From: Blastocatellia bacterium
GTDB lineage: Bacteria; Acidobacteriota; Blastocatellia; HR10
Assembly (NCBI GenBank): GCA_025055075.1
Contig: JANWYV010000004.1
Location: 124,001 to 188,000, forward strand
DNA: 64,000 bases
Reading direction: 5' to 3'
Shown here: piece after piece, positions 1-64,000 of the stretch
Position numbering within the stretch: the first letter of the stretch is position 1
How the letters are laid out: every line of letters starts with the position of its first letter
The notes under the pieces: generated by a model
Database searches by the model: none
Seen by the model: only the letters and a program-made list of their open reading frames with translations
Told to the model about the DNA's origin: nothing
Made by a program: the position numbers and the translations under genes

Positions 1-974
1 CTGGGCATGTTCTCGGTAGCGGGCACAAGTCCCAGCACTTTGATCTTCGGCCGCAATTGCGCGATCGCTCGCAACGCGCCGAGCACGGCCGCGCCGCCGG
101 CCATATCGTATTTCATCTGCTCCATCCCGGCGGCTGGTTTGAGCGAGATGCCTCCGGAATCGAACGTGATCCCCTTGCCGAGCAGAGCGATCGTCGGCAA
201 GCGACTCAAGAACGCCTCATCCCCCTCAGGGATGTAGCGCAGCACGATCAAGCGCGCCGGTTCATCGCTCCCCCGCGCGACGCCCAGGAACGCTCCCATG
301 CCCAGCTCTTTTATCCGCGCTTCATCGAGCACTTCAATATCCAATCCGTACCGCGCGGCCATATCTTCGGCCCGGCGCGCCATCTCCACGGGAGTGAGGA
401 CACTCGCTGGCTCATTGACGAGATTCCGCGCGAAATTCGTCGCTTTGGCCAGGATCATGCCGCGCTCGATCCCGCGTTGGATCTCGATCTCCGATTCTCC
501 CTCGGCCACCAGACGCACTTCCTCGATCGTTCGCTCCTCCTTCTCCTGCGTCTTGTAAGTGCCCGGATCGAAGAGGCCCAACAGGACGCCTTCGACGGCC
601 GCCTGCGCGCTCTTACTCAGATCGAGCGTGGATCGGCGCAGCAGCGCCATGGAGCGTATACCCCGCTGGCGCAAGAAACGGGCGGCTGTGCCGGCCACCT
701 GGCGAATCGTATCGAAGGTGAACTCGGAACGTTTCCCTGCGCCGACGAAGAGGACGCGCGAGGCCGCCAGTGCACCCATCGTCGGCACGTAGAGCGTCTC
801 GCCGAATTTCCCCTTCACTTCGCCAGCGGTCAAAGCGGCGGCGAGTACACCGCGTAATCGTTGATCCAGCTCGCGAAGGAGCGCCTCTTCAAGACCTTCT
901 CCCTCAAAGAGGCTGATGCACAATGCCTCTACGTCCACCTCGTGGAATTTCCGAAAGTCCGGCTTGATGCGCAT
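1..974 (-). CDS. pepA: Leucyl aminopeptidase, M17 family (3' end off the left edge)
   Basis: This is a cytosolic di-metal aminopeptidase that releases N-terminal residues from peptides. Reading from an ATG at 974, the N-terminal macro-like domain is followed by the family signature LLGKGITFDSGGISLKP and then MKYDMAGGAAV, which contain the metal-binding and catalytic Lys and Asp. The frame stays open to base 1, so the C-terminal metal ligands (the NTDAEGRL region) lie outside the window. An AGGAGGTGAT ribosome site overlaps the end of smpB, which places pepA last in plsY-gpsA-smpB-pepA. M17 enzymes are about 500 residues; roughly 325 are visible here. Confidence 0.93.
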   Translation of the reverse strand, partial: MRIKPDFRKFHEVDVEALCISLFEGEGLEEALLRELDQRLRGVLAAALTAGEVKGKFGETLYVPTMGALAASRVLFVGAGKRSEFTFDTIRQVAGTAARFLRQRGIRSMALLRRSTLDLSKSAQAAVEGVLLGLFDPGTYKTQEKEERTIEEVRLVAEGESEIEIQRGIERGMILAKATNFARNLVNEPASVLTPVEMARRAEDMAARYGLDIEVLDEARIKELGMGAFLGVARGSDEPARLIVLRYIPEGDEAFLSRLPTIALLGKGITFDSGGISLKPAAGMEQMKYDMAGGAAVLGALRAIAQLRPKIKVLGLVPATENMP

Positions 975-975
975 A

Positions 976-1428
976 TCACCTCCTGAACGCTTTCAAAATC
1001 ACCTCCGTCTCGCGCTCAATGGCCTTACGACGTGCGGCTTCGCGCTTATCGTGCAGTTTGCGCCCGCGCGCCAACGCGATCTCGAACTTCACCCGTCCAT
1101 TCTTCAGGTAACAGCGCGTCGGGATGAGCGTGAGCCCTTTCTCCTGCACCTTCCCCATCAAGCGCAAGATCTCCGACTTATGCAAAAGCAGCTTGCGCGT
1201 GCGCGTCGGCTCATGGTTGAGCCGTCCGCCGTGTGGATACGGACTGATGTGCGCATTCACCAGCCACGCTTCGCCATTGCGGATTATAGCATAGGCGTCC
1301 TTCAGGTTGATCCGCCCCTCGCGAATGGATTTCACCTCCGTGCCAGTGAGCACGACACCGCACTCGTAGGTCTCCAAGAGATCGTAGTTGTGATAGGCCT
1401 GACGATTCGTCGCGATGGTCTTCTCCAT
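976..1428 (-). CDS. smpB: SsrA-binding protein SmpB
   Basis: SmpB binds tmRNA and delivers it to stalled ribosomes for trans-translation. The 150-residue protein begins [19 protein letters not shown] and carries the family blocks [33 protein letters not shown] and a basic tail ([15 protein letters not shown]). The ATG at 1428 has a GAGAGGAG ribosome site; a longer open frame upstream overlaps gpsA and has no SmpB similarity. It lies between gpsA and pepA with gaps of 1 to 10 bases, consistent with one transcript. The tmRNA gene (ssrA) is not seen in the window. Confidence 0.97.
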
Positions 1429-1438
1429 GACTCCTCTC

Positions 1439-2452
1439 TCAGATCTCCCGCTTGAGGGGGCGCTCCATGAGCGCAGCAGCGACGTCGCGGGGATCGCGCC
1501 CCTCATAGAGCAGGGCGTAAATGCTCGCCGTGATGGGCATCTCCACGCCGAGCCGTTGACTGAGGCGATAGACGGCGCGCGTCGTTCGCACGCCTTCGGC
1601 CACTTGTCGCATGTTCGCGAGAATGTCCGACAATTTCCGTCCACGTCCCAATTCGATGCCGACCTGCCGATTCCGCGAGAGCTGTCCTGTACACGTGAGC
1701 ACCAAATCGCCTACACCCGCCAGGCCAGCCATCGTCTCGGCGCGCCCGCCGAGCGCCACAACCAAGCGCGTCATCTCCGCTAACCCCCGCGTGATGAGAG
1801 CCGCAATGCTATTGTTTCCCCATCCCAAGCCCGCGACCACACCGGCGCCGATCGCGATGACGTTCTTCACAGCACCCCCGATTTCCACCCCGACGACATC
1901 GGGGCTCGCGTAGATTCGAAACGACGGTCCCGAGAGCAATCGCTGCACCAATTGACTGTACTCCAACGGATAGGAAGCGGCGACGACAGCCGTCGGATCG
2001 CCGCGCGCGACCTCTTGTGCGAAGCTCGGACCGGAGAGCACTACCACACGCGGCTCGAACTGATCGCGCAAGACTTCGCGCAGGACCTCCGACATCCGCA
2101 TTTGCGTCTCCACTTCGAGCCCCTTGGTCGCACTCACGAAGATGAGCTGCGGATGCAACCACGGACGCATGCGCTCATAGATCGAGCGACACACGTGCGA
2201 AGGAATAGCGGAGATCACCACGTCCGCGCTCTCCAGCGCCTCTTCCAGCGACGTCGTCACCCGCACCTGCGAGGGGACGAGCGCTCCCGGCAAATACACC
2301 GGATTCTCCCGCCGTTCGCGGATCGCCGCAGCAACTTCCGGTTCGTGGCTCCAGAGCGTGACAATGTGCCCCCGCCTCGCCGCTAAGATCGAGAGGGCCG
2401 TCCCCCAACTTCCGGCGCCGATGATCGCCACGCGGTGAACGGTTTCGTTCAT
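1439..2452 (-). CDS. gpsA: Glycerol-3-phosphate dehydrogenase [NAD(P)+]
   Basis: GpsA reduces dihydroxyacetone phosphate to sn-glycerol-3-phosphate for phospholipid synthesis in the cytoplasm. The 337-residue protein opens with the nucleotide-binding motif [13 protein letters not shown]. It then shows [25 protein letters not shown] with the substrate-binding region, and [15 protein letters not shown], whose Lys is the catalytic residue of the family. Its ATG overlaps the plsY stop by 4 bases (ATGA). The pair therefore makes glycerol-3-phosphate and acylates it in consecutive steps. Confidence 0.97.
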
Positions 2453-3084
2453 GACACGCGGGCTCCAAGCTTACGCTCCGTGCCGGCCAGCAGCCGCCGA
2501 ATGTTCTCCCGATGCCGGAAGATGATCAATGCTCCGGTTAAGGCGGCGGTCACGACCAGGGGTTGAATCTCTTGCTGCGGATGGCGCAAGACCTTCTCCC
2601 CCCAAAACCAGATCCAAAAGGGGATCGAGGCCGTCGCGAAGATGGAGCCGAGCGAGACGTATCGCTTCGCATACACGATCACCGCCCAGAGCACGAGCCC
2701 CGAGAGCACGGCCAGTGGAGAGAGGAGCAGATACCCCCCTGCTCCCGTCGCTACGCCCTTTCCCCCTCGAAACCCGATCCACACCGGAAAGATATGCCCG
2801 GTGACGGCCAACACCACCGCCATCCCCATCCACCAGGGATCGTTCGCCGTCAGCTTCCCCGCGAACACAACAGCCGCCATCCCCTTCCCAATGTCCAGCA
2901 GTCCCGTAAGGATCCCCCCTTTCGCTCCTGCGATCCGACTCACGTTCGTCGCCCCGATGCTCCGACTCCCGATCGTCCGCACGTCAACGCGATCCGTGAA
3001 GACGTACTTGACCAGCAAATATCCGAAGGGGATCGAGCCGAGAAGATACGCGCCAATCATGCCGAACATGGAACGCATGAGCAT
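2449..3084 (-). CDS. plsY: Acyl-phosphate:glycerol-3-phosphate acyltransferase PlsY
   Basis: PlsY is the integral membrane enzyme that transfers an acyl group from acyl-phosphate to glycerol-3-phosphate. The sequence shows several hydrophobic segments and the three conserved loops: LLGSIPFGYLLVK, the GSRSIGATNVSR loop (usually GSGNxGATNxxR) and FRGGKGVATGAG. I place the start at the ATG at 3084, behind a GGGGGGAA ribosome site, giving 211 residues. An in-frame start 33 bases upstream is possible. It is the first gene of the plsY-gpsA-smpB-pepA operon and is divergent from the glycosyltransferase at 3200. Confidence 0.95.
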   Translation of the reverse strand: MLMRSMFGMIGAYLLGSIPFGYLLVKYVFTDRVDVRTIGSRSIGATNVSRIAGAKGGILTGLLDIGKGMAAVVFAGKLTANDPWWMGMAVVLAVTGHIFPVWIGFRGGKGVATGAGGYLLLSPLAVLSGLVLWAVIVYAKRYVSLGSIFATASIPFWIWFWGEKVLRHPQQEIQPLVVTAALTGALIIFRHRENIRRLLAGTERKLGARVS

Positions 3085-3136
3085 CGCTTCCCCCCCTTTC
3101 CGCGAAAGCAGAATCATAGCGAATCCTCCTCGCGCT

Positions 3137-3165
3137 GATCAAGAAGCTGCGAATGCTCCTTGATC
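3137..3165. repeat. Inverted repeat between plsY and the glycosyltransferase gene
   Basis: GATCAAG (3137-3143) and CTTGATC (3159-3165) are perfect 7-base complements separated by 15 bases, in the 115-base divergent gap. It could be an operator or a small hairpin in either leader; nothing more can be said from sequence. Confidence 0.35.
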
Positions 3166-3199
3166 GCCAGGGAGTGCGTGCGCCATACTTCCTCAGCGC

Positions 3200-4027
3200 A
3201 TGAAGGTACGGCCGTATCTCTCCATCGTCATCCCGGCCTTCGACGAGGCCCGTCGGATCGAGCGCTCGCTGCAGGAGATCGTGCAGTATTTGGAGCAGCG
3301 ACCATTCCCGAGCGAGGTCATCGTCGTAGACGACGGCTCGCGCGATGCCACGGCGGCAATCGTCCGCGCGTTCGCCGACACCTGGTCGAGCGAGCACGTG
3401 TGCGTGCGTCTGCTGCGCAACGAGCGAAATTTCGGGAAAGGCTATAGCGTCCGCCGCGGTTTTCTACACGCGCGCGGCGAGATCGTCCTTTTCACCGATG
3501 CCGATCTCTCGACACCGATCGCGGAAGCCGAACGCCTTCTTCGGATAATCGAGACCGAGGGCGCAGATGTCGCGTTCGGCTCGCGCGGTCTCGATCAGCG
3601 ATTCATCCTGAAGCCACAATCGCTCCTGCGACGATGGGCCGGACGAATCTTCAACCTTCTAATGCGCGCGCTCACTGGGCTCCCCTTCAAGGACACGCAG
3701 TGCGGCTTCAAGGCCTACCGGCGCGAATCCATGCTTCCGATCTTCCGAAGCCAACGAATCTTCGGATTCGGGTTCGACGTCGAGATCCTCTACCTGGCAC
3801 GAAAACGCGGCCTGCGTCTTCGAGAGACACCTGTGCTCTGGGCCAACGCCGAAGGGACGAAAGTTCGCCTGGGACGCGATGCCTGGCGCACGGCGTTCGA
3901 TCTCCTTCGCATTCGGATGAACGATTGGCGGGGACGATATGCCTCGCTGGAGGCTGAGAGGGGAATGACTCGGAAGGGATCTGAGACGCTCCCCCCTTCG
4001 ACCCCCTCCGTTGACGGAGCGTCCTGA
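3200..4027 (+). CDS. GT2 family glycosyltransferase, dolichyl/undecaprenyl-phosphate glucosyltransferase-like
   Basis: The 275-residue GT-A protein starts YLSIVIPAFDEARRIERSL. It has EVIVVDDGSRDAT (nucleotide-sugar binding), FTDADLSTP with the metal-binding DxD-like motif, and GLPFKDTQCGFKAYRRE, a hallmark of the dolichyl-phosphate beta-glucosyltransferase/DPM1-like branch. There are no C-terminal membrane helices, so it probably acts at the cytosolic membrane face on a polyprenyl phosphate; the donor sugar is not predictable. No Shine-Dalgarno sequence lies close to the ATG, so the mRNA may be leaderless or weakly translated. selD follows 43 bases downstream on the same strand. Confidence 0.85.
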   Translation: MKVRPYLSIVIPAFDEARRIERSLQEIVQYLEQRPFPSEVIVVDDGSRDATAAIVRAFADTWSSEHVCVRLLRNERNFGKGYSVRRGFLHARGEIVLFTDADLSTPIAEAERLLRIIETEGADVAFGSRGLDQRFILKPQSLLRRWAGRIFNLLMRALTGLPFKDTQCGFKAYRRESMLPIFRSQRIFGFGFDVEILYLARKRGLRLRETPVLWANAEGTKVRLGRDAWRTAFDLLRIRMNDWRGRYASLEAERGMTRKGSETLPPSTPSVDGAS

Positions 4028-4070
4028 TGTGCCATAGTATGAATCGTTCCTCATCCACGAGGAGAACGAG

Positions 4071-5120
4071 ATGGCTGAGACCGAACGCATTCGATTGACG
4101 CAATTCAGCCACGGAGCCGGTTGAGCGTGTAAGTTGAGTCAGAAGGACCTGGTCGAGGTCCTGAGCGCATGGGCTCCGATGGAGGATCCGCGCGTGCTCA
4201 TCGGCGCCAAGGACGCCGATGATGCGGGCGTTTACTTGCTCGATGAGCAAACGGCCCTCGTCTTCACAACAGACTTCTTCACGCCCGTCGTGGACGATCC
4301 GTATGCCTTCGGACAGATCGCCGTTGCCAATGCACTCAGCGATCTCTACGCTAAGGGTGTTGATCCGCTCCTGGCGCTTAATCTCGTGGGATTCCCGGCG
4401 AAGAAGCTGCCTCTTCATCTCTTGAGCGAGATCCTGCGCGGGGGTGCCGATAAGGCTCGCGAGGCTGGCGTCGTGATCCTGGGCGGACATACCGTGGATG
4501 ACCTCGAACCGAAATACGGTTTGGCCGTGCTCGGATTCGCCCGTCCGGAAGAGATCATCCCGAATTCAAGCGCGCGTCCGGGCGATCGTCTGATCTTGAC
4601 GAAACCGCTCGGCCTGGGAATCATCACAACGGGGATCAAGCGCGAGCGGGTCTCTCCCGAAATCGAAGCCGAAGCCGTCCGCGTCATGACGACGCTCAAT
4701 CGCGCTGCCGCGCACGCCATGCGTCGAATCGGCGTGCGCGCCGCCACCGATGTCACCGGATATGGATTGCTCGGTCACTTGCGCACCATGCTCGCGGCCA
4801 GCGGCGTGAGCGCGACGATCTGGCTCTCGCGCGTTCCCGTGCTCGCAGCCGCGTGGGAACTCGTCGCCGAGCGCATCGTGCCCGGAGGCACGCTCGCCAA
4901 TCACGCGTATCTCGCCCAATTTGTGGACTGGGACCCGGAGATCTCCGAAGAGGCGCAACTGGTCCTCTGCGATGCGCAAACGTCCGGTGGGATCTTGATC
5001 GCTGTCCCTCCGGAGAAAGTGGAAGCACTCTGCGCAGCGCTGGAGGAGAGTCACACGCTCGCTGCCGCCATTGGAGAAGTCACTACCGGAGCTGCCGGGC
5101 GAATCCGCGTTCTCCCCTGA
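4071..5120 (+). CDS. selD: Selenide, water dikinase SelD, probable selenoprotein (TGA at 4122-4124 read as Sec)
   Basis: SelD makes selenophosphate from selenide and ATP, the Se donor for tRNA-Sec. A downstream TTG at 4134 gives an open frame that lacks the N-terminal active site. Upstream in the same frame is an ATG at 4071 with a GAGGAG ribosome site. It encodes MAETERIRLTQFSHGAG, then TGA at codon 18, then ACKLSQKDL. This matches the SelD N-terminus RLTxxSHGAGCGCK exactly, with the catalytic Cys replaced by Sec (U18) and the partner Cys (C20) and Lys (K21) kept. The rest has the AIRS ATP-binding blocks (TTDFFTPVVDDPYAFGQIA, LGGHTVDDLEPKYGLAV, ATDVTGYGLLGHL). Total 349 residues including Sec, normal for the family. 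Sec-containing SelD is known in other bacteria; translation here needs SelB and tRNA-Sec, not seen in this window. Confidence 0.93.
4144..4162 (+). promoter_or_regulatory. Candidate bacterial SECIS hairpin in selD
   Basis: AGGACC (4144-4149) pairs perfectly with GGTCCT (4157-4162) around the 7-base loop TGGTCGA, which contains GGTC. The stem starts 19 bases after the TGA codon at 4122-4124. Bacterial SECIS elements are small hairpins lying directly downstream of the UGA inside the coding region, with a G/U-containing apical loop that binds SelB, so placement and form fit. SelB binding itself is inferred. Confidence 0.7.
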
Positions 5121-5121
5121 G

Positions 5122-6885
5122 TCACGCCTCCATCAATCCCGCCTTCACCAATTCCTCATCCGGCACTCGCACGAGCAGGACAGGACATTTCGCGTGATCG
5201 AGGACCTTGCGACTGACGCTCCCCATCAGGAATCGAAAGATCCCCGTTCGCCCGCGCGCGCCCATGACGATCAAGTCCGCCTGGATCTGATCGGCGAGCT
5301 TGAGAATTTCTTCGGCAGGATCGCCCAACACCATCAATTGGCGGTGAGAGATCAACCCCTGTCGCGCTAACTCAGCATTGGCCTCGGCGAAGATGCGCTC
5401 GGCTTCCAACTGGTGCGCAGCCCGCCATTCAGCCTCTCTCTCCGGACTGACATACGTGCTGCGTTCGACTCGAGAGAGCGGAGCGACATACAGCAGGGTG
5501 ATCTCCGCTCGCGCAGCGTCAAGCAACTGACTCACCCGTTGGACGGCCAAGCGAGCATTGGGCGATCCATCCACGGGAATGAGGATGCGTCGTGGCCGCG
5601 GCAAACGCTCCGGTTGCTCCCGCTCGCTCAACGCCACGACCGCCGGCAGCGGCATCCCCGCCAAGTACTTCAGCGCCGATTCTCCTCCAGTGCTCAAATG
5701 ACGGATCCGCTCGATCGGAAGACCGAACTGCCGAAGGGCTTGCGTCAGACTATCGCCGCAGATGATGACGTCCTTCCGCTCGGCCGGAACGCGCCCGGTC
5801 ACATACTCCGCCATCGCCCGCGTCCCCTCAGCGAAGGGAGCCCATTCCCATCGCCCGAGCGGGCCATTCCAAAAGACCGTGCGCGCCCAATCGAACAATT
5901 CCACGAGATGGCTGATCGTCATCGGCCCGATGTCCACGGCCACCGCATAAGCCGGGATCTCCGAGGCCACAACGACATGACGCGGAAGAGCCGCGATCTT
6001 CTCCGGATCGCCGTGCGCGTGCTCCAGCGCTTCCGCTTCGACGACGACGAAATCCGAAGGAAAGACGAGTCCCGTCGGATAGATCTCCCCTCGGCTCCCG
6101 AGCGCCTGCTCCGCCCGCTTGAGGAAATCTTCAGCGAGCTTAAGAAAGGCCGTGTTCACTGGAGACCGGCCGACTTCATACCCCTGCGCCTTGAGGAAGG
6201 TGAAACAAAGCGCCCCCCCGATGAAGAGCCGATCCACGCGGGGCAAGAGATTCTCCAAAACGGGCAACTTTTCTTCCAGGCGCGAGCCAGCGACAACAGC
6301 CAGAAATGGCTTCTGCGGATTCTTCAAGACGGCCTCCAACATCAACAGCTCGCGTTCCATGAGCAAGCCCGCGGCTGCCGGCGTCACGTAGCGCGTGATG
6401 CCGACCGTAGAGGCCTGTCCGCGATGGGCCAGTCCAAACGCATCATTGCAATACACGTCGGCCAGATCGGCCAACTGACGCGCGAAGGCCGCGTCATCCA
6501 AGTCCTCCTCCGCATAGAAGCGCAGATTCTCCACCATCAGGATATCGCCCGGCTTCAACTCGTCCACGAGACGTTCGACGTCCCGCCCCACGCAATCGTT
6601 CGCCTTGCGAACAGATCGCCCCAAGAGCTGGCTCAAGCGCTCGGCGAGCGCGTCCACGCGCCATTCCTCGACCACGCTCCCGCCCGGCTGCCCCCAATGC
6701 GTACCGATCACCACACGGGCCCCTGCCTGAATCAGGAATTGAAGCGTCGGCACCACTTGCTGGAGTTTGAAATCATCCGCGATCTCTCCAGTCCCCTCTC
6801 GTCGAGGGACATCACCATCTATTCGGACGAAGACCCGCTGCCCCGAAAGCTTCTCGCGAAGGTGACCGATCGTCAATTTCTCCAT
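5122..6885 (-). CDS. Phosphoglycerate kinase-like protein fused to a C-terminal UspA domain
   Basis: The 587-residue fusion has a PGK-like region (about 1-415) followed by a universal stress domain (about 432-575, ILIPVDGSPNARLAV to GARGRTG...GSVSRKV). PGK blocks are recognisable: RIDGDVP, GTHWGQPGG, ENLRF, DAFGLAHRGQAST, FWNGPLGRWE, ICGDSL and LSTGGESALKYLAG. Several key positions differ from canonical enzymes. The catalytic Arg after the first strand is Lys40, the Arg of THLGRP is Gln66, the first Lys of GGAKVxxK is Arg202 (Lys206 is kept), and the third Gly of the C-terminal GGG is Glu402. It may be a weakly active or regulatory paralogue rather than the glycolytic PGK. The ATG has GGAGGG in front. 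Its stop lies 1 base from the convergent selD stop. Confidence 0.88.
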   Translation of the reverse strand: MEKLTIGHLREKLSGQRVFVRIDGDVPRREGTGEIADDFKLQQVVPTLQFLIQAGARVVIGTHWGQPGGSVVEEWRVDALAERLSQLLGRSVRKANDCVGRDVERLVDELKPGDILMVENLRFYAEEDLDDAAFARQLADLADVYCNDAFGLAHRGQASTVGITRYVTPAAAGLLMERELLMLEAVLKNPQKPFLAVVAGSRLEEKLPVLENLLPRVDRLFIGGALCFTFLKAQGYEVGRSPVNTAFLKLAEDFLKRAEQALGSRGEIYPTGLVFPSDFVVVEAEALEHAHGDPEKIAALPRHVVVASEIPAYAVAVDIGPMTISHLVELFDWARTVFWNGPLGRWEWAPFAEGTRAMAEYVTGRVPAERKDVIICGDSLTQALRQFGLPIERIRHLSTGGESALKYLAGMPLPAVVALSEREQPERLPRPRRILIPVDGSPNARLAVQRVSQLLDAARAEITLLYVAPLSRVERSTYVSPEREAEWRAAHQLEAERIFAEANAELARQGLISHRQLMVLGDPAEEILKLADQIQADLIVMGARGRTGIFRFLMGSVSRKVLDHAKCPVLLVRVPDEELVKAGLMEA

Positions 6886-6924
6886 AGGTGTCCCTCCCGA
6901 CCGCGCCCCTCCCTCTCAGCACAC

Positions 6925-7209
6925 TCAGCTTGACGTCTGAGCTTTTGCCGCCAACCGATTGACCACGATCGTCAGACGCGATTTATATCGAGCGGCGGCG
7001 TTGCGATGAATGACGCCCTTCTGGATGGATTTGTCAATGATGGAGATCGTCTGCGGTAGAAGCTCTTGCGCCGCGCGCGCATCGCCCGCTTCGATGGCGC
7101 GACGCAATTTCTTGATGTACGTGCGCAGGCGCGAGAGATTTCGCCGATTGATCTCGCGCCGCTTCAAGTTCTTCCGCAATTGTTTCATCGCCGACTTCGT
7201 GCGCGGCAT
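6925..7209 (-). CDS. rpsT: 30S ribosomal protein S20
   Basis: This 94-residue, very basic protein binds 16S rRNA in the small subunit. It shows the family pattern: an N-terminal MPRTKSAMKQLRKNLKRRE helix, RRNLSRLRTYIKKLRRAI, and the conserved SIIDKSIQKGVIHRNAAARYKSRL block. A GGGAGAAGGGAGGAT sequence precedes the ATG. Its gene is followed after 39 bases by the PGK-UspA fusion on the same strand, so the two could share a transcript. Confidence 0.97.
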   Translation of the reverse strand: MPRTKSAMKQLRKNLKRREINRRNLSRLRTYIKKLRRAIEAGDARAAQELLPQTISIIDKSIQKGVIHRNAAARYKSRLTIVVNRLAAKAQTSS

Positions 7210-7295
7210 ATCCTCCCTTCTCCCATGATGCTTTCGACAGAATTCCCGTCACCCCTCCAAAAGGAAGTCAAGTATAGGGACCCCTCCGGTGCCTG

Positions 7296-9198
<1,903 letters not shown>

Positions 9199-9269
9199 CT
9201 ATGCTCAAATGCTCGCCGAGCAATTGTGACCGATCTCCATCGAGCGCGCAAGCAAGGATTCGCCCGCCA

Positions 9270-9299
9270 TTGCGTTTGAATGCGAAGCCAACCTACACT
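9270..9299 (+). promoter_or_regulatory. Possible sigma-70-type promoter for the PLP sulfhydrylase-like gene
   Basis: TTGCGT (9270-9275) and TACACT (9294-9299) are spaced by 18 bases in the eno/PLP-enzyme divergent gap and would start transcription about 37 bases before the ATG at 9343. Matches are 4 of 6 at the -10 box. This is a visual match only. Confidence 0.35.
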
Positions 9300-9342
9300 C
9301 TCGCTCTTGCTGAGCAATAGAGATCGCATCGAGGAGAGAACA

Positions 9343-10521
9343 ATGTCACGAGAATGGGGGATCAACACGATCGCTGTTCACGCCGGACGCGAGGTGAATC
9401 CCACGCGCGCGGTCGCACCGCCGATCTTTCAAACGGCCGTGTTCGAACTGGAGGACGCGGCTGCCGGGGCTCGCTTCGCGCAAGAGATCGCACCGACGGA
9501 GTACTACACGCGTTGGGGCAATCCCACGACGCGACAAGCTGAAACTCTCATCGCCGCTTTGGAGGGAGGTGAGCGCGCGCTCGCCCTCTCCTCGGGAATG
9601 GCGGCCGTCGCGACAGCCGTCTTCGCATGCGTCACAAGCGGCGAGCATATCGTGGCCGGACGCTCGCTCTATGCCGCGACGATGGAGCTTTTCCGAAACA
9701 TGCTCCCGCGACTGGGCATCGAGGTCACGTTCGTCCCGCCAACCGATCCGGAGAATTTCCGCCGCGCGATTCGCCCGAACACGAAGCTCATCTACGTGGA
9801 GACACCTTCGAATCCTCGATTGGATGTGACGGATCTGAGCGCGGTCGCCCATCTGGCGCGCGAACATGGGATCTTCACCATCGCCGACAATACGTTCGCG
9901 ACACCTTATAATCAGCGCCCATTGCAACTGGGTATTGACGCGGTCGTCCATAGCGCGACGAAGTACCTCGGCGGCCATCACGATCTGACGGCGGGCGCGA
10001 TCGTCGGCTCCGCGGTGTTCATCGAGCGCTGCTGGCAGCATGCTAAGCTCTTCGGTCCCACCCTCAGTCCCTTCGAGGCCTGGCTACTCATCCGCGGGAT
10101 GAAGACCTTCGGCTTGCGCTTGGAGCGGCAGAATGCCAACGCACAGCGGATCGCGGAGTTCTTGGAGACGCATCCGCAGATCGAGCGCGTCTTCTACCCG
10201 GGATTGCCCTCGCACCCGCAGCACGATGTGGCCCGGCGACAGATGCGCGGCTTCGGCGGCATGGTCGCCTTCGAGGTGAAGGGAGGACGAGAAGCCGGAC
10301 GACGATTGGTCGAATCCGTGCGCGTGATCACGCTTGCTGTCAGCCTCGGCGGCGTCACCTCACTCATCCAGCATCCGGCCTCGATGTCCCACGGGCCCAT
10401 CCCGGAAGAAGAGCGTCGGGCGACGGGCATCACCGAAGGCCTCATTCGCCTCTCGGTCGGGATCGAGGACGTGGAGGATTTGATCGCCGATCTAGATCAA
10501 GCTCTGGCGCGCCTCGCCTGA
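9343..10521 (+). CDS. PLP-dependent Cys/Met metabolism enzyme (O-acyl-homoserine sulfhydrylase / cystathionine gamma-synthase-like)
   Basis: This 392-residue fold-type I PLP enzyme has PIFQTAVFELEDA, the phosphate-binding LALSSGMAAVATAV, IYVETPSNPRLDVTDL, FTIADNTFATPYNQRP and the PLP-lysine motif VVHSATKYLGGHHD, ending with SLGGVTSLIQHPASMSH. It most resembles O-succinylhomoserine sulfhydrylase (MetZ) or methionine gamma-lyase. These subfamilies cannot be separated safely by eye. I use the ATG at 9343 because of its GAGGAGAGAA ribosome site and because homologues begin near MSREWGINTIAVHAG. No other Met gene lies beside it. Confidence 0.9.
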   Translation: MSREWGINTIAVHAGREVNPTRAVAPPIFQTAVFELEDAAAGARFAQEIAPTEYYTRWGNPTTRQAETLIAALEGGERALALSSGMAAVATAVFACVTSGEHIVAGRSLYAATMELFRNMLPRLGIEVTFVPPTDPENFRRAIRPNTKLIYVETPSNPRLDVTDLSAVAHLAREHGIFTIADNTFATPYNQRPLQLGIDAVVHSATKYLGGHHDLTAGAIVGSAVFIERCWQHAKLFGPTLSPFEAWLLIRGMKTFGLRLERQNANAQRIAEFLETHPQIERVFYPGLPSHPQHDVARRQMRGFGGMVAFEVKGGREAGRRLVESVRVITLAVSLGGVTSLIQHPASMSHGPIPEEERRATGITEGLIRLSVGIEDVEDLIADLDQALARLA

Positions 10522-10529
10522 AGGAGCGT

Positions 10530-10976
10530 TCACGCCGATGGCTCGCGCACCGTCAGGACCGGACAGCGCGCCAAGCGCACGATCTTCTCGGCGATGGAGC
10601 CGAAGACCAGATGCCGCCATCCCGTGCGCCCGTGCGTCGCGATGACGATCAGGTCCACGTTTTTCTCGTCCGCCGTTCGCAGGATCTGCTCGGCCACATC
10701 GCCATGCGCGATGATCGGATGGACGGCGACGCGCGTCTGCAGATCGTTCACGAGTGCGGTCATCTGTCGCTCAGCATCTTCATGGAGCAGCCGCTCGTAT
10801 TCGGGCACGTCGAAGTGATACGTCGGCCGCGGCTCCAGATACGGGATCGCGGGAACGACATGAACGATGTATAACTCGGCATTGAACGCCTCGGCTAACG
10901 GAATGGCCAGATCGAAAGCTCGTCGAGCGGCTTCGCTGAAGTCCGTTGGACACAGGATGCGTTTGAATTGCAACAT
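10530..10976 (-). CDS. Universal stress protein, UspA family
   Basis: A 148-residue single-domain UspA protein: MLQFKRILCPTDFSEAARRAFD at the N-terminus, an HVVP strand, and the nucleotide-binding tail VIATHGRTGWRHLVFGS...CPVLTV. ATP-binding members have this GRTG...GS arrangement, so nucleotide binding is likely; the cellular role is stress-related but unspecified. The ATG at 10976 has GGAGGG in front; longer in-frame starts overlap rtcA and lack homology. It is convergent with the PLP-enzyme gene and 80 bases downstream of rtcA. A second UspA domain occurs fused to the PGK-like protein at 5122. Confidence 0.93.
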   Translation of the reverse strand: MLQFKRILCPTDFSEAARRAFDLAIPLAEAFNAELYIVHVVPAIPYLEPRPTYHFDVPEYERLLHEDAERQMTALVNDLQTRVAVHPIIAHGDVAEQILRTADEKNVDLIVIATHGRTGWRHLVFGSIAEKIVRLARCPVLTVREPSA

Positions 10977-11056
10977 GCGTCCCTCCATTTGGGGATCTCC
11001 CACACGATCCACCGCAGATCGCGTGAGGCATAAAGCGTCTCGCCCTGAGCGCCTCT

Positions 11057-12136
11057 TCACAAGAGGCTCGGCTCTGTCGCTCCAGGACGAAAGCCCACAC
11101 CTTCGACAGAGATCATCCCCGGCTTCCCCACTTCTCCCTGCACTTCGAACTTCACGGGCAAGAATTGCTCGATGACCCACACATTGGTCAACAGGTGATG
11201 GGTGAGCTCAGAGACGGTGATCGTCGAACGCCCCTCGGCCAAAGCCATGTAGAGGACGAGTTGATCGGCCAGATGCCGATCCACCACTTTCCCAGAACGG
11301 TGATGTGCCATCAGCGCACGGTGCACTTCATCGGCGACCATCTCAGCGCGCTTCCCGATCTCGCCCAGCGCTCCGAATCCCGCGACGACCTCTCCATAGT
11401 GAGCGAAGACGAAGAGGCCCGTCCCTCTTCCGAGAGCTGGAGCTTGCACCAGCTCCACCTCGGCCACAAGCTCATATTGAGCCAGCCGTTGAATCAATCG
11501 CCGACCAAGACGTTCGGCGATCGAGAGGGGAAGATTGGAGACGACCGCCAAGCCTTCGATTTTGATCAACTCTTCCCGCTTGATCAGCTCAATCGCCGAG
11601 AGCCGTTCCACCGGCTCGATGTCCGCTTCGACGATTCCTCCGCCCTGAGGATACCATCCCCAGCGAATCGTCCTCGCGCTCGCGCGTCCTCCCATGCGCT
11701 GGAGCGCAGGCAAAAAGACCTTCTCCACATACGTCGTGGGGGGACTGAAGGGCACGTGCGTGCCGCCTTTGAGGACCAAATGCGTGGGACGCGGCGCAAA
11801 GAGTAAGGCAGGCAGAACAGCTTGGAAGATCAGGCTCACGGATCCAGCGCTCGCCCGAATCTTGCTCACATCGAATTCGTAGACGCCTCCCTCGCACTTC
11901 CCCGGCATGAAGATAAGTAGCTCCGAGCCCAATTCGTCCCCGAGCACACGCCCCCGCGTGATGTCTCGGATCGCGCGCACGGCCGTCAGGTGCTGCGGTT
12001 GTAGCCCCGGAACCTTCCGCCCGCGACGGATGTTGACGATCTCCACCTCGCGCGCGAGCAAGGCCGCGAGCGCCAAGCTCGTCCGCAGGATTTGCCCTCC
12101 TCCCTCGCCAACCGATCCGTCTATGCGCACGACCAT
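11057..12136 (-). CDS. rtcA: RNA 3'-terminal phosphate cyclase
   Basis: RtcA uses ATP to convert RNA 3'-phosphate ends to 2',3'-cyclic phosphates. The 359-residue protein has the signature IDGSVGEGGGQILRTSLALA, the block KIRASAGSVSLIFQAVLPALLFA, and VVDRHLADQLVLYMALAEG, whose His is the adenylylated nucleophile of the family. It is close to the usual 340 residues. No rtcB, rtcR or RNA ligase gene is adjacent, unlike the Escherichia coli rtcBA operon. uspA follows on the same strand. Confidence 0.95.
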   Translation of the reverse strand: MVVRIDGSVGEGGGQILRTSLALAALLAREVEIVNIRRGRKVPGLQPQHLTAVRAIRDITRGRVLGDELGSELLIFMPGKCEGGVYEFDVSKIRASAGSVSLIFQAVLPALLFAPRPTHLVLKGGTHVPFSPPTTYVEKVFLPALQRMGGRASARTIRWGWYPQGGGIVEADIEPVERLSAIELIKREELIKIEGLAVVSNLPLSIAERLGRRLIQRLAQYELVAEVELVQAPALGRGTGLFVFAHYGEVVAGFGALGEIGKRAEMVADEVHRALMAHHRSGKVVDRHLADQLVLYMALAEGRSTITVSELTHHLLTNVWVIEQFLPVKFEVQGEVGKPGMISVEGVGFRPGATEPSLL

Positions 12137-12764
12137 GGCCCGACTCCCCGAAAAACGTCACAAGCGACGAGGACGAGATGCCCCGCCTTCGCCACTTGCG
12201 CTCACACGGGCGCCAACCACCATTTATTTTAGCGGGCGCGCGGCAGGGCCTCCAACGGCGCTGGTCGAGCGAATCGAAAGCTCCGCTCACCAGTGAGGAA
12301 AATCATCTTTGCGTTCGCGATTCACATCGCATGCGCATCTTCGATTGGATTCGCCTGCGCCTGAACGGCCGTGATCGCAATAGCTCCGATGTCCTCCATC
12401 CTACGCTGTGCGAGAGATCGTCCGTTGGTTTCCGTCGCAGAATGGAACCGATGGTCCTAGCTCCGGCTAATCGTTCGGTCGGCTTACAGGCGATGCTGTC
12501 AACGCGCGCTCACCGTCCCCTCGGAGGCTGCTTCAAATGCAGATGTTCGGGGGGACGCCGATTCCTCGCAAGCGGAGAGACAGCCTAGGTGGAGAACGAG
12601 CGCCCCTTGCCAATTGCTGTGGATCGCTCTGGTAGGGGACGAGAGTTCTTCCGAGACCGGATGGTAAAAATCCAGCCGCCGGCGAGGAGCCATCCTAGTT
12701 GGGGGCGAGAATTCTTCCGAGGCCCACCTCGAGGGCTTGAGAGCAAATTCATCCCCGCCACGCC
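12137..12764. other. 628-base stretch without a convincing gene
   Basis: Open frames on both strands here are short, rich in Arg/Ser, lack ribosome sites and resemble no family I know. The right part holds a pair of near-identical short direct repeats (separate entry). The left end should contain the rtcA promoter. I see no tRNA cloverleaf or strong intrinsic terminator. Confidence 0.6.
12629..12722. repeat. Pair of direct repeats, about 27 bases, 65 bases apart
   Basis: Copy 1 (12629-12656) contains GACGAGAGTTCTTCCGAG and copy 2 (12694-12722) contains GGCGAGAATTCTTCCGAG; both follow a CTAG/GTAG plus G-run. A weaker third copy of the left half (CCTAGGTGGAGAACGAG) lies at 12584-12600. The block lies downstream of the barrel gene and upstream of rtcA. 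Confidence 0.5.
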
Positions 12765-13374
12765 TCAGAAGCGGAGGCCCAGGCCGAGAGAGAATTGAAA
12801 GTTATGGCCAATGAAGCGCTCGGACTGAATCGGCCCGGATGTCGATAGGCTCGTTCGACTCCCGAACCGAACGATATGGTCGCCAAACTCGAAGCGAACG
12901 ACCACGCGACTCCTGTGCGGGGGATAAATCTCGAAGACCCCTCCCACGTCCGCAGCGAAATTTCCCTGCGCCAGCCGCGCGACCACGGGCATGGCCCCAT
13001 CCGGGCTGATGAGGAAATCCTTGTCAAGATTGAGAGCCCCTATCCTGGCCTTCGTAAACAATCCCACTCTCGTGAAGCGTCGCCCCACCTTCGCTCCCCA
13101 TAACCATTGGGTTTTCCAGCCATCAGCGATCTTCGGATCTGGAGAAAGGACGTTCACAACCATCTCAAGCGTGACCTGATCGTTCAGGTCATACCCGATG
13201 CGTCCCCCAATGCCGATCAGAGTTCTCCTTGGTTGCCCCTTGATGCTGCGCATATGGCCGATCGCCGGCGTTTGCACGCCCACCTCAAATCGAGATTGCG
13301 CGAGCGTCATCCGATTTGGGGAAGAGCACGATCCATATACCGAGCACCAACGGGAACGCTTTGATAGGCCTCAC
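12765..13374 (-). pseudogene. Outer-membrane beta-barrel-like protein with a frameshift after the signal peptide
   Basis: The main frame (12765-13310, 181 residues) alternates polar and hydrophobic residues in repeated beta strands (GIGGRIGYDLNDQVTLEM, VVVRFEFGDHIV) and ends GHNFQFSLGLGLRF. The terminal Phe is typical of outer-membrane barrels. It lacks a signal peptide. A GTG at 13374 with AGGAGGGG in front opens another frame encoding RPIKAFPLVLGIWIVLFP, a good signal sequence. Removing one base near CCCC (about 13321-13324) would join the frames into a signal peptide running through TLAQS and then RFEVGVQ. It could be a sequencing or assembly error, a recent inactivation, or less likely a programmed shift. 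Function unknown. Confidence 0.6.
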
Positions 13375-13589
13375 AGCTCCCCTCCTATCGGCCTTTGTCA
13401 ACCACAATGGGCACACCCAACGCCCACTCCGCCAATCGGCGCCAATTATCAGCGAACCGCGAAGGGCTCATCAAGCCTCAACATCTCCGAGCACTCGGGA
13501 ATGAACATCGCGTCCGCGGTCTCGCGCGTCACGACGAGGGCGTCCCCTTACCAATCCCCGTAGCCCGGACGTGCGAGGTCAAGTATTGG

Positions 13590-13610
13590 GCCTCCTTTGC
13601 CAAAGGAGGC
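13590..13610. repeat. Perfect 9-base-stem hairpin downstream of queC
   Basis: GCCTCCTTT (13590-13598) and AAAGGAGGC (13602-13610) are perfect complements around a 3-base loop, 17 bases beyond the queC stop. No T-run follows on the minus strand, so it is at best an atypical terminator or an mRNA 3'-end stabilising structure. The remaining 13375-13589 holds no gene I can support. Confidence 0.6.
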
Positions 13611-13626
13611 AGGAATAGGATCTCTC

Positions 13627-14295
13627 TTACAGCGAATGAGCGTAGGCGGTGGGATCAGCGAGACCAGCTTGCGCGAAGGCTTGTTGGCGCTCAGCGCATT
13701 TGCTGCAGCGGCCACAATGCTGTTGGCCAACGGGAGCGAGGCAAGAGAACGTCAGCTCCAGCGGCAGATGGCGGCCGCGTTGGATGATCTCCGACTTCGA
13801 AAGTCCGCGATACGGTGCCAAGATCGTGAGCTGATGGGCTAACCCCTGGCTCAACGTTCGCTCCATGAGCGAGAGGAAGGCAGGCGTCGCATCTGGAAAG
13901 GGATTCCCTTCGAGCAAACCGAGGGCGATCGTCGAAACTCCGCGCAGCGCACAGAAGATGGCCGCTTTCGCCACCAAGATGATGTTGCGTCCAGGCAGAT
14001 AGACCGAGTCCCACGCCGCCTCATATTCGGGGACTCCATCCCCAGTCACGCTCCAATGCCCTCCATAGACATCGTCCACGGGAAGCTGCATCACAGTGAG
14101 CGGATGAAGGCGCTCATCGCGCAGCCGATCTAAGAATTGCCGCAGCCAATACAACTCGACGTCCTCCCACCGAAGTCCGCTTCGGATGTAGACCGGAAAG
14201 ACGCGCGCGTATTGCGGCAGCACCTCGGCCGTGAGGACAGCACTATCTAACCCTCCGCTCGTGAGAACACAAATGGCCGATGAAGATTCATTCAC
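13627..14295 (-). CDS. queC: 7-cyano-7-deazaguanine synthase
   Basis: QueC converts 7-carboxy-7-deazaguanine to preQ0 in the queuosine pathway, using ATP and ammonia. The 222-residue protein has the PP-loop LTSGGLDSAV, the family motif SVYLPGRNIILVAKAAIFC, and the C-terminal zinc site formed by Cys residues in FSCLAPVGQQHCGRCSKCAER. Length is normal. Other queuosine genes (queD, queE, queF) are not in the window. gyrB ends 85 bases upstream on the same strand. Confidence 0.95.
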   Translation of the reverse strand: MNESSSAICVLTSGGLDSAVLTAEVLPQYARVFPVYIRSGLRWEDVELYWLRQFLDRLRDERLHPLTVMQLPVDDVYGGHWSVTGDGVPEYEAAWDSVYLPGRNIILVAKAAIFCALRGVSTIALGLLEGNPFPDATPAFLSLMERTLSQGLAHQLTILAPYRGLSKSEIIQRGRHLPLELTFSCLAPVGQQHCGRCSKCAERQQAFAQAGLADPTAYAHSL

Positions 14296-14380
14296 CGACG
14301 ACCTCCCTTCCTCTCCATCCGCTGCGGGAGAAGATCACCGCTTGGTGAAGAGCCTTCGACCGGTTCACCCTTTTGGCCCC

Positions 14381-18077
<3,697 letters not shown>

Positions 18078-18257
18078 ATCTCTGGCCGATCCCTCCGCCG
18101 CTCCCCGTTCTCCCCACTCTTCGCTCCAGCCGAGAGGAGGAGGAATCGCCGCGAGGGATCGGAAAGACACTTCTTTACAGATCTCGCGCCATTCGATGTT
18201 CTCGTCGAATCGGCGATGCTGCGATCCGGAGGCGTCTTCTCCCCGAACTCGCTCCGT

Positions 18258-21200
18258 TCAATTGATGATCGAAATACGCTCGCTCAAAGCCGAGCTGCTC
18301 CGCCCCGCGCGATCAATCGCCGTGACGCGGAATCGTCCGGTACGCGTGAAGACCGTTCTCGGCACAGCCCACGTGAACTGCCGAGCATCGCCTGGGATAT
18401 TGTCTCCGACGATATTCCCTTGAGCATCGCGCAGGGGCTCGAACGTGCGCCCATCGTCGAAGGAGAACTCGATCCGATGACGCGCGATCCCGACATCATC
18501 GGAAGCCTGCCAAGCGATCGTCAGCGGTCGCCCCGCGACGAAGAAGCGCCCCGGAGTGCCCACGTCGAAGACGACCACTGAACCGATGTCCGGCGGCGCT
18601 CCGTCTACGGCGAAATCGCCATCACTGCGATCCTCGCCGATGTTCCCTGCCAAGTCGCGGCAGCGCACGAGCACGCGCCCGCGCGTCGTGGAGAGACCCT
18701 CGGGGATGTTCCATGTGAACGAGCGCACATCCGCCGGGATCCGCGCAGCCAGAGGCGTGAAATTCGCGCCCCCATCCGTGGAGACCGAGAGATCGCAATT
18801 CGCCACGCTCACGTTATCGCTCGCTTCCCACGTGATCTCAAACGGCTCTCCTGCGCGCGCGACCTCGCCGCCATTGGGACGGATGACGCGCACGACGGGC
18901 TCCTCGCGATCGCTGCGCCCGATTTGGAAGTCTCCATCGCTCACATCGGTCGCCGCATTATCGAAGAAGTCGCGCGCGGTGACGCACACCCGCGCTGTGG
19001 AAGATAGCAAGCCCTCGGGGACCTCCCACACGAACGACCGTTTATCACCCCCCACGCGCCCAAGCAAGATCGAGCACGTGCGCCCGCTGTCAAGCGAGAG
19101 CGCGATCTCATGCAGGAAGATGCCCACATTGTCCGAGGATTCCCATGCGATCGGCAACAAAGTCCCCGCTAAGACGAATTCGCCGCCGTTGGGACTGATC
19201 ACGCGCACGCTTGGCGGCGTCACGTCCGCCGGAGGCGCAAGGCGAGAGAACTCCGAGGTATTTCCGGCCTCGTCGGTCGTCGTCAGCGTCACCGGGTCTC
19301 GTATCGAAATCCCGGCGAGCAAGATTTCGAACGTTCCGTCCGGATTCGGCGTGATCCCCTGCACCAGGCATCGCTTTCCTTCTCCGAACCCCGTCGGATC
19401 GGGATCCGCCACGTAGACATCTATTCGCGCAGCCGCCGGGTTGACTGTATCTATTCGTCCTCGAAGGAGGACGCCTGCCGAAACCTCCCACAGCTCGCGG
19501 ATGACGGGGAAATTCACCAGCGCGTTCGGCCCATCATCGGCGTCGCCCACGTCATTGGGCGTCACGCCATCGCCGCCCAGATCAATGCCTAAACCGCCGT
19601 TGGCGAAGAAGGCATTACATCCGATCCGATTCCCACGGCTCGGCGCCTCCTCGCCATCAACGATCATGATGCCTGCGCGAGCGTTATAGGCGATGGTATT
19701 GGCCGCGGCGAGCGTCGTCCCCCCGATGGCCGTATTCTGCGCGCCGAGGATGGCGATACCGTGTCCACCATTCGGCAGCCGAGATCTGCCCTCCCGATCC
19801 GTCGTGCCAATGAAGTTCCCGACAATCTGATTGCTGTTCGCCCCGCGCGCCAGCGTGATCCCATCCCCCGAATTCCCCGCAATGATGTTACCGCTTGAGG
19901 GCTCGAGTCCTCCGATGAGATTCTCGCGCGCGCCAGCCGTCACCAAGATCCCGCTTCCACCATTGGGGATGACGCGTGCCAGCGTTGGATCGAGACCAAT
20001 GACATTCCCAGCGATTTGGTTGGAAAAGGCATCGGCCATGCGAACACCATTTTGCGCATTGCCGGAGATGACGTTGCGCGCGACTTCCGCGCTTCCCCCG
20101 ATGAGGTTACTATGTGCTCCGCCGATGAGCGTGACGCCATCCCCTCCATTGGGAAGAGCTCGTCGCCCAGTCGCATCCACGCCGATCCAATTTCCTTGCA
20201 CCTGATTCCCAAAGACGCCAACGATTTGAACACCGCTCCCCGAATTCCCGGAGATGAGATTCCCAGCCCCCGGCTCGCGCCCTCCGATCACGTTATCCCG
20301 CGCTCCACTGATGAAGATCCCCGCCCCGCCGTTAGGCAATGCGCTCAATCCATCGGCCGTCGTCCCGATGTAATTTCCCAAAATGAGGTTCCCGAAAGTC
20401 GGGAAGTCCAACTCGATCCCATTGCTGCGATTGCCTGAGATGACGTTCCGATCGGTCGGAGCTGTCCCTCCGATGAGGTTCGCCTGCGTGCGATTTCGCG
20501 TGATCAAAACGCCGTAGAGCCCGTTCCCGATGCTTCGCCGTCCGGTCGGATCCGTCCCGATATAGCAGCCGCGCACGATGTTCCCCGTCGCAGCGCCAGA
20601 CTCCGGTGGATCCACGATGATCTTCACGCCATTGCCCTCAAACCCATTGATCACCAATCCGGCAATGACGTTGAGCGATGATGTGATCACGAGCCCATCG
20701 GCCAGACCAGCTCGCCGACCATTCAACACGATGATCGGTGCCCCTCTCCATCCCGGTTGCGTCGTCCCATCAATCGTCGTTCCTCCATCCGCCAATCGCG
20801 GCAGAGGTCCTAACACGCCGTCCACTTCGATCGTGAAGACGCCGTCTCGGCGTTCCGACTCCGGAATATTGAACGCGATCACTTCGGGGGCTTTCGATTG
20901 CCCTACGACGTCGCGATTGGGCGGCATGCCATTGGCCGCGAGAATGGCCTCTCGCAGTGAGACGCGACCATCTTCGCGAATCGTATCGGCCGTCGTCGTC
21001 ACGACGATGCGAGAGGCCTCGGTCACGGCGATGAGCCATCCCCCCTGACGCCGCTCCGCGATGAGCAGATCATCCAGAGCGTCGCGATTCACCCGCGCTG
21101 CCAGAATCGCCGCCACCGGATCGCTCGTCTCCATATCGAACGCCTCTCCGAATCCCCCTCCTTGATCTCCCATCAACAACACGATCCGATTTCGATGGGC

Positions 21201-22271
21201 GAGCACGACAGCGACATCCCGATATCCATCGGCATCGAAATGGCCGGCCGCGAGCGCCGATGTGGACCCTCCCACGAACCATTTTCCTCTCTTGGAGAAT
21301 CCCCCACGCGCCGTTCCGAGGAAGAGCTGCACGTTCCCAGTTCTGTCGCTCAGCGCGATGTCGGCCCGTCCGTCCAAATCGAAATCCTCGAGCACGAGGT
21401 CCGTCGGCTCGGAATCCACTGAGAGGGACGTCGGCGTCAGAAACCCTGTCGTCGTCCCATGGGCCCACACGACCCCTTGACGATGAGCGAGGACGAGATC
21501 CCCATGCCCGTCTCGATCGAGATCAGCGATCCGAAGAGCAATCGGATCGGCCACTTCCCAGAGCGGGAGGAGGCCCGCGCGCTCGAAACGTCCGTCGCCG
21601 CGCCCGACTAGAAGAATCACTCGCGTCGGCGCGGCGAAGGCGAGGACGATGTCCATACGCCCATCGCCAGTGATGTCACCAACGGCGATAGCCTGCGCCG
21701 GTTCCTCCAGCATGACTTCCCGCCGATCGGCTACCCCTCCTCGTCCGTCTCCGAGCAAAAGCGCCAAGAGTGGTGCTTCAGTGAACGCCACGACAATATC
21801 CGCGCGCCCGTCCTGCGTGACATCTGCCACGACGCCTTCGACGATCTCTCCCGATCCGAGATCGAAGGTGAGGCCCGAGCAGAAGCGACCGTCCGCCCGC
21901 CGGGTTTTCACCGTCAGCGTGGCGTGTCCACCCTCGTCGCCGAAGAGCAAAAGATCAGCCAGGCCGTCTCCATTGAAATCCTCGAACGCGAGCTTCTGCG
22001 GCCAGGCGCGACGCTCCCCATCAATCCACGCGGCCGCACTAAGAAGCCCAGTCCCCGTGGAGCACTCCACACCCTGGGCGAAAATGGCTTCATCTCCGAG
22101 TACACGGAAATTCACCCGAGGCCGAGCGCGAGGATCAAGCCGCACGAGCGATGGGTTCGACGAACTCGAGGACGACACGACATCTGGTCCCATCCAGCTC
22201 CCCCGCGAGACGAACACCACAGCGACCCCAACGACGAACGCTCCGGCAGCGACAAACCGCAAGTGCCTCAT
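18258..22271 (-). CDS. Large secreted protein: FG-GAP repeats, CSLREA-like/right-handed beta-helix, three Ig-like NGGE repeats
   Basis: This 1337-residue protein has an N-terminal signal/anchor (RFVAAGAFVVGVAVVFV). About 85-410 contain FG-GAP/VCBS-type repeats (DFNGDGLADLLL, DLDRDGHGDLVLA, DFDLDGRADIALS), probably a calcium-binding propeller. Around 420-450 is a CSLREA-like motif with RVSLREAILAANG. About 470-950 is a parallel beta-helix region with repeated NLIGG, NVISGN and NGGxGI motifs. Three tandem domains of about 103-112 residues begin near 1018, 1123 and 1226, each with NGGE (degenerate in the last) and IxWxxSD(N/D)V, resembling the Kre9/KNH-like surface family. There is no catalytic motif; it is likely a surface or adhesion protein. 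AGGAGGAG precedes the ATG. Confidence 0.88.
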   Translation of the reverse strand: MRHLRFVAAGAFVVGVAVVFVSRGSWMGPDVVSSSSSSNPSLVRLDPRARPRVNFRVLGDEAIFAQGVECSTGTGLLSAAAWIDGERRAWPQKLAFEDFNGDGLADLLLFGDEGGHATLTVKTRRADGRFCSGLTFDLGSGEIVEGVVADVTQDGRADIVVAFTEAPLLALLLGDGRGGVADRREVMLEEPAQAIAVGDITGDGRMDIVLAFAAPTRVILLVGRGDGRFERAGLLPLWEVADPIALRIADLDRDGHGDLVLAHRQGVVWAHGTTTGFLTPTSLSVDSEPTDLVLEDFDLDGRADIALSDRTGNVQLFLGTARGGFSKRGKWFVGGSTSALAAGHFDADGYRDVAVVLAHRNRIVLLMGDQGGGFGEAFDMETSDPVAAILAARVNRDALDDLLIAERRQGGWLIAVTEASRIVVTTTADTIREDGRVSLREAILAANGMPPNRDVVGQSKAPEVIAFNIPESERRDGVFTIEVDGVLGPLPRLADGGTTIDGTTQPGWRGAPIIVLNGRRAGLADGLVITSSLNVIAGLVINGFEGNGVKIIVDPPESGAATGNIVRGCYIGTDPTGRRSIGNGLYGVLITRNRTQANLIGGTAPTDRNVISGNRSNGIELDFPTFGNLILGNYIGTTADGLSALPNGGAGIFISGARDNVIGGREPGAGNLISGNSGSGVQIVGVFGNQVQGNWIGVDATGRRALPNGGDGVTLIGGAHSNLIGGSAEVARNVISGNAQNGVRMADAFSNQIAGNVIGLDPTLARVIPNGGSGILVTAGARENLIGGLEPSSGNIIAGNSGDGITLARGANSNQIVGNFIGTTDREGRSRLPNGGHGIAILGAQNTAIGGTTLAAANTIAYNARAGIMIVDGEEAPSRGNRIGCNAFFANGGLGIDLGGDGVTPNDVGDADDGPNALVNFPVIRELWEVSAGVLLRGRIDTVNPAAARIDVYVADPDPTGFGEGKRCLVQGITPNPDGTFEILLAGISIRDPVTLTTTDEAGNTSEFSRLAPPADVTPPSVRVISPNGGEFVLAGTLLPIAWESSDNVGIFLHEIALSLDSGRTCSILLGRVGGDKRSFVWEVPEGLLSSTARVCVTARDFFDNAATDVSDGDFQIGRSDREEPVVRVIRPNGGEVARAGEPFEITWEASDNVSVANCDLSVSTDGGANFTPLAARIPADVRSFTWNIPEGLSTTRGRVLVRCRDLAGNIGEDRSDGDFAVDGAPPDIGSVVVFDVGTPGRFFVAGRPLTIAWQASDDVGIARHRIEFSFDDGRTFEPLRDAQGNIVGDNIPGDARQFTWAVPRTVFTRTGRFRVTAIDRAGRSSSALSERISIIN

Positions 22272-22580
22272 AGCTCCTCCTGTTCACAGTTCCCACGTAA
22301 TCCCAAGGATCGCGCGGGACGCCAATGAGCTGAAACCGCTTCGACTTCTTCTCAGCCACGCCGCGTGTTCCTCCATCCCGTGAGTCGCACGGCGAGCGCT
22401 CTTCGCACGATGGGGCTATGGTATATCCGAGACCCAACTCTGTCAACGGCAGAGACGATGGCCTCCATACGCGCGGGGTCTCCCAATGTCGCCGAACTGC
22501 GCGACGGGCGGCTTTCCGTCTCACCGAGGAGCTGGTAAAATTGCCCCTTTCGATAATCCGAAAATCAAGGAGGAGGAGCG
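22272..22580. other. Divergent intergenic region between the FG-GAP protein and tpx
   Basis: The 309-base gap holds a good minus-strand promoter match at 22418-22446 and the tpx leader with its GGAGGAGGAG ribosome site. No open frame here has coding character. Confidence 0.6.
22418..22446 (-). promoter_or_regulatory. Sigma-70-type promoter for the large FG-GAP/beta-helix gene
   Basis: Reading the minus strand, TTGACA (22446-22441) is a perfect -35 box, followed by a 17-base spacer and TACCAT (22423-22418) as -10. Transcription would start near 22411 and leave a leader of about 140 bases before the ATG at 22271. Confidence 0.5.
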
Positions 22581-23102
22581 ATGACAATCGAACGACCCGG
22601 TGCCGTCACACTTCGAGGGAATCCGCTCACGCTCGTGGGACCGGAAATCAAAGTCGGGGACAAGGCGCCTGACTTCACGGTCCTCACGACGGATCTCACC
22701 CCGTTCCAGTTCAGCTCGACGCGGGGGAAGGTGCGGATCATCAGCTCGGTGCCGTCGCTTGATACGCCCGTCTGCGATGCGCAGACCCGTCGCTTCAACG
22801 AAGAAGCGGCCAAATTGCCGGGCGTCGAGATCCTCACCATCAGTATGGACTTGCCGTTCGCGCAGAAGCGATGGTGCGGCGCTGCCGGTATTGATCGCGT
22901 CGCGTGCTATTCCGATTATCGCGATGCGTCGTTCGGCCTCGCCTATGGGACGCTGATCAAGGAGTTGCGCCTGGATACGCGCGCTGTCTTCGTCGTAGAC
23001 GCCGACGATACAGTGCGCTATGTCGAATACGTCCCGGAGATCGCCAACCACCCCAATTACGAGGCCGTCCTAGAAGCGGCACGAAAGCTCATCGGAAGTT
23101 GA
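22581..23102 (+). CDS. tpx: Thiol peroxidase, Tpx-type peroxiredoxin
   Basis: Tpx reduces hydrogen peroxide and alkyl hydroperoxides with thioredoxin. The 173-residue protein has VGDKAPDFTVL, the peroxidatic Cys in SSVPSLDTPVCDAQTRRF (usual SLDTPVCxxxTxxFN) and the resolving Cys in the RWCGAAGID segment, the atypical 2-Cys arrangement of Tpx. Length is standard. AAGGAGGAGGAGCG precedes the ATG. The SpoIID-like gene follows on the same strand. Confidence 0.96.
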   Translation: MTIERPGAVTLRGNPLTLVGPEIKVGDKAPDFTVLTTDLTPFQFSSTRGKVRIISSVPSLDTPVCDAQTRRFNEEAAKLPGVEILTISMDLPFAQKRWCGAAGIDRVACYSDYRDASFGLAYGTLIKELRLDTRAVFVVDADDTVRYVEYVPEIANHPNYEAVLEAARKLIGS

Positions 23103-23188
23103 AGGGCCTCGTGGGCGAAGCCCGATCGTCGTTGTCGGCCTTTGGGCTTCGCCTCTCCCCAGGGGAACGCGCCGCCGCATCTTCAACG

Positions 23189-24595
23189 ATGATGCGCGCA
23201 CCGATTTTCTCCTCTGAACCAACGATCTCGATCGGCCTTCTGACCGACGTCGAGCAGGTCCGCTTCACGATCGCGGAAGAGTTCCGGACATCCGATGGGA
23301 TGCCCATTCCTCCAGGTCGATATCGGGCAACCCCGCATCTTCATGCTTCCGGCATCGAACTCCGAGATGCTCAGGAACGCCTCGTGGGGATTGCGGCGAC
23401 ATTCTCCCTCATTCCGGTGGCCCCCAAGAAGGCGAAATTCATACTCGAGGACGTCCCAGTTGGAACGGGCTTCCATTGGGAGCAAAAGCAGTCGCAAAGC
23501 TACGCGGGAACCCTGATGATTCGCATCGCCCCTTCGGCTCCAGAAGCTCCCCCGCGGCTGATGGTCATCAATGAGATTCCCGCCGAGGCATACTTGGAGA
23601 GCGTCATCTCTTCGGAGATGAGCGCCCGCGCTCCCGTGGAATTCCTCAAGGCCCACGCCATCATCTCCCGAAGTTGGCTCCTGGCCAGTCTCGCGCATCG
23701 CGCCGATGAGGGGGAATCTCCCTCGCCGTCCTCCGAACGCGAACTCTCCAAGACGTCGGATCTGGAGATCCGACGGTGGACGAGTCGGACGGCCCATCGC
23801 GCCTTCGACGTTTGCGCCGATGACCATTGCCAACGGTATTATGGCCTTGCTCCTGTAACGAGCGATGTCGTCTCCGCTGCCGTCGCAGCGACGCGAGGAC
23901 GAGTCCTGACCTTCAACGGGCACATCTGCGATGCTCGTTTCTCCAAATGCTGCGGCGGAGCGACGGAAGCCTATCGAAGCGCGTGGGAAGATCGCGATGT
24001 CCCGTACTTGCAGGGAGGACGATTCGATGGGGTGGAATGGCCTGCGAGCTTCCCGCGCCCGCTTACCCTTGAAGCTCATGCCGTCGCATGGATCACGGGA
24101 TTTCCTCCGGCATATTGTCACACAACGGATCCGCGCGTGCTCGAGGACATTCTCCCAGAGATTGATCGTCCGACGCGCGACTTCTTCCGATGGGAGCGCA
24201 CGCTCGAACAAGAGGAGTTGCAGGCGTTGGTTGAGGCGCGGCTCGGACTGGAGCTGGGCGCGATTCGACGCTTAGAGCCGCTGGAGCGCGGGGCCTCGAG
24301 CCGTATCGTGCGCCTGCGCATTGTCGGAGAACGAGGGAGCGTGATCGTGGGCAAGGAGCTGGAGATCCGGCGTGTGCTCTCGTGGACGCATCTTTACAGC
24401 TCCGCCTTCATCGTCCTCCCCGAAGAGGTGCGCCAAGGCATCCCTCGACGTTTTCGGCTGCGCGGCGCCGGATGGGGACACGGCGTCGGCCTTTGCCAAA
24501 TTGGAGCGGCTGTCATGGCGCGGCAAGGACGAACTCATTGGGAGATCTTGGCCCACTACTATGCCCCGGCTGAAATCGCGCTCGCGTACGAGTGA
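23189..24595 (+). CDS. SpoIID/LytB-domain protein (putative peptidoglycan lytic transglycosylase or amidase enhancer)
   Basis: The 468-residue protein carries the SpoIID family blocks INEIPAEAYLESVISSEM, LKAHAIISRSWLL, FSKCCGGATE and the C-terminal GAGWGHGVGLCQIGA. The Glu of the ESV/SSEM region is the catalytic position in SpoIID. The family cleaves glycan strands lacking stem peptides, and it is widespread in non-sporulating bacteria. The start is uncertain: two adjacent ATGs at 23189/23192 have no clear ribosome site, and an in-frame GTG at 23111 with a weak AAGGG is possible. No signal peptide is seen with either. The stop lies 4 bases from the convergent LD-carboxypeptidase stop. Confidence 0.85.
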   Translation: MMRAPIFSSEPTISIGLLTDVEQVRFTIAEEFRTSDGMPIPPGRYRATPHLHASGIELRDAQERLVGIAATFSLIPVAPKKAKFILEDVPVGTGFHWEQKQSQSYAGTLMIRIAPSAPEAPPRLMVINEIPAEAYLESVISSEMSARAPVEFLKAHAIISRSWLLASLAHRADEGESPSPSSERELSKTSDLEIRRWTSRTAHRAFDVCADDHCQRYYGLAPVTSDVVSAAVAATRGRVLTFNGHICDARFSKCCGGATEAYRSAWEDRDVPYLQGGRFDGVEWPASFPRPLTLEAHAVAWITGFPPAYCHTTDPRVLEDILPEIDRPTRDFFRWERTLEQEELQALVEARLGLELGAIRRLEPLERGASSRIVRLRIVGERGSVIVGKELEIRRVLSWTHLYSSAFIVLPEEVRQGIPRRFRLRGAGWGHGVGLCQIGAAVMARQGRTHWEILAHYYAPAEIALAYE

Positions 24596-24599
24596 GCCG

Positions 24600-25544
24600 T
24601 TACGGCTCGCTCGTCGCCGCTTCTTCGAGGATGAGTCTTGCCCGATAGCCGTCCAACGTCGCACAAATACCGAAGGGCAGGACTTGATTCCGGTAATCGC
24701 TGTGACCCGAACGCACACCGAAGAGGATCGGGACGTTCAGATCGGCGAGGCGATCTTGGATGACGTCTACGATGGTGTAATCCTGATTCGGATGCTGCAC
24801 GCACTCCGTCATCTCGCCGAAGACGAAGCCGCGCACGGCCCGAAGTTTCCCAGCATCTCGAAGCTGCGTGAGCATGCGATCGACCTGATAGGGCTTCGAG
24901 GCATAATCTTCGAGGAAGAGGATCGCATCAGTGGCGTCGAATTCGTAGGGCGTGCCGAGCGTGCTCACCAGAAGTGGCAAACATCCACCCGTCAGTCGGC
25001 CTGTCGCAATTCCGGGTGAGAGGACGGCAACGCCCGAGGTGTCAATCTCTCCGATTGGCTCTGCCCGCATGAGCGTGCGCCGCAATAAGTCTTCGTCATA
25101 GTGCTCCGGTCCATCGGCGAACTCCCGCGTGACCATCGGTCCGTGAAAGACGACCCATTGGAATCGCTGCTGAAAATAGACGAGCAGCGTCGTGATGTCG
25201 CTATACCCCATGAAGATCTTCGGATGCGCGCGCAATGCCTCCTCATCGAGATATGGCAAGAGACGAACCGAGCCGTATCCTCCGCGCGCGGCGAAAATCG
25301 CCCTCACCTCGGGATCGTTGAACATCGCCATCAACTCTTCGGCGCGCCTCCGATCGGAACCGGCCAGATACATCTCCCGCGCGAAGATCGAGGGCGAGAA
25401 CTTGACGCGAAATCCGAGGCGCTCCAACTCGCGCGCGCCGGCCATGAGCCGCTCCGGTTTGATGTCGCTGGCGGGAGCGACGATCCCGATCACGTCGCCC
25501 GGACGCAAGGCCGGAGGTTTAATCACGTGCGCCCCCTTCGCCAT
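24600..25544 (-). CDS. Murein tetrapeptide LD-carboxypeptidase, S66 family
   Basis: S66 enzymes remove the terminal D-Ala from murein tetrapeptides during cytosolic recycling. The 314-residue protein has the N-terminal LRPGDVIGIVAPASDI, the oxyanion/substrate block AARGGYGSVRLLPYLD, the nucleophile Ser in FMGYSDITTLL, and the C-terminal Glu/His region ending GVRSGHSDYRNQVLPFG. Length fits LdcA (about 300). Its ATG lies inside the 3' end of folC (26-base overlap), so the two are co-translated. It sits tail-to-tail with the SpoIID-like gene, so two peptidoglycan genes adjoin. Confidence 0.92.
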   Translation of the reverse strand: MAKGAHVIKPPALRPGDVIGIVAPASDIKPERLMAGARELERLGFRVKFSPSIFAREMYLAGSDRRRAEELMAMFNDPEVRAIFAARGGYGSVRLLPYLDEEALRAHPKIFMGYSDITTLLVYFQQRFQWVVFHGPMVTREFADGPEHYDEDLLRRTLMRAEPIGEIDTSGVAVLSPGIATGRLTGGCLPLLVSTLGTPYEFDATDAILFLEDYASKPYQVDRMLTQLRDAGKLRAVRGFVFGEMTECVQHPNQDYTIVDVIQDRLADLNVPILFGVRSGHSDYRNQVLPFGICATLDGYRARLILEEAATSEP

Positions 25545-26856
25545 GGGATCGCGCGAGCCATCTCTTCGCCTCGCCGACCAGATAGAGCGAACCGGTCACG
25601 CAGATCATTCCACTCGGAGGGGTCCGCTCCCGTGCCCGATCGAACGCCACCTCCACAGGCTCCACAGCCTCTGTTGGCCGGCCGAGCTGACATCGCAGAT
25701 CGGCCGTCTGTTCCAACAGCAGCTCCAAAGGCGCCGCCCGCTCGTCCGGAACGCGCGTCAGGATGAGGAGATCCGCCAAGGGAAACAGTGCGGCGGCCAT
25801 CTCGGCGATTCGTTTATCGCGCATCGTCCCGAAGACGAGCGTGAGCGGTCGGCGTCCGAACTCCTCCAAATACGCACGCACGACTCGCGCCCCGGCCGTA
25901 TTATGCGCTCCATCCAGGACCAGCAGAGGACTCGACGGACCGACGACCTCCAATCGCCCTGGCCATTCGACTACTTCGAGCCCACGGCCGATGGCGTCGT
26001 CGGGGATCGAATATCCCATGGTGCGCAAGACCTCCGCCGCGCGAATGGCCACAAGCGCATTCTCAATCTGATGCCGCCCACGCAAGCTGAGACGAACGCT
26101 CCGGCGCGCGCCCGAAGCCGAGCGATAAGCGAATGCGAATCGTCCGTCGGGCTCGCATTCGAGGATCTCCACTGCTTCCTCTGCCCAAATCGGCGTGACC
26201 TGACACTCTTGACATCGCGCGAGCAAAACTTCGCGAGCTTCCGGATGTTGCCGCGAGAGGACCACACGCGAGCCCGGCTTGATGATCATCGCCTTCTCTC
26301 GCGCGATGGAGGCGATCGTCGAGCCCAAGTATTGCTCGTGGTCAATATCAATGCTTGTGACCAGCGAGAGGAATGGGGGGACAACGTTGGTCGCATCCAA
26401 ACGTCCTCCAAGCCCAACTTCGAGGACTGCGATCTCAATTGCCTTCTCGCGAAAGTACTCGAAGCCAATGGCCGTGACGAACTCAAAATAAGTCGGGCGC
26501 GCTTCGATTTCTCCGCGCTGAAGAAGCTCCTCCGACACCGCGCGCACGCGCGTCGCAATGGCCGCGAATTCCTCGGGAGCGATCTCACGTCCGAGGACAC
26601 GAATGCGTTCTTCGACGCGCACAAGATGGGGAGACGTGTAGAGCCCTGTTCGCAACCCAGCCTGTCGCAGAATGGCGTCCACCATGGCTGCCGTAGAGCC
26701 CTTTCCATTCGTCCCTGCAATGATGATTGAGGGATAGGCGGTGTGAGGGTCTCCAAGCTCGGCTAAGAGGCGACGAATCTTCTCCAACCCAAATCGGGCT
26801 CGCAGCGTCTCATGCCCGAGCCACTCTAGGTACGCGAGCGTCTCCCGGTAGTTCAC
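25519..26856 (-). CDS. folC: Bifunctional folylpolyglutamate synthase / dihydrofolate synthase
   Basis: FolC adds glutamate to dihydropteroate and to folates. The 445-residue protein has the P-loop IIIAGTNGKGSTAAM, the omega-loop TSPHLVRVEERIRV, TYFEFVTAIGFEYF, EVGLGGRLDATNVV and the C-terminal WPGRLEVVG...LDGAHNTAGARVV, all Mur-ligase/FolC motifs. The start codon is GTG with a weak ribosome site. accD ends 17 bases upstream on the same strand, an arrangement (accD-folC) common in many bacteria. Confidence 0.96.
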   Translation of the reverse strand: MNYRETLAYLEWLGHETLRARFGLEKIRRLLAELGDPHTAYPSIIIAGTNGKGSTAAMVDAILRQAGLRTGLYTSPHLVRVEERIRVLGREIAPEEFAAIATRVRAVSEELLQRGEIEARPTYFEFVTAIGFEYFREKAIEIAVLEVGLGGRLDATNVVPPFLSLVTSIDIDHEQYLGSTIASIAREKAMIIKPGSRVVLSRQHPEAREVLLARCQECQVTPIWAEEAVEILECEPDGRFAFAYRSASGARRSVRLSLRGRHQIENALVAIRAAEVLRTMGYSIPDDAIGRGLEVVEWPGRLEVVGPSSPLLVLDGAHNTAGARVVRAYLEEFGRRPLTLVFGTMRDKRIAEMAAALFPLADLLILTRVPDERAAPLELLLEQTADLRCQLGRPTEAVEPVEVAFDRARERTPPSGMICVTGSLYLVGEAKRWLARSHGEGGARD

Positions 26857-26873
26857 TGCGATTTCTCTCGCGT

Positions 26874-27761
26874 CTACTGCTCGGTGCTCACCGAAAGCTG
26901 CCGCTGATCGGGCATCATGAAGGCGAGCACTTTGATCAAGAACTCCCGCAGCTGTCGTCGGTCCACAACGGCGTCGAGCATTCCATGCTCCAAGAGGAAC
27001 TCCGAGCGCTGAAATCCTTCGGGCAGTTTCTGCCGAATTGTTTGTTCGATCACACGGGGTCCCGCGAATCCAATGAGCGCTCCCGGCTCGGCGATGTTTA
27101 AATCCCCCAGCATGGCGAAACTCGCAGTCACTCCTCCGGTCGTGGGATCCGTCATCACCGAGATATACGGCACGCCCGCCTCATCCAGACGCGCGAGCGC
27201 TGCCGAGATTTTCGCCATCTGCATGAGGCTCAATATCCCTTCCATCATACGCGCCCCTCCTGAAGCCGAGACGATGATGAGCGCCGCACGCGTCTCCAAG
27301 GCCCGCTCGATGGCCCGCGTGACTTTCTCCCCCACGACCGAGCCCATGCTCCCCCCGATGAAGCCATACTCCATTGCCTGAATGACCGCCGGATATCCTC
27401 CGATCGTCCCCTCCCCCGTGAGGATCGCCTCCAGCACCCCAGTCGCTTTCTGCGCTGAGGCCAGACGATCCTTATAGCTCCGCAGATCGTAGAACTGCAG
27501 TGGATCGGCAGAAACCAGATAGGCATCCAGCTCGGTGTAGACCCCGCCATCGAAAAGCAATGCCAGCCGTTGACGGGCCGAGATCTTGAAGTGATAGCCG
27601 CACCGGGGGCAGACCATCAGATTTTCCTCGACGTCCTTGCGATAAAGGACCTCTCGACACCCCTCGCACTTGAGGAAGACCCCTTCGGTCTTCACTACCC
27701 CCGCGCGCTCGGCCGGTGGCTCCAGTCCTCCTCGTTTCCGACGAAACAGTGGCATAAGCAT
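26874..27761 (-). CDS. accD: Acetyl-CoA carboxylase carboxyltransferase subunit beta
   Basis: AccD and AccA form the carboxyltransferase that makes malonyl-CoA. The 295-residue protein has the N-terminal zinc ribbon (CEGC...CPRCGYHF) and the crotonase-like core with [66 protein letters not shown] and [11 protein letters not shown]. The best ribosome-like sequence lies 16 bases before the ATG at 27761; the next ATG, 6 bases in, is an alternative. accA is not in the window. Confidence 0.97.
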
Positions 27762-28106
27762 GCGGAATTCTATGCCCTCCTCCCATAAAGCGTCAAACCT
27801 TGGCCGCGGGATTCAGGGACTCTCTAACGAGAGCTTCGCCGATCCATCCTGCCCCACTCAACGCGACGCGGAAGCCGCTCGTCTTCCAGAAGGCGCTCGG
27901 GACCTTTTGGCTCTCGACTAGCCCCAATGAAATTCCCCTCCCTCCAGAATTCGCAAGCCCCCCGCTACTGAAGCGCGGGATTCAGGGAGTTTCAGCCATC
28001 ACGCCAAGGCGGCGTCCTCAATCATCCCGGTCGTCCGCCTCGCCCCGATATACCGAAGGACGCAAACGGGAGGAAAGATTCGCCTTTTAGCGAGAACTGC
28101 TCAGAC
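27762..28106. other. Non-coding gap with two copies of a hairpin-associated 15-base repeat
   Basis: The 345 bases upstream of accD contain CGCGGGATTCAGGGA twice (27805-27819 and 27974-27988). The second copy forms the right arm of a small hairpin with CCCGC at 27961-27965. Such CCCGC...GCGGG hairpins remind me of IS200/IS605 ends, but no transposase or TnpB remnant is visible, so this is only a resemblance. Confidence 0.4.
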
Positions 28107-28376
28107 TCAGGAATGCCGTTGGGCGATGGCCGCCATCAGCTCAGAGTGGCGACGATCCATCTCACGAAGATAGGTGAGCAATTCCTCATGCCGCCGTTGC
28201 CCATCCTCGTAAATGGCCCGCGTCGTCTCGTGCACGGCCTGAATATCTTGGCGGATGGACTCGATGAGCGCCCGCGTGGCCCGCCCGTTGTAAAACACCC
28301 CGTAGATCGTCAACGCTAGCCCCAAGGCCGAAGCCATCACTCCCGCTAACCCCACAAGCTCCATGGCTCGATCCAC
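28107..28376 (-). CDS. Small membrane protein with a helical coiled-coil tail
   Basis: I do not recognise the family. The 89-residue protein has one hydrophobic segment (about 6-28, LVGLAGVMASALGLALTIYG). A long charged amphipathic helix follows (RALIESIRQDIQAVHETTRA... to the end) with heptad-like spacing, suggesting a coiled coil outside the membrane. The start may be GTG at 28376 or ATG at 28364; GGAGGT lies immediately before the GTG and 12 bases before the ATG, so neither spacing is ideal. Confidence 0.65.
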   Translation of the reverse strand: MDRAMELVGLAGVMASALGLALTIYGVFYNGRATRALIESIRQDIQAVHETTRAIYEDGQRRHEELLTYLREMDRRHSELMAAIAQRHS

Positions 28377-28470
28377 ACCTCCGCCGCCATACTAAAAGGC
28401 GGTTCGCCCTGCCGTCAAGACGTCTGTCGGCCCCATGGGGCTCGATGCCCTCCGAAGCCTATTGCCCGGC

Positions 28471-29385
28471 TCACGACGTTTCTCGCTCTTGGGTTTGCGA
28501 AGGCGGAGAGGCGGTTCTCTCCAAGAGTTGTGTTGTCCCTTCGGACGCAGACGCTAGGGACGAAGGCTCTTCCAAGAGTTGTGTTGTCTCCTCAGTTACC
28601 GAAAAGGGCATCCCACTCGTTGGAAAGGCTGCTGCGGGAGGGACCTCGATCGCGTGGGGCTCAAGTGGTTCTTCTTCCTCTCCGCGTCGGCCTAGGTTCC
28701 GCCGCAACTTGTAAACTCCCCAGAGTAAAGGCCCCCAGCCACTCGCCCCAGCGAGAATTCCCAGACCGGCCAAAAATCTCTCGAGCTTCACCGGAAGGTC
28801 AAAAGGAAGCGCCACCAGCCCCAAGGTCGTCACCGCTAAGCACGCGATCCCCCAAAGGATCGCCCGATAGGCCGCTTGGTTCTCCGCTACAAGGCGAAGG
28901 ACCTCCACCTCAGCCGGTTCTAAGGCTGTCAACGGCGCGCCGCATCGCCGACAAAATCGCGATCCCATGGGATTCTCCGAACCACATCTTCCGCAAAGAG
29001 GGGCATGCCTCCCTCGCAGGGCGATCGCAGCCACCGCTTCCGCTTCCCGCATGAGCACCGGCAGATCCCCCTTTGTGATCCATCCGAGTCCCGAGTGTTT
29101 GAGCAGATAGCTGAACGTCACCTGCGTGGTTTGTTCCCCTACGGACTTGAATCCCAACTGGAGCGATATCGGATACTTGAGGACATTCAAAGCGAAGTTC
29201 ACGCCACCACGCCTTGCCTGAAGCGGATCCTCGCTCACGACATGGTAGCCCATTTTTTCAAGTGCCGTCGCGAGTCGGGGCCGCAGACTCTCGATCGTCC
29301 CCGGCAACACCACCTTCACGTCGCACTCGACCGAGTCAAAGCCAAACCGACTGCTGATCACCGTGGCCCTGAGCCTCAGATCCAC
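28471..29385 (-). CDS. Zinc-ribbon membrane protein with two C-terminal TTQLLE repeats
   Basis: The 304-residue protein has an N-terminal alpha/beta domain (1-125). A zinc ribbon follows (C131, C134, C145, C148 in LCGRCGSENPMGSRFCRRCG), then two hydrophobic segments (about 173-193 and 205-225). The disordered tail carries EETTQLLEE (265-273) and EGTTQLLER (282-290). From memory, zinc-ribbon proteins with such T-T-x-L-L tails occur in Acidobacteria; the role is unknown. The GTG start at 29385 has GGAGGAA 6-8 bases ahead. The tail repeat is identical over 18 bases at DNA level, so it is probably a recent duplication. Confidence 0.75.
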   Translation of the reverse strand: MDLRLRATVISSRFGFDSVECDVKVVLPGTIESLRPRLATALEKMGYHVVSEDPLQARRGGVNFALNVLKYPISLQLGFKSVGEQTTQVTFSYLLKHSGLGWITKGDLPVLMREAEAVAAIALRGRHAPLCGRCGSENPMGSRFCRRCGAPLTALEPAEVEVLRLVAENQAAYRAILWGIACLAVTTLGLVALPFDLPVKLERFLAGLGILAGASGWGPLLWGVYKLRRNLGRRGEEEEPLEPHAIEVPPAAAFPTSGMPFSVTEETTQLLEEPSSLASASEGTTQLLERTASPPSQTQERETS

Positions 29386-29530
29386 CGCGCTTCCTCCGGC
29401 CGGATTATCTCACAGGTCCAAATCTCGAACAAGCCTCTTGAGGGCAGAGCGAAGAGCGAGAAGAGAGAGGCGCACCTCAGATCCGCGGCGCCCAGTAGGC
29501 GTCCGCCTTGACGTCGAAGCTGGAGAACGT

Positions 29531-29540
29531 TTAACGTTAA
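29531..29540. promoter_or_regulatory. Palindrome TTAACGTTAA upstream of meaB
   Basis: A perfect 10-base palindrome, overlapped by a second AACGTT at 29526-29531, sits 16 bases before the meaB ATG and coincides with the likely -10 region. It could be an operator. Confidence 0.35.
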
Positions 29541-29556
29541 GTGTCTACCAAGGGTC

Positions 29557-30522
29557 ATGTCGGACGCGCTGGCTGTGCTGATCGAACGGATCCGCGCGCA
29601 AGACGCCCGGGCCATCGCTCGGGCGATCTCGCTCGTGGAGAACGATGGAACTCGGGCGCTGACGCTCCTGCAACGGCTTTTCCCCTACACAGGACGAGCC
29701 GTCATCTTAGGTGTGACGGGATCGCCAGGGGTTGGCAAGAGCACGCTCGTGGATCGTCTGGCGCAGCATTATCGCGCTCGCGGAGAGACCGTCGGGATCA
29801 TCGCGGTGGACCCCTCTAGCCCTTTCACCGGCGGAGCGATCCTCGGCGATCGCATTCGGATGCAGACTCTGGGCACTGATCCCGGCGTCTTCATCCGCTC
29901 GATGGCCACGCGCGGGAACTTGGGCGGCCTAGCCCGCGCGACCGGCGACGCCGTCCTGATCCTCGACGCCGCGGGGTATGACAAGGTGATCGTCGAGACC
30001 GTCGGCGTCGGCCAAGATGAGGTGGACATCGTGAAGATGGCCGATGCGACGCTCGTCGTCTTGGTGCCAGGTCTCGGCGATGACGTTCAAACGATTAAGG
30101 CGGGCTTGATGGAAATCGGCGACATCTTCGTCATCAACAAAGCGGATCGGGAAGGGGTCTCGCGCATCGAGAGCGAGTTGAACGCTATGCTCGCGATCGC
30201 CGAACGACGGGACGGATGGCGTCCTCTGATCGTCAAGACCATCGCCACCGAAGGCCAGGGGATCGAAGATCTCAGCCACGCCATCGCGCGCTTCCTCGAC
30301 TTTCGTCAGCACAGTCCTCAAGCGGACGCGCGACGTCAGGAGATGGCTGAGCAACGATTGCGCGCGCTCCTCAAAGAACGGCTCTTCGATGTCGCTCTTC
30401 GCACGCTCACGACGAGCGAAGAGCTTCGTCAGTGGGCCGTAGCGATCGCCCGCCGCGAGCGCGATCCGTACTCCATCGTGGAGGAGATCCTGACGCGCTG
30501 GAAAGATCATCGGCCTACCTGA
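29557..30522 (+). CDS. meaB: MeaB/ArgK-type G3E GTPase, methylmalonyl-CoA mutase chaperone
   Basis: MeaB protects and reloads the B12-dependent methylmalonyl-CoA mutase. The 321-residue protein has Walker A GVTGSPGVGKSTLVD, then VDPSSPFTGGAILGDRIRM, the switch region IRSMATRGNLGGLA, VIVETVGVGQDEVDIV and the base-specificity motif FVINKADREG. It starts the mce cluster: the epimerase gene begins 10 bases downstream with its ribosome site at the meaB end. The mutase genes themselves are not in the window. A palindrome and a weak promoter-like pair (TTGACG at 29508, TAACGT at 29532) lie just upstream. Confidence 0.96.
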   Translation: MSDALAVLIERIRAQDARAIARAISLVENDGTRALTLLQRLFPYTGRAVILGVTGSPGVGKSTLVDRLAQHYRARGETVGIIAVDPSSPFTGGAILGDRIRMQTLGTDPGVFIRSMATRGNLGGLARATGDAVLILDAAGYDKVIVETVGVGQDEVDIVKMADATLVVLVPGLGDDVQTIKAGLMEIGDIFVINKADREGVSRIESELNAMLAIAERRDGWRPLIVKTIATEGQGIEDLSHAIARFLDFRQHSPQADARRQEMAEQRLRALLKERLFDVALRTLTTSEELRQWAVAIARRERDPYSIVEEILTRWKDHRPT

Positions 30523-30532
30523 AGGAGGAAAC

Positions 30533-30946
30533 ATGAGACTCGATCACATCGCCATCGCCGTGCGTTCGCTCGATGAAGCCCTTCCCTTTTATACGGACGC
30601 GCTCGGTTTGAGCTGTACGGGACGAGAGACGATTGCCGAGCAGGGCGTTCACCTGGCCATGCTCCCTATCGGGGAAGGTCGCCTTGAATTGCTCGAACCG
30701 CTCAGCGAGGACTCGCCCGTTGGGCGATTCTTGGCGCGGCGCGGTGAGGGATTGCACCACATTTGTTTCCAGGTGGCGGACATCGAAGGGACGCTCGCAC
30801 GTCTGCGGGCACAGGGCGTGCGCCTCATTGACGAAGAGCCTCGCTGTGGAGCGGAAGGCCGAAAGATCGCCTTCCTGCATCCGACGAGCGCGCATGGCGT
30901 GCTCATTGAGCTGGTCGAAGTCCCGAAGCAGGAGAGTGGACCGTGA
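30533..30946 (+). CDS. mce: Methylmalonyl-CoA epimerase
   Basis: The epimerase interconverts (R)- and (S)-methylmalonyl-CoA in propionate metabolism. The 137-residue vicinal-oxygen-chelate protein has the metal His in MRLDHIAIAV, then GVHLAMLPIGEGRLELLEPL, GLHHICFQVADI with a second metal His, and FLHPTSAHGVLIELVE with the final Glu ligand. AAGGAGGAAAC precedes the ATG. It pairs functionally with the upstream meaB. The next gene overlaps its stop by 4 bases (GTGA). Confidence 0.95.
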   Translation: MRLDHIAIAVRSLDEALPFYTDALGLSCTGRETIAEQGVHLAMLPIGEGRLELLEPLSEDSPVGRFLARRGEGLHHICFQVADIEGTLARLRAQGVRLIDEEPRCGAEGRKIAFLHPTSAHGVLIELVEVPKQESGP

Positions 30947-32061
30947 AGCTCCCGACGCGAATCCTTTGGTTCATTGCCTTGGTCGTGGGGATTGGCGCCA
31001 CGGCTATCTTCGTCCAACGTCGCCTTGTGGATCGTCCCCCGCTGACTCATCTCTCAGCGGCCGATCTGGAGACCCTGCTTGAAGGAATGCCGGAATCGCG
31101 GCGCGCCTTCTTCTCCACTCCGGAGGGTCGGCGGCAACTCGCCGATCAAATTCGGCAGGCGCTCGCCATGGCGCAAGAAGCTCGACGGCTTGGGCTACTG
31201 GGCCGAACCGAAATCGCCGCTCAAGTGGAGATCCAGAAAATCTCCATCTTGGCTTCGGCTTATCGCGACCGCCATCCCGACGCAGAGGTCTCCGAGGAGG
31301 AGATCGAACGTTTCTTCCGCACGAATCCGATGGCCCTCGACTACGTGCTCGCCGCTAATCCTCAGCTCTCTCGCGGCGCCCTCAATGAGCAGGTGCGCCA
31401 CCAGTATGGCGAACTGGTTCTGCTCGCCGAACGCGCGCGCAAAGAAGGGCTGGATCGAGACCCGCGGATCGCGCTGCAACTCCGCATCTTCCCCGAGTTC
31501 ATCCTGCAGAGCTATTTGCTCCGCGAGCTGCAACAACGTACTGTCGTGAGTGACGATGAGATTCGCCGCTATTACGAAGCGCACAAGAATGAGTTCGAGC
31601 AAGTCCGAGCCCGACACATCCTCTTCAGTACGCGCCCGATCCCGCGGGATGGGAATCCTCCCCCCGACAAAGAGACCGTGCGCCGGAAAGCACAAGAGGT
31701 GCTACGCCGAGTGCGCGCGGGAGAAGATTTCGCGACTTTAGCGCGCGAATTCTCCGACGATCCGGGCTCGAAGGACAAGGGCGGCGATCTCGATTTCTTC
31801 GGCCGAGGCCGCATGGTGCGCGAGTTCGAGGAAGCGGCCTTCGCCCTGCAGCCGGGACAGATCAGCGATCTCGTCGAGACGAGCTACGGCTTCCACATCA
31901 TCAAGGTGGAGGCCCGGCGAATCGCCCCACTGGATGAAGAGACGCGCTTGCAAATCGAGCAAACGCTCAGACAGAAGAAGATTCAGGAGCGCATCAATCG
32001 CATCCTCACACGGTATCCGATCGTGGTCGAAGGAGCGAGCGCGAAAACGTCCGAGCCATGA
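30943..32061 (+). CDS. Membrane-anchored PpiC/SurA-type peptidyl-prolyl isomerase
   Basis: The 372-residue protein has an N-terminal hydrophobic anchor (about 7-24), a SurA-like helical domain and one parvulin rotamase domain at about 220-325. The parvulin part shows VRARHILFST, ARE and FSDDPGSKDKGGDLDFFGRGRMV, FEEAAFALQPGQISDLVETSYGFHIIKVE. It probably folds proteins in the periplasm. The GTG start overlaps the mce stop by 4 bases, so expression is coupled to the meaB-mce cluster although no functional link is obvious. Confidence 0.9.
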   Translation: MKLPTRILWFIALVVGIGATAIFVQRRLVDRPPLTHLSAADLETLLEGMPESRRAFFSTPEGRRQLADQIRQALAMAQEARRLGLLGRTEIAAQVEIQKISILASAYRDRHPDAEVSEEEIERFFRTNPMALDYVLAANPQLSRGALNEQVRHQYGELVLLAERARKEGLDRDPRIALQLRIFPEFILQSYLLRELQQRTVVSDDEIRRYYEAHKNEFEQVRARHILFSTRPIPRDGNPPPDKETVRRKAQEVLRRVRAGEDFATLAREFSDDPGSKDKGGDLDFFGRGRMVREFEEAAFALQPGQISDLVETSYGFHIIKVEARRIAPLDEETRLQIEQTLRQKKIQERINRILTRYPIVVEGASAKTSEP

Positions 32062-32927
32062 AGGAGGCGAATGCCGTGACCGGTCCGATTCCTCTTGGGA
32101 AGATGACGTTGGAGGTCGTGAGCGATGGAACGTGGCGGTTAGATGGCGGCATGATGTTTGGCATCGTCCCCAAGGTGCTCTGGGAGCGCGTGGCTCCGGC
32201 CGATGAGAGGAATCGCATCCTCATGGGCTTGAATTGCCTGCTCGTGCGCACGGGACGACACACCATCCTCGTGGACACGGGCTTGGGCGATGTGTGGGAC
32301 GAGAAGTTCCATCAGATTTACGCCCCGGATCGTCCGCGTCCCCTCCTTCAGCAACTCGCCGATCGTGGCCTCAACCCCGAGGACATCGACATCGTCATCA
32401 ACACGCATCTGCATTTCGATCACTCCGGAAATAACACGCGGCGTCACGGAGAGCAGCTTGTCCCCACAGTCCCTCGCGCTCGCTACATCGTCCAGCGCGG
32501 CGAATACGAGCACGCGAATGCTCCGAATGAACGGGATCGCGCCAGCTATCGCCCCGTCACCTGGGAACCTCTTCGAGAGAGCGGACAGCTCGAGTTGATC
32601 GAGGGCGATCAGGAGATCGTCCCTGGCGTGCACGTGGTGCGCGTGCGCGGCCACAACCGCGATCTCCAAATCGTCTTCCTCCATTCGGAGGATCGCACGG
32701 CGGTCTTCTGGAGTGACCTCATCCCCATGACGCCGCACGTTCAGAAGCCGTGGATCGCGGCGTTGGATCACTATCCCTTGGAGACGCTCGAGCAGAAGAA
32801 TCGTTTGCTCCCTCAAGCCGTGCGTGAAGGATGGCTCTGCGTCTTCTATCACGATCCGCAGATCCCTATTGGACGCATCGTCGAAGCCGAGGGACGATTT
32901 CGAGTCGTCCCTGTCGAGGGAGGATGA
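32058..32927 (+). CDS. Metallo-beta-lactamase-fold hydrolase
   Basis: The 289-residue protein has the MBL zinc motif INTHLHFDHSGNN (H117, H119, D121, H122). It also has an upstream VDTGLGD, a later Asp in AVFWSDL and a C-terminal His in VFYHDP. This layout matches the AHL-lactonase/quorum-quencher-like or general MBL hydrolase group; the substrate is unknown. Its ATG overlaps the foldase stop by 4 bases, and mtnP follows after 1 base. Confidence 0.88.
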   Translation: MKEANAVTGPIPLGKMTLEVVSDGTWRLDGGMMFGIVPKVLWERVAPADERNRILMGLNCLLVRTGRHTILVDTGLGDVWDEKFHQIYAPDRPRPLLQQLADRGLNPEDIDIVINTHLHFDHSGNNTRRHGEQLVPTVPRARYIVQRGEYEHANAPNERDRASYRPVTWEPLRESGQLELIEGDQEIVPGVHVVRVRGHNRDLQIVFLHSEDRTAVFWSDLIPMTPHVQKPWIAALDHYPLETLEQKNRLLPQAVREGWLCVFYHDPQIPIGRIVEAEGRFRVVPVEGG

Positions 32928-32928
32928 G

Positions 32929-33807
32929 ATGGCGGAGGCGAAAATCGGCATCATCGGCGGAAGTGGATTTTATGCGATGGAGGGATTGAGCGACGTCGAG
33001 GAGGTCATCGTAGATACCCCCTTCGGCAAACCCTCGGAGGCGTTCCTCCTCGGCACGCTCGAAGGCGTGCGCGTCGCATTCTTGGCGCGGCACGGACGCG
33101 GGCACCGCTTGTTGCCGACCGAGCTACCCTTCCGGGCGAACATCTACGCCATGAAGCTGCTCGGCGTCGAGCGGATCATCTCGGTGAGCGCCGTCGGCTC
33201 CTTGCAGGAACGATACGCTCCGCTCGATATCGTCATTCCCGATCAGTTCTTCGATCGGACGCGCCAACGCCCCTCCACGTTCTTCGGGGATGGGATCGTC
33301 GCGCACATCTCGTTCGCCGATCCCGTCTGTCCGGTCGTCGGCGACGCCCTCGAACGCGCTGCTCGACAAATCGAAGGCCTACGCGTGCATCGCGGGGGGA
33401 CATATGTCTGCATCGAAGGGCCGGCGTTCTCAACCCGAGCCGAATCGCACGTCTACCGAGCCTGGGGCATGGACGTCATCGGGATGACGAACCTGCAGGA
33501 AGCCAAGCTCGCGCGTGAGGCGGAGATCTGTTACGCGACGCTAGCCCTAGTGACGGATTATGACTGCTGGCATCCCGATCACGCTTCGGTCACCGTCGAG
33601 ATGGTGCTCGATTATCTCAACCGTAATACGGCCAATGCTAAACGCATCGTCCGAGCTGCCGTCGGATTGCTCAAAGAGGCGACCGGCACATGCCGATGCC
33701 AATCGGCTTTGCGACACGCCATTCAAACCGATCGCGCGGCGATCCCACCGGAGACCGTCCGGCGACTCTCGGCGATCTTGAGCAAATACTTCCCCATCCA
33801 GGAGTGA
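32929..33807 (+). CDS. mtnP: S-methyl-5'-thioadenosine phosphorylase-like protein
   Basis: The 292-residue protein belongs to the PNP/MTAP family, which cleaves methylthioadenosine with phosphate in methionine salvage. It shows IGIIGGSGFYAMEGL, FLARHGRGHRLLPTELPFRANI, SVSAVGSLQERYAPLDIVIPDQ, GGTYVCIEGPAFSTRAES and VIGMTNLQEAKLAREAEICYATLALVTDYDCW. These favour MTAP over guanosine/inosine phosphorylase, where Asn replaces the Asp of VTDYDCW. The ATG follows GAGGGAGGATGAG, one base after the MBL gene stop. Confidence 0.93.
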   Translation: MAEAKIGIIGGSGFYAMEGLSDVEEVIVDTPFGKPSEAFLLGTLEGVRVAFLARHGRGHRLLPTELPFRANIYAMKLLGVERIISVSAVGSLQERYAPLDIVIPDQFFDRTRQRPSTFFGDGIVAHISFADPVCPVVGDALERAARQIEGLRVHRGGTYVCIEGPAFSTRAESHVYRAWGMDVIGMTNLQEAKLAREAEICYATLALVTDYDCWHPDHASVTVEMVLDYLNRNTANAKRIVRAAVGLLKEATGTCRCQSALRHAIQTDRAAIPPETVRRLSAILSKYFPIQE

Positions 33808-33815
33808 ATCGCCCT

Positions 33816-34295
33816 ATGTGGGGCCGAACACCGACAGACGAACGCCAGATGGCGGACAAATGGCGCTCGCGGAAGCGTTCCTTCAAATGGATAGCGCTGC
33901 TTCTGGGCGTAGGACTCGTCGGGCTCTCTCCTCTTCTGACGATGCGGGCCACACCCCAAGGGAATGTCTCGCGCGGCCCGCTGTTCGATCCGCGCAACCC
34001 GGAACTGGAGCGCGCGGCGCGACACGATCTGGAAGTCGCGCGCTTCTACATCAAGCGAAAGAAATGGAAGGCTGCCGAAGGTCGTTTGCAAGCCATCGTG
34101 CGCGATCATCCGGCCTTCTCGCGCATCGCGGAGGTTTATTTCCTGCTCGGAGAGGTCTATCGCCAGACGGGCCGACGCGATCTCGCCATCGAACTCTACT
34201 CTCGCGTGATCGAGGAATTTCCCATGCACGAGCTCGCCGAACAAGCCCGAGAGCGCCTTCGCTCAATGGGCGCTTCTCCTTCCAAGGGAGGATGA
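33816..34295 (+). CDS. TPR-containing membrane-anchored protein
   Basis: The 159-residue protein has a signal anchor (about 24-42, WIALLLGVGLVGLSPLLTM). A linker is followed by two TPR-like helical hairpins, ARFYIKRKKWKAAEGRLQAI and AEVYFLLGEVYRQTGRRDLAIELYSRVIEEFP. It resembles BamD/CpoB-like TPR proteins of the periplasm, but it is short and no partner is adjacent. The ATG at 33816 has AGGAG 11 bases upstream; an in-frame ATG at 33849 is an alternative. It closes the meaB-to-TPR gene string. Confidence 0.75.
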   Translation: MWGRTPTDERQMADKWRSRKRSFKWIALLLGVGLVGLSPLLTMRATPQGNVSRGPLFDPRNPELERAARHDLEVARFYIKRKKWKAAEGRLQAIVRDHPAFSRIAEVYFLLGEVYRQTGRRDLAIELYSRVIEEFPMHELAEQARERLRSMGASPSKGG

Positions 34296-34314
34296 GCTTG
34301 ACGTCGGACAGCGC

Positions 34315-35058
34315 CTAGAGACCGAGCACAGGACCGAGATCCTCAAGGCGCGCGATGACGTAATCGGGATCAACGACGTCCTCCGGCACCTCGTCCCCGC
34401 GCCGATTCAGCCATGCAACATCCATGCCAATGCTCTTAGCTCCGAGGACATCTGCCTCGAAGGTATCCCCGACAAAGAGCGCGTCGCGCGGAGAGACGTC
34501 CAGTCGAGCGAGCGCATGAAGGAAGATCTCCCGATGGGGCTTCCGCCAGGAAACCTCCGCCGAGATGACGATCACCGTGAACACATCGTGGATGCCGAAG
34601 TCGCGTAGGATCCGATGCGCCGTCGGTGGATGGTCGAAATTCGAGACCAATCCGAGCGGGAAACGCTCGCTCGCGCGGACGAGAAGCTGACGATTCGCCT
34701 CCGGCAGCTCGGCGCCGCGCGACCATGTCTCCATGTGCGCGCGCACGAGGCGTTCGACGACGTCCTCCGAGAGCGCCTCCAGGTGAAGCAATTCGAGAAG
34801 CCGCCGGAAGCGGACCTGAGAGGGATATTCCCGTAACTCTGCCTTCCGACGCTCCTCCACCTGGCGCCACGACTCGCGAAAGGCTTCGTAAAACGTCTCG
34901 AACTCGAGCTGCGGCGCATACTCCCGAAGAACCTCGTATACGGCGCCGCTTGTCGAGAAGAGCGTCTGTTCGCCGAGGCGGATCTGCGGCAACCGATCAA
35001 CATGAAAGTCCACGACCGTATCGAAGAGATCGAAGAGGACGGCGCGATAGGTCTTCAT
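34315..35058 (-). CDS. HAD-superfamily hydrolase, subfamily IA
   Basis: The 247-residue protein has HAD motif I as VLFDLFDTVVD (nucleophile D10; the usual second Asp is Phe12 with D13 next, seen in many IA members). Motif II is GLVSNFDHPP, motif III is SWRKPHREIF, and motif IV is FVGDTFEADVLGAKSIG. A helical cap lies between I and II. It is probably a phosphatase of a small metabolite; the substrate is unknown. It is convergent with the TPR gene and runs with the LOG-like gene upstream (16-base gap). Confidence 0.88.
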   Translation of the reverse strand: MKTYRAVLFDLFDTVVDFHVDRLPQIRLGEQTLFSTSGAVYEVLREYAPQLEFETFYEAFRESWRQVEERRKAELREYPSQVRFRRLLELLHLEALSEDVVERLVRAHMETWSRGAELPEANRQLLVRASERFPLGLVSNFDHPPTAHRILRDFGIHDVFTVIVISAEVSWRKPHREIFLHALARLDVSPRDALFVGDTFEADVLGAKSIGMDVAWLNRRGDEVPEDVVDPDYVIARLEDLGPVLGL

Positions 35059-35074
35059 ATTGGCTCCGAGCAGA

Positions 35075-35587
35075 TCATCGTCCGCGTCCTTGAGCGAGCG
35101 ACTCGAAAGCGAGGGCGACGGCCTCCTCTGGCGTCTCCGCCGTGCGCACGAAGCCTTCGTCGTCTCCGAACGGCGACTCGAATCGCCACGAATGGAGGAG
35201 GACGACGGGTTTCCCCACCTTCAGCGCGAGGGCGATCTCCGAGAGCGTACCATATCCTCCGGCGATCGCGATGATGGCTTCCGCAGAGCGGACGTTGATG
35301 ACGTTTCGAGCTTCGGAGAGTCCCGTGAAGATCGCGATGTGAATGTACGGATTGGGTGGGGATTCGCGCTCGCTTCCTCCGGGGAGGATACCAACGGTGA
35401 GTCCTCCCGCTTCAAACGCGCCACGCGCTGCCGCTTCCATCACGCCTCCCAATCCTCCGCAGAGCAAAACCGCTCCACGTTCGGCGATGAGCCGTCCGAC
35501 CGCGCGCGCTTGCTCGTAAATCGTCGGATCGCACTGGGAACTCCCCATGACGCCGATGATCGGCCGACGTGCGAACGCCATCGTCAT
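35075..35587 (-). CDS. LOG-like/TIGR00725-type Rossmann protein
   Basis: The 170-residue protein starts RRPIIGVMGSS and has AVLLCGGLGGVMEAAARGAFEAGG, GILPGG and IIAIAGGYGTLSEIALALKVGKPVV, the glycine-rich signature of lysine-decarboxylase-like (LOG) proteins. Family members hydrolyse nucleoside monophosphates to release bases or cytokinins; this shorter branch is uncharacterised. Adjacent ATGs at 35587 and 35581 lack a good ribosome site. It lies divergent from the amphi-Trp gene. Confidence 0.85.
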   Translation of the reverse strand: MTMAFARRPIIGVMGSSQCDPTIYEQARAVGRLIAERGAVLLCGGLGGVMEAAARGAFEAGGLTVGILPGGSERESPPNPYIHIAIFTGLSEARNVINVRSAEAIIAIAGGYGTLSEIALALKVGKPVVLLHSWRFESPFGDDEGFVRTAETPEEAVALAFESLAQGRGR

Positions 35588-35748
35588 ACGCAAAGGCTTG
35601 ATTTTAGCAATGCGTCTACGACTTGGGCAATCGTGCACCATGACGCGCTCGTGACTTCGCGCTATTATAGTTGGCTCAGGAGGGGATGACGCTCGGCGCC
35701 CGATGCGGAATCGCATGGGCGCTGGCAATAAGGTCTCGGAGGTTCTCG

Positions 35749-36000
35749 ATGCCGAAGAAGCGCAAACGAGACGTCGAGAAGGAATATCCGAAGCAGCTCT
35801 TCATCGCGAAGCTGCGTCGTCTGGCCGACGCTTTGGAAAAGGGGCGCGCTTTTCACATTCGCGTGGCGGGCGAACGCGTGCGCGTTCCTGCGCGGGCCAC
35901 GATCAGCATCGAGCACGAGCGAGGACGAACGGAGGAGGAGCTGGAGTTTCAACTGAAATGGGTGCCTGCTTCGGCTCGTTCGTCCTCGCGAAAACGATGA
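35749..36000 (+). CDS. Amphi-Trp domain protein
   Basis: The 83-residue protein has the small domain pattern EKEYPKQLFIAKLRRLADALEKG, then GERVRVPARATISIEHER and ELEFQLKW, ending with the characteristic Trp. This matches the amphi-Trp domain, whose function is not established. A Lys/Arg-rich start (MPKKRKRD) and a basic tail could suggest nucleic-acid contact. The ATG at 35749 has TCGGAGG 7 bases in front; longer starts have none. Confidence 0.85.
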   Translation: MPKKRKRDVEKEYPKQLFIAKLRRLADALEKGRAFHIRVAGERVRVPARATISIEHERGRTEEELEFQLKWVPASARSSSRKR

Positions 36001-36096
36001 ACGGATGAGCGCACCCTCGCGCGAGACGCTCGTGAGAGCCTCTTGAACAATTCGGCGAACCTCGCCACAATCTTAGAGCACATGAGGAGGCCGGGC

Positions 36097-37539
36097 ATGA
36101 CGCGATGGGCGCGAATCAGGTGGGCGATCCTGAGTATGGTCGTGGGCGCGTGCGTCCTTGGCGAAGGGCGTGCGGATATGCGAAGCGGATCCTCGCCAAT
36201 TTCCAGTCGGGCCATTACCGCACGACTGCTCACGCCATCGGGGATGGACGCGCGATTCCCCGACGCTTACTACGACTATCTCCTCAACGGTCTGCAGGTC
36301 ATCATCCTGGAGCGCCCTGATGCTTCTGAGGCCTTGCTGAGCCTCATGATCAAAAGTGGAGCGGCCTTCGATCGGGCGGGGAAATCGGGCACGGCGGCAC
36401 TGACGGCGCGCGCGATCTGGTTGGGCGCCGAGGATCTGAGCGAGGCGACCTTGCGGCAACGTCTCGCGGCGCTTGAAGCCACGATTCGGACGGAAGTCAC
36501 GTGGGATGCGACGACGATCAGCGTGGAGGCTCCGGCGCGGAGTTTGCCGGAACTCATTCGGCTCATGGCGCGCGTCGTCTCCCGACCGACGTTCCCACCC
36601 GAGGCGCTGGCCGCTTTGAAAGCGCGCTTCCTCGATGAGGTGAGAGCCAAGCGGCGCGATCCTTCTGAGATCGCGAACGAAGAATGGTATCGGGCGCTCT
36701 ACCATCCACATCCCTACGCCCGTCCGGCCGAGGGCGTGCCGGAGGAGATCGAGGCGATCACGCCTATAGACATCGCGCGCCACCACGCTCGCTTCTTCAT
36801 CGCCAACAATGCGACGCTCATTGTCCTCAGCCCATTCTCCCCGGCTACGCTGATGCCCATCATCCGCCCGAATTTCGGCGCCATGCTCAAGGGGAAGATC
36901 GTTCCGCCTACGTTCGTCGCCCCCGCGCCGGCTCAAGGGGTGCGCATCATCCTGCGTGATTTTCCGGACACCGCGCTCGCCCATATTCGCATTGGTTCGT
37001 TCGGCCTGGAGCGCTTCTCCGAAGAGTATATCTCGGCCTTGGTGCTCGCCGAGGCGATCTGCCTCCGATACGAGCGAGAGTCCTCAAAGGCGGGCGCTTC
37101 TCCGGCGACCGCGCGTTGCCAATTTGACCTGCGCACGCATCGTGGCCCGTTTCTGCTCTCACTCGTAGCTCCGAACGAACAGGTCATGCCGGCGATCGAA
37201 CGCGCTCTGGAGATCCTGAAGGCGATGCGCGCCGAGGGCCCGACGGCCGAGGAATTCGCCGAGGCACAGCGGCGGTGGGCGGAACGCTTTGCCCCGAGCG
37301 CGCTCGCGCCGCGGCAATCGGTCGAGATGCTGCACTTCGTCGAATTGTATGGGTTAGGGCGAGACTACGTATTGCGATTCCCCGCTCGCGTGCAGCGCGC
37401 GACGCGCGAAGAGGTCATGCGCGTGGCCGAGAAATATCTCTCCCCGAATGACCTCCTCATCGTCATCGTCGGACGCGCCCAAGGCCTCGCGGAGGCGTTG
37501 AAGCCTTTGGGGACCGTGGAAGTGAAGACCGGAGGATGA
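36097..37539 (+). CDS. M16 peptidase-like protein without the HxxEH zinc motif
   Basis: The 480-residue protein has a signal peptide (ARIRWAILSMVVGACVLGEGRA) and the two-domain M16 fold: LLNGLQVIILERPDA, IKSGAAFDRAGKSGTAALTARAIWLGAE, YHPHPYARPAEGVPEEIEAI and a C-terminal peptidase_M16_C half. Where active members have HFLEH after GxSGLA, this protein reads ALTAR, so zinc binding is lost. It may be a non-catalytic partner subunit, as known for M16 pairs, but no active M16 gene adjoins. The ATG at 36097 follows GAGGAGGCCGGGC. Confidence 0.88.
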   Translation: MTRWARIRWAILSMVVGACVLGEGRADMRSGSSPISSRAITARLLTPSGMDARFPDAYYDYLLNGLQVIILERPDASEALLSLMIKSGAAFDRAGKSGTAALTARAIWLGAEDLSEATLRQRLAALEATIRTEVTWDATTISVEAPARSLPELIRLMARVVSRPTFPPEALAALKARFLDEVRAKRRDPSEIANEEWYRALYHPHPYARPAEGVPEEIEAITPIDIARHHARFFIANNATLIVLSPFSPATLMPIIRPNFGAMLKGKIVPPTFVAPAPAQGVRIILRDFPDTALAHIRIGSFGLERFSEEYISALVLAEAICLRYERESSKAGASPATARCQFDLRTHRGPFLLSLVAPNEQVMPAIERALEILKAMRAEGPTAEEFAEAQRRWAERFAPSALAPRQSVEMLHFVELYGLGRDYVLRFPARVQRATREEVMRVAEKYLSPNDLLIVIVGRAQGLAEALKPLGTVEVKTGG

Positions 37540-37551
37540 TCCCCCTCCGAC

Positions 37552-38718
37552 TCACGCCTCGTATGCCGCTAAGGCCGCGGAGACGCCCGATCCGCATGGG
37601 AAGCCCTCACGACGCAATGCGCTCTCCAAAGCGCTCAGGAAGAGCAAGACATTGCTGCGCGTGCTGCCCGCGCCCATCAGCCCTACGCGCCAGATTTTCC
37701 CGCGCAATGGTCCTAAGCCGCCCCCGATCTCGATGTTGAACTCTTCGAGCAATCGGGTGCGCACCCGCGCATCGTCTACACCATCGGGGACACAAATCGT
37801 CGTGAGGGTCCAAAGCCGGTATTCGCGCGGGACGAGAAGTCGCAGCCCCATGGCTTCCAATCCCGCCCACAGTGCTCGGGCATTCCGCTCATGTCGCTGC
37901 CAACGAGCCTCCAATCCCTCTTCGGCGATGATGCGTAGAGCTTCGCGCAAGGCGTAATTCATGTTGATCGGCGCCGTGTGATGATAAGTGCGCTCGCTCC
38001 CCCAATAGCGCTCGATGAGCGAGACATCGAGATACCAGCTCGGCACCGCCGTCTTGCGCCGGCGCACTTTCTCCAAAGCGGTCTCGGAGAACGTGATCGG
38101 CGCCAATCCCGGAGGACAACTGAGCGCCTTCTGCGATCCCGAGTAACATACGCCGATGCCCAAGCGATCCACGCCCACAGGATGTCCTCCGAGGCTCGTC
38201 ACGGCATCCACGATGAGGATCCCCTCGCGCTCGGCGACAAGCTCGGCGATGGGTTCCAGCGGCTGCCGCACGCCGGTCGAGGTCTCCGCATGCACCACGC
38301 AGACGACGCGCGCCCGCGAACGATCGAGCGCCGCCCGGATCTCTCGCTCATCGAGCGGACGCCCCCACTCTGCCTCCACGCGGATCGGGCGCGCCCCCAA
38401 GCGCGTGGCCATCTCATACATGCGCTCGCCGAAAAATCCATGAATGCCGATGATGACCTCCTCGTCCGGCTCCAAAAGATTTGCCAGCGCCGCCTCCATC
38501 CCCGCACTGCCCGTCCCGGAGACCGGGAACGTGACCCGATTCTGCGTCTCGAAGACGTAGCGCAGCAGATGCTGCACATCGTTCATGCACGAGAGGAAGA
38601 CTGGGTCCAGATGCCCGAGCACAGGGGCACCCATGGCATGCAAGACCCGATCCTCGACGGGACTAGGACCGGGACCAAGCAAGAGGCGATGAGGAGGATG
38701 AAACTCGCCAATCATCAT
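37552..38718 (-). CDS. Alanine/serine-glyoxylate aminotransferase-like PLP enzyme
   Basis: The 388-residue fold-type I class V aminotransferase has [63 protein letters not shown] and the PLP-Lys motif [16 protein letters not shown]. These match alanine-glyoxylate/serine-pyruvate aminotransferases and their archaeal relatives; the substrate pair cannot be fixed by eye. Its ATG overlaps the FHA-protease stop by 4 bases and has GGAGGTGCC ahead, so it sits last in the long minus-strand run. Confidence 0.93.
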
Positions 38719-39965
38719 GGCACCTCCTTGAGCAGTTGCAAGAGAAAGCGGCTCGGCGTCCCGAGCCCGATCGCGCGAGCGCTCGGATCAATCGGTTCTC
38801 CGCGCTCGCCCAATCGCGCCGTCAGGATGCCGATGACTTTCCCCTCGCGATTGAAGATGGGACTACCGCTATAGCCTTGAATCACCGGTGCATCCAATTG
38901 CAATAGGGTCGGACTCACCTTGCTGATCGTGCTGCGCGTGAGCGTCGTCGTCGCGCGCTCCTGACCGGTCGTCTGCAGCAAGGCCGAACCGAGCGGAAAT
39001 CCAATGATCGCGACCTCGTCTCCCTGCCGCACGCGCGAGAGATCCGGTTCGAAGCCCTCGACGATGGGAAGCGGGATCGGCGCGTCCACTTTCAAGAGTG
39101 CGATGTCCAGCTCCGGCGAACCACGCACCAGACGCGCCTCCAGAGCCTCATCGGGAGCACGATCGGCGAAGATCACCTTGAGCGATTGCGAGACCGGCGT
39201 CGTGGCCTGACCGGCGAAACGCGCGTCGAATTCCCACGGACGCACTAAATGGTAATTGGTGGCGATCACCCCCCGAGGGTCTATGGCGAAGCCTGATCCC
39301 TCGCTCACAGCCGTGCTCACCTCCCGCCCCCGAGCATCGAGGATCCGAAAATGATGTTGAATCAGGACGACGGCCGCTTGATTGCGCATCGCAACGCGCA
39401 CGAGCGGACTCATCCCCTCCACGGATGCGGATCGCTCACGCTCGTCGCGCCAGAGGATCCCGAGGACGATCCCGAGAGCGACGATCGCTCCCGCGGCGAC
39501 TCCTATCACCCATCGGCGCCAGACGCGCGCGGAGCGACGCATCGCGTGCTCGATCATCAATTGCACGGTCGTGCGCCCGACGCGCCACGCGACCGAAGAC
39601 GTCGCCGACTCGACGAGCGTCGGAGGGGTCACCGTCGCTGACTGCGGCTCCTCCGCCGGGACGAGGATCTCGACCATCACGCTCGGTCCTCGCCGACCGA
39701 ACTGCAGGACGTCGCCACTTTGAATTCGAGTCCGATGGACGCGCACGCCGTTCACATACGTGCCATTGGTGCTGTTCAAATCCTCGACGATCACTCCCTC
39801 GTCCGAGGCGAACAAGACAGCGTGATGCGCTGAGGCCCGTACGTCCTGTGGATGCAATCGCACGTCATTGTCGGCGGAGCGCCCAAACGTGATGCGGTCC
39901 TTCGAAAGGACTTCTTGTCGTCCGGCGTATCCCCCACCGATGTGCGTGAGGCGAATCTCCATCAT
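38715..39965 (-). CDS. FHA domain - transmembrane - trypsin-like serine protease
   Basis: The 416-residue protein has an N-terminal FHA domain (about 25-90: [26 protein letters not shown]). A linker and one membrane helix follow (about 152-172), then an HtrA-like protease domain with His239 (ATNYHLVRP), Asp287 (LDIALLKVD) and Ser366 (QGYSGSPIF, usually GNSGGP). No PDZ domain follows. The FHA part would face the cytosol and bind phospho-Thr proteins, with the protease in the periplasm, suggesting phospho-dependent control of proteolysis. The start codons (ATGATG) overlap the DUF3108 stop. Confidence 0.9.
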
Positions 39966-40846
39966 CGGATCGGACGATCCCCATTCCCCGGTTGTTTCGC
40001 GGGATCGGACACAGGGGTCCCTGGTTCCTCCTCGATCAGCTGCACCTGCACCGTTCCGAATCCCCCGCGCACCCGCGCCAGAAGCGGCACGCGGCGCCCG
40101 TCTGCACTCAGCCAGATGAACATCTCGCCCTCTCGGCGAATCAAGCGACCAGGGCCGAACACCAAGGGCTCGATCTTGATGGCCGGGACGCGACCCCGTG
40201 GCATCTCCACCTCCTCGACCTCGTGCACGCGAATCTCCACGTCGTACGTTTCCCCCTCGTCGCTGATAGGAAAGCGCAAGACGTCTCCTGGTGCGAGCGA
40301 TTGCGTGCGCACGTAGTAGATGCCAGAGAGAATATCCTGCACCCATGGACGCGCGGTATTCTCCTTCACCTTCGGTGGTTCAGCCGGTCGCGTGAGATCG
40401 CGCACGATATAGGTGACCGATGCGCGCTCCCGATCGAAGAGGGCGAGATGAAAACTCCGCTTCGCTCCTTCCGCCAACTGCTTTCGCGTCCGCAGCACGC
40501 CGAAATCCTGCGGGTCCACGAAGGACTCGAAGACGTTCTCCACGCGAATCCCCAGCAGCGCCACGAGCGCTCCTTCGGAGACGGCCTCCGCCCGCAGATA
40601 GTAGGCATTGAGCAAGGGGCGCTCTTGCGAACGCCCGAAAGTGAACGTGAGCCGCCCGACGACGGCCGAGAGAATGAGCCTCGAATAGCGAGCTTGATAC
40701 ACGAGCCGCTCTCCTTCAGCGAAGGGAAACGTGGGAGCACTCGACGATGCCTCTTGCGTGGGAGCTACCGGGAGACTCCAGTTCACGCGCACCGAGACTG
40801 GAGCGAAAAGGAGCCCGCCAATCACAAGCGCGCTCCAGGCCCGCAT
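39962..40846 (-). CDS. DUF3108 periplasmic protein
   Basis: The 294-residue protein has a signal peptide (RAWSALVIGGLLFAPVSV) and beta-rich DUF3108 features. These are FAEGERLVYQARYSRLILSAVVGRLTFTF, VFESFVDPQDFGVLRTRKQLAEGAKRSF, DILSGIYYVRTQSLAPGDVLRFPISDEGETYDVEIRV and an RRVPLLARVRGGFGTVQVQL ending. The fold resembles LolA/LolB-type lipid-binding proteins; function is unproven. The start at 40846 is chosen for the signal peptide. It is coupled to the FHA-protease gene by an overlapping stop/start. Confidence 0.83.
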   Translation of the reverse strand: MRAWSALVIGGLLFAPVSVRVNWSLPVAPTQEASSSAPTFPFAEGERLVYQARYSRLILSAVVGRLTFTFGRSQERPLLNAYYLRAEAVSEGALVALLGIRVENVFESFVDPQDFGVLRTRKQLAEGAKRSFHLALFDRERASVTYIVRDLTRPAEPPKVKENTARPWVQDILSGIYYVRTQSLAPGDVLRFPISDEGETYDVEIRVHEVEEVEMPRGRVPAIKIEPLVFGPGRLIRREGEMFIWLSADGRRVPLLARVRGGFGTVQVQLIEEEPGTPVSDPAKQPGNGDRPIR

Positions 40847-40862
40847 GAAAGGCGCGCGAAGA

Positions 40863-41486
40863 TCACAGCGCCTTAGCCCACAGAATCGCCAGGACCACCC
40901 CATATCCGACCAGCACGCGATATTCTCGGTTCGCCATGTAAAGCGCCCACGCTCCCCGCGCCCCCTCCGTCGCGGTGAAGCGCCGTCCGGGCCTTGGGAA
41001 GAAAAGAGGGACTTGCTGCTCATAGGTCTCAAACGCCGCGCCAAATAACCTCCGCAGATGCTCTGCCTCCAAGATCATCGTCGGCACGTACACGATTGCG
41101 AAAAAGATGAGGAACCATACCAAAAGCCACCCGCTTCGACAAGCAAGCACGAGCGCCAACCCAAGGAGGAACGAGCCGAGATAGAGCGGATTGCGGGTAT
41201 AGGCATAGGGCCCCGTCGTCGTGAGGGCGCGATCCTTCCGCAGATGTCGCGAAGCCCACGCACGAAGCCCAAGTCCAGGAAGAGCGAGCGCCGCTCCGCC
41301 GAGAACCGACGCCGGCGTGGGCTGCGCTTCGATCAGGAAGAGGATGAACAAGACCGCGCTCGCGGGAATGCGCACTCGACGCACGGCCCGCAGCAATCCG
41401 AGATGCGCCAGAAGCCATGCTCTCCATTTCGAGTGCGCCACGGTTCGTTCAGGAATCACCGGAAGTCCTCCTTCCAGCCGGCGCAT
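40863..41486 (-). CDS. Isoprenylcysteine carboxyl methyltransferase-like membrane protein
   Basis: The 207-residue protein has several hydrophobic helices and the ICMT/PEMT signature TTTGPYAYTRNPLYLGSFLLGL, followed by EAEHLRRLFGAAFETYEQQVPLFFP. Bacterial members are integral membrane methyltransferases of mostly unknown substrate. The start at 41486 has GGAG ahead and overlaps the heptosyltransferase 3' end by 38 bases; a slightly later start is possible. It lies directly downstream of the heptose genes. Confidence 0.85.
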   Translation of the reverse strand: MRRLEGGLPVIPERTVAHSKWRAWLLAHLGLLRAVRRVRIPASAVLFILFLIEAQPTPASVLGGAALALPGLGLRAWASRHLRKDRALTTTGPYAYTRNPLYLGSFLLGLALVLACRSGWLLVWFLIFFAIVYVPTMILEAEHLRRLFGAAFETYEQQVPLFFPRPGRRFTATEGARGAWALYMANREYRVLVGYGVVLAILWAKAL

Positions 41487-42528
41487 GCGCTTTCTCCGCC
41501 AAAGCGACGCGCCGCTCGATCGCCGCGATGACCTCCTCGACAGGGATGTCCAGGAATCCGACATCGCGCTGCCGTCGGCTATAGTAGCGATAGCCAGAAG
41601 CCGGCGTTCGCTCGATGACTTGATCGTCAGGATGAAACGGACCATTGCGTCGCGCCGAGGTCGGCCCATACAGGGCGACAATCGGCGTCCCTCGCGCCGC
41701 CGCCAGATGCAACGGTCCCGTGTCTCCCCCAAGGAATAGGCGCGCGCGATCGGCGAGCACCGCCAATTGTGGGAGCGTGCAGGGAAACGGCACCGCTTTT
41801 TTCCACCGCGAAGCGCGCGCGACCGCTTGCGCTAATGCTTCCTCAGATGGTCCGAAGGACACCAGTGAGATCCACCCGTAACGTTCCCACAGGAAATCCG
41901 CGACCGCCCCATATCGCTCCGGCGGCCAGCGCTTCGCGGCCCATCCCGCTCCCGGATTCAAGAGCGCGAAATCGCGAAGGCCCAATGCCTCCAAGTGTTC
42001 CTCGACCGTGCGGCGATCTCGCTCCGAGATCCAAAGGGGAAATTCGTAAGAACTTCGATCGTCGCTTCCCCCAGCCACATATCGTACGAGCGTGAGATTC
42101 TGCTCGATCACATGCGCGTCAGTGGGAACAGCGACCTGCTCCGTCAGAAACAAGCGACTCGCCCTCTCTTTGAGCGCCGCCGACTCGAATCCGATGCGTC
42201 GTTCAGCTCCGGAGAGCCAGAGCACCAACCCGGATTTCATCAGGCCCTGGAAATCGAAGCCGAGGTCATAGCGATGTCGCCGCAGATGAGTGAGAGCGTC
42301 TCTCAACTCCCCCCATGTGGCGCGAGCGAGCCAGTGCTTTCGCCACTTCCGCGTATCCACTTCGATCACGCCCTCGAGCATCGGATGATCTCGCAGCAAC
42401 TGGGCCATCGTTCGCTCGACGACCCAAAAGATCCGCGCCTGCGGGAAAGCGCGCCGAAGTCGAGCGAGCGCCGGGAGCGTGTGGATGATGTCGCCGAGAG
42501 CGCTCAGCTTGACAATGAGGATGTTCAT
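41449..42528 (-). CDS. waaC: Lipopolysaccharide heptosyltransferase I-like (GT9)
   Basis: GT9 enzymes add heptose from ADP-heptose to the LPS inner core at the cytosolic face of the inner membrane. The 359-residue protein starts [21 protein letters not shown], typical of WaaC. It also has [38 protein letters not shown] and the C-terminal ADP-binding [26 protein letters not shown]. Its ATG overlaps the hldC stop by 4 bases. Assignment to heptosyltransferase I rather than another GT9 rests on the N-terminus and the adjacent heptose synthesis genes. Confidence 0.9.
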
Positions 42529-43010
42529 CGCGCGTCCGCCTGGCGAATTCTCGCGATCAGATCACGACTGGAATGGCACTTCTCATCGCCGACGATGGCC
42601 ACTTGCCCTCCGTAACGGAGGACGACCTCCCGCTCCGGAACCGTCTCCGGCGTATAATCCGTCCCCTTGGCGTGCACATCGGGGCGCAGCGCTTCCAGCA
42701 AAGGCACGACCGTCACGTCATCGAAGATGACGACGTAGTCCACGCAGGCCAAAGCCGCGATGATCTCCGCACGCTCGGCGGCCGAGAGCACAGGCCGGCC
42801 TTCACCTTTCAATACTCGAACGGCAGCATCGGAATTCACGCCGACGATGAGGAGATCGCCCAATCGCCGCGCGGCCTGCAGGTAGCGGATATGTCCGACG
42901 TGCAGGAGGTCGAAGCATCCGTTGGCGAGCACGATGCGCTGACCGCGCGCTCGCGCCGCCGCGACGTCGCGCCGCAGCTCATCGAGAGAACGAATCTTGG
43001 CCGCGCTCAT
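42525..43010 (-). CDS. hldC: D-glycero-beta-D-manno-heptose 1-phosphate adenylyltransferase
   Basis: This enzyme adenylylates heptose 1-phosphate to ADP-heptose. The 161-residue cytidylyltransferase-fold protein has the nucleotide motif [21 protein letters not shown] (HxGH) and later [27 protein letters not shown] and [15 protein letters not shown], matching RfaE domain II. It is encoded separately from the kinase, unlike the fused HldE of enterobacteria. Its ATG lies inside the kinase gene end (32-base overlap). Confidence 0.95.
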
Positions 43011-44022
43011 CGCGAGACTCCCAAGAGAGAATGGAAGCCCGCAGTTCGGCCTCGCTCACGGTCGCCGTCCCGCGCTTCATGACGACGATCCCGCCGGCGT
43101 GATTGGCCAAATGCGCAGCTTCCAGGAAACTGGCTCCTGCCGCGAGCGCGAGCGTATAGGTGGCGATCACCGTATCCCCCGCCCCCGTCACGTCCACGGG
43201 CTCGCGACTGCCTACGACGGGCAGGTGGACGACTGGCCGCCCATCCTGGAACAGAGACATGCCCTCTTTCCCGCGCGTGATCAACAGAGCCTGGAGCTGC
43301 AAGCGACGGCGCAATTGACGCCCTGCCCTCTCCAAAGCGGAGAGATCATCCAGATGTCGCCCATAGATCTCCTCGACCTCCGATTGATTCGGCGTCGCCG
43401 ACGTGAACCCGCCTAACTCCCGAAGCCGATGTCGGGAATCCACCGTGACGAGTAGGCCCTGCCGCGCCAAGCGTCGAATCGCCTCCACCAAAAGGGGGTG
43501 GACGAGACCGTAATGGTAGTCGGAGAGAATGACCCCATCGGCCGAGGCGGCCAGCTCGCGCACGCGAGGAACGAGGGCGCGAAGGACGGCTTCAGGCGGA
43601 GACGACTCGGGCTCTCGATCAATGCGAATCACTTGCTGGCGCGTCGAGTGAACGGATCCGGCGAGGATGCGCGTCTTGGTGGGCGTACGATACTGAGGCA
43701 CGAGGCTCACAGCCGAGACGTCCACGCCGCGCTGTCGGAGAGCGCGAACGACAGCGCGCCCCTCGATATCTCGGCCCACGAGGCTGACGACGGACACATC
43801 GGCACCAAGGGCCGCGAGATTCGCCGCTGCATTTCCGCATCCCCCGGGTTGCGTCTCCTGGTGCTCGAATCGAAGGATCATCACCGGCGCTTCCCGCGAG
43901 ATGCGCGAGATCTCGCCATAGATGAACTCATCGGCGATGAGATCGCCCACGACCACAATCCGACGGCCGCGGAATCGCGCGATCACGTCAAGGAGCCGCG
44001 CTGCGCTCGGCTTCGTCCCCAT
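42979..44022 (-). CDS. hldA: D-glycero-beta-D-manno-heptose-7-phosphate kinase
   Basis: HldA phosphorylates heptose 7-phosphate at C1. The 347-residue ribokinase-fold protein has [67 protein letters not shown] and the ATP/catalytic motif [21 protein letters not shown], matching RfaE domain I. The start at 44022 lies within the gmhB 3' end (35-base overlap). Together with gmhB and hldC it covers three of the four steps from heptose 7-phosphate; gmhA is not in the window. Confidence 0.95.
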
Positions 44023-44653
44023 GGTGCAACACCCATCGAACGGCTTCCCACAAATTCTCGGCCACATGATCGGGAGGACGCCATCCCTCTTTCTGGACGC
44101 GCTCCCATTGCTCTCGCCCGTGTCCGGTCAAGACTAAGATCCCGCGCGCACCGACCCGATGCGCGAGCAGGATGTCGGTGTACTTGTCGCCGATGAAGAG
44201 GCATCGCCTGAGGTCAAGGGCGAACTCTCGCGCCGCGCGCTCGACGAGCCCTGTCGCCGGTTTCCGACATGCGCACACTTGGCGATAGATGGGCACGCTC
44301 CCCTCGGGATGATGCGGACAATAGTAGATGGCATCCCACTGAGCCCCATGCTCTCGCAACTCTCGCTCAAACCGACGATGCACTTCGTGCACCAACGCCT
44401 CGGGGAAATATCCTCGCGCGACGCCCGATTGATTCGTGAGGACGATCACCCGATACCCGCTTTGTCGAAGAGCGCGCAGCGCCGGAATCGTCCACGGGAA
44501 GAGTCGGTACTGCGCGGCCTCGCGCGCATACCCGACGTCTTCGCTGAGCGTGCCATCGCGATCGAGGAAGACAGCGCGCGCGCGCTCAGAGCCCGATGCT
44601 CTCTCGTCGCACTGCGAGTGGAGCTGAGGCGTTCCCTCCATTTGCGCACTCAT
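43988..44653 (-). CDS. gmhB: D-glycero-D-manno-heptose 1,7-bisphosphate 7-phosphatase
   Basis: GmhB removes the 7-phosphate from the bisphosphate intermediate. The 221-residue HAD protein has ARAVFLDRDGTLSEDVGY (catalytic Asp pair), IVLTNQSGVARGYF, the zinc site in YYCPHHPEGSVPIYRQVCACRKP (Cys/His) and FIGDKYTDILLAHRVGARGILVLTGHG. The ATG overlaps the waaF stop by 4 bases. Its N-terminal 25 residues are extra relative to the core family. Confidence 0.95.
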   Translation of the reverse strand: MSAQMEGTPQLHSQCDERASGSERARAVFLDRDGTLSEDVGYAREAAQYRLFPWTIPALRALRQSGYRVIVLTNQSGVARGYFPEALVHEVHRRFERELREHGAQWDAIYYCPHHPEGSVPIYRQVCACRKPATGLVERAAREFALDLRRCLFIGDKYTDILLAHRVGARGILVLTGHGREQWERVQKEGWRPPDHVAENLWEAVRWVLHHGDEAERSAAP

Positions 44654-45771
44654 GCTACAGGCTCCCCCTCGCCTCCATTCGGCACGAGCGTAGGCGAAGT
44701 GACGCGCCTCGCGCTTCCCTCCTCCAACAGGCGCAGGGCTGGACGCACCACGTCCTCGACGGTGATCTCGGTCATGCAACGGTGATCAATCGGACACTCG
44801 CGCCGCATGCAAGGAGCGCAAGCCACGGGCTTGCGAATCACAAGGGCTCGATCCGAGAAAGGACGCGTAGCGAAATCCTCCGTCGGACCGAAGAGTACGA
44901 TCACCGGCGTACCGACGGCTGGGGCCACATGCGCGGCCCCCGTGTCATTGGAGATGACCAGGTGCGCGCAACTCACGATGGCCACCATCAATGCCACGTC
45001 CGTCTCGCCGGTCACGATCACGGGCGCGCGACGCATATGTCGGCGTACAGCCTCAGAAGTCGCTCGCTCCGCTGGCGTGCCGATGAGCACGACCGACGTG
45101 TCGCCGCGCTCCAGCAATGCATCGCCAACAGCCGCGAAGCGTTCGGGCAACCATTGCTTCGCGCGACTATTCACCGCCCCCGGATTCACGACGACGATCT
45201 TTCGACTCACATCCACACCGCGCTCGGCCAAGAAGGCCAAGGCTTCGCGCTTTCGCTCCTCCGAGACGGTCAATCGAGGAGATAGATCCGCGAAAGCGCT
45301 GTCTTCCGTTCCCAAGAACCGGCGTTCCAGTTCGGTGACAAGATGCAGGTAGAAATAGACCTGGTGCTGCCGTCTCCACCCCGGCGCCAAAGGGATGCGG
45401 TGCGTGAGCAGCCAACCGCGTCCATCGGTCGGATAGCCCACGCGAATCGGAATTCTGGCGGCATAGGTCAAGAGCGCCGCCCCAAAGGCATTCGGTAGAA
45501 GGACCGCCATCTCGTATCGCCGAGCGCGCAACGCAGCCGCTGCTCGCCAATACTCTCGCACTGAGCGCAGTTCTAACGGGAGCACTTCGTCCACGAAGTC
45601 CGCCTCGCGAAAGAGACCGACGAGCGATGGGCGTATCAGCAGCGTCAGATGCGCGCGCGGAAAAATGCGTCGCAACTGACGCAACGCCGGGATCGTCATG
45701 ACCGAGTCGCCGACCCAGTTCACCCCACGAATCAGGATTCGCTCGATGGCTTCTCCCCGATTCATGGTCAT
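44650..45771 (-). CDS. waaF: Lipopolysaccharide heptosyltransferase II-like (GT9)
   Basis: WaaF adds the second heptose. The 373-residue protein has ILIRGVNWVGDSVMTIPALRQLRR, characteristic of WaaF, then AVLLPNAFGAALLTYAARIPIRVGY, VVNPGAVNSRAKQWLPERF and VISNDTGAAHVAPAVGTPVIVLFGPT, with Cys-rich KPVACAPCMRRECPIDHRCM near the end. It is first in the run waaF-gmhB-hldA-hldC-waaC, all with overlapping ends, forming a compact inner-core heptose operon. Confidence 0.94.
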   Translation of the reverse strand: MTMNRGEAIERILIRGVNWVGDSVMTIPALRQLRRIFPRAHLTLLIRPSLVGLFREADFVDEVLPLELRSVREYWRAAAALRARRYEMAVLLPNAFGAALLTYAARIPIRVGYPTDGRGWLLTHRIPLAPGWRRQHQVYFYLHLVTELERRFLGTEDSAFADLSPRLTVSEERKREALAFLAERGVDVSRKIVVVNPGAVNSRAKQWLPERFAAVGDALLERGDTSVVLIGTPAERATSEAVRRHMRRAPVIVTGETDVALMVAIVSCAHLVISNDTGAAHVAPAVGTPVIVLFGPTEDFATRPFSDRALVIRKPVACAPCMRRECPIDHRCMTEITVEDVVRPALRLLEEGSARRVTSPTLVPNGGEGEPVA

Positions 45772-45802
45772 CGCATCCGGCCTTCGCTGTCAGATCGCTT
45801 GC

Positions 45803-46435
45803 TCACTCCGGGACGACGATGAGGCGCGGTTCCGATTTCGGATAGGGTTGAAAGAGAGCGGCGACCCGGAGATACGCTTGAGTCTCGCGCTCATCTTTCA
45901 TCAAGCGAACCGATTCGGCCAAAACGCGCAGGCAGGCCAATTCATCGCTCTTTCGGATTCGCGTCCCGCGCTTAGCCAAATCGTCCTCCACGCGCTCCAA
46001 TGCCTTCAAGAGCGATTCCGTCACCGCCTGAACGCGCGGCGATTCGGAACGATACTCGTAGATGATCCCTCGCTCCAGCGTCTCATACGTTCGGATGGCG
46101 TTCTCCAATCCCGCGAGGACCTCCTCATCGGCGAGGTCCGGAAAGCGCTGACGCTGCACGTCAACGATGGCTTTCTCCAAAAACGCCAAGAGCGGGCTCA
46201 TGTGCGCCAGAACTTCCACCAATGATCCCTTCCCCGTCGCAGAGAGATGTGCGAGCAGTTGTCCCAGGCGCCGTTCTCCGATCGTGCGGCGAGCATCCTG
46301 AAGATACGGGCATGGCTCCGGACACGCCAGGACGAGCATGCGGAGTTGAGCGCAACACAACGGACAGATGCGCTCACCCAGCGCCGGGCAATCGCGTCGC
46401 GCCGCTTGCTTAGAACATTTCGCGCATTTCGCCAT
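45803..46435 (-). CDS. Cys-rich N-terminal zinc-binding protein of unknown function
   Basis: I do not recognise the family. The first 43 residues hold eight cysteines (C4, C7, C16, C24, C27, C28, C38, C42; MAKCAKCSKQAARRDCPALG), suggesting a zinc cluster. The rest (about 50-210) is helical and charged without membrane segments, ending LFQPYPKSEPRLIVVPE. GAGGAGGAGTGA precedes the ATG. It lies between dnaJ and waaF on the same strand (gaps 48 and 31 bases), so it may share their transcript. Confidence 0.7.
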   Translation of the reverse strand: MAKCAKCSKQAARRDCPALGERICPLCCAQLRMLVLACPEPCPYLQDARRTIGERRLGQLLAHLSATGKGSLVEVLAHMSPLLAFLEKAIVDVQRQRFPDLADEEVLAGLENAIRTYETLERGIIYEYRSESPRVQAVTESLLKALERVEDDLAKRGTRIRKSDELACLRVLAESVRLMKDERETQAYLRVAALFQPYPKSEPRLIVVPE

Positions 46436-46483
46436 TCACTCCTCCTCATCGAATGCGGAACCGTCGTCTCTCCCCCGGGGACA

Positions 46484-47632
46484 TTAAGAACGAGCGCGCC
46501 CTCCTCTTCGACCGAGCAGCTCCTTGAAGCGCTCGAAGAGGTTCTTATCCCCAATCTCCTTCTCCTCCAACCGCGCCAGTTCTTCAAAGAGGCGCCGCAT
46601 CTCGCGGCCCAATCGCGTAGGCGTGACGACGCGGACTTCGACCAGAAGATCCCCTCGACCAGGCCGATCCACACGCGGCATCCCAAGCCCGCGCAACCGG
46701 AAGACCTCTCCTGATTGCGTTCCCGGTGGGATTTCTAGCGATTCCTCCCCATCCAAAAGCGTCGGGATTTTCAACTCAGCACCGAGCGCCGCCTGAGAGA
46801 ACGTGATCGGCACCGTGCAATAGAGGTCATCTCCTTGACGCGTGAAGAACTCGTGGGGGCGGATGTGAATGATGACGTAGAGATCTCCGGGCGGTCCTCC
46901 AGCGACTCCTCCTTCCCCTTCTCCTGCCAAACGCAGCCGCGCCCCTTCATCCACACCCGGAGGGATGCGCACGTCCAGAACGCGCTCCCGCTCGACGCGC
47001 CCTCGGCCGCGACATTCTTCGCACGGATGCCGAATGATCGTCCCCACCCCCTGACAATGAGCGCACGTGCGCGAGATCGTGAAAAATCCTTGCTGATACC
47101 GGACCTGACCACTCCCCCCACAGGTCGGGCATCGCACGGGCGACGTGCCCGGAGCCGTCCCCGCGCCTCGACATATGGGACACACCTCCAATCGAGGGAG
47201 ACGAATCTGCTTCTCACCCCCTCGAGCCGCCTCCTCCAGCGTGATCTCCACATCATACCGAAGATCGGCGCCGCGCCGCGCTCGCGATCGCCGTCGCGTC
47301 GTCGTTCCAAAGAGATCGCTGAACCCGAAGAACTCATCCAGAAGGTCCTCGAATGTCGCGAAGGGATCAAAACCAGCTCCGTAGCCAGCCGCTGCAGCCG
47401 AAGAGCTGACGCCGGCATGCCCGTAGCGATCGTAAAGGGCGCGCTTCTCCGGATCCGAGAGGACACTGTAAGCTTCGACGATCTCCTTGAATTTCTCCTC
47501 TGCCTCCTTGTCACCCGGATTTCGATCCGGATGGTACTTCAGAGCAAGCTTCCGATAGGCGGATTTGATCTCCTGCTCGCTCGCCGTGCGGCTGACGCCC
47601 AGGATCTCGTAATAATCCCGCTTGTTCTCCAA
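46484..47632 (-). CDS. dnaJ: Chaperone protein DnaJ
   Basis: DnaJ delivers substrates to DnaK and stimulates its ATPase. The 382-residue type I protein has the J domain with HPD ([28 protein letters not shown]), a Gly/Phe region ([14 protein letters not shown]), four zinc repeats ([32 protein letters not shown]) and the C-terminal substrate domains. The start is a TTG at 47632, behind GGGGGGAG at 9 bases; the upstream GTG at 47653 lacks a site. dnaK and grpE are not adjacent. Confidence 0.96.
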
Positions 47633-47758
47633 GGCTGCTCGCTCCCCCCACACGAACTCAGTGAGGCGCTCAGCGCCTGTTCATTCCCTGACGGAAAATT
47701 TAATTTTGTCCCGGCCATGGGGAATTTGCAACCATTGGCTCACCCCAAGCCCCCTCGT

Positions 47759-49567
47759 TCACAAGCACGATCCCAAAGGAGAGAGCGTGAGCGTGAACGT
47801 GCGCTCCCCAGGTGAAGCCGTTTGCTCGATCTCGAGGTGGATGGGGACGATGGGATTGAGGTCTTCGACGGGCATCGGACGGACCATCGCCGTCACGCCA
47901 GTCCCAGAGAAGCGAACGGCATGAGTCCGGATGAGGCCGACGCCGAAGATCACCGCCGTACCAGCCGAAGCAGGAGCGACCTCATTCCCAAGAGAGGACC
48001 CAGTGCCGAAAAATGGCACTGCCTGCGAAGCTGCGTCGAGGGATCGAAATCTCTGACGAAGGCTAGCTCGCTCCCCAGAGGCGAGAGCTAATGGAAAACG
48101 CTTTGAGACAGTGAGTCGCTCCCGTGAGGCGAGAAAGAGAGGGAGCGTCTCTTCCACACTGAGGCCCACGATCCGCGGTGTGGAGACGACGAAGACAACG
48201 GCCTCGCTTGGGACCTCTCCGCGTGGCGTCCGCAGGGAGAACGAGCGAGGTCCGATCACCGCATCGGCGTCAATCGCCAACCACACGCGCAACGGCTCGT
48301 TCAAGAGCGGCGCGCTCGAAGTCGTCGGCCTGACGGTCCCGCGAATCCCCCCAGGTACGGAGAACGTGATGTGCGTCGCTTCACGCAACCCCACACCCCG
48401 CACTTCTACTTCGCCACAAGCACCAGCGATCGCTTCATTGAACCCACGCCGATCGGCAATGCCATCAATGCGCGGTTCGACGACCGTGAAGGTGACTCCC
48501 GTCTCATGACTCTCCACTCGACCTGGCGCCCGTGGAATCGTCACCCGGATTGTTCGCCCTCCCAAGGGAGCATCCGGAGCGATCCGCACATGAACCGTGA
48601 GAACCGGATTTAACTCCCGTTGCTGTTCTGGAAATCCGGGCATAAGCCGCGCCTCAATCCCCGAGCCAGAGAAGGTCACCTCCGTTGCCCCTCCCAGCCC
48701 GATACCGAAGACGAGCACATGACCGAAGGAATCCCGAGCCCCCTCACCACTCAAACGGAAGCCTTGATCAGGATGGAAATTGTGCCCCTCCCAAATTCCC
48801 TCGATACGCGGAGTAACCACTCGAAACCGAACCCGCTCGCTCCTCACGCGCGCGTGTGCTGTCTCCACGAGGAACGAACGCTCCCCTAAGGACGCGTTTT
48901 CAGCGATTCGAAGGTCAACCTCCACGATGGGATTCAAAAACTCGAACCCAATCCCCGAAGGGACAATGGTTCCGCTGACGCCGCTTCCCTCGAATTCGAT
49001 CGCCCGCGCGCGATCGAGTCCAATGCCAAAGACCTCGATCCGCCCGCTCGATCCCGGTGCGCCTTCCCCATCTATGACGGCGAGAATGCGAGGAGGAGTG
49101 ACAATGAACGCTACCCCTTCACTGCGCACCGGCCCCCGTGGCGTCAACAGCGTGAACGCGCGCGGTCCGAGTTCAGCCGTCGGCTCAATCGTGACGCGAA
49201 CAAGGATGGAGGGGTTCAGCTCCGCGGACGTCCCCGCGCTCACGATCTCCCCGCGCACTCCGCTTCCATCGAACTCGATACCCGTCGCTCCCGCCAAGCC
49301 GATTCCTGAGATGACGATGAGACCGCTGCCCCCAGGCCGTCCGTACCCGTTGGGATCTTCGATCCCTTCGCCGAGGAAAAGCCGACTGCCGTCTTGGATC
49401 GAAAGGATTCGCGGCTCGCTGATCCGGAGCACGACATCGCCACTCTCCACGTCGCTCAGGGAGCGCGCCCCAACCCCCGATCCCGAAGGAGCCATCCCCA
49501 CTCCAAGAAGCAGCGCTACGATCCCGACGCGCCACCCTCGATCTGATCGTCGCCACATTCGTCTCAT
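47759..49567 (-). CDS. Secreted protein of five IPT/TIG-like repeats
   Basis: I do not recognise the exact family. The 602-residue protein has a signal peptide (RVGIVALLLGVGMAPSGSGVGA). Five repeats follow at about 51-158, 158-252, 252-364, 364-463 and 463-602, each near 100 residues apart from an insertion in the last (about 470-533). Each repeat follows a G-x-V-x-x-x-GxGLxxA...F-x-GSG(V/I)...LNP...G-x-R-x-F-x-L-x-TPRG-x-V-x-SE...PRI pattern, consistent with Ig-like IPT domains. There is no C-terminal anchor. GGAGGCGGAGGCTC precedes the ATG. The role is probably surface structure or adhesion. Confidence 0.75.
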   Translation of the reverse strand: MRRMWRRSDRGWRVGIVALLLGVGMAPSGSGVGARSLSDVESGDVVLRISEPRILSIQDGSRLFLGEGIEDPNGYGRPGGSGLIVISGIGLAGATGIEFDGSGVRGEIVSAGTSAELNPSILVRVTIEPTAELGPRAFTLLTPRGPVRSEGVAFIVTPPRILAVIDGEGAPGSSGRIEVFGIGLDRARAIEFEGSGVSGTIVPSGIGFEFLNPIVEVDLRIAENASLGERSFLVETAHARVRSERVRFRVVTPRIEGIWEGHNFHPDQGFRLSGEGARDSFGHVLVFGIGLGGATEVTFSGSGIEARLMPGFPEQQRELNPVLTVHVRIAPDAPLGGRTIRVTIPRAPGRVESHETGVTFTVVEPRIDGIADRRGFNEAIAGACGEVEVRGVGLREATHITFSVPGGIRGTVRPTTSSAPLLNEPLRVWLAIDADAVIGPRSFSLRTPRGEVPSEAVVFVVSTPRIVGLSVEETLPLFLASRERLTVSKRFPLALASGERASLRQRFRSLDAASQAVPFFGTGSSLGNEVAPASAGTAVIFGVGLIRTHAVRFSGTGVTAMVRPMPVEDLNPIVPIHLEIEQTASPGERTFTLTLSPLGSCL

Positions 49568-49681
49568 GAGCCTCCGCCTCCGCGCGAGTTTCGCAAAAAG
49601 CCGGACCTAATCTATCGAGCGGATCGCCTTTGGTCAATGCGAAAGGTGCTGGAAGAAGTTTAGAGGACCTTCGGCTGCAGG

Positions 49682-50410
49682 CTAGTAGCTCACATCGAGC
49701 CGGTGCAGGAGCATGACCAACTGTGTGCTCACCGGCTGCTGTCCGGCTCGCTTCGCGGGTTCAAAGCGAACGTCGGAGAATGAAGTCTCCACCTCCGTCA
49801 GGTTCACGGGTCGCGAGGGCGCGACAAGATCCACAAACGACGCTCGCCCATCTGGGTGAACAAATGTCACGACCATGAGCTGATCGCTCGCGGCCGCATG
49901 AAACAATCTCTCCAAATGCCCTGGAGAACGAAGACGCGGGAACGTGTAGGATCCCGCCCAGTCCTCAATCCTACCGTTAAGCAGGCCGTACTGTTGAGCA
50001 TCCAGAGCAATCGGCGTGTGATGGTAGGTCAGAGGAATCTCCGGGACAGGTCGAAGCACCGAGAGTAAGGCACCTAGCAGGGGTAGAGTGATGATGAGAC
50101 TCATCAGGGCCGAAGCCACCTTCGGATGAGCGAACACCTGATGCTTGATCAACCGAAGGAATCCGTGCCCGGCGTAGGCCCTTTGGTGCTCCCCCTCAAG
50201 AGCAGTGAGGATTTGATCCGCCAGATCCCGGGGAACCGCCGGACGCGGCAGTCGCCTCAAGCCGTGGGCTAATACCTTCAACTCCTCCAGATGACGCGCA
50301 CAAGCTGAGCAGGCCGTCAGGTGCCGTTCTAGGATGCGCTCTTGCTTCGGCGAAAGCTCTCCATCCAAATACGGGGAGAGTTCCCGTCGAATGTGGGCAC
50401 ACTCCCTCAT
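49682..50410 (-). CDS. Anti-sigma factor with zinc-binding (ZAS) domain
   Basis: The 242-residue protein has the ZAS pattern C4, H30, C34, C37 (HLTACSACARH), then a membrane helix at about 96-118 (ALMSLIITLPLLGALLSVL), then a periplasmic domain of unknown fold. It should bind and inhibit the ECF sigma factor encoded just upstream (50560), the usual gene order. The start ATG at 50410 has AAGGAG ahead; a longer in-frame ATG at 50437 has no site. Confidence 0.88.
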   Translation of the reverse strand: MRECAHIRRELSPYLDGELSPKQERILERHLTACSACARHLEELKVLAHGLRRLPRPAVPRDLADQILTALEGEHQRAYAGHGFLRLIKHQVFAHPKVASALMSLIITLPLLGALLSVLRPVPEIPLTYHHTPIALDAQQYGLLNGRIEDWAGSYTFPRLRSPGHLERLFHAAASDQLMVVTFVHPDGRASFVDLVAPSRPVNLTEVETSFSDVRFEPAKRAGQQPVSTQLVMLLHRLDVSY

Positions 50411-50559
50411 GCTTGGCTCCTTCAAACGCATCGGCATGTTCCGTGCCGCTCCTTACCCCGAACGTGACTCACCAGCTCCGGTTCGATGTCTTGGTGCTGG
50501 CCTGAGTGTCAAACAGCTCGCCTCGACCCATCGGCGAATCTGTCTCGAACCGGAGCTGG

Positions 50560-51252
50560 TCAATCCGTCCGCGCTCGCGGCTCCATGCCCTGGGCACGCC
50601 ATCCCCCATGCCGGTCCTGAAGGCGATGGAGCTGTTGTCGCAATGCCTCACGTCCACGGGCGATCCGCGACTTCACGGTGCCCACGGAGACCTGAAGCAT
50701 CGCGGCGATCTCCTCGTAACTGAGCCCCTCGACATCTCGCAGCAGTACCGCCGTCCGAAAGATGGGCTTGATCCGCCCGAGCGCTTCCACGAGCAATCGT
50801 TCTTCCTCTCGCGCGATAGCCTGTTGCTCCGGATCCGCTCGAGGATCCGCCAGCGTCTCGCTCAGTGGAAGCTCCATGCCCTCTCTCAAAGACTCCATCG
50901 AAACTAGCCGATCCCCATTGCGCCGCCACCACCGATGGCGATTGGTCGCATGATTGATCGCGATGCGGTAGATCCACGTCTTCAATTCGCATTCGCCACG
51001 AAAGCGGCCGATATGGCGGTAGACCTTCAGGAAGGTCTCCTGCGTCGCATCGCGCGCTTCTTCGGAATCTCCCAGAAGTCGATGGAGCAATCCGTAAACA
51101 TCCGCCTGAAAGCGCATGACGAGCTGCTCAAAGGCCTCTCGCTCGCCCGCGCGCAGCCGCTCCACAAATGAGTCTCCAACCGTCTCGAGCTGCTCCGCGT
51201 CGGCGCACTCGATCAGAAGCGCATACCTTTCCATGGCCTCCGCGCGAGCCAT
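50560..51252 (-). CDS. RNA polymerase ECF sigma factor
   Basis: The 230-residue protein has region 2 (AFEQLVMRFQADVYGLLHRLLGD, DATQETFLKVYRHIGRFRGE, LKTWIYRIAINHATNRHRWW) and region 4 (ALGRIKPIFRTAVLLRDVEGLSYEEIA, QVSVGTVKSRIARGREALRQQL). This is a RpoE-like ECF sigma. The start is uncertain among several codons from 51282 to 51234; I prefer ATG 51252 because GGGGAG lies 9 bases ahead. The cognate anti-sigma gene follows 149 bases later. Confidence 0.92.
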   Translation of the reverse strand: MARAEAMERYALLIECADAEQLETVGDSFVERLRAGEREAFEQLVMRFQADVYGLLHRLLGDSEEARDATQETFLKVYRHIGRFRGECELKTWIYRIAINHATNRHRWWRRNGDRLVSMESLREGMELPLSETLADPRADPEQQAIAREEERLLVEALGRIKPIFRTAVLLRDVEGLSYEEIAAMLQVSVGTVKSRIARGREALRQQLHRLQDRHGGWRAQGMEPRARTD

Positions 51253-51410
51253 TCCCTCCATCTCCCCTTTCATAGACACCAAAATGCGCCCTCGGTTCCC
51301 GATGAAGTTTTCCGAAAAGAAGGCACGGCGAGATGACGATGGGCTTCTCCTCGCCTACTTCACACGACCCGTCCCTAATGACACGCGAAGATCACCAAGG
51401 GATGTAGGGA

Positions 51411-52229
51411 TCAAAGCAGGTTGAACTCCACATTGATCGTCGCGCGCACGCTCGCCGGACGTCCATCGGGTCCTCGCGCCGGGATGAATTTGATCTGCTT
51501 GGCCGCCTCGATAGCCTTCTCGTCAAGCCCGTACCCGAGTCCTCGGATCACTCGAATATTGCGGACGACTCCATCAGCTCCAAACGTCGCGCTGAGGACG
51601 ACGACACCCTGAATGCGATTACGCCGGGCTTCTTCGGTCCATTCCGGACGCGGCTTATAAGTGATGATCGGCCGGCCATAGCCTCCGCGTCCCGCAATCC
51701 CTTCGCCCACACTCTCTCCGGAAGCATCCCCCAGGCCCCGTCCTTCTCCCGCTCCATTACCACCGCCCGTCCCTCCAGCTCCCGGAGGAGCCTCCACAGG
51801 TCCGAAGCTGAATGGGGAAGTGATTTGTAGCCGCGTATCGAGCGAAGGCAATTGCGCTTGCTCTGGGGGCGGTGGCGCCTTAAAGGGAACTGGAATGGGT
51901 ACCGGCGCAGGCTCGGAACGTAGCGGAAGTTTCTGCGGCACTGGTTCCGGAGGTCGGGAATATTCCCGATTCCCCCCTCCCCCGGCGACTTCCATCTCCG
52001 GAAATTCAAACTGAATGGCCACGAGTTGCTCTGGCGGCTCCGGCTCCGGAAGCGGACGGCTCGGAAAGATGTTCTCCAAGTGCAGCAAGAAGAGGACCAC
52101 ATGAAAGAGGATCGCCACACCCGTGGCCCAGAGCAATCGGCGCCGCTCGCGCGCATCTTCAGCGACGAATTGATCCAAGACCCCAGCGACCGGCTCCGGC
52201 GTCATGATCTGGTTCGATCCCTGCGACAT
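51411..52229 (-). CDS. TonB-like energy transducer
   Basis: The 272-residue protein has a cytosolic N-terminus, a membrane helix (about 35-51, ATGVAILFHVVLFLLHL), and a Pro-rich periplasmic spacer (PRPLPEPEPPEQ, PAPVPIPVPFKAPPPP). A Gly-rich stretch then leads to a TonB C-terminal domain (TEEARRNRIQGVVVLSATFGADGVVRNIRVIRGLG...AAKQIKFIPA). It would couple proton-motive force from ExbB/ExbD to outer-membrane transporters; exbBD are not in the window. AGGAGGAAAGG precedes the ATG, and a strong -10 lies upstream. Confidence 0.92.
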   Translation of the reverse strand: MSQGSNQIMTPEPVAGVLDQFVAEDARERRRLLWATGVAILFHVVLFLLHLENIFPSRPLPEPEPPEQLVAIQFEFPEMEVAGGGGNREYSRPPEPVPQKLPLRSEPAPVPIPVPFKAPPPPEQAQLPSLDTRLQITSPFSFGPVEAPPGAGGTGGGNGAGEGRGLGDASGESVGEGIAGRGGYGRPIITYKPRPEWTEEARRNRIQGVVVLSATFGADGVVRNIRVIRGLGYGLDEKAIEAAKQIKFIPARGPDGRPASVRATINVEFNLL

Positions 52230-52291
52230 CCTTTCCTCCTCATGGGGGCGATCACACTTTCAAACACCGCATCCTCGATCGGCCCCTTTCC

Positions 52292-52321
52292 TTGACAGAG
52301 CCAGATCCGAGCTGCTACTAC
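52292..52321 (+). promoter_or_regulatory. Possible promoter for the TPR membrane protein
   Basis: TTGACA (52292-52297), an 18-base spacer and TACTAC (52316-52321) read toward the gene at 52384. The -10 is weak, and it abuts the opposing tonB promoter. Confidence 0.3.
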
Positions 52322-52350
52322 ATTATAGCACCTGGGGCAGAAAGGACAAA
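52322..52350 (-). promoter_or_regulatory. Extended -10 promoter for the tonB-like gene
   Basis: On the minus strand, TGC precedes a perfect TATAAT (52327-52322), an extended -10 arrangement. TTGTCC (52349-52344) at 16 bases is a partial -35. Transcription would start near 52315, about 85 bases before the ATG at 52229. Confidence 0.6.
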
Positions 52351-52383
52351 ATGAGATTTTGAACAAGATGGAGGGGCGCGGAC

Positions 52384-53154
52384 TTGGCGAAAGCGGCGAT
52401 CAAAGTCAGGAAGAAGAAGGCCAAGATCACGGCCCGAGAGCTCAAACATGATGCGTTCCGAGACCGCTATCAGCGATTGGCCGCGTGGGCCAAGCACCAT
52501 CGGCGCCAGATCCTCCGCACAGCTATGGGCATCGGTGCTTTGTTGGTGTTGGTCCTTGGCACCGTACTCTTCACGGCGTATCGGCGTGAGGGTGCAGAAA
52601 AGGCATGGGCCGAAGCATACGAGATCTTCACAGCCGAAGTGACCTCGACTCCTTCGGACTCGCTCCGTCGAACATATGCGAGCGAGGAGCAGAAATACCG
52701 CGAAGCCCTCGACGCGTTCACCCGCCTTGCTCAAAAGCATCCGAGTTATCGCGCGCTGGCCGAGTACTATGCGGCCTTATGCAAACTGCATCTGCGGCAA
52801 CCTGAGGGCAAAGCTGATTTGGAGCGATTAGCCGAAGGAAAGGGACAAACGGCACGACTCGCTCGACTTGCCCTAGCTGAGCACCTTCTGGCGACGGGCG
52901 ATCCCGCCGGTGCCGAGAAGCACTATCGTCGGCTCCTTGAGGACCCTGGGGAATTGCCCGAGGCGGTTCTGAAACTTGACCTCGCGCGATCGCTGGAGCT
53001 TCAGGGGAAGACCTCTGAGGCTGTAGATCTCTATGTGAAGATCGCCACTGATTACCGCACGGAAGAAGTCGGACGCACGGCTCGCGAACGTCTCGCTACA
53101 CTCGATCCGATTGCCTTAGAACGCGTCCCGCAGGAGGAGACGACCAGCTCTTGA
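52384..53154 (+). CDS. TPR membrane protein, YfgM-like
   Basis: The 256-residue protein has a Lys-rich cytosolic N-terminus, one membrane helix (about 46-66, AMGIGALLVLVLGTVLFTA), and a periplasmic region of TPR-like helical repeats (YREALDAFTRLAQKHPSYRALAEYYAALC, ARLALAEHLLATGDPAGAEKHYRRLL, SLELQGKTSEAVDLYVKIATDY). This layout matches YfgM/TPR_21-type proteins that work with envelope chaperones. The TTG start at 52384 has GGAGGGG ahead. The 53155-53318 gap after it contains nothing I can identify. Confidence 0.82.
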   Translation: MAKAAIKVRKKKAKITARELKHDAFRDRYQRLAAWAKHHRRQILRTAMGIGALLVLVLGTVLFTAYRREGAEKAWAEAYEIFTAEVTSTPSDSLRRTYASEEQKYREALDAFTRLAQKHPSYRALAEYYAALCKLHLRQPEGKADLERLAEGKGQTARLARLALAEHLLATGDPAGAEKHYRRLLEDPGELPEAVLKLDLARSLELQGKTSEAVDLYVKIATDYRTEEVGRTARERLATLDPIALERVPQEETTSS

Positions 53155-53318
53155 ATTCCGCGTCAGAAATTCCCACCGAATATCGCGTGCAAGCGCCACG
53201 CTCTTTCCCGCACGTGGATGAGACGATTGCCCTCCCCTCGCAGCTATTGGTCCAAACGCGTCGGATTCAGTGCGAGGACCATCCGAAGCGGTTGCTTGAG
53301 GATCGGCGCGCGAAGGCA

Positions 53319-54506
53319 CTATTCGAAGCTCATGGACGTCCGAACAGGCGGGTCGACCTTCAACTCCGCCAATGACGATTCGTCCCGAACGGGAGCGCTT
53401 GCGCGACCGGGCCACGGTCGTCCCAAGAGTTCGAAAAAGAGCGCCTCGTATTGATCGGTGATCCGCTCCCAATCGTAGCACGCGCGCACCCGCTCCATCG
53501 CGCGCTGCCGCAATCGCGCCACGCGCTCCGGATGGGCGATCACCTCGCGCAAGAGCTCGCGCAATTCCTCGACTGTGCGATAGTAGAGGCCGACGTCTCC
53601 GGCGACCTCCCGATTCTCCGGCGTATCGAGAACGAGCACGCAATTGCCAAACCCCATGGCTTCGACGAGTGCCGGATGCGTGCCTCCGACTTCCGTCGCG
53701 TGCACGTAGCAGTAGGCGTTCTGCTGAAGGCGGCGGTAATTCTCCCCGTAGACGAAGCCCGCGAAGATGATCCGTGGATCGCGCGTGCGCTTCAGCCGTT
53801 GCACATAGGCACGGGCGTAGGGGGCGTCTCCCACGATCAATAGCCTCATGTCCGTCTCCACCCCCTCGAAAGCTTCAATCACTAAGTGCGCATTGTTCTC
53901 GGGCTCCAGGCGACTCACATAGAGGATGTATCGTTCGGGCTCAACGCCGAAAGCACGAATGCCCTCAGGATCCGCGCATCGCCCCACGTCCGCCCCGTAC
54001 GCGATCATGCGCGTCTCCAGCCCGTAGCGCTCCCGATAATAAGCGCGAATCACATCGGCATCCGTGATGACCGCATGCGGCAACTTCGTCACGAGTCGCT
54101 CCGAGATTCGGTAATACGTCCGTCCCAGCCAATTCCACTTCTTCCGCTTCCATTCAAGCCCATCCACATTGATCGCCACCCGCTTGCCCAAGAGGCGCGC
54201 CAGCCCCGCTGCCAGAGCATTGGCCGCATTGCAGAAGAGGATCACGTCGTAGGGACGCCGCCAAGCGTGCAGCACACAGAGGAACGTGTGCACGACCGTG
54301 TCGAAATACTTATGCCGGATGGTGGGAAGGACGACGAGTCGAACGCCACGATACTCGCGCTCGGGAATCGTGACGTAATGACTGCGCCCGTAAACGGTCA
54401 CCTCATGGCCACGCGCCACGAGCCGCGTCGCCAATTGCTCGGCGAAGGTCTCGAAGCCACCGTAGTTGGCAGGGATGCCGCGAATCCCCATGATGGCGAT
54501 TTTCAC
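53319..54506 (-). CDS. GT4 glycosyltransferase with N-terminal DUF1972, rhamnosyltransferase-like
   Basis: The 395-residue GT-B protein starts MKIAIMGIRGIPANYGGFETFAEQLA, the DUF1972 hallmark. It continues with AINVDGLEWKRKKWNWLGRTYYR and the GT4 C-terminal block ILYVSRLEPENNAHLVIEAFEG, GFVYGENYRRLQQNAYCYVHATEVGGTHPALVEAMGFGN. Such enzymes build capsule or O-antigen chains; sugar specificity is not predictable. The GTG start has GGGAGGGAGCAGG ahead. It is 27 bases downstream of another GT4 gene. Confidence 0.9.
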   Translation of the reverse strand: MKIAIMGIRGIPANYGGFETFAEQLATRLVARGHEVTVYGRSHYVTIPEREYRGVRLVVLPTIRHKYFDTVVHTFLCVLHAWRRPYDVILFCNAANALAAGLARLLGKRVAINVDGLEWKRKKWNWLGRTYYRISERLVTKLPHAVITDADVIRAYYRERYGLETRMIAYGADVGRCADPEGIRAFGVEPERYILYVSRLEPENNAHLVIEAFEGVETDMRLLIVGDAPYARAYVQRLKRTRDPRIIFAGFVYGENYRRLQQNAYCYVHATEVGGTHPALVEAMGFGNCVLVLDTPENREVAGDVGLYYRTVEELRELLREVIAHPERVARLRQRAMERVRACYDWERITDQYEALFFELLGRPWPGRASAPVRDESSLAELKVDPPVRTSMSFE

Positions 54507-54533
54507 CGCCTGCTCCCTCCCTCGGCGCGCCCT

Positions 54534-55703
54534 TTATCGCGAGAGGCTCATGGCCCGCGCCGACGTGGCGCGCTCCGACCTCGGAAGCGAACGCACGACC
54601 TCTTCATACGCGCGCAAGGTCAATTCGGCCGTGCGCTTCCAGGAGAACTGCTGGGCGCGCCGAAGCCCTCGTTGGGATAACTCGCGCCGCAGCTCCGCAT
54701 TCCAGATGACCTGCCGGAGTGCGACCTCGATCGCCCGCTCATCGTAGGGATTCACCAAGATGGCCGCCTCGCCCACGACCTCCGGCAGCGAGGAGCTGTT
54801 GCTCGTGATGACTGGAACCCCACAGGCCATTGCTTCCAACACGGGAAGGCCGAAGCCCTCGAAGATCGAGGGATAAACGAAGACCGTCGCCCCGCTGTAG
54901 AGGGCTGGCAAGTCTTCTTCGGGAACATAGCCCGTGAAGATGATGTCCTTGACGAACGGCGATTGCTGGGCCGCTCGGAAGATGTCCTGATACAGCCATC
55001 CCTTCTTTCCCACGATCACGAGCTGATGGTCGAATTCGTCATCCCGATGACGCAAGTTGACGTAGGCGTGGATCAGCCGGACGAGGTTCTTCCGCGGCTG
55101 CAAGCTGCCGACGCTCAAGATGTACTCGCGCGAGATGCCGTAGCGCTGGCGAACGGCTTGCAGGCGCGCCAAATCTCGAACGGGAGCAAAGAGCGCGCTC
55201 ACCCCCTCGGGCGTCACCACGACGCGCTCCGGCGGAACGCGATACGTCGCCAGAATATCGCGCGCCGAATATTCGGAGACCGTTAGGATTCGCGCCGCAC
55301 GGCGCGCCGTGTAGCCGATGGCGAGCTTGAAGAGCCATCGCTCGCGTGGCGTATACATCTGCGGCAAATGCTCGAACGAGAGATCGTGAATCGTCACAAC
55401 GATGGGCCGCGGACAAAGCGGCGGCGCCACATATTGAACGTGCAGGAGATCCACACCCGCTCGCCACGCCGCTAGCGGTAAGCTGAAGGGGATGCGAACA
55501 TATCGCGTGTGCGGCCGCACCAAGCAGACGCGGAAATTCCGAAATCGCCCCCGCCACGCCTCTGCCACTTCCGGACGCGTGAAGAACAGGACGTACTCGT
55601 TCTCCGCATCAATAGCGGCGAGCGCTTCGATCAGGTTCTTGATGTAGGTCTCGTTCCCCGCCGTTTGGCTCCCAATGGCGTGCGCATCAATGCCGATTCG
55701 CAT
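54534..55703 (-). CDS. GT4 family glycosyltransferase
   Basis: The 389-residue GT-B protein starts MRIGIDAHAIGSQTAGNETYIKNL and has TIHDLSFEHLPQMY, ILTVSEYSARDI, YILSVGSLQPRKNLVRLIHAYV and the donor-binding VFVYPSIFEGFGLPVLEAMACGVPVITSN. It resembles mannosyl- and other hexosyl-transferases of extracellular polysaccharide loci. It pairs with the downstream GT4 gene. A weak ribosome site precedes the ATG. Confidence 0.9.
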   Translation of the reverse strand: MRIGIDAHAIGSQTAGNETYIKNLIEALAAIDAENEYVLFFTRPEVAEAWRGRFRNFRVCLVRPHTRYVRIPFSLPLAAWRAGVDLLHVQYVAPPLCPRPIVVTIHDLSFEHLPQMYTPRERWLFKLAIGYTARRAARILTVSEYSARDILATYRVPPERVVVTPEGVSALFAPVRDLARLQAVRQRYGISREYILSVGSLQPRKNLVRLIHAYVNLRHRDDEFDHQLVIVGKKGWLYQDIFRAAQQSPFVKDIIFTGYVPEEDLPALYSGATVFVYPSIFEGFGLPVLEAMACGVPVITSNSSSLPEVVGEAAILVNPYDERAIEVALRQVIWNAELRRELSQRGLRRAQQFSWKRTAELTLRAYEEVVRSLPRSERATSARAMSLSR

Positions 55704-55733
55704 AGGCGTATCCGAAGGGCCGACCGCCTCGCC

Positions 55734-56351
55734 TTACGAAAGGGTGGAGGATCCGGCGCGCAAGTGCCGATATATCGCCTCCACCTGCGCGCGCGTTTGC
55801 TCCAAAGGCCCCGATGTGTCGATCTCGAAATCGGCGTATCGTCGCTTCTCGCTCGAGGGGAGTTGCGCCCGGATGCGCGCCAAGGCCTCCTCACGGCTGA
55901 TCCCCTCGCGTCGCCTCAAACGAGCGATTTGCTCCTCCTCGTCGCAATAGACGACGATCGTCCGATCGAACCGCCGATGGGCTCCCGCCTCGATGACGAG
56001 CGCGGCGGCCACAATGAGGATTCCCGATGGATCCTTCCGCTCCAATTCCGCTATTCGCCGCTCGATCTCTTCAAGTACGTGAGGATGCACCAAGCGATTC
56101 AATTGCTCCCGCCGAGCCGAATCGCGAAAGACGATGGCTCCTAGCCGACCTCGATGGATCGTCCCATCCTCGGCGAGAATCTCCGGCCCGAAGGCGCGAA
56201 CGACGTCGTGATACGCCGGCCGACAGGGCTGCATCACCTCATGGGCGATCTCATCGGCCTCCATCGTGTGACACCCCAGCTCGCGGAACAAAGCTAAGAC
56301 CGTGCTTTTGCCGACGGCGATACTGCCAGTGAGGGCGACCTTCATCATCAC
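55734..56351 (-). CDS. coaE: Dephospho-CoA kinase
   Basis: CoaE phosphorylates dephospho-CoA in the last step of coenzyme A synthesis. The 205-residue protein has the P-loop VALTGSIAVGKSTVLALF, EADEIAHEVMQPC, LGAIVFRDSARREQLNRLVHPHV and the lid block RLRRREGISREEALARI. Length is standard. The first codons (GTG ATG ATG) overlap the stop of the unknown Rossmann protein gene, so the two are coupled. Confidence 0.95.
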   Translation of the reverse strand: MMMKVALTGSIAVGKSTVLALFRELGCHTMEADEIAHEVMQPCRPAYHDVVRAFGPEILAEDGTIHRGRLGAIVFRDSARREQLNRLVHPHVLEEIERRIAELERKDPSGILIVAAALVIEAGAHRRFDRTIVVYCDEEEQIARLRRREGISREEALARIRAQLPSSEKRRYADFEIDTSGPLEQTRAQVEAIYRHLRAGSSTLS

Positions 56352-58051
56352 GACTTGATGCGATAGGCCCGCTCTTCATTGTTGAAGATCCATCCGACGA
56401 CCTCGCCGATGTTGATCTTCTCCGACGTGTACGAGGCACGAGTGATGGCCGCCGACCCCTGATCCACCATCGCGCCGATGTTCTGCGCCATGATGCGAAA
56501 CCGCTGCTGCCACACCCGCATGTTCTCCGTCCGCAAATCCACCCATCCCTTTCGCGCCCACCGATCCACCTCTGCTCGCGTAATCCGCACGCGCGATTCC
56601 CCCTTGAGCTCCGGAATGCGAATGAGCGGTCCGCGAAAGAGCCGTCGTCCATCAGGCGCCAGAATCGGCACGCCGATGGAGGTGATCACATCCCGAATTT
56701 TGCTGTGACAGATGAGACGATACAGGCTCTCAGCCATCTCCTGAGGGTCGGCTTCGATCACCGCGGTGAGCGTCTTATAGCGCATCTTCAAGAGATGCGC
56801 CTCGTATAAGAGCTTGGTCAGCTCCGGCGGTCCCAATTGTCCGATGGCGATGCTATAAGTGCCGGTCTCTCGCTCCAACTGCTTCAACCGTTCAATCACC
56901 AATCCCCGCAAATATCCCGCGCGATAGCTGGGAGGCATGACGGCTCCATCAATGGCAGCGATCACATCCACGCCCGTGTTGCTCCCTTTGATCTCCAACA
57001 CGGCCGCTTGCGCGATCTCTTCGGGCGTCACTGCCTCCATTTGATGGAGGCTGGTGATCGTCTCGAACTCCCCGCGCGCGAAGAAGCCGTTCTCCCCCGT
57101 ATCTACGCCCACGACTTTCAGCTCCTCCAGTCGCTCGAAGTCCTCTGGCGGCAGCGCCAATTCCAAGACGTCATCCAAAGGCACCACCTTACTCGCATAG
57201 ACGTACACGGGTTCGCCCCCACGCCGTACCGTTTGGAAGGCGATTCGCCGATAGCTCACCAACGCTGCCGGTTTGATCTCTTTGACGATCGGCCCACCGG
57301 CTGTGCGCGCCATCAGAAAAAGCAGCCCCGTATGCGCGAAGGCAATAGCCGATTTCGAGATGAGCAACGCACTCGGCCGGTCTTCGCTATGCGTGTAAGG
57401 AATGTTCAACCCCATCCCTCCAGTCCCCGTCGTCCCGATCTTCAGATAGAGCCGCGTCCCCACCTCCACCATCGCGCGATAGAGCAAGAGCGTATGTCGC
57501 ACCAATTCCGGGATGCCTTGCGAGACGATCAACGCCTCGATCTTTCGCGAGACTTCCCCGCGCATCGCGGCGAGCGCCGCCAGATCCCCCGCTTCGATGG
57601 CGCGCACGAGTCGCCTCAGGACTTCGTGCGCCTCGATCGAGTTCGTGTAGACGTCCTGATAGCTGATGGCCGTGGCCGTGTTGATCGAATCCACGATGAT
57701 CTCGGGCTTGAACCGACGGATGATGGCGACCAGCCACGACTTCTCATAGGCGCGATCGAGATCGCCGAAGAGGTCCTGAAAGAGCGCCTCCCGCCGAGCG
57801 GGATCCTCAATGAGCTGCCGCCGCGTGAGCCCACGATCCTCTTTGCGGAGGAAGATGTCCCCCCATACTCCCTCCAGCTTCAGATGCGGGAACTCCGCGC
57901 GCAACGCAGCGAGCGCTTCCTCGACCTCGCGCTCGAAGAGCCCGCCGATGATGAGCAGGTGGGGTTCGATCTCGCGCGCGACGGCTCGGGCGATCTCAAA
58001 GCCGATGAGCCCGGCTCCCCCCAAGATGAGCACGGATCTCGGCGTGCGCAT
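56348..58051 (-). CDS. Large NAD(P)-Rossmann protein of unknown function
   Basis: The 567-residue protein begins with a dinucleotide-binding pattern, SVLILGGAGLIGFEIARAV, and its first 170 residues resemble an epimerase/short-chain dehydrogenase fold (IIVDSINTATAISY). The remaining 400 residues match no family I recognise. They include KIGTTGTGGMGLNIPYTHSE, KEIKPAALVSYRR, VVGVDTGENGFFARGEFETI and a C-terminal EKINIGEVVGWIFNNEERAY. No membrane segment is seen. It overlaps coaE by 4 bases and may act with it or simply share its transcript. Confidence 0.7.
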   Translation of the reverse strand: MRTPRSVLILGGAGLIGFEIARAVAREIEPHLLIIGGLFEREVEEALAALRAEFPHLKLEGVWGDIFLRKEDRGLTRRQLIEDPARREALFQDLFGDLDRAYEKSWLVAIIRRFKPEIIVDSINTATAISYQDVYTNSIEAHEVLRRLVRAIEAGDLAALAAMRGEVSRKIEALIVSQGIPELVRHTLLLYRAMVEVGTRLYLKIGTTGTGGMGLNIPYTHSEDRPSALLISKSAIAFAHTGLLFLMARTAGGPIVKEIKPAALVSYRRIAFQTVRRGGEPVYVYASKVVPLDDVLELALPPEDFERLEELKVVGVDTGENGFFARGEFETITSLHQMEAVTPEEIAQAAVLEIKGSNTGVDVIAAIDGAVMPPSYRAGYLRGLVIERLKQLERETGTYSIAIGQLGPPELTKLLYEAHLLKMRYKTLTAVIEADPQEMAESLYRLICHSKIRDVITSIGVPILAPDGRRLFRGPLIRIPELKGESRVRITRAEVDRWARKGWVDLRTENMRVWQQRFRIMAQNIGAMVDQGSAAITRASYTSEKINIGEVVGWIFNNEERAYRIKS

Positions 58052-58104
58052 ACCAGGGTAACCTTAGCACACGCGGAGGCCCTAGGCAACCGAGCCCATC
58101 TTCG

Positions 58105-58464
58105 TCAAGACGCAACTTCGCCACGCCCCGCCGCTTCTACTTCCTCCAATCGCTCGAAGGCGCGCCGCAGGTGCGGGATCGTGATCGAGCCGCCGACGAC
58201 CAAGGCGATATTGAATGCCTCCAAGAATTCCTCGCGTGTGACCCCTTCCTCGTGACAGCGAATGATATGATAGGTGATGCAATCGTCGCAGCGGAGCACG
58301 AGCGAGGCGACCAGTCCCAACAGCTCTTTCACCTTCGGCGAGAGCGCTCCGGCCTCATACGCCTGATGATCGAGCGCGAAAAAGCGCTTGATCCCCAGAT
58401 GACCGCTTCCCAAGATCTTCTCGTTCATCCGTTGGCGATACTCTTGCCACTCCTTGAGCGTCAT
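58105..58464 (-). CDS. Carboxymuconolactone decarboxylase family (AhpD-like) protein
   Basis: The 119-residue helical protein has the CMD/AhpD motif with C59, C62 and H66 ([16 protein letters not shown]). This CxxCxxxH arrangement gives AhpD-type thiol peroxidase or disulfide activity, whereas true decarboxylases lack it. The substrate is unknown. AAAGGAGGCAGAGCG precedes the ATG at 58464; longer starts extend into the divergent gene's promoter. It is upstream of the Rossmann protein gene with a 53-base gap. Confidence 0.9.
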
Positions 58465-58598
58465 CGCTCTGCCTCCTTTCGCGAAATACGCAAGAGCATA
58501 GCGCTCTGGCCCTCGCCATGGGAAGAGCGAGGTCAACATTGACGTCGAAAACAGCAGCCGCGTACTATCTGCATCAGGCACATCGACGGAGGAAGACG

Positions 58599-59960
58599 AT
58601 GAGGACCATTCGCATCGCCAATGGTCAAGGCTTTTGGGGCGACAGCTTGGAAGCCCCCGTCGAACAGGTCACGCTCGGCCCAGTGGACTACCTCTCGCTC
58701 GACTATCTGGCCGAAGTGACAATGTCCATCCTCCAAAAGCAAAAGGCGCGCGATCCACGTCTTGGATACGCTCGGGACTTCGTCCCCCTCATGGAGCGCA
58801 TCCTGCCGATCTGCCTGGAGAGGAACATCAAGGTGATCGCGAATGCCGGAGGCGTGAACCCATGGGCCTGTCGCGATGCTGTCGTCGCCGTCGCCCGGAA
58901 GCTCGGCCTCTCGGGCGTGCGCATTGGAGTCGTCGCCGGCGACGACATCCTCGACCGACTCGACGATCTGATGGCTCGCGGGCATGAGTTGCGAAACCTC
59001 GATACGGGTCGCCCCCTGAGTGATGTCCGCCCGCAGGTGCAAAGTGCTAACGTATATTTCGGGGCCTTCCCGATCGTGGACGCCCTTAGGCAAGGCGCGC
59101 AGGTCGTCATCACCGGACGTACGACGGACGCCGGGCTTACGCTCGCCCCGATGATCTACGAATTCGGCTGGCGCGAGGATGAGTACGATAAGTTGGCCGC
59201 TGGCATTGTGGCTGGCCACATCATCGAATGCGGCGCCCAATGCACGGGCGGGAACTCCCAGATCGCTTGGAGGACTCTCCTCGATCTCGACCGCGTCGGT
59301 TATCCGATCGTCGAGGCTCATGAGGATGGCACGTTCGTCGTCACCAAACATGAGGGGACAGGGGGACGGATCACCATAGAGATCCTCAAGGAGCAACTCG
59401 TGTACGAGATCGGCGATCCCCGTCGGTACATCGTCCCCGAATGTATCGCCGACTTCACGACGATTCGCCTGGAAGAGATCGGGCCCGATCGAGTGAAAGT
59501 GTGGGGGATCAAGGGCGCGCCCCCGACCGAATTCTACAAAGTCTCGATCAGTTATTTTGCCGGATACAAAGCCGTCGGCACGCTCGTCTATAGCTGGCCC
59601 GATGCGTATGAGAAGGCGAAGCGAGCGGACGAAATCCTGAGGAAGCGACTGGAGCGGCTCGGCTTACACTTCGAGGAGATCCTCACCGAATTTCTCGGCG
59701 TCAATGCCTGCCACGGTCCGTTGGCTCCGAATCCCTCGCCCGACCTCGCCGAAGTCCAACTTCGCATCGCCGTGCGCAGCTACAATCAGCAGGCCGTCGA
59801 ACGCTTCACGCGCGAGATCTCCCCATTGATCCTCAACGGCCCACCGACGGCGACGGGGTTCGCCGGCGGTCGTCCCCGCGTGGAGGAGATCATCGCCTAC
59901 TGGCCGGCCTTGCTGCCGAAATCTGAAGTCACGCCCATCGTGGAGGTCGTCGAAGTGTGA
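58599..59960 (+). CDS. Acyclic terpene utilisation AtuA-like protein (DUF1446)
   Basis: The 453-residue protein has DUF1446/AtuA features: [99 protein letters not shown] and [16 protein letters not shown]. AtuA is required for citronellol/geraniol growth in Pseudomonas but its reaction is unclear. No atuBCDEF partners are nearby, so a terpene role is not implied. CGGAGGAAGACG precedes the ATG. Confidence 0.85.
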
Positions 59961-60018
59961 TGCCGATGGGCCGTCATCAACCTGTAAGAGCCCGCATGGT
60001 CCAAGAGGGGACGATCCT

Positions 60019-61065
60019 TCAACGTCGGGCAACAGGGCGGCTCGGATAATACCCGCGACGCGCAAGGATGACCAGCTCTCCCTTCGCCTTCTTCACTTGC
60101 TCGCTCACCGAGACTTTGATCTCGCGGAAGCGCCTATCAGGAGTCGAATTCAGAGGAGCGTAGCCGAGCGTATACCGCGTGCGCAAAAGTTCCATGACTC
60201 CAACGAGGATCGTCCCCACTTCTTCAGGATTCCCCTTCACGGCGACTCCCCCAGTGCGCTCGGCATAGAACTTAGCACTACCGGTAACCCCCGAGGCGCG
60301 CCGAAGAAGTCGTAAGGCGATCAAGAGGGCTCCAGCAGCCGGATTCAGGACAGTGATTGCCGCCGTTGTGCCATAATCGGCCGCCTTCATGGCTGTCCGC
60401 GCATACCCTACGAGGATTCCACAGAGCGCCGTCCCACCCTCATATAGCTCTCGCAAGACGACATCGCGTGGCGGACCGCTGCGGAACCAACTGGTGTCGA
60501 CGTCGTCGGTGATCATCACGATGGCGCGCCGTTCGGTCGGCTCGGTCTTCTTCCGTAAGTAACGCGCTGCCTCATAGATGCCCAAGTTGATGAACGTCGC
60601 GAATCCCACATCGCTCGTCTCGCTCCAGATGTTCTCCAACTTCTCGACGATCACTGCGCGATCCGACGTCAGTTCGACCAGAAGTTTTGCCTTGGTCGCG
60701 AAAATCATCAACGCCACCTTATCTTGCGGCTTCAGCTTGGAGAGCGCGTCGAGCGCCGTGCGTTGGACCTCATCAATGATGGGATGCATGCTGCCGCTGA
60801 CGTCCAAGAGCAAAACGACGGAGAGGGGCAGCTCTTCTCGACTGAAGTGCGCGATCTCTTGCTTCTTCCCGTCCTCCCAGAGGAGGAAATCCTCGCGCTT
60901 GAGATCGCCGACGATCGTGTTCGTCTTCTTGCTGAGGACAATGGCGTCCACCAAAACGAGCGGGGATTCAAGCGTGACCGTCGTCTCTTGTCCCCAACCC
61001 GGCTGCACTATCGCGAGAAGCAGCAGCCAAGATGTGGCGACTTTCGTCCTCCAATTCCATCGCAT
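60019..61065 (-). CDS. Secreted VWFA-domain protein of Acidobacteria type
   Basis: The 348-residue protein has a signal peptide (TSWLLLLAIVQPGWGQ). A short beta domain follows (VDAIVLSKKTNTIVGDLKREDFLLWEDGKKQEI), then a von Willebrand A domain with the MIDAS VVLLLDVSGSMH, a Thr in the next loop and Asp in VMITDDVDTSW. This matches the VWFA-related domain family named for Acidobacteria (TIGR03436-like). Function is unknown, possibly metal-dependent protein binding outside the cell. GAGGAGCGCCCGT precedes the ATG at 61065. Confidence 0.88.
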   Translation of the reverse strand: MRWNWRTKVATSWLLLLAIVQPGWGQETTVTLESPLVLVDAIVLSKKTNTIVGDLKREDFLLWEDGKKQEIAHFSREELPLSVVLLLDVSGSMHPIIDEVQRTALDALSKLKPQDKVALMIFATKAKLLVELTSDRAVIVEKLENIWSETSDVGFATFINLGIYEAARYLRKKTEPTERRAIVMITDDVDTSWFRSGPPRDVVLRELYEGGTALCGILVGYARTAMKAADYGTTAAITVLNPAAGALLIALRLLRRASGVTGSAKFYAERTGGVAVKGNPEEVGTILVGVMELLRTRYTLGYAPLNSTPDRRFREIKVSVSEQVKKAKGELVILARRGYYPSRPVARR

Positions 61066-61219
61066 ACGGGCGCTCCTCAAGGAAGATATTGGGGCCTCGA
61101 CGAAAGCATAATCCCACAAAAAGGAAAACTCCTTCCGACTTCTTCGCGCGCCGAGTGCCATCTGCCGGGTTCACCCCTTCATTCGGCACGCGCTCCGCGC
61201 ACACCTCTCTTCCCCGGAC

Positions 61220-61501
61220 CTACTTGCGGGCGAAGCGAGCGCCCAGGAACGCACCGATGGCCAATCCCGATCCCAATGCCAATCCGAGCACGCGATACGG
61301 ATGCCGTCGGATGTAGAGGGCCGCCTCATCGGCCCAATCTTCGACCTTCCACAAGCCGCGTTGCACACCTCGCTTGACCAAGCGCATGTTTCCGCTCCAA
61401 AGATCCTCGGCCAAGCGTGCAAGCGTTCCCAGACGCTTGCTCACTACGGTGGTCACATTCTCTTGGGTGTGCGGCGATTGCTCCATCACTTTCTCCTTCA
61501 T
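61220..61501 (-). CDS. DUF883/ElaB-like small membrane protein
   Basis: The 93-residue protein has an amphipathic helical N-terminus and a C-terminal segment RRHPYRVLGLALGSGLAIGAFLGARFARK. Its charged-Pro lead-in followed by a Gly-rich membrane helix matches ElaB/YqjD (DUF883) proteins, which attach ribosomes to the inner membrane in Escherichia coli. GGGAGGGAGAGCG precedes the ATG. Confidence 0.7.
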   Translation of the reverse strand: MKEKVMEQSPHTQENVTTVVSKRLGTLARLAEDLWSGNMRLVKRGVQRGLWKVEDWADEAALYIRRHPYRVLGLALGSGLAIGAFLGARFARK

Positions 61502-61628
61502 CGCTCTCCCTCCCGGCGAAGGTCTCGCACCGGGAATAATTTTACCTCATCGTTTCGCGATCTGCCGAGACGGAGAACGCTCCCCGGCACCCGTTCAAAG
61601 GCCCCTCAGGTGAGGAACGCGCTGCTCG

Positions 61629-61832
61629 TCACTCCACACGGCGTTCGGTCGGGACAAGAAACCGATAGAGCCCATAGCCCAAGAGAGCGATGAGCCCCAC
61701 GATGATCGCCAGCTTCACCAAGTTCATGACGATCCCGATTAACGTGAAGAGAAATCCGAGCAATTGCACCGCGAGCCAGAACGCGATGAAGACAGCGATG
61801 ACCCCTCCAATGAATCGAAGCACGCTCCTCAT
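61629..61832 (-). CDS. Small protein with two membrane helices
   Basis: The 67-residue protein is almost entirely hydrophobic: helices at about 4-32 and 34-58 (FIGGVIAVFIAFWLAVQLL and LAIIVGLIALLGYGLYRFL) with a charged tail TERRVE. I do not recognise the family. GAGGAGGGGGCT precedes the ATG, and it sits between the DUF883-like and B-box-like genes on the same strand, so it is probably expressed. Confidence 0.65.
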   Translation of the reverse strand: MRSVLRFIGGVIAVFIAFWLAVQLLGFLFTLIGIVMNLVKLAIIVGLIALLGYGLYRFLVPTERRVE

Positions 61833-61854
61833 AGCCCCCTCCTCTCCACAGCTT

Positions 61855-62625
61855 TCACCATCTCGGCCCTTTGGCCGGTGGTTTGGGTTCGTCGCTTGAC
61901 TCCGTCTCGACCAATGATCCGGTCAACGGCCCCGTCTTCCAGAACAGCGGCGGGGGGGGACGATGCCGATCGAACGATCGGCGTCCCGATGATGCGCGTA
62001 GGCGCGCAGACCGATAGAGCAGATAGGCTCCCAATGCGATCAACACGAGCGGCCAGAGGTGACGCCCCGCGAGCGAAATACGCAACGCCTCGATAACGTC
62101 CGACACCAGAATGAACCCTCCAAGGAGAATGAGCCCCAGCGCCACCCACGCCAAGTGCTCGCGCAATAGCTGTCGCAGGCGATCATCTTCTTCGACCGGA
62201 TCCATCCCCCGAGCGATCGCCTCCGCCGTGCGATAGGCATCCAAGATCGAGAAGAGGTAGAACACCGCTCCCCCAAATCCGAAGAGGGCGAGGTCCGTCA
62301 CATCGGCCAACTCGAAGAAGCCGACGATCAAGAGGAAATGCACGAAGGCCTTGACGTTCTGCCGATTGTACACAGCCCCCAAGCCCGGCACTAAAGCACA
62401 CAGAGCAGCCAGACGCGGCGAAGGAGGACGACGCGGGGCCTCCGCGGAGGTCCACCGAGTCGAACGTCGCAGAAGTTCGACGCCCCGCACGATGCACTCC
62501 TGGCAATAGGGGAATCCCTTGATGCGATGGTCACAGGCCGGACAAAGCGGCCGATGACAGGCCGAGCATCGTACCAATGCTCGATGCGTCGGATGATAAG
62601 CGCAGAAGATGAACTGTGACGGCAT
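61855..62625 (-). CDS. B-box-like zinc-finger membrane protein
   Basis: The 256-residue protein has an N-terminal treble of metal ligands (C8, H11, C20, C23, C28, C31, C41, C44; CAYHPTHRALVRCSACHRPL and CPACDHRIKGFPYCQECI) like bacterial B-box zinc fingers. Four membrane segments follow (about 72-92, 97-125, 155-177 and 184-205) with a Pro-rich tail. Related proteins carry DUF/YIP1-type membrane domains; no function is known. The ATG at 62625 has AAGGAGAAGG ahead. Confidence 0.8.
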   Translation of the reverse strand: MPSQFIFCAYHPTHRALVRCSACHRPLCPACDHRIKGFPYCQECIVRGVELLRRSTRWTSAEAPRRPPSPRLAALCALVPGLGAVYNRQNVKAFVHFLLIVGFFELADVTDLALFGFGGAVFYLFSILDAYRTAEAIARGMDPVEEDDRLRQLLREHLAWVALGLILLGGFILVSDVIEALRISLAGRHLWPLVLIALGAYLLYRSARLRASSGRRSFDRHRPPPPLFWKTGPLTGSLVETESSDEPKPPAKGPRW

Positions 62626-62651
62626 GACGTCCCTTCTCCTTCGATTCCACC

Positions 62652-63455
62652 TCAGGGCGAAGGCCTTCTTTGCTCCAGCGCGTCCTTCGATCGCTCGCCA
62701 TCCGACCGAAACGCTCGAAGGAACGCATTCACCTGCGCGCGCCACCGTTCCAGGTGCTCGACCATTCGCTCCCCTTCCACTCTCACCTCCGTCGCGCGAT
62801 CGAAAAGACGCGCGATCGAAGGACGGACCGAACCTTCACCGCTTTCCCCCAAGAGGTTCAGGGACACAAATCCAAACGTCGCCGCACAGAGGATCAACGC
62901 CATCGCCCACTGCGGCAGCGGCAACGAGAGCGGCGGCACACGCCATCCCAAGCGCCACGCGGCCCACCATCGGCGTAGCTGCCAGAGCTGGCTTCGCCTC
63001 AAATCACGATCCATCGTGCGCACGGCGTGGAGAAGGCGCTCGTCCAATCCCTCCGGGAGGGCGACGGCGCCGACGTCGTGTAGGAGCCGCATGACCGCCG
63101 TCACCTGCTCCAAGGTCTGACGGCAGGTCGAACAAACGCGCACATGCGCCTCGAAGAGATGATACTCGTCGGCCGTGAGCACCCCATCGAAGTAATTGGG
63201 GATCAACTCGCCGAAGGCGTCGCAACTCATGGCCGCGCCCCGCAGGACATGGCGAAGACGCTCGTCGAGATCGGGCGAAGGCTCGACTTCTTCGACGCTC
63301 CGACACAACTCGAGCGCCGCTCGGACATCATCCAGCGACGCGCGACATGCCGCGCACGAGAAGAGATGCGCGACGAACGCCTCCGCCCGCCCTTCGGGAA
63401 GCGTCCCGTCCAGATATTCGCTGATCTGTTGTTCGAATTGCTGACAGTTCATCAT
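62652..63455 (-). CDS. Anti-sigma factor with two tandem ZAS domains
   Basis: The 267-residue protein has two zinc anti-sigma modules with identical ligand spacing: C4, H30, C34, C37 (AHLFSCAACRA) and C78, H104, C108, C111 (AHVRVCSTCRQ). One membrane helix (about 182-201, PQWAMALILCAATFGFVSLN) and a helical tail follow. It overlaps the ECF sigma gene stop by 4 bases and should control that sigma. The duplicate may bind one or two sigma molecules. Confidence 0.88.
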   Translation of the reverse strand: MMNCQQFEQQISEYLDGTLPEGRAEAFVAHLFSCAACRASLDDVRAALELCRSVEEVEPSPDLDERLRHVLRGAAMSCDAFGELIPNYFDGVLTADEYHLFEAHVRVCSTCRQTLEQVTAVMRLLHDVGAVALPEGLDERLLHAVRTMDRDLRRSQLWQLRRWWAAWRLGWRVPPLSLPLPQWAMALILCAATFGFVSLNLLGESGEGSVRPSIARLFDRATEVRVEGERMVEHLERWRAQVNAFLRAFRSDGERSKDALEQRRPSP

Positions 63456-64000
63456 ATCACCCGCATGCGGCGCAGGACGCGAGCCAGTTCCAACCGCCCG
63501 CGATTGATCCTCGACTTCACCGTCCCTTCGGGGATCTGTAGAAGCTCAGCGATCTCCTGATACGAGAGCCCTTCCAAATCGCGGAGGATGACGCACGTGC
63601 GCAGCTCAGGCGAGAGCTTCGCCAAAGCGGCATGGATCAACTCGCTCAGCTCACGCCGTTCGATCTGAACCTGCGGATCGCCCCGTTCATCGGCGCGCAA
63701 ATGGTGTTCGTGATCCGCCAAGTCCTCTCCCTCTTCTGTCGGCGTGCGCGCGCGCCGACGATAATCGTCAATGATCAAGTTGCGCGCGACCCGCATGAGC
63801 CAGTTCGCCAGGTCTCCTTCGCGCGGATCGTATTGCTCGAGCGCACGGTAGAGGCGGAGGAAAACTTCCTGCGTCAGATCCTCTGCCGCCGCGCGATTGC
63901 CCGTGAAGCGGTAGGCCAAGCTATAGATGCGGCGGGAATATTGCCTCACGATCTCCTCCCACGCCGCTTCTTCTCCGGCCAAGCACCGACGAACCAATTG
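63452..64000 (-). CDS. RNA polymerase ECF sigma factor (5' end off the right edge)
   Basis: The visible 182 codons read LVRRCLAGEEAAWEEIVRQYSRR with region 2 (AAAEDLTQEVFLRLYRALEQYD, LANWLMRVARNLIIDDYRRR) and region 4 (LSPELRTCVILRDLEGLSYQEIAELL, PEGTVKSRINRGRLELARVL). The N-terminus lies beyond base 64000 because the frame is still open and ECF proteins usually have a few residues before LVRRCLAGE. Its stop overlaps the anti-sigma start, the standard sigma/anti-sigma pair. Confidence 0.93.
   Translation of the reverse strand, partial: QLVRRCLAGEEAAWEEIVRQYSRRIYSLAYRFTGNRAAAEDLTQEVFLRLYRALEQYDPREGDLANWLMRVARNLIIDDYRRRARTPTEEGEDLADHEHHLRADERGDPQVQIERRELSELIHAALAKLSPELRTCVILRDLEGLSYQEIAELLQIPEGTVKSRINRGRLELARVLRRMRVI

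Follow-up and report, generated by a model that had tools for sequence, protein, structure and literature searches.

A selD gene with a predicted selenocysteine codon at its catalytic position and a SECIS-like hairpin in a Blastocatellia bacterium

The window (the whole 64,000-nucleotide stretch of DNA analyzed) carries a selD gene whose product is, with a probability of about 0.97, a selenophosphate synthetase with selenocysteine (Sec) as its catalytic residue, inserted through SelB and the hairpin at 4144-4162. As judged from sequence comparison, codon 18, a TGA, is almost certainly read as Sec and not as a stop. This reading was considered settled because the TGA is conserved and the Sec machinery is present, rather than because of the hairpin. 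The case is built on the TGA, its presence in relatives, coding constraint to either side of it, the machinery genes and other UGA-containing genes, all of them features of the sequences compared.

The selD reading frame

The following features were placed in the window.

4060-4064 (+): Shine-Dalgarno-like AGGAG, 6 nt 5' of the ATG at 4071, assigned from the sequence
4071-5120 (+): selD, selenide, water dikinase, 349 aa, codon 18 predicted to encode selenocysteine, ending in TGA at 5118-5120
4122-4124 (+): UGA codon at the catalytic position, predicted to be read as selenocysteine (Sec18), TGA also in relatives G001-G006, G008 and G009
4131-4133 (+): conserved Lys codon (Lys21), aligned with the Lys of the E. 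coli SelD GCGCK motif
4134-5120 (+): truncated open frame as listed mechanically, TTG start, 328 aa, active site missing
4144-4162 (+): bacterial SECIS-like hairpin AGGACC-TGGTCGA-GGTCCT, 6-bp stem (4144-4149/4157-4162), loop TGGTCGA

Translated through the TGA, the frame from ATG 4071 gave MAETERIRLTQFSHGAG-U-ACKLSQKDLVEVL... (349 aa); around the codon it reads MAETERIRLTQFSHGAG-TGA-ACKLSQKDL and stays open to the TGA stop at 5118-5120. The read-through product matched TIGR00476 with 376.6 bits (E = 9e-113, cut-off 125) over model positions 1-310 of 311, and both the AIRS and AIRS_C domains were present. In a phmmer alignment, U18 and K21 fell on the Cys and Lys of 'SHGAGCGCK' in E. coli SelD (PDB 3u0o), which bears out the proposal of an earlier note that an in-frame TGA occupies the place of the catalytic Cys. 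Under table 11, the longest frame opens at TTG 4134 and does not contain the catalytic motif; gene calls made from that position do miss the active site, as had been anticipated.

Conservation of the UGA codon and coding constraint

When SelD of close relatives was aligned, as the earlier note had proposed, TGA was kept at the catalytic codon in 8 of 8 relatives that retain the SelD N-terminus (G001-G006, G008, G009), drawn from the genus, the family and the order and spanning 4 genera and 2 families. The ninth order relative (G007) was outside this count, its selD being interrupted by a contig end. A sequencing or assembly error for TGT or TGC, in a SelD with ordinary Cys, was weighed, as TGA is one base from either Cys codon and the assembly is in 59 contigs. 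The same TGA in eight relatives from separate assemblies (for example JZ-3 bin 73, an uncultured Blastocatellia MAG, HRbin10 and HRbin08) refutes such an error, against which the complete Sec machinery of the genome also stands, and we give it practically no weight.

Coding constraint was present on both sides of the codon. In the 17 codons 5' of the TGA, G001 and G003 differ from the window by 5-6 nucleotides, but all of these changes are synonymous and the peptide is identical; 3' of the TGA, dN was 0.043-0.054 vs. a dS of 0.56-0.58 (dN/dS about 0.08-0.09). This pattern argues against a pseudogene. The open frame from TTG 4134 exists, and translation from it alone would yield a truncated protein, but that form would drop the catalytic residue and the Lys from the only full-length SelD found (the two remaining matches to the SelD query in the same genome scored just 44 and 24 bits), and it would leave SelA without its donor enzyme. 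Decay of the gene, or its use only in truncated form, is thus very improbable.

Bacteria can read through UGA at a low level, and codon 18 could in principle be decoded by a near-cognate or suppressor tRNA, or under a reassigned code. Against this, selD itself ends in TGA in all genus members, five species out of five. One gene thus uses TGA with two meanings, Sec and terminal stop, and there is therefore no genome-wide reassignment of TGA. Codon 18 is moreover the catalytic Cys position, which many SelD genes fill with Sec and others with Cys, and tRNA-Sec, SelA and SelB are present, so that decoding other than by Sec insertion is held to be highly unlikely.

The selD neighbors (a PlsY-type gene, a glycosyltransferase and a PGK-type gene) are kept within the genus, and no sel gene adjoined selD in the neighborhoods compared there. 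As separate observations, the frame at 5122-6885 (-) encodes 587 aa, judged by eye to be phosphoglycerate kinase-like with a C-terminal universal-stress-protein domain, and is shared by the genus members over 586-587 aa; a frame at 11057-12136 (-) resembles RNA 3'-terminal phosphate cyclase (RtcA), by eye only.

Selenocysteine machinery and other UGA-containing genes

The Sec-decoding set was complete in the genome, with tRNA-Sec, SelA, SelB, SelD and further predicted selenoprotein genes. The tRNA-Sec has a TCA anticodon (C13:55984-56077, 75.2 bits), and selA (C53:15811-17169, 588 bits, cut-off 268) and selB (C53:77924-79822, 372 bits, cut-off 242) were both well matched, confirming the expectation that the organism carries all three. 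Across the class, SelB exceeded its cut-off in 38/39 genomes. For the tRNA 2-selenouridine synthase (MnmH/YbbB), no TIGR03167 match was obtained in the same genome and none over the cut-off in 39 relatives; among the known uses of selenophosphate, only Sec is therefore represented here.

From these genes we infer Sec insertion itself, binding of SelB to the hairpin and the enzyme activity of SelD. In the proposed order of events, SelB with GTP and Sec-tRNA-Sec would bind the selD mRNA hairpin at 4144-4162 and direct Sec insertion at the UGA at 4122-4124, the UGA at 5118-5120 would terminate SelD, and the enzyme would make selenophosphate from selenide and ATP. SelA would use this selenophosphate for Sec-tRNA, which would be needed by SelD itself and by at least 3 other predicted selenoproteins. 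The suggestion that the organism makes its own SelD by Sec insertion is supported to this extent by the conserved TGA and the machinery.

A search for other UGA-containing genes, likewise proposed beforehand, returned two peroxiredoxins and an AhpD-like protein.

C56:6966-7340: peroxiredoxin (L139), in-frame TGA at the catalytic position, conserved in the genus, SECIS-like hairpin after it
C10:2353-2808: peroxiredoxin (L140), in-frame TGA at the catalytic position, conserved in the genus, SECIS-like hairpin after it
C33:140055-140234: AhpD-like protein of the carboxymuconolactone decarboxylase family (L162), motif CEY-U, conserved in the genus

The TGA motifs of the two peroxiredoxins were FTGG-U and G-U-PFC. 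The hairpin of the C56 gene has a bulged stem (-0.2 with an ungapped scanner, yet visible in RNAfold), and the AhpD-like gene carries a strong GCCUG-GGC-CAGGC hairpin. SelD as the sole selenoprotein, serving only itself, was ruled out by these other UGA genes. They were sought by family search, and four including SelD is a lower bound. A second AhpD-family selenoprotein candidate (CFY-U) was seen in G002 (HRbin10; L164, C37) and G005 (L167, C105); the matches from the window's own genome included no counterpart. Sec formate dehydrogenase was not found, the Fdh-alpha matches in the same genome being below the family cut-off and having no in-frame stop, and the family search gave no match for a SelW-like protein (PF10262). 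One weak SelB match with '1 TGA' (C23:70250) was rejected, being an Obg-like GTPase in another frame and not a selenoprotein. A codon-usage scan for genes with in-frame TGA (the window and five stretches) missed SelD, a failed positive control, and was discarded.

The SECIS-like hairpin

The 6-bp stem with a GGTC-containing loop described by the earlier note was located at 4144-4149/4157-4162, starting 19 bases after the TGA. When the closing U-A pair is added, the hairpin has 7 bp and a 5-nt loop, GGUCG, with G first, 26 nt after the UGA (+26). Published criteria for a bacterial SECIS (bSECIS) are an apical loop of 3-9 nt, a stem of 4-16 bp, 16-37 nt from UGA to loop, and a G within the first two loop positions (PMC13188914). 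The loop (GGUCG, 5 nt), stem (7 bp) and spacing (26) of the hairpin lie within these ranges.

Equally strong hairpins within the SECIS criteria followed about 3.8% of 3,022 codon positions in genes of the window, and 4.35% of synonymous recodings of the selD stretch reached the same hairpin energy (P = 0.044). Because of these chance rates, the hairpin by itself is suggestive. By plain MFE the region did not stand out (z-score -1.13). The assignment as a bacterial SECIS agrees with the structural criteria, but the single hairpin is less decisive than its appearance suggests (P about 0.04). The hairpin is kept in six genomes with almost invariant pairs (one G-C to G-U change), and the six sequences vary too little for covariation at those exact pairs. 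Comparison of groups of genes gave stronger evidence: the best qualifying hairpin was more stable in Sec-SelD (59 genes, median -10.2 kcal/mol) than in Cys-SelD (13 genes, median -4.0 kcal/mol; Mann-Whitney P = 5e-8, relatedness not corrected for); the Cys side of this comparison represents about three independent groups.

Hairpin position across Blastocatellia

Compared SelD genes most commonly carry the hairpin at +33, and the SECIS-like hairpin of the window lies 7 nt nearer the UGA. The +33 position was found in most other Blastocatellia SelD and in several phyla. In 15 other Blastocatellia SelD genes (L033-L047) the +33 helix was 94.8% paired, with 12 compensatory cells vs. 3.3 in shuffles (0/500 as high). 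It was not seen in selD of the window's genus or its sister genus, where the best helix was at +26. Elsewhere in the order the hairpin was at +33 in G006 and at +17 in G008 and G009, and related genera thus appear to use +17 or +33 hairpins.

The SECIS position of selD is read as having turned over, the +26 pairs being too invariant for proof. It is possible, at slightly less than even odds, that the element was replaced in place in this family, with the +33 helix lost and a new +26 hairpin, different in stem and loop, serving the same UGA while the protein was conserved.

Selenocysteine and cysteine forms of SelD

Among 72 SelD proteins placed on a tree, Sec prevailed, and three changes of the Sec/Cys label were needed. 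Within the class, family f6 (Chloracidobacterium-like, name inferred) has TGT or TGC at the SelD catalytic codon (L027, L028, L030-L032), and its genomes retain tRNA-Sec, SelB and probable selenoprotein genes. A peroxiredoxin with a TGA-PFC motif was present in the three small f6 genomes, and a thioredoxin-like gene with TGA-GPC together with a peroxiredoxin with TGA-PWC in the two larger ones. These features are consistent with SelD having exchanged Sec for Cys in a lineage that continues to decode Sec, and Sec-to-Cys is the direction of SelD replacement reported previously (PMC1794560). Within the class, f6 is the sister SelD group (tree support 91/74). SelD of the window's order and f6 (L018-L032) groups apart from that of other Blastocatellia families (L033-L047), at 40-47% identity, and the two groups could reflect transfer or deep paralogy.

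Comparison with known systems and implications

The closest SelD sequences were those of HRbin10, HRbin08 and JZ-3 bin 73 (83-92% identity), followed by Chloroflexota, Rokubacteria and Desulfosporosinus (about 52-57% identity). Like known Sec-SelD, the gene has its UGA in a motif of the [S/G]-x-x-[A/G]-G-U-x-CK type, followed by a bSECIS-like hairpin. Unlike most compared SelD, which have the loop at +33 and a CA[G/A]-GUN-[C/U]UG core, it has the loop at +26 and a GGACC/GGUCC stem. Cys-SelD (E. coli 3u0o, Paenibacillus, f6) shares the protein family and motif with the SelD of the window, but TGT or TGC replaces the TGA and SECIS-like hairpins are weak or absent. In E. coli fdhF, the SECIS that follows the UGA has a small apical loop and carries GGUC in its loop region. 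GGUC in a small loop is common to it and the window hairpin; the two do not share their stem sequence or their spacing.

From one gene to another, bSECIS elements may be dissimilar, and among prokaryotic selenoprotein families SelD ranks second in how widely it is distributed (PMC13188914); in 2006, no selenoproteins were more widespread than FdhA and SelD (PMC1794560). Sec-containing SelD has been listed for many bacteria (PMC1794560, PMC13188914), and selenoproteins have already been listed for Acidobacteria (also PMC12013277). Among the papers searched, none contained both 'Blastocatellia' and 'selenocysteine'. Sec-SelD is common and well known in bacteria, and the selD of the window adds one more.

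The practical outcome is a corrected gene call, as the automatic call would lose the SelD active site. HRbin10-type Blastocatellia can be added to the list of organisms whose Sec-decoding system is complete, with at least 4 predicted selenoproteins. The Sec-to-Cys replacement in f6 and the shift in SECIS position fit trends already described (PMC1794560) and overturn nothing. If the replacement in place is true, a SECIS can turn over within constrained coding sequence, and these genomes would offer a natural series for studies of SelB recognition.
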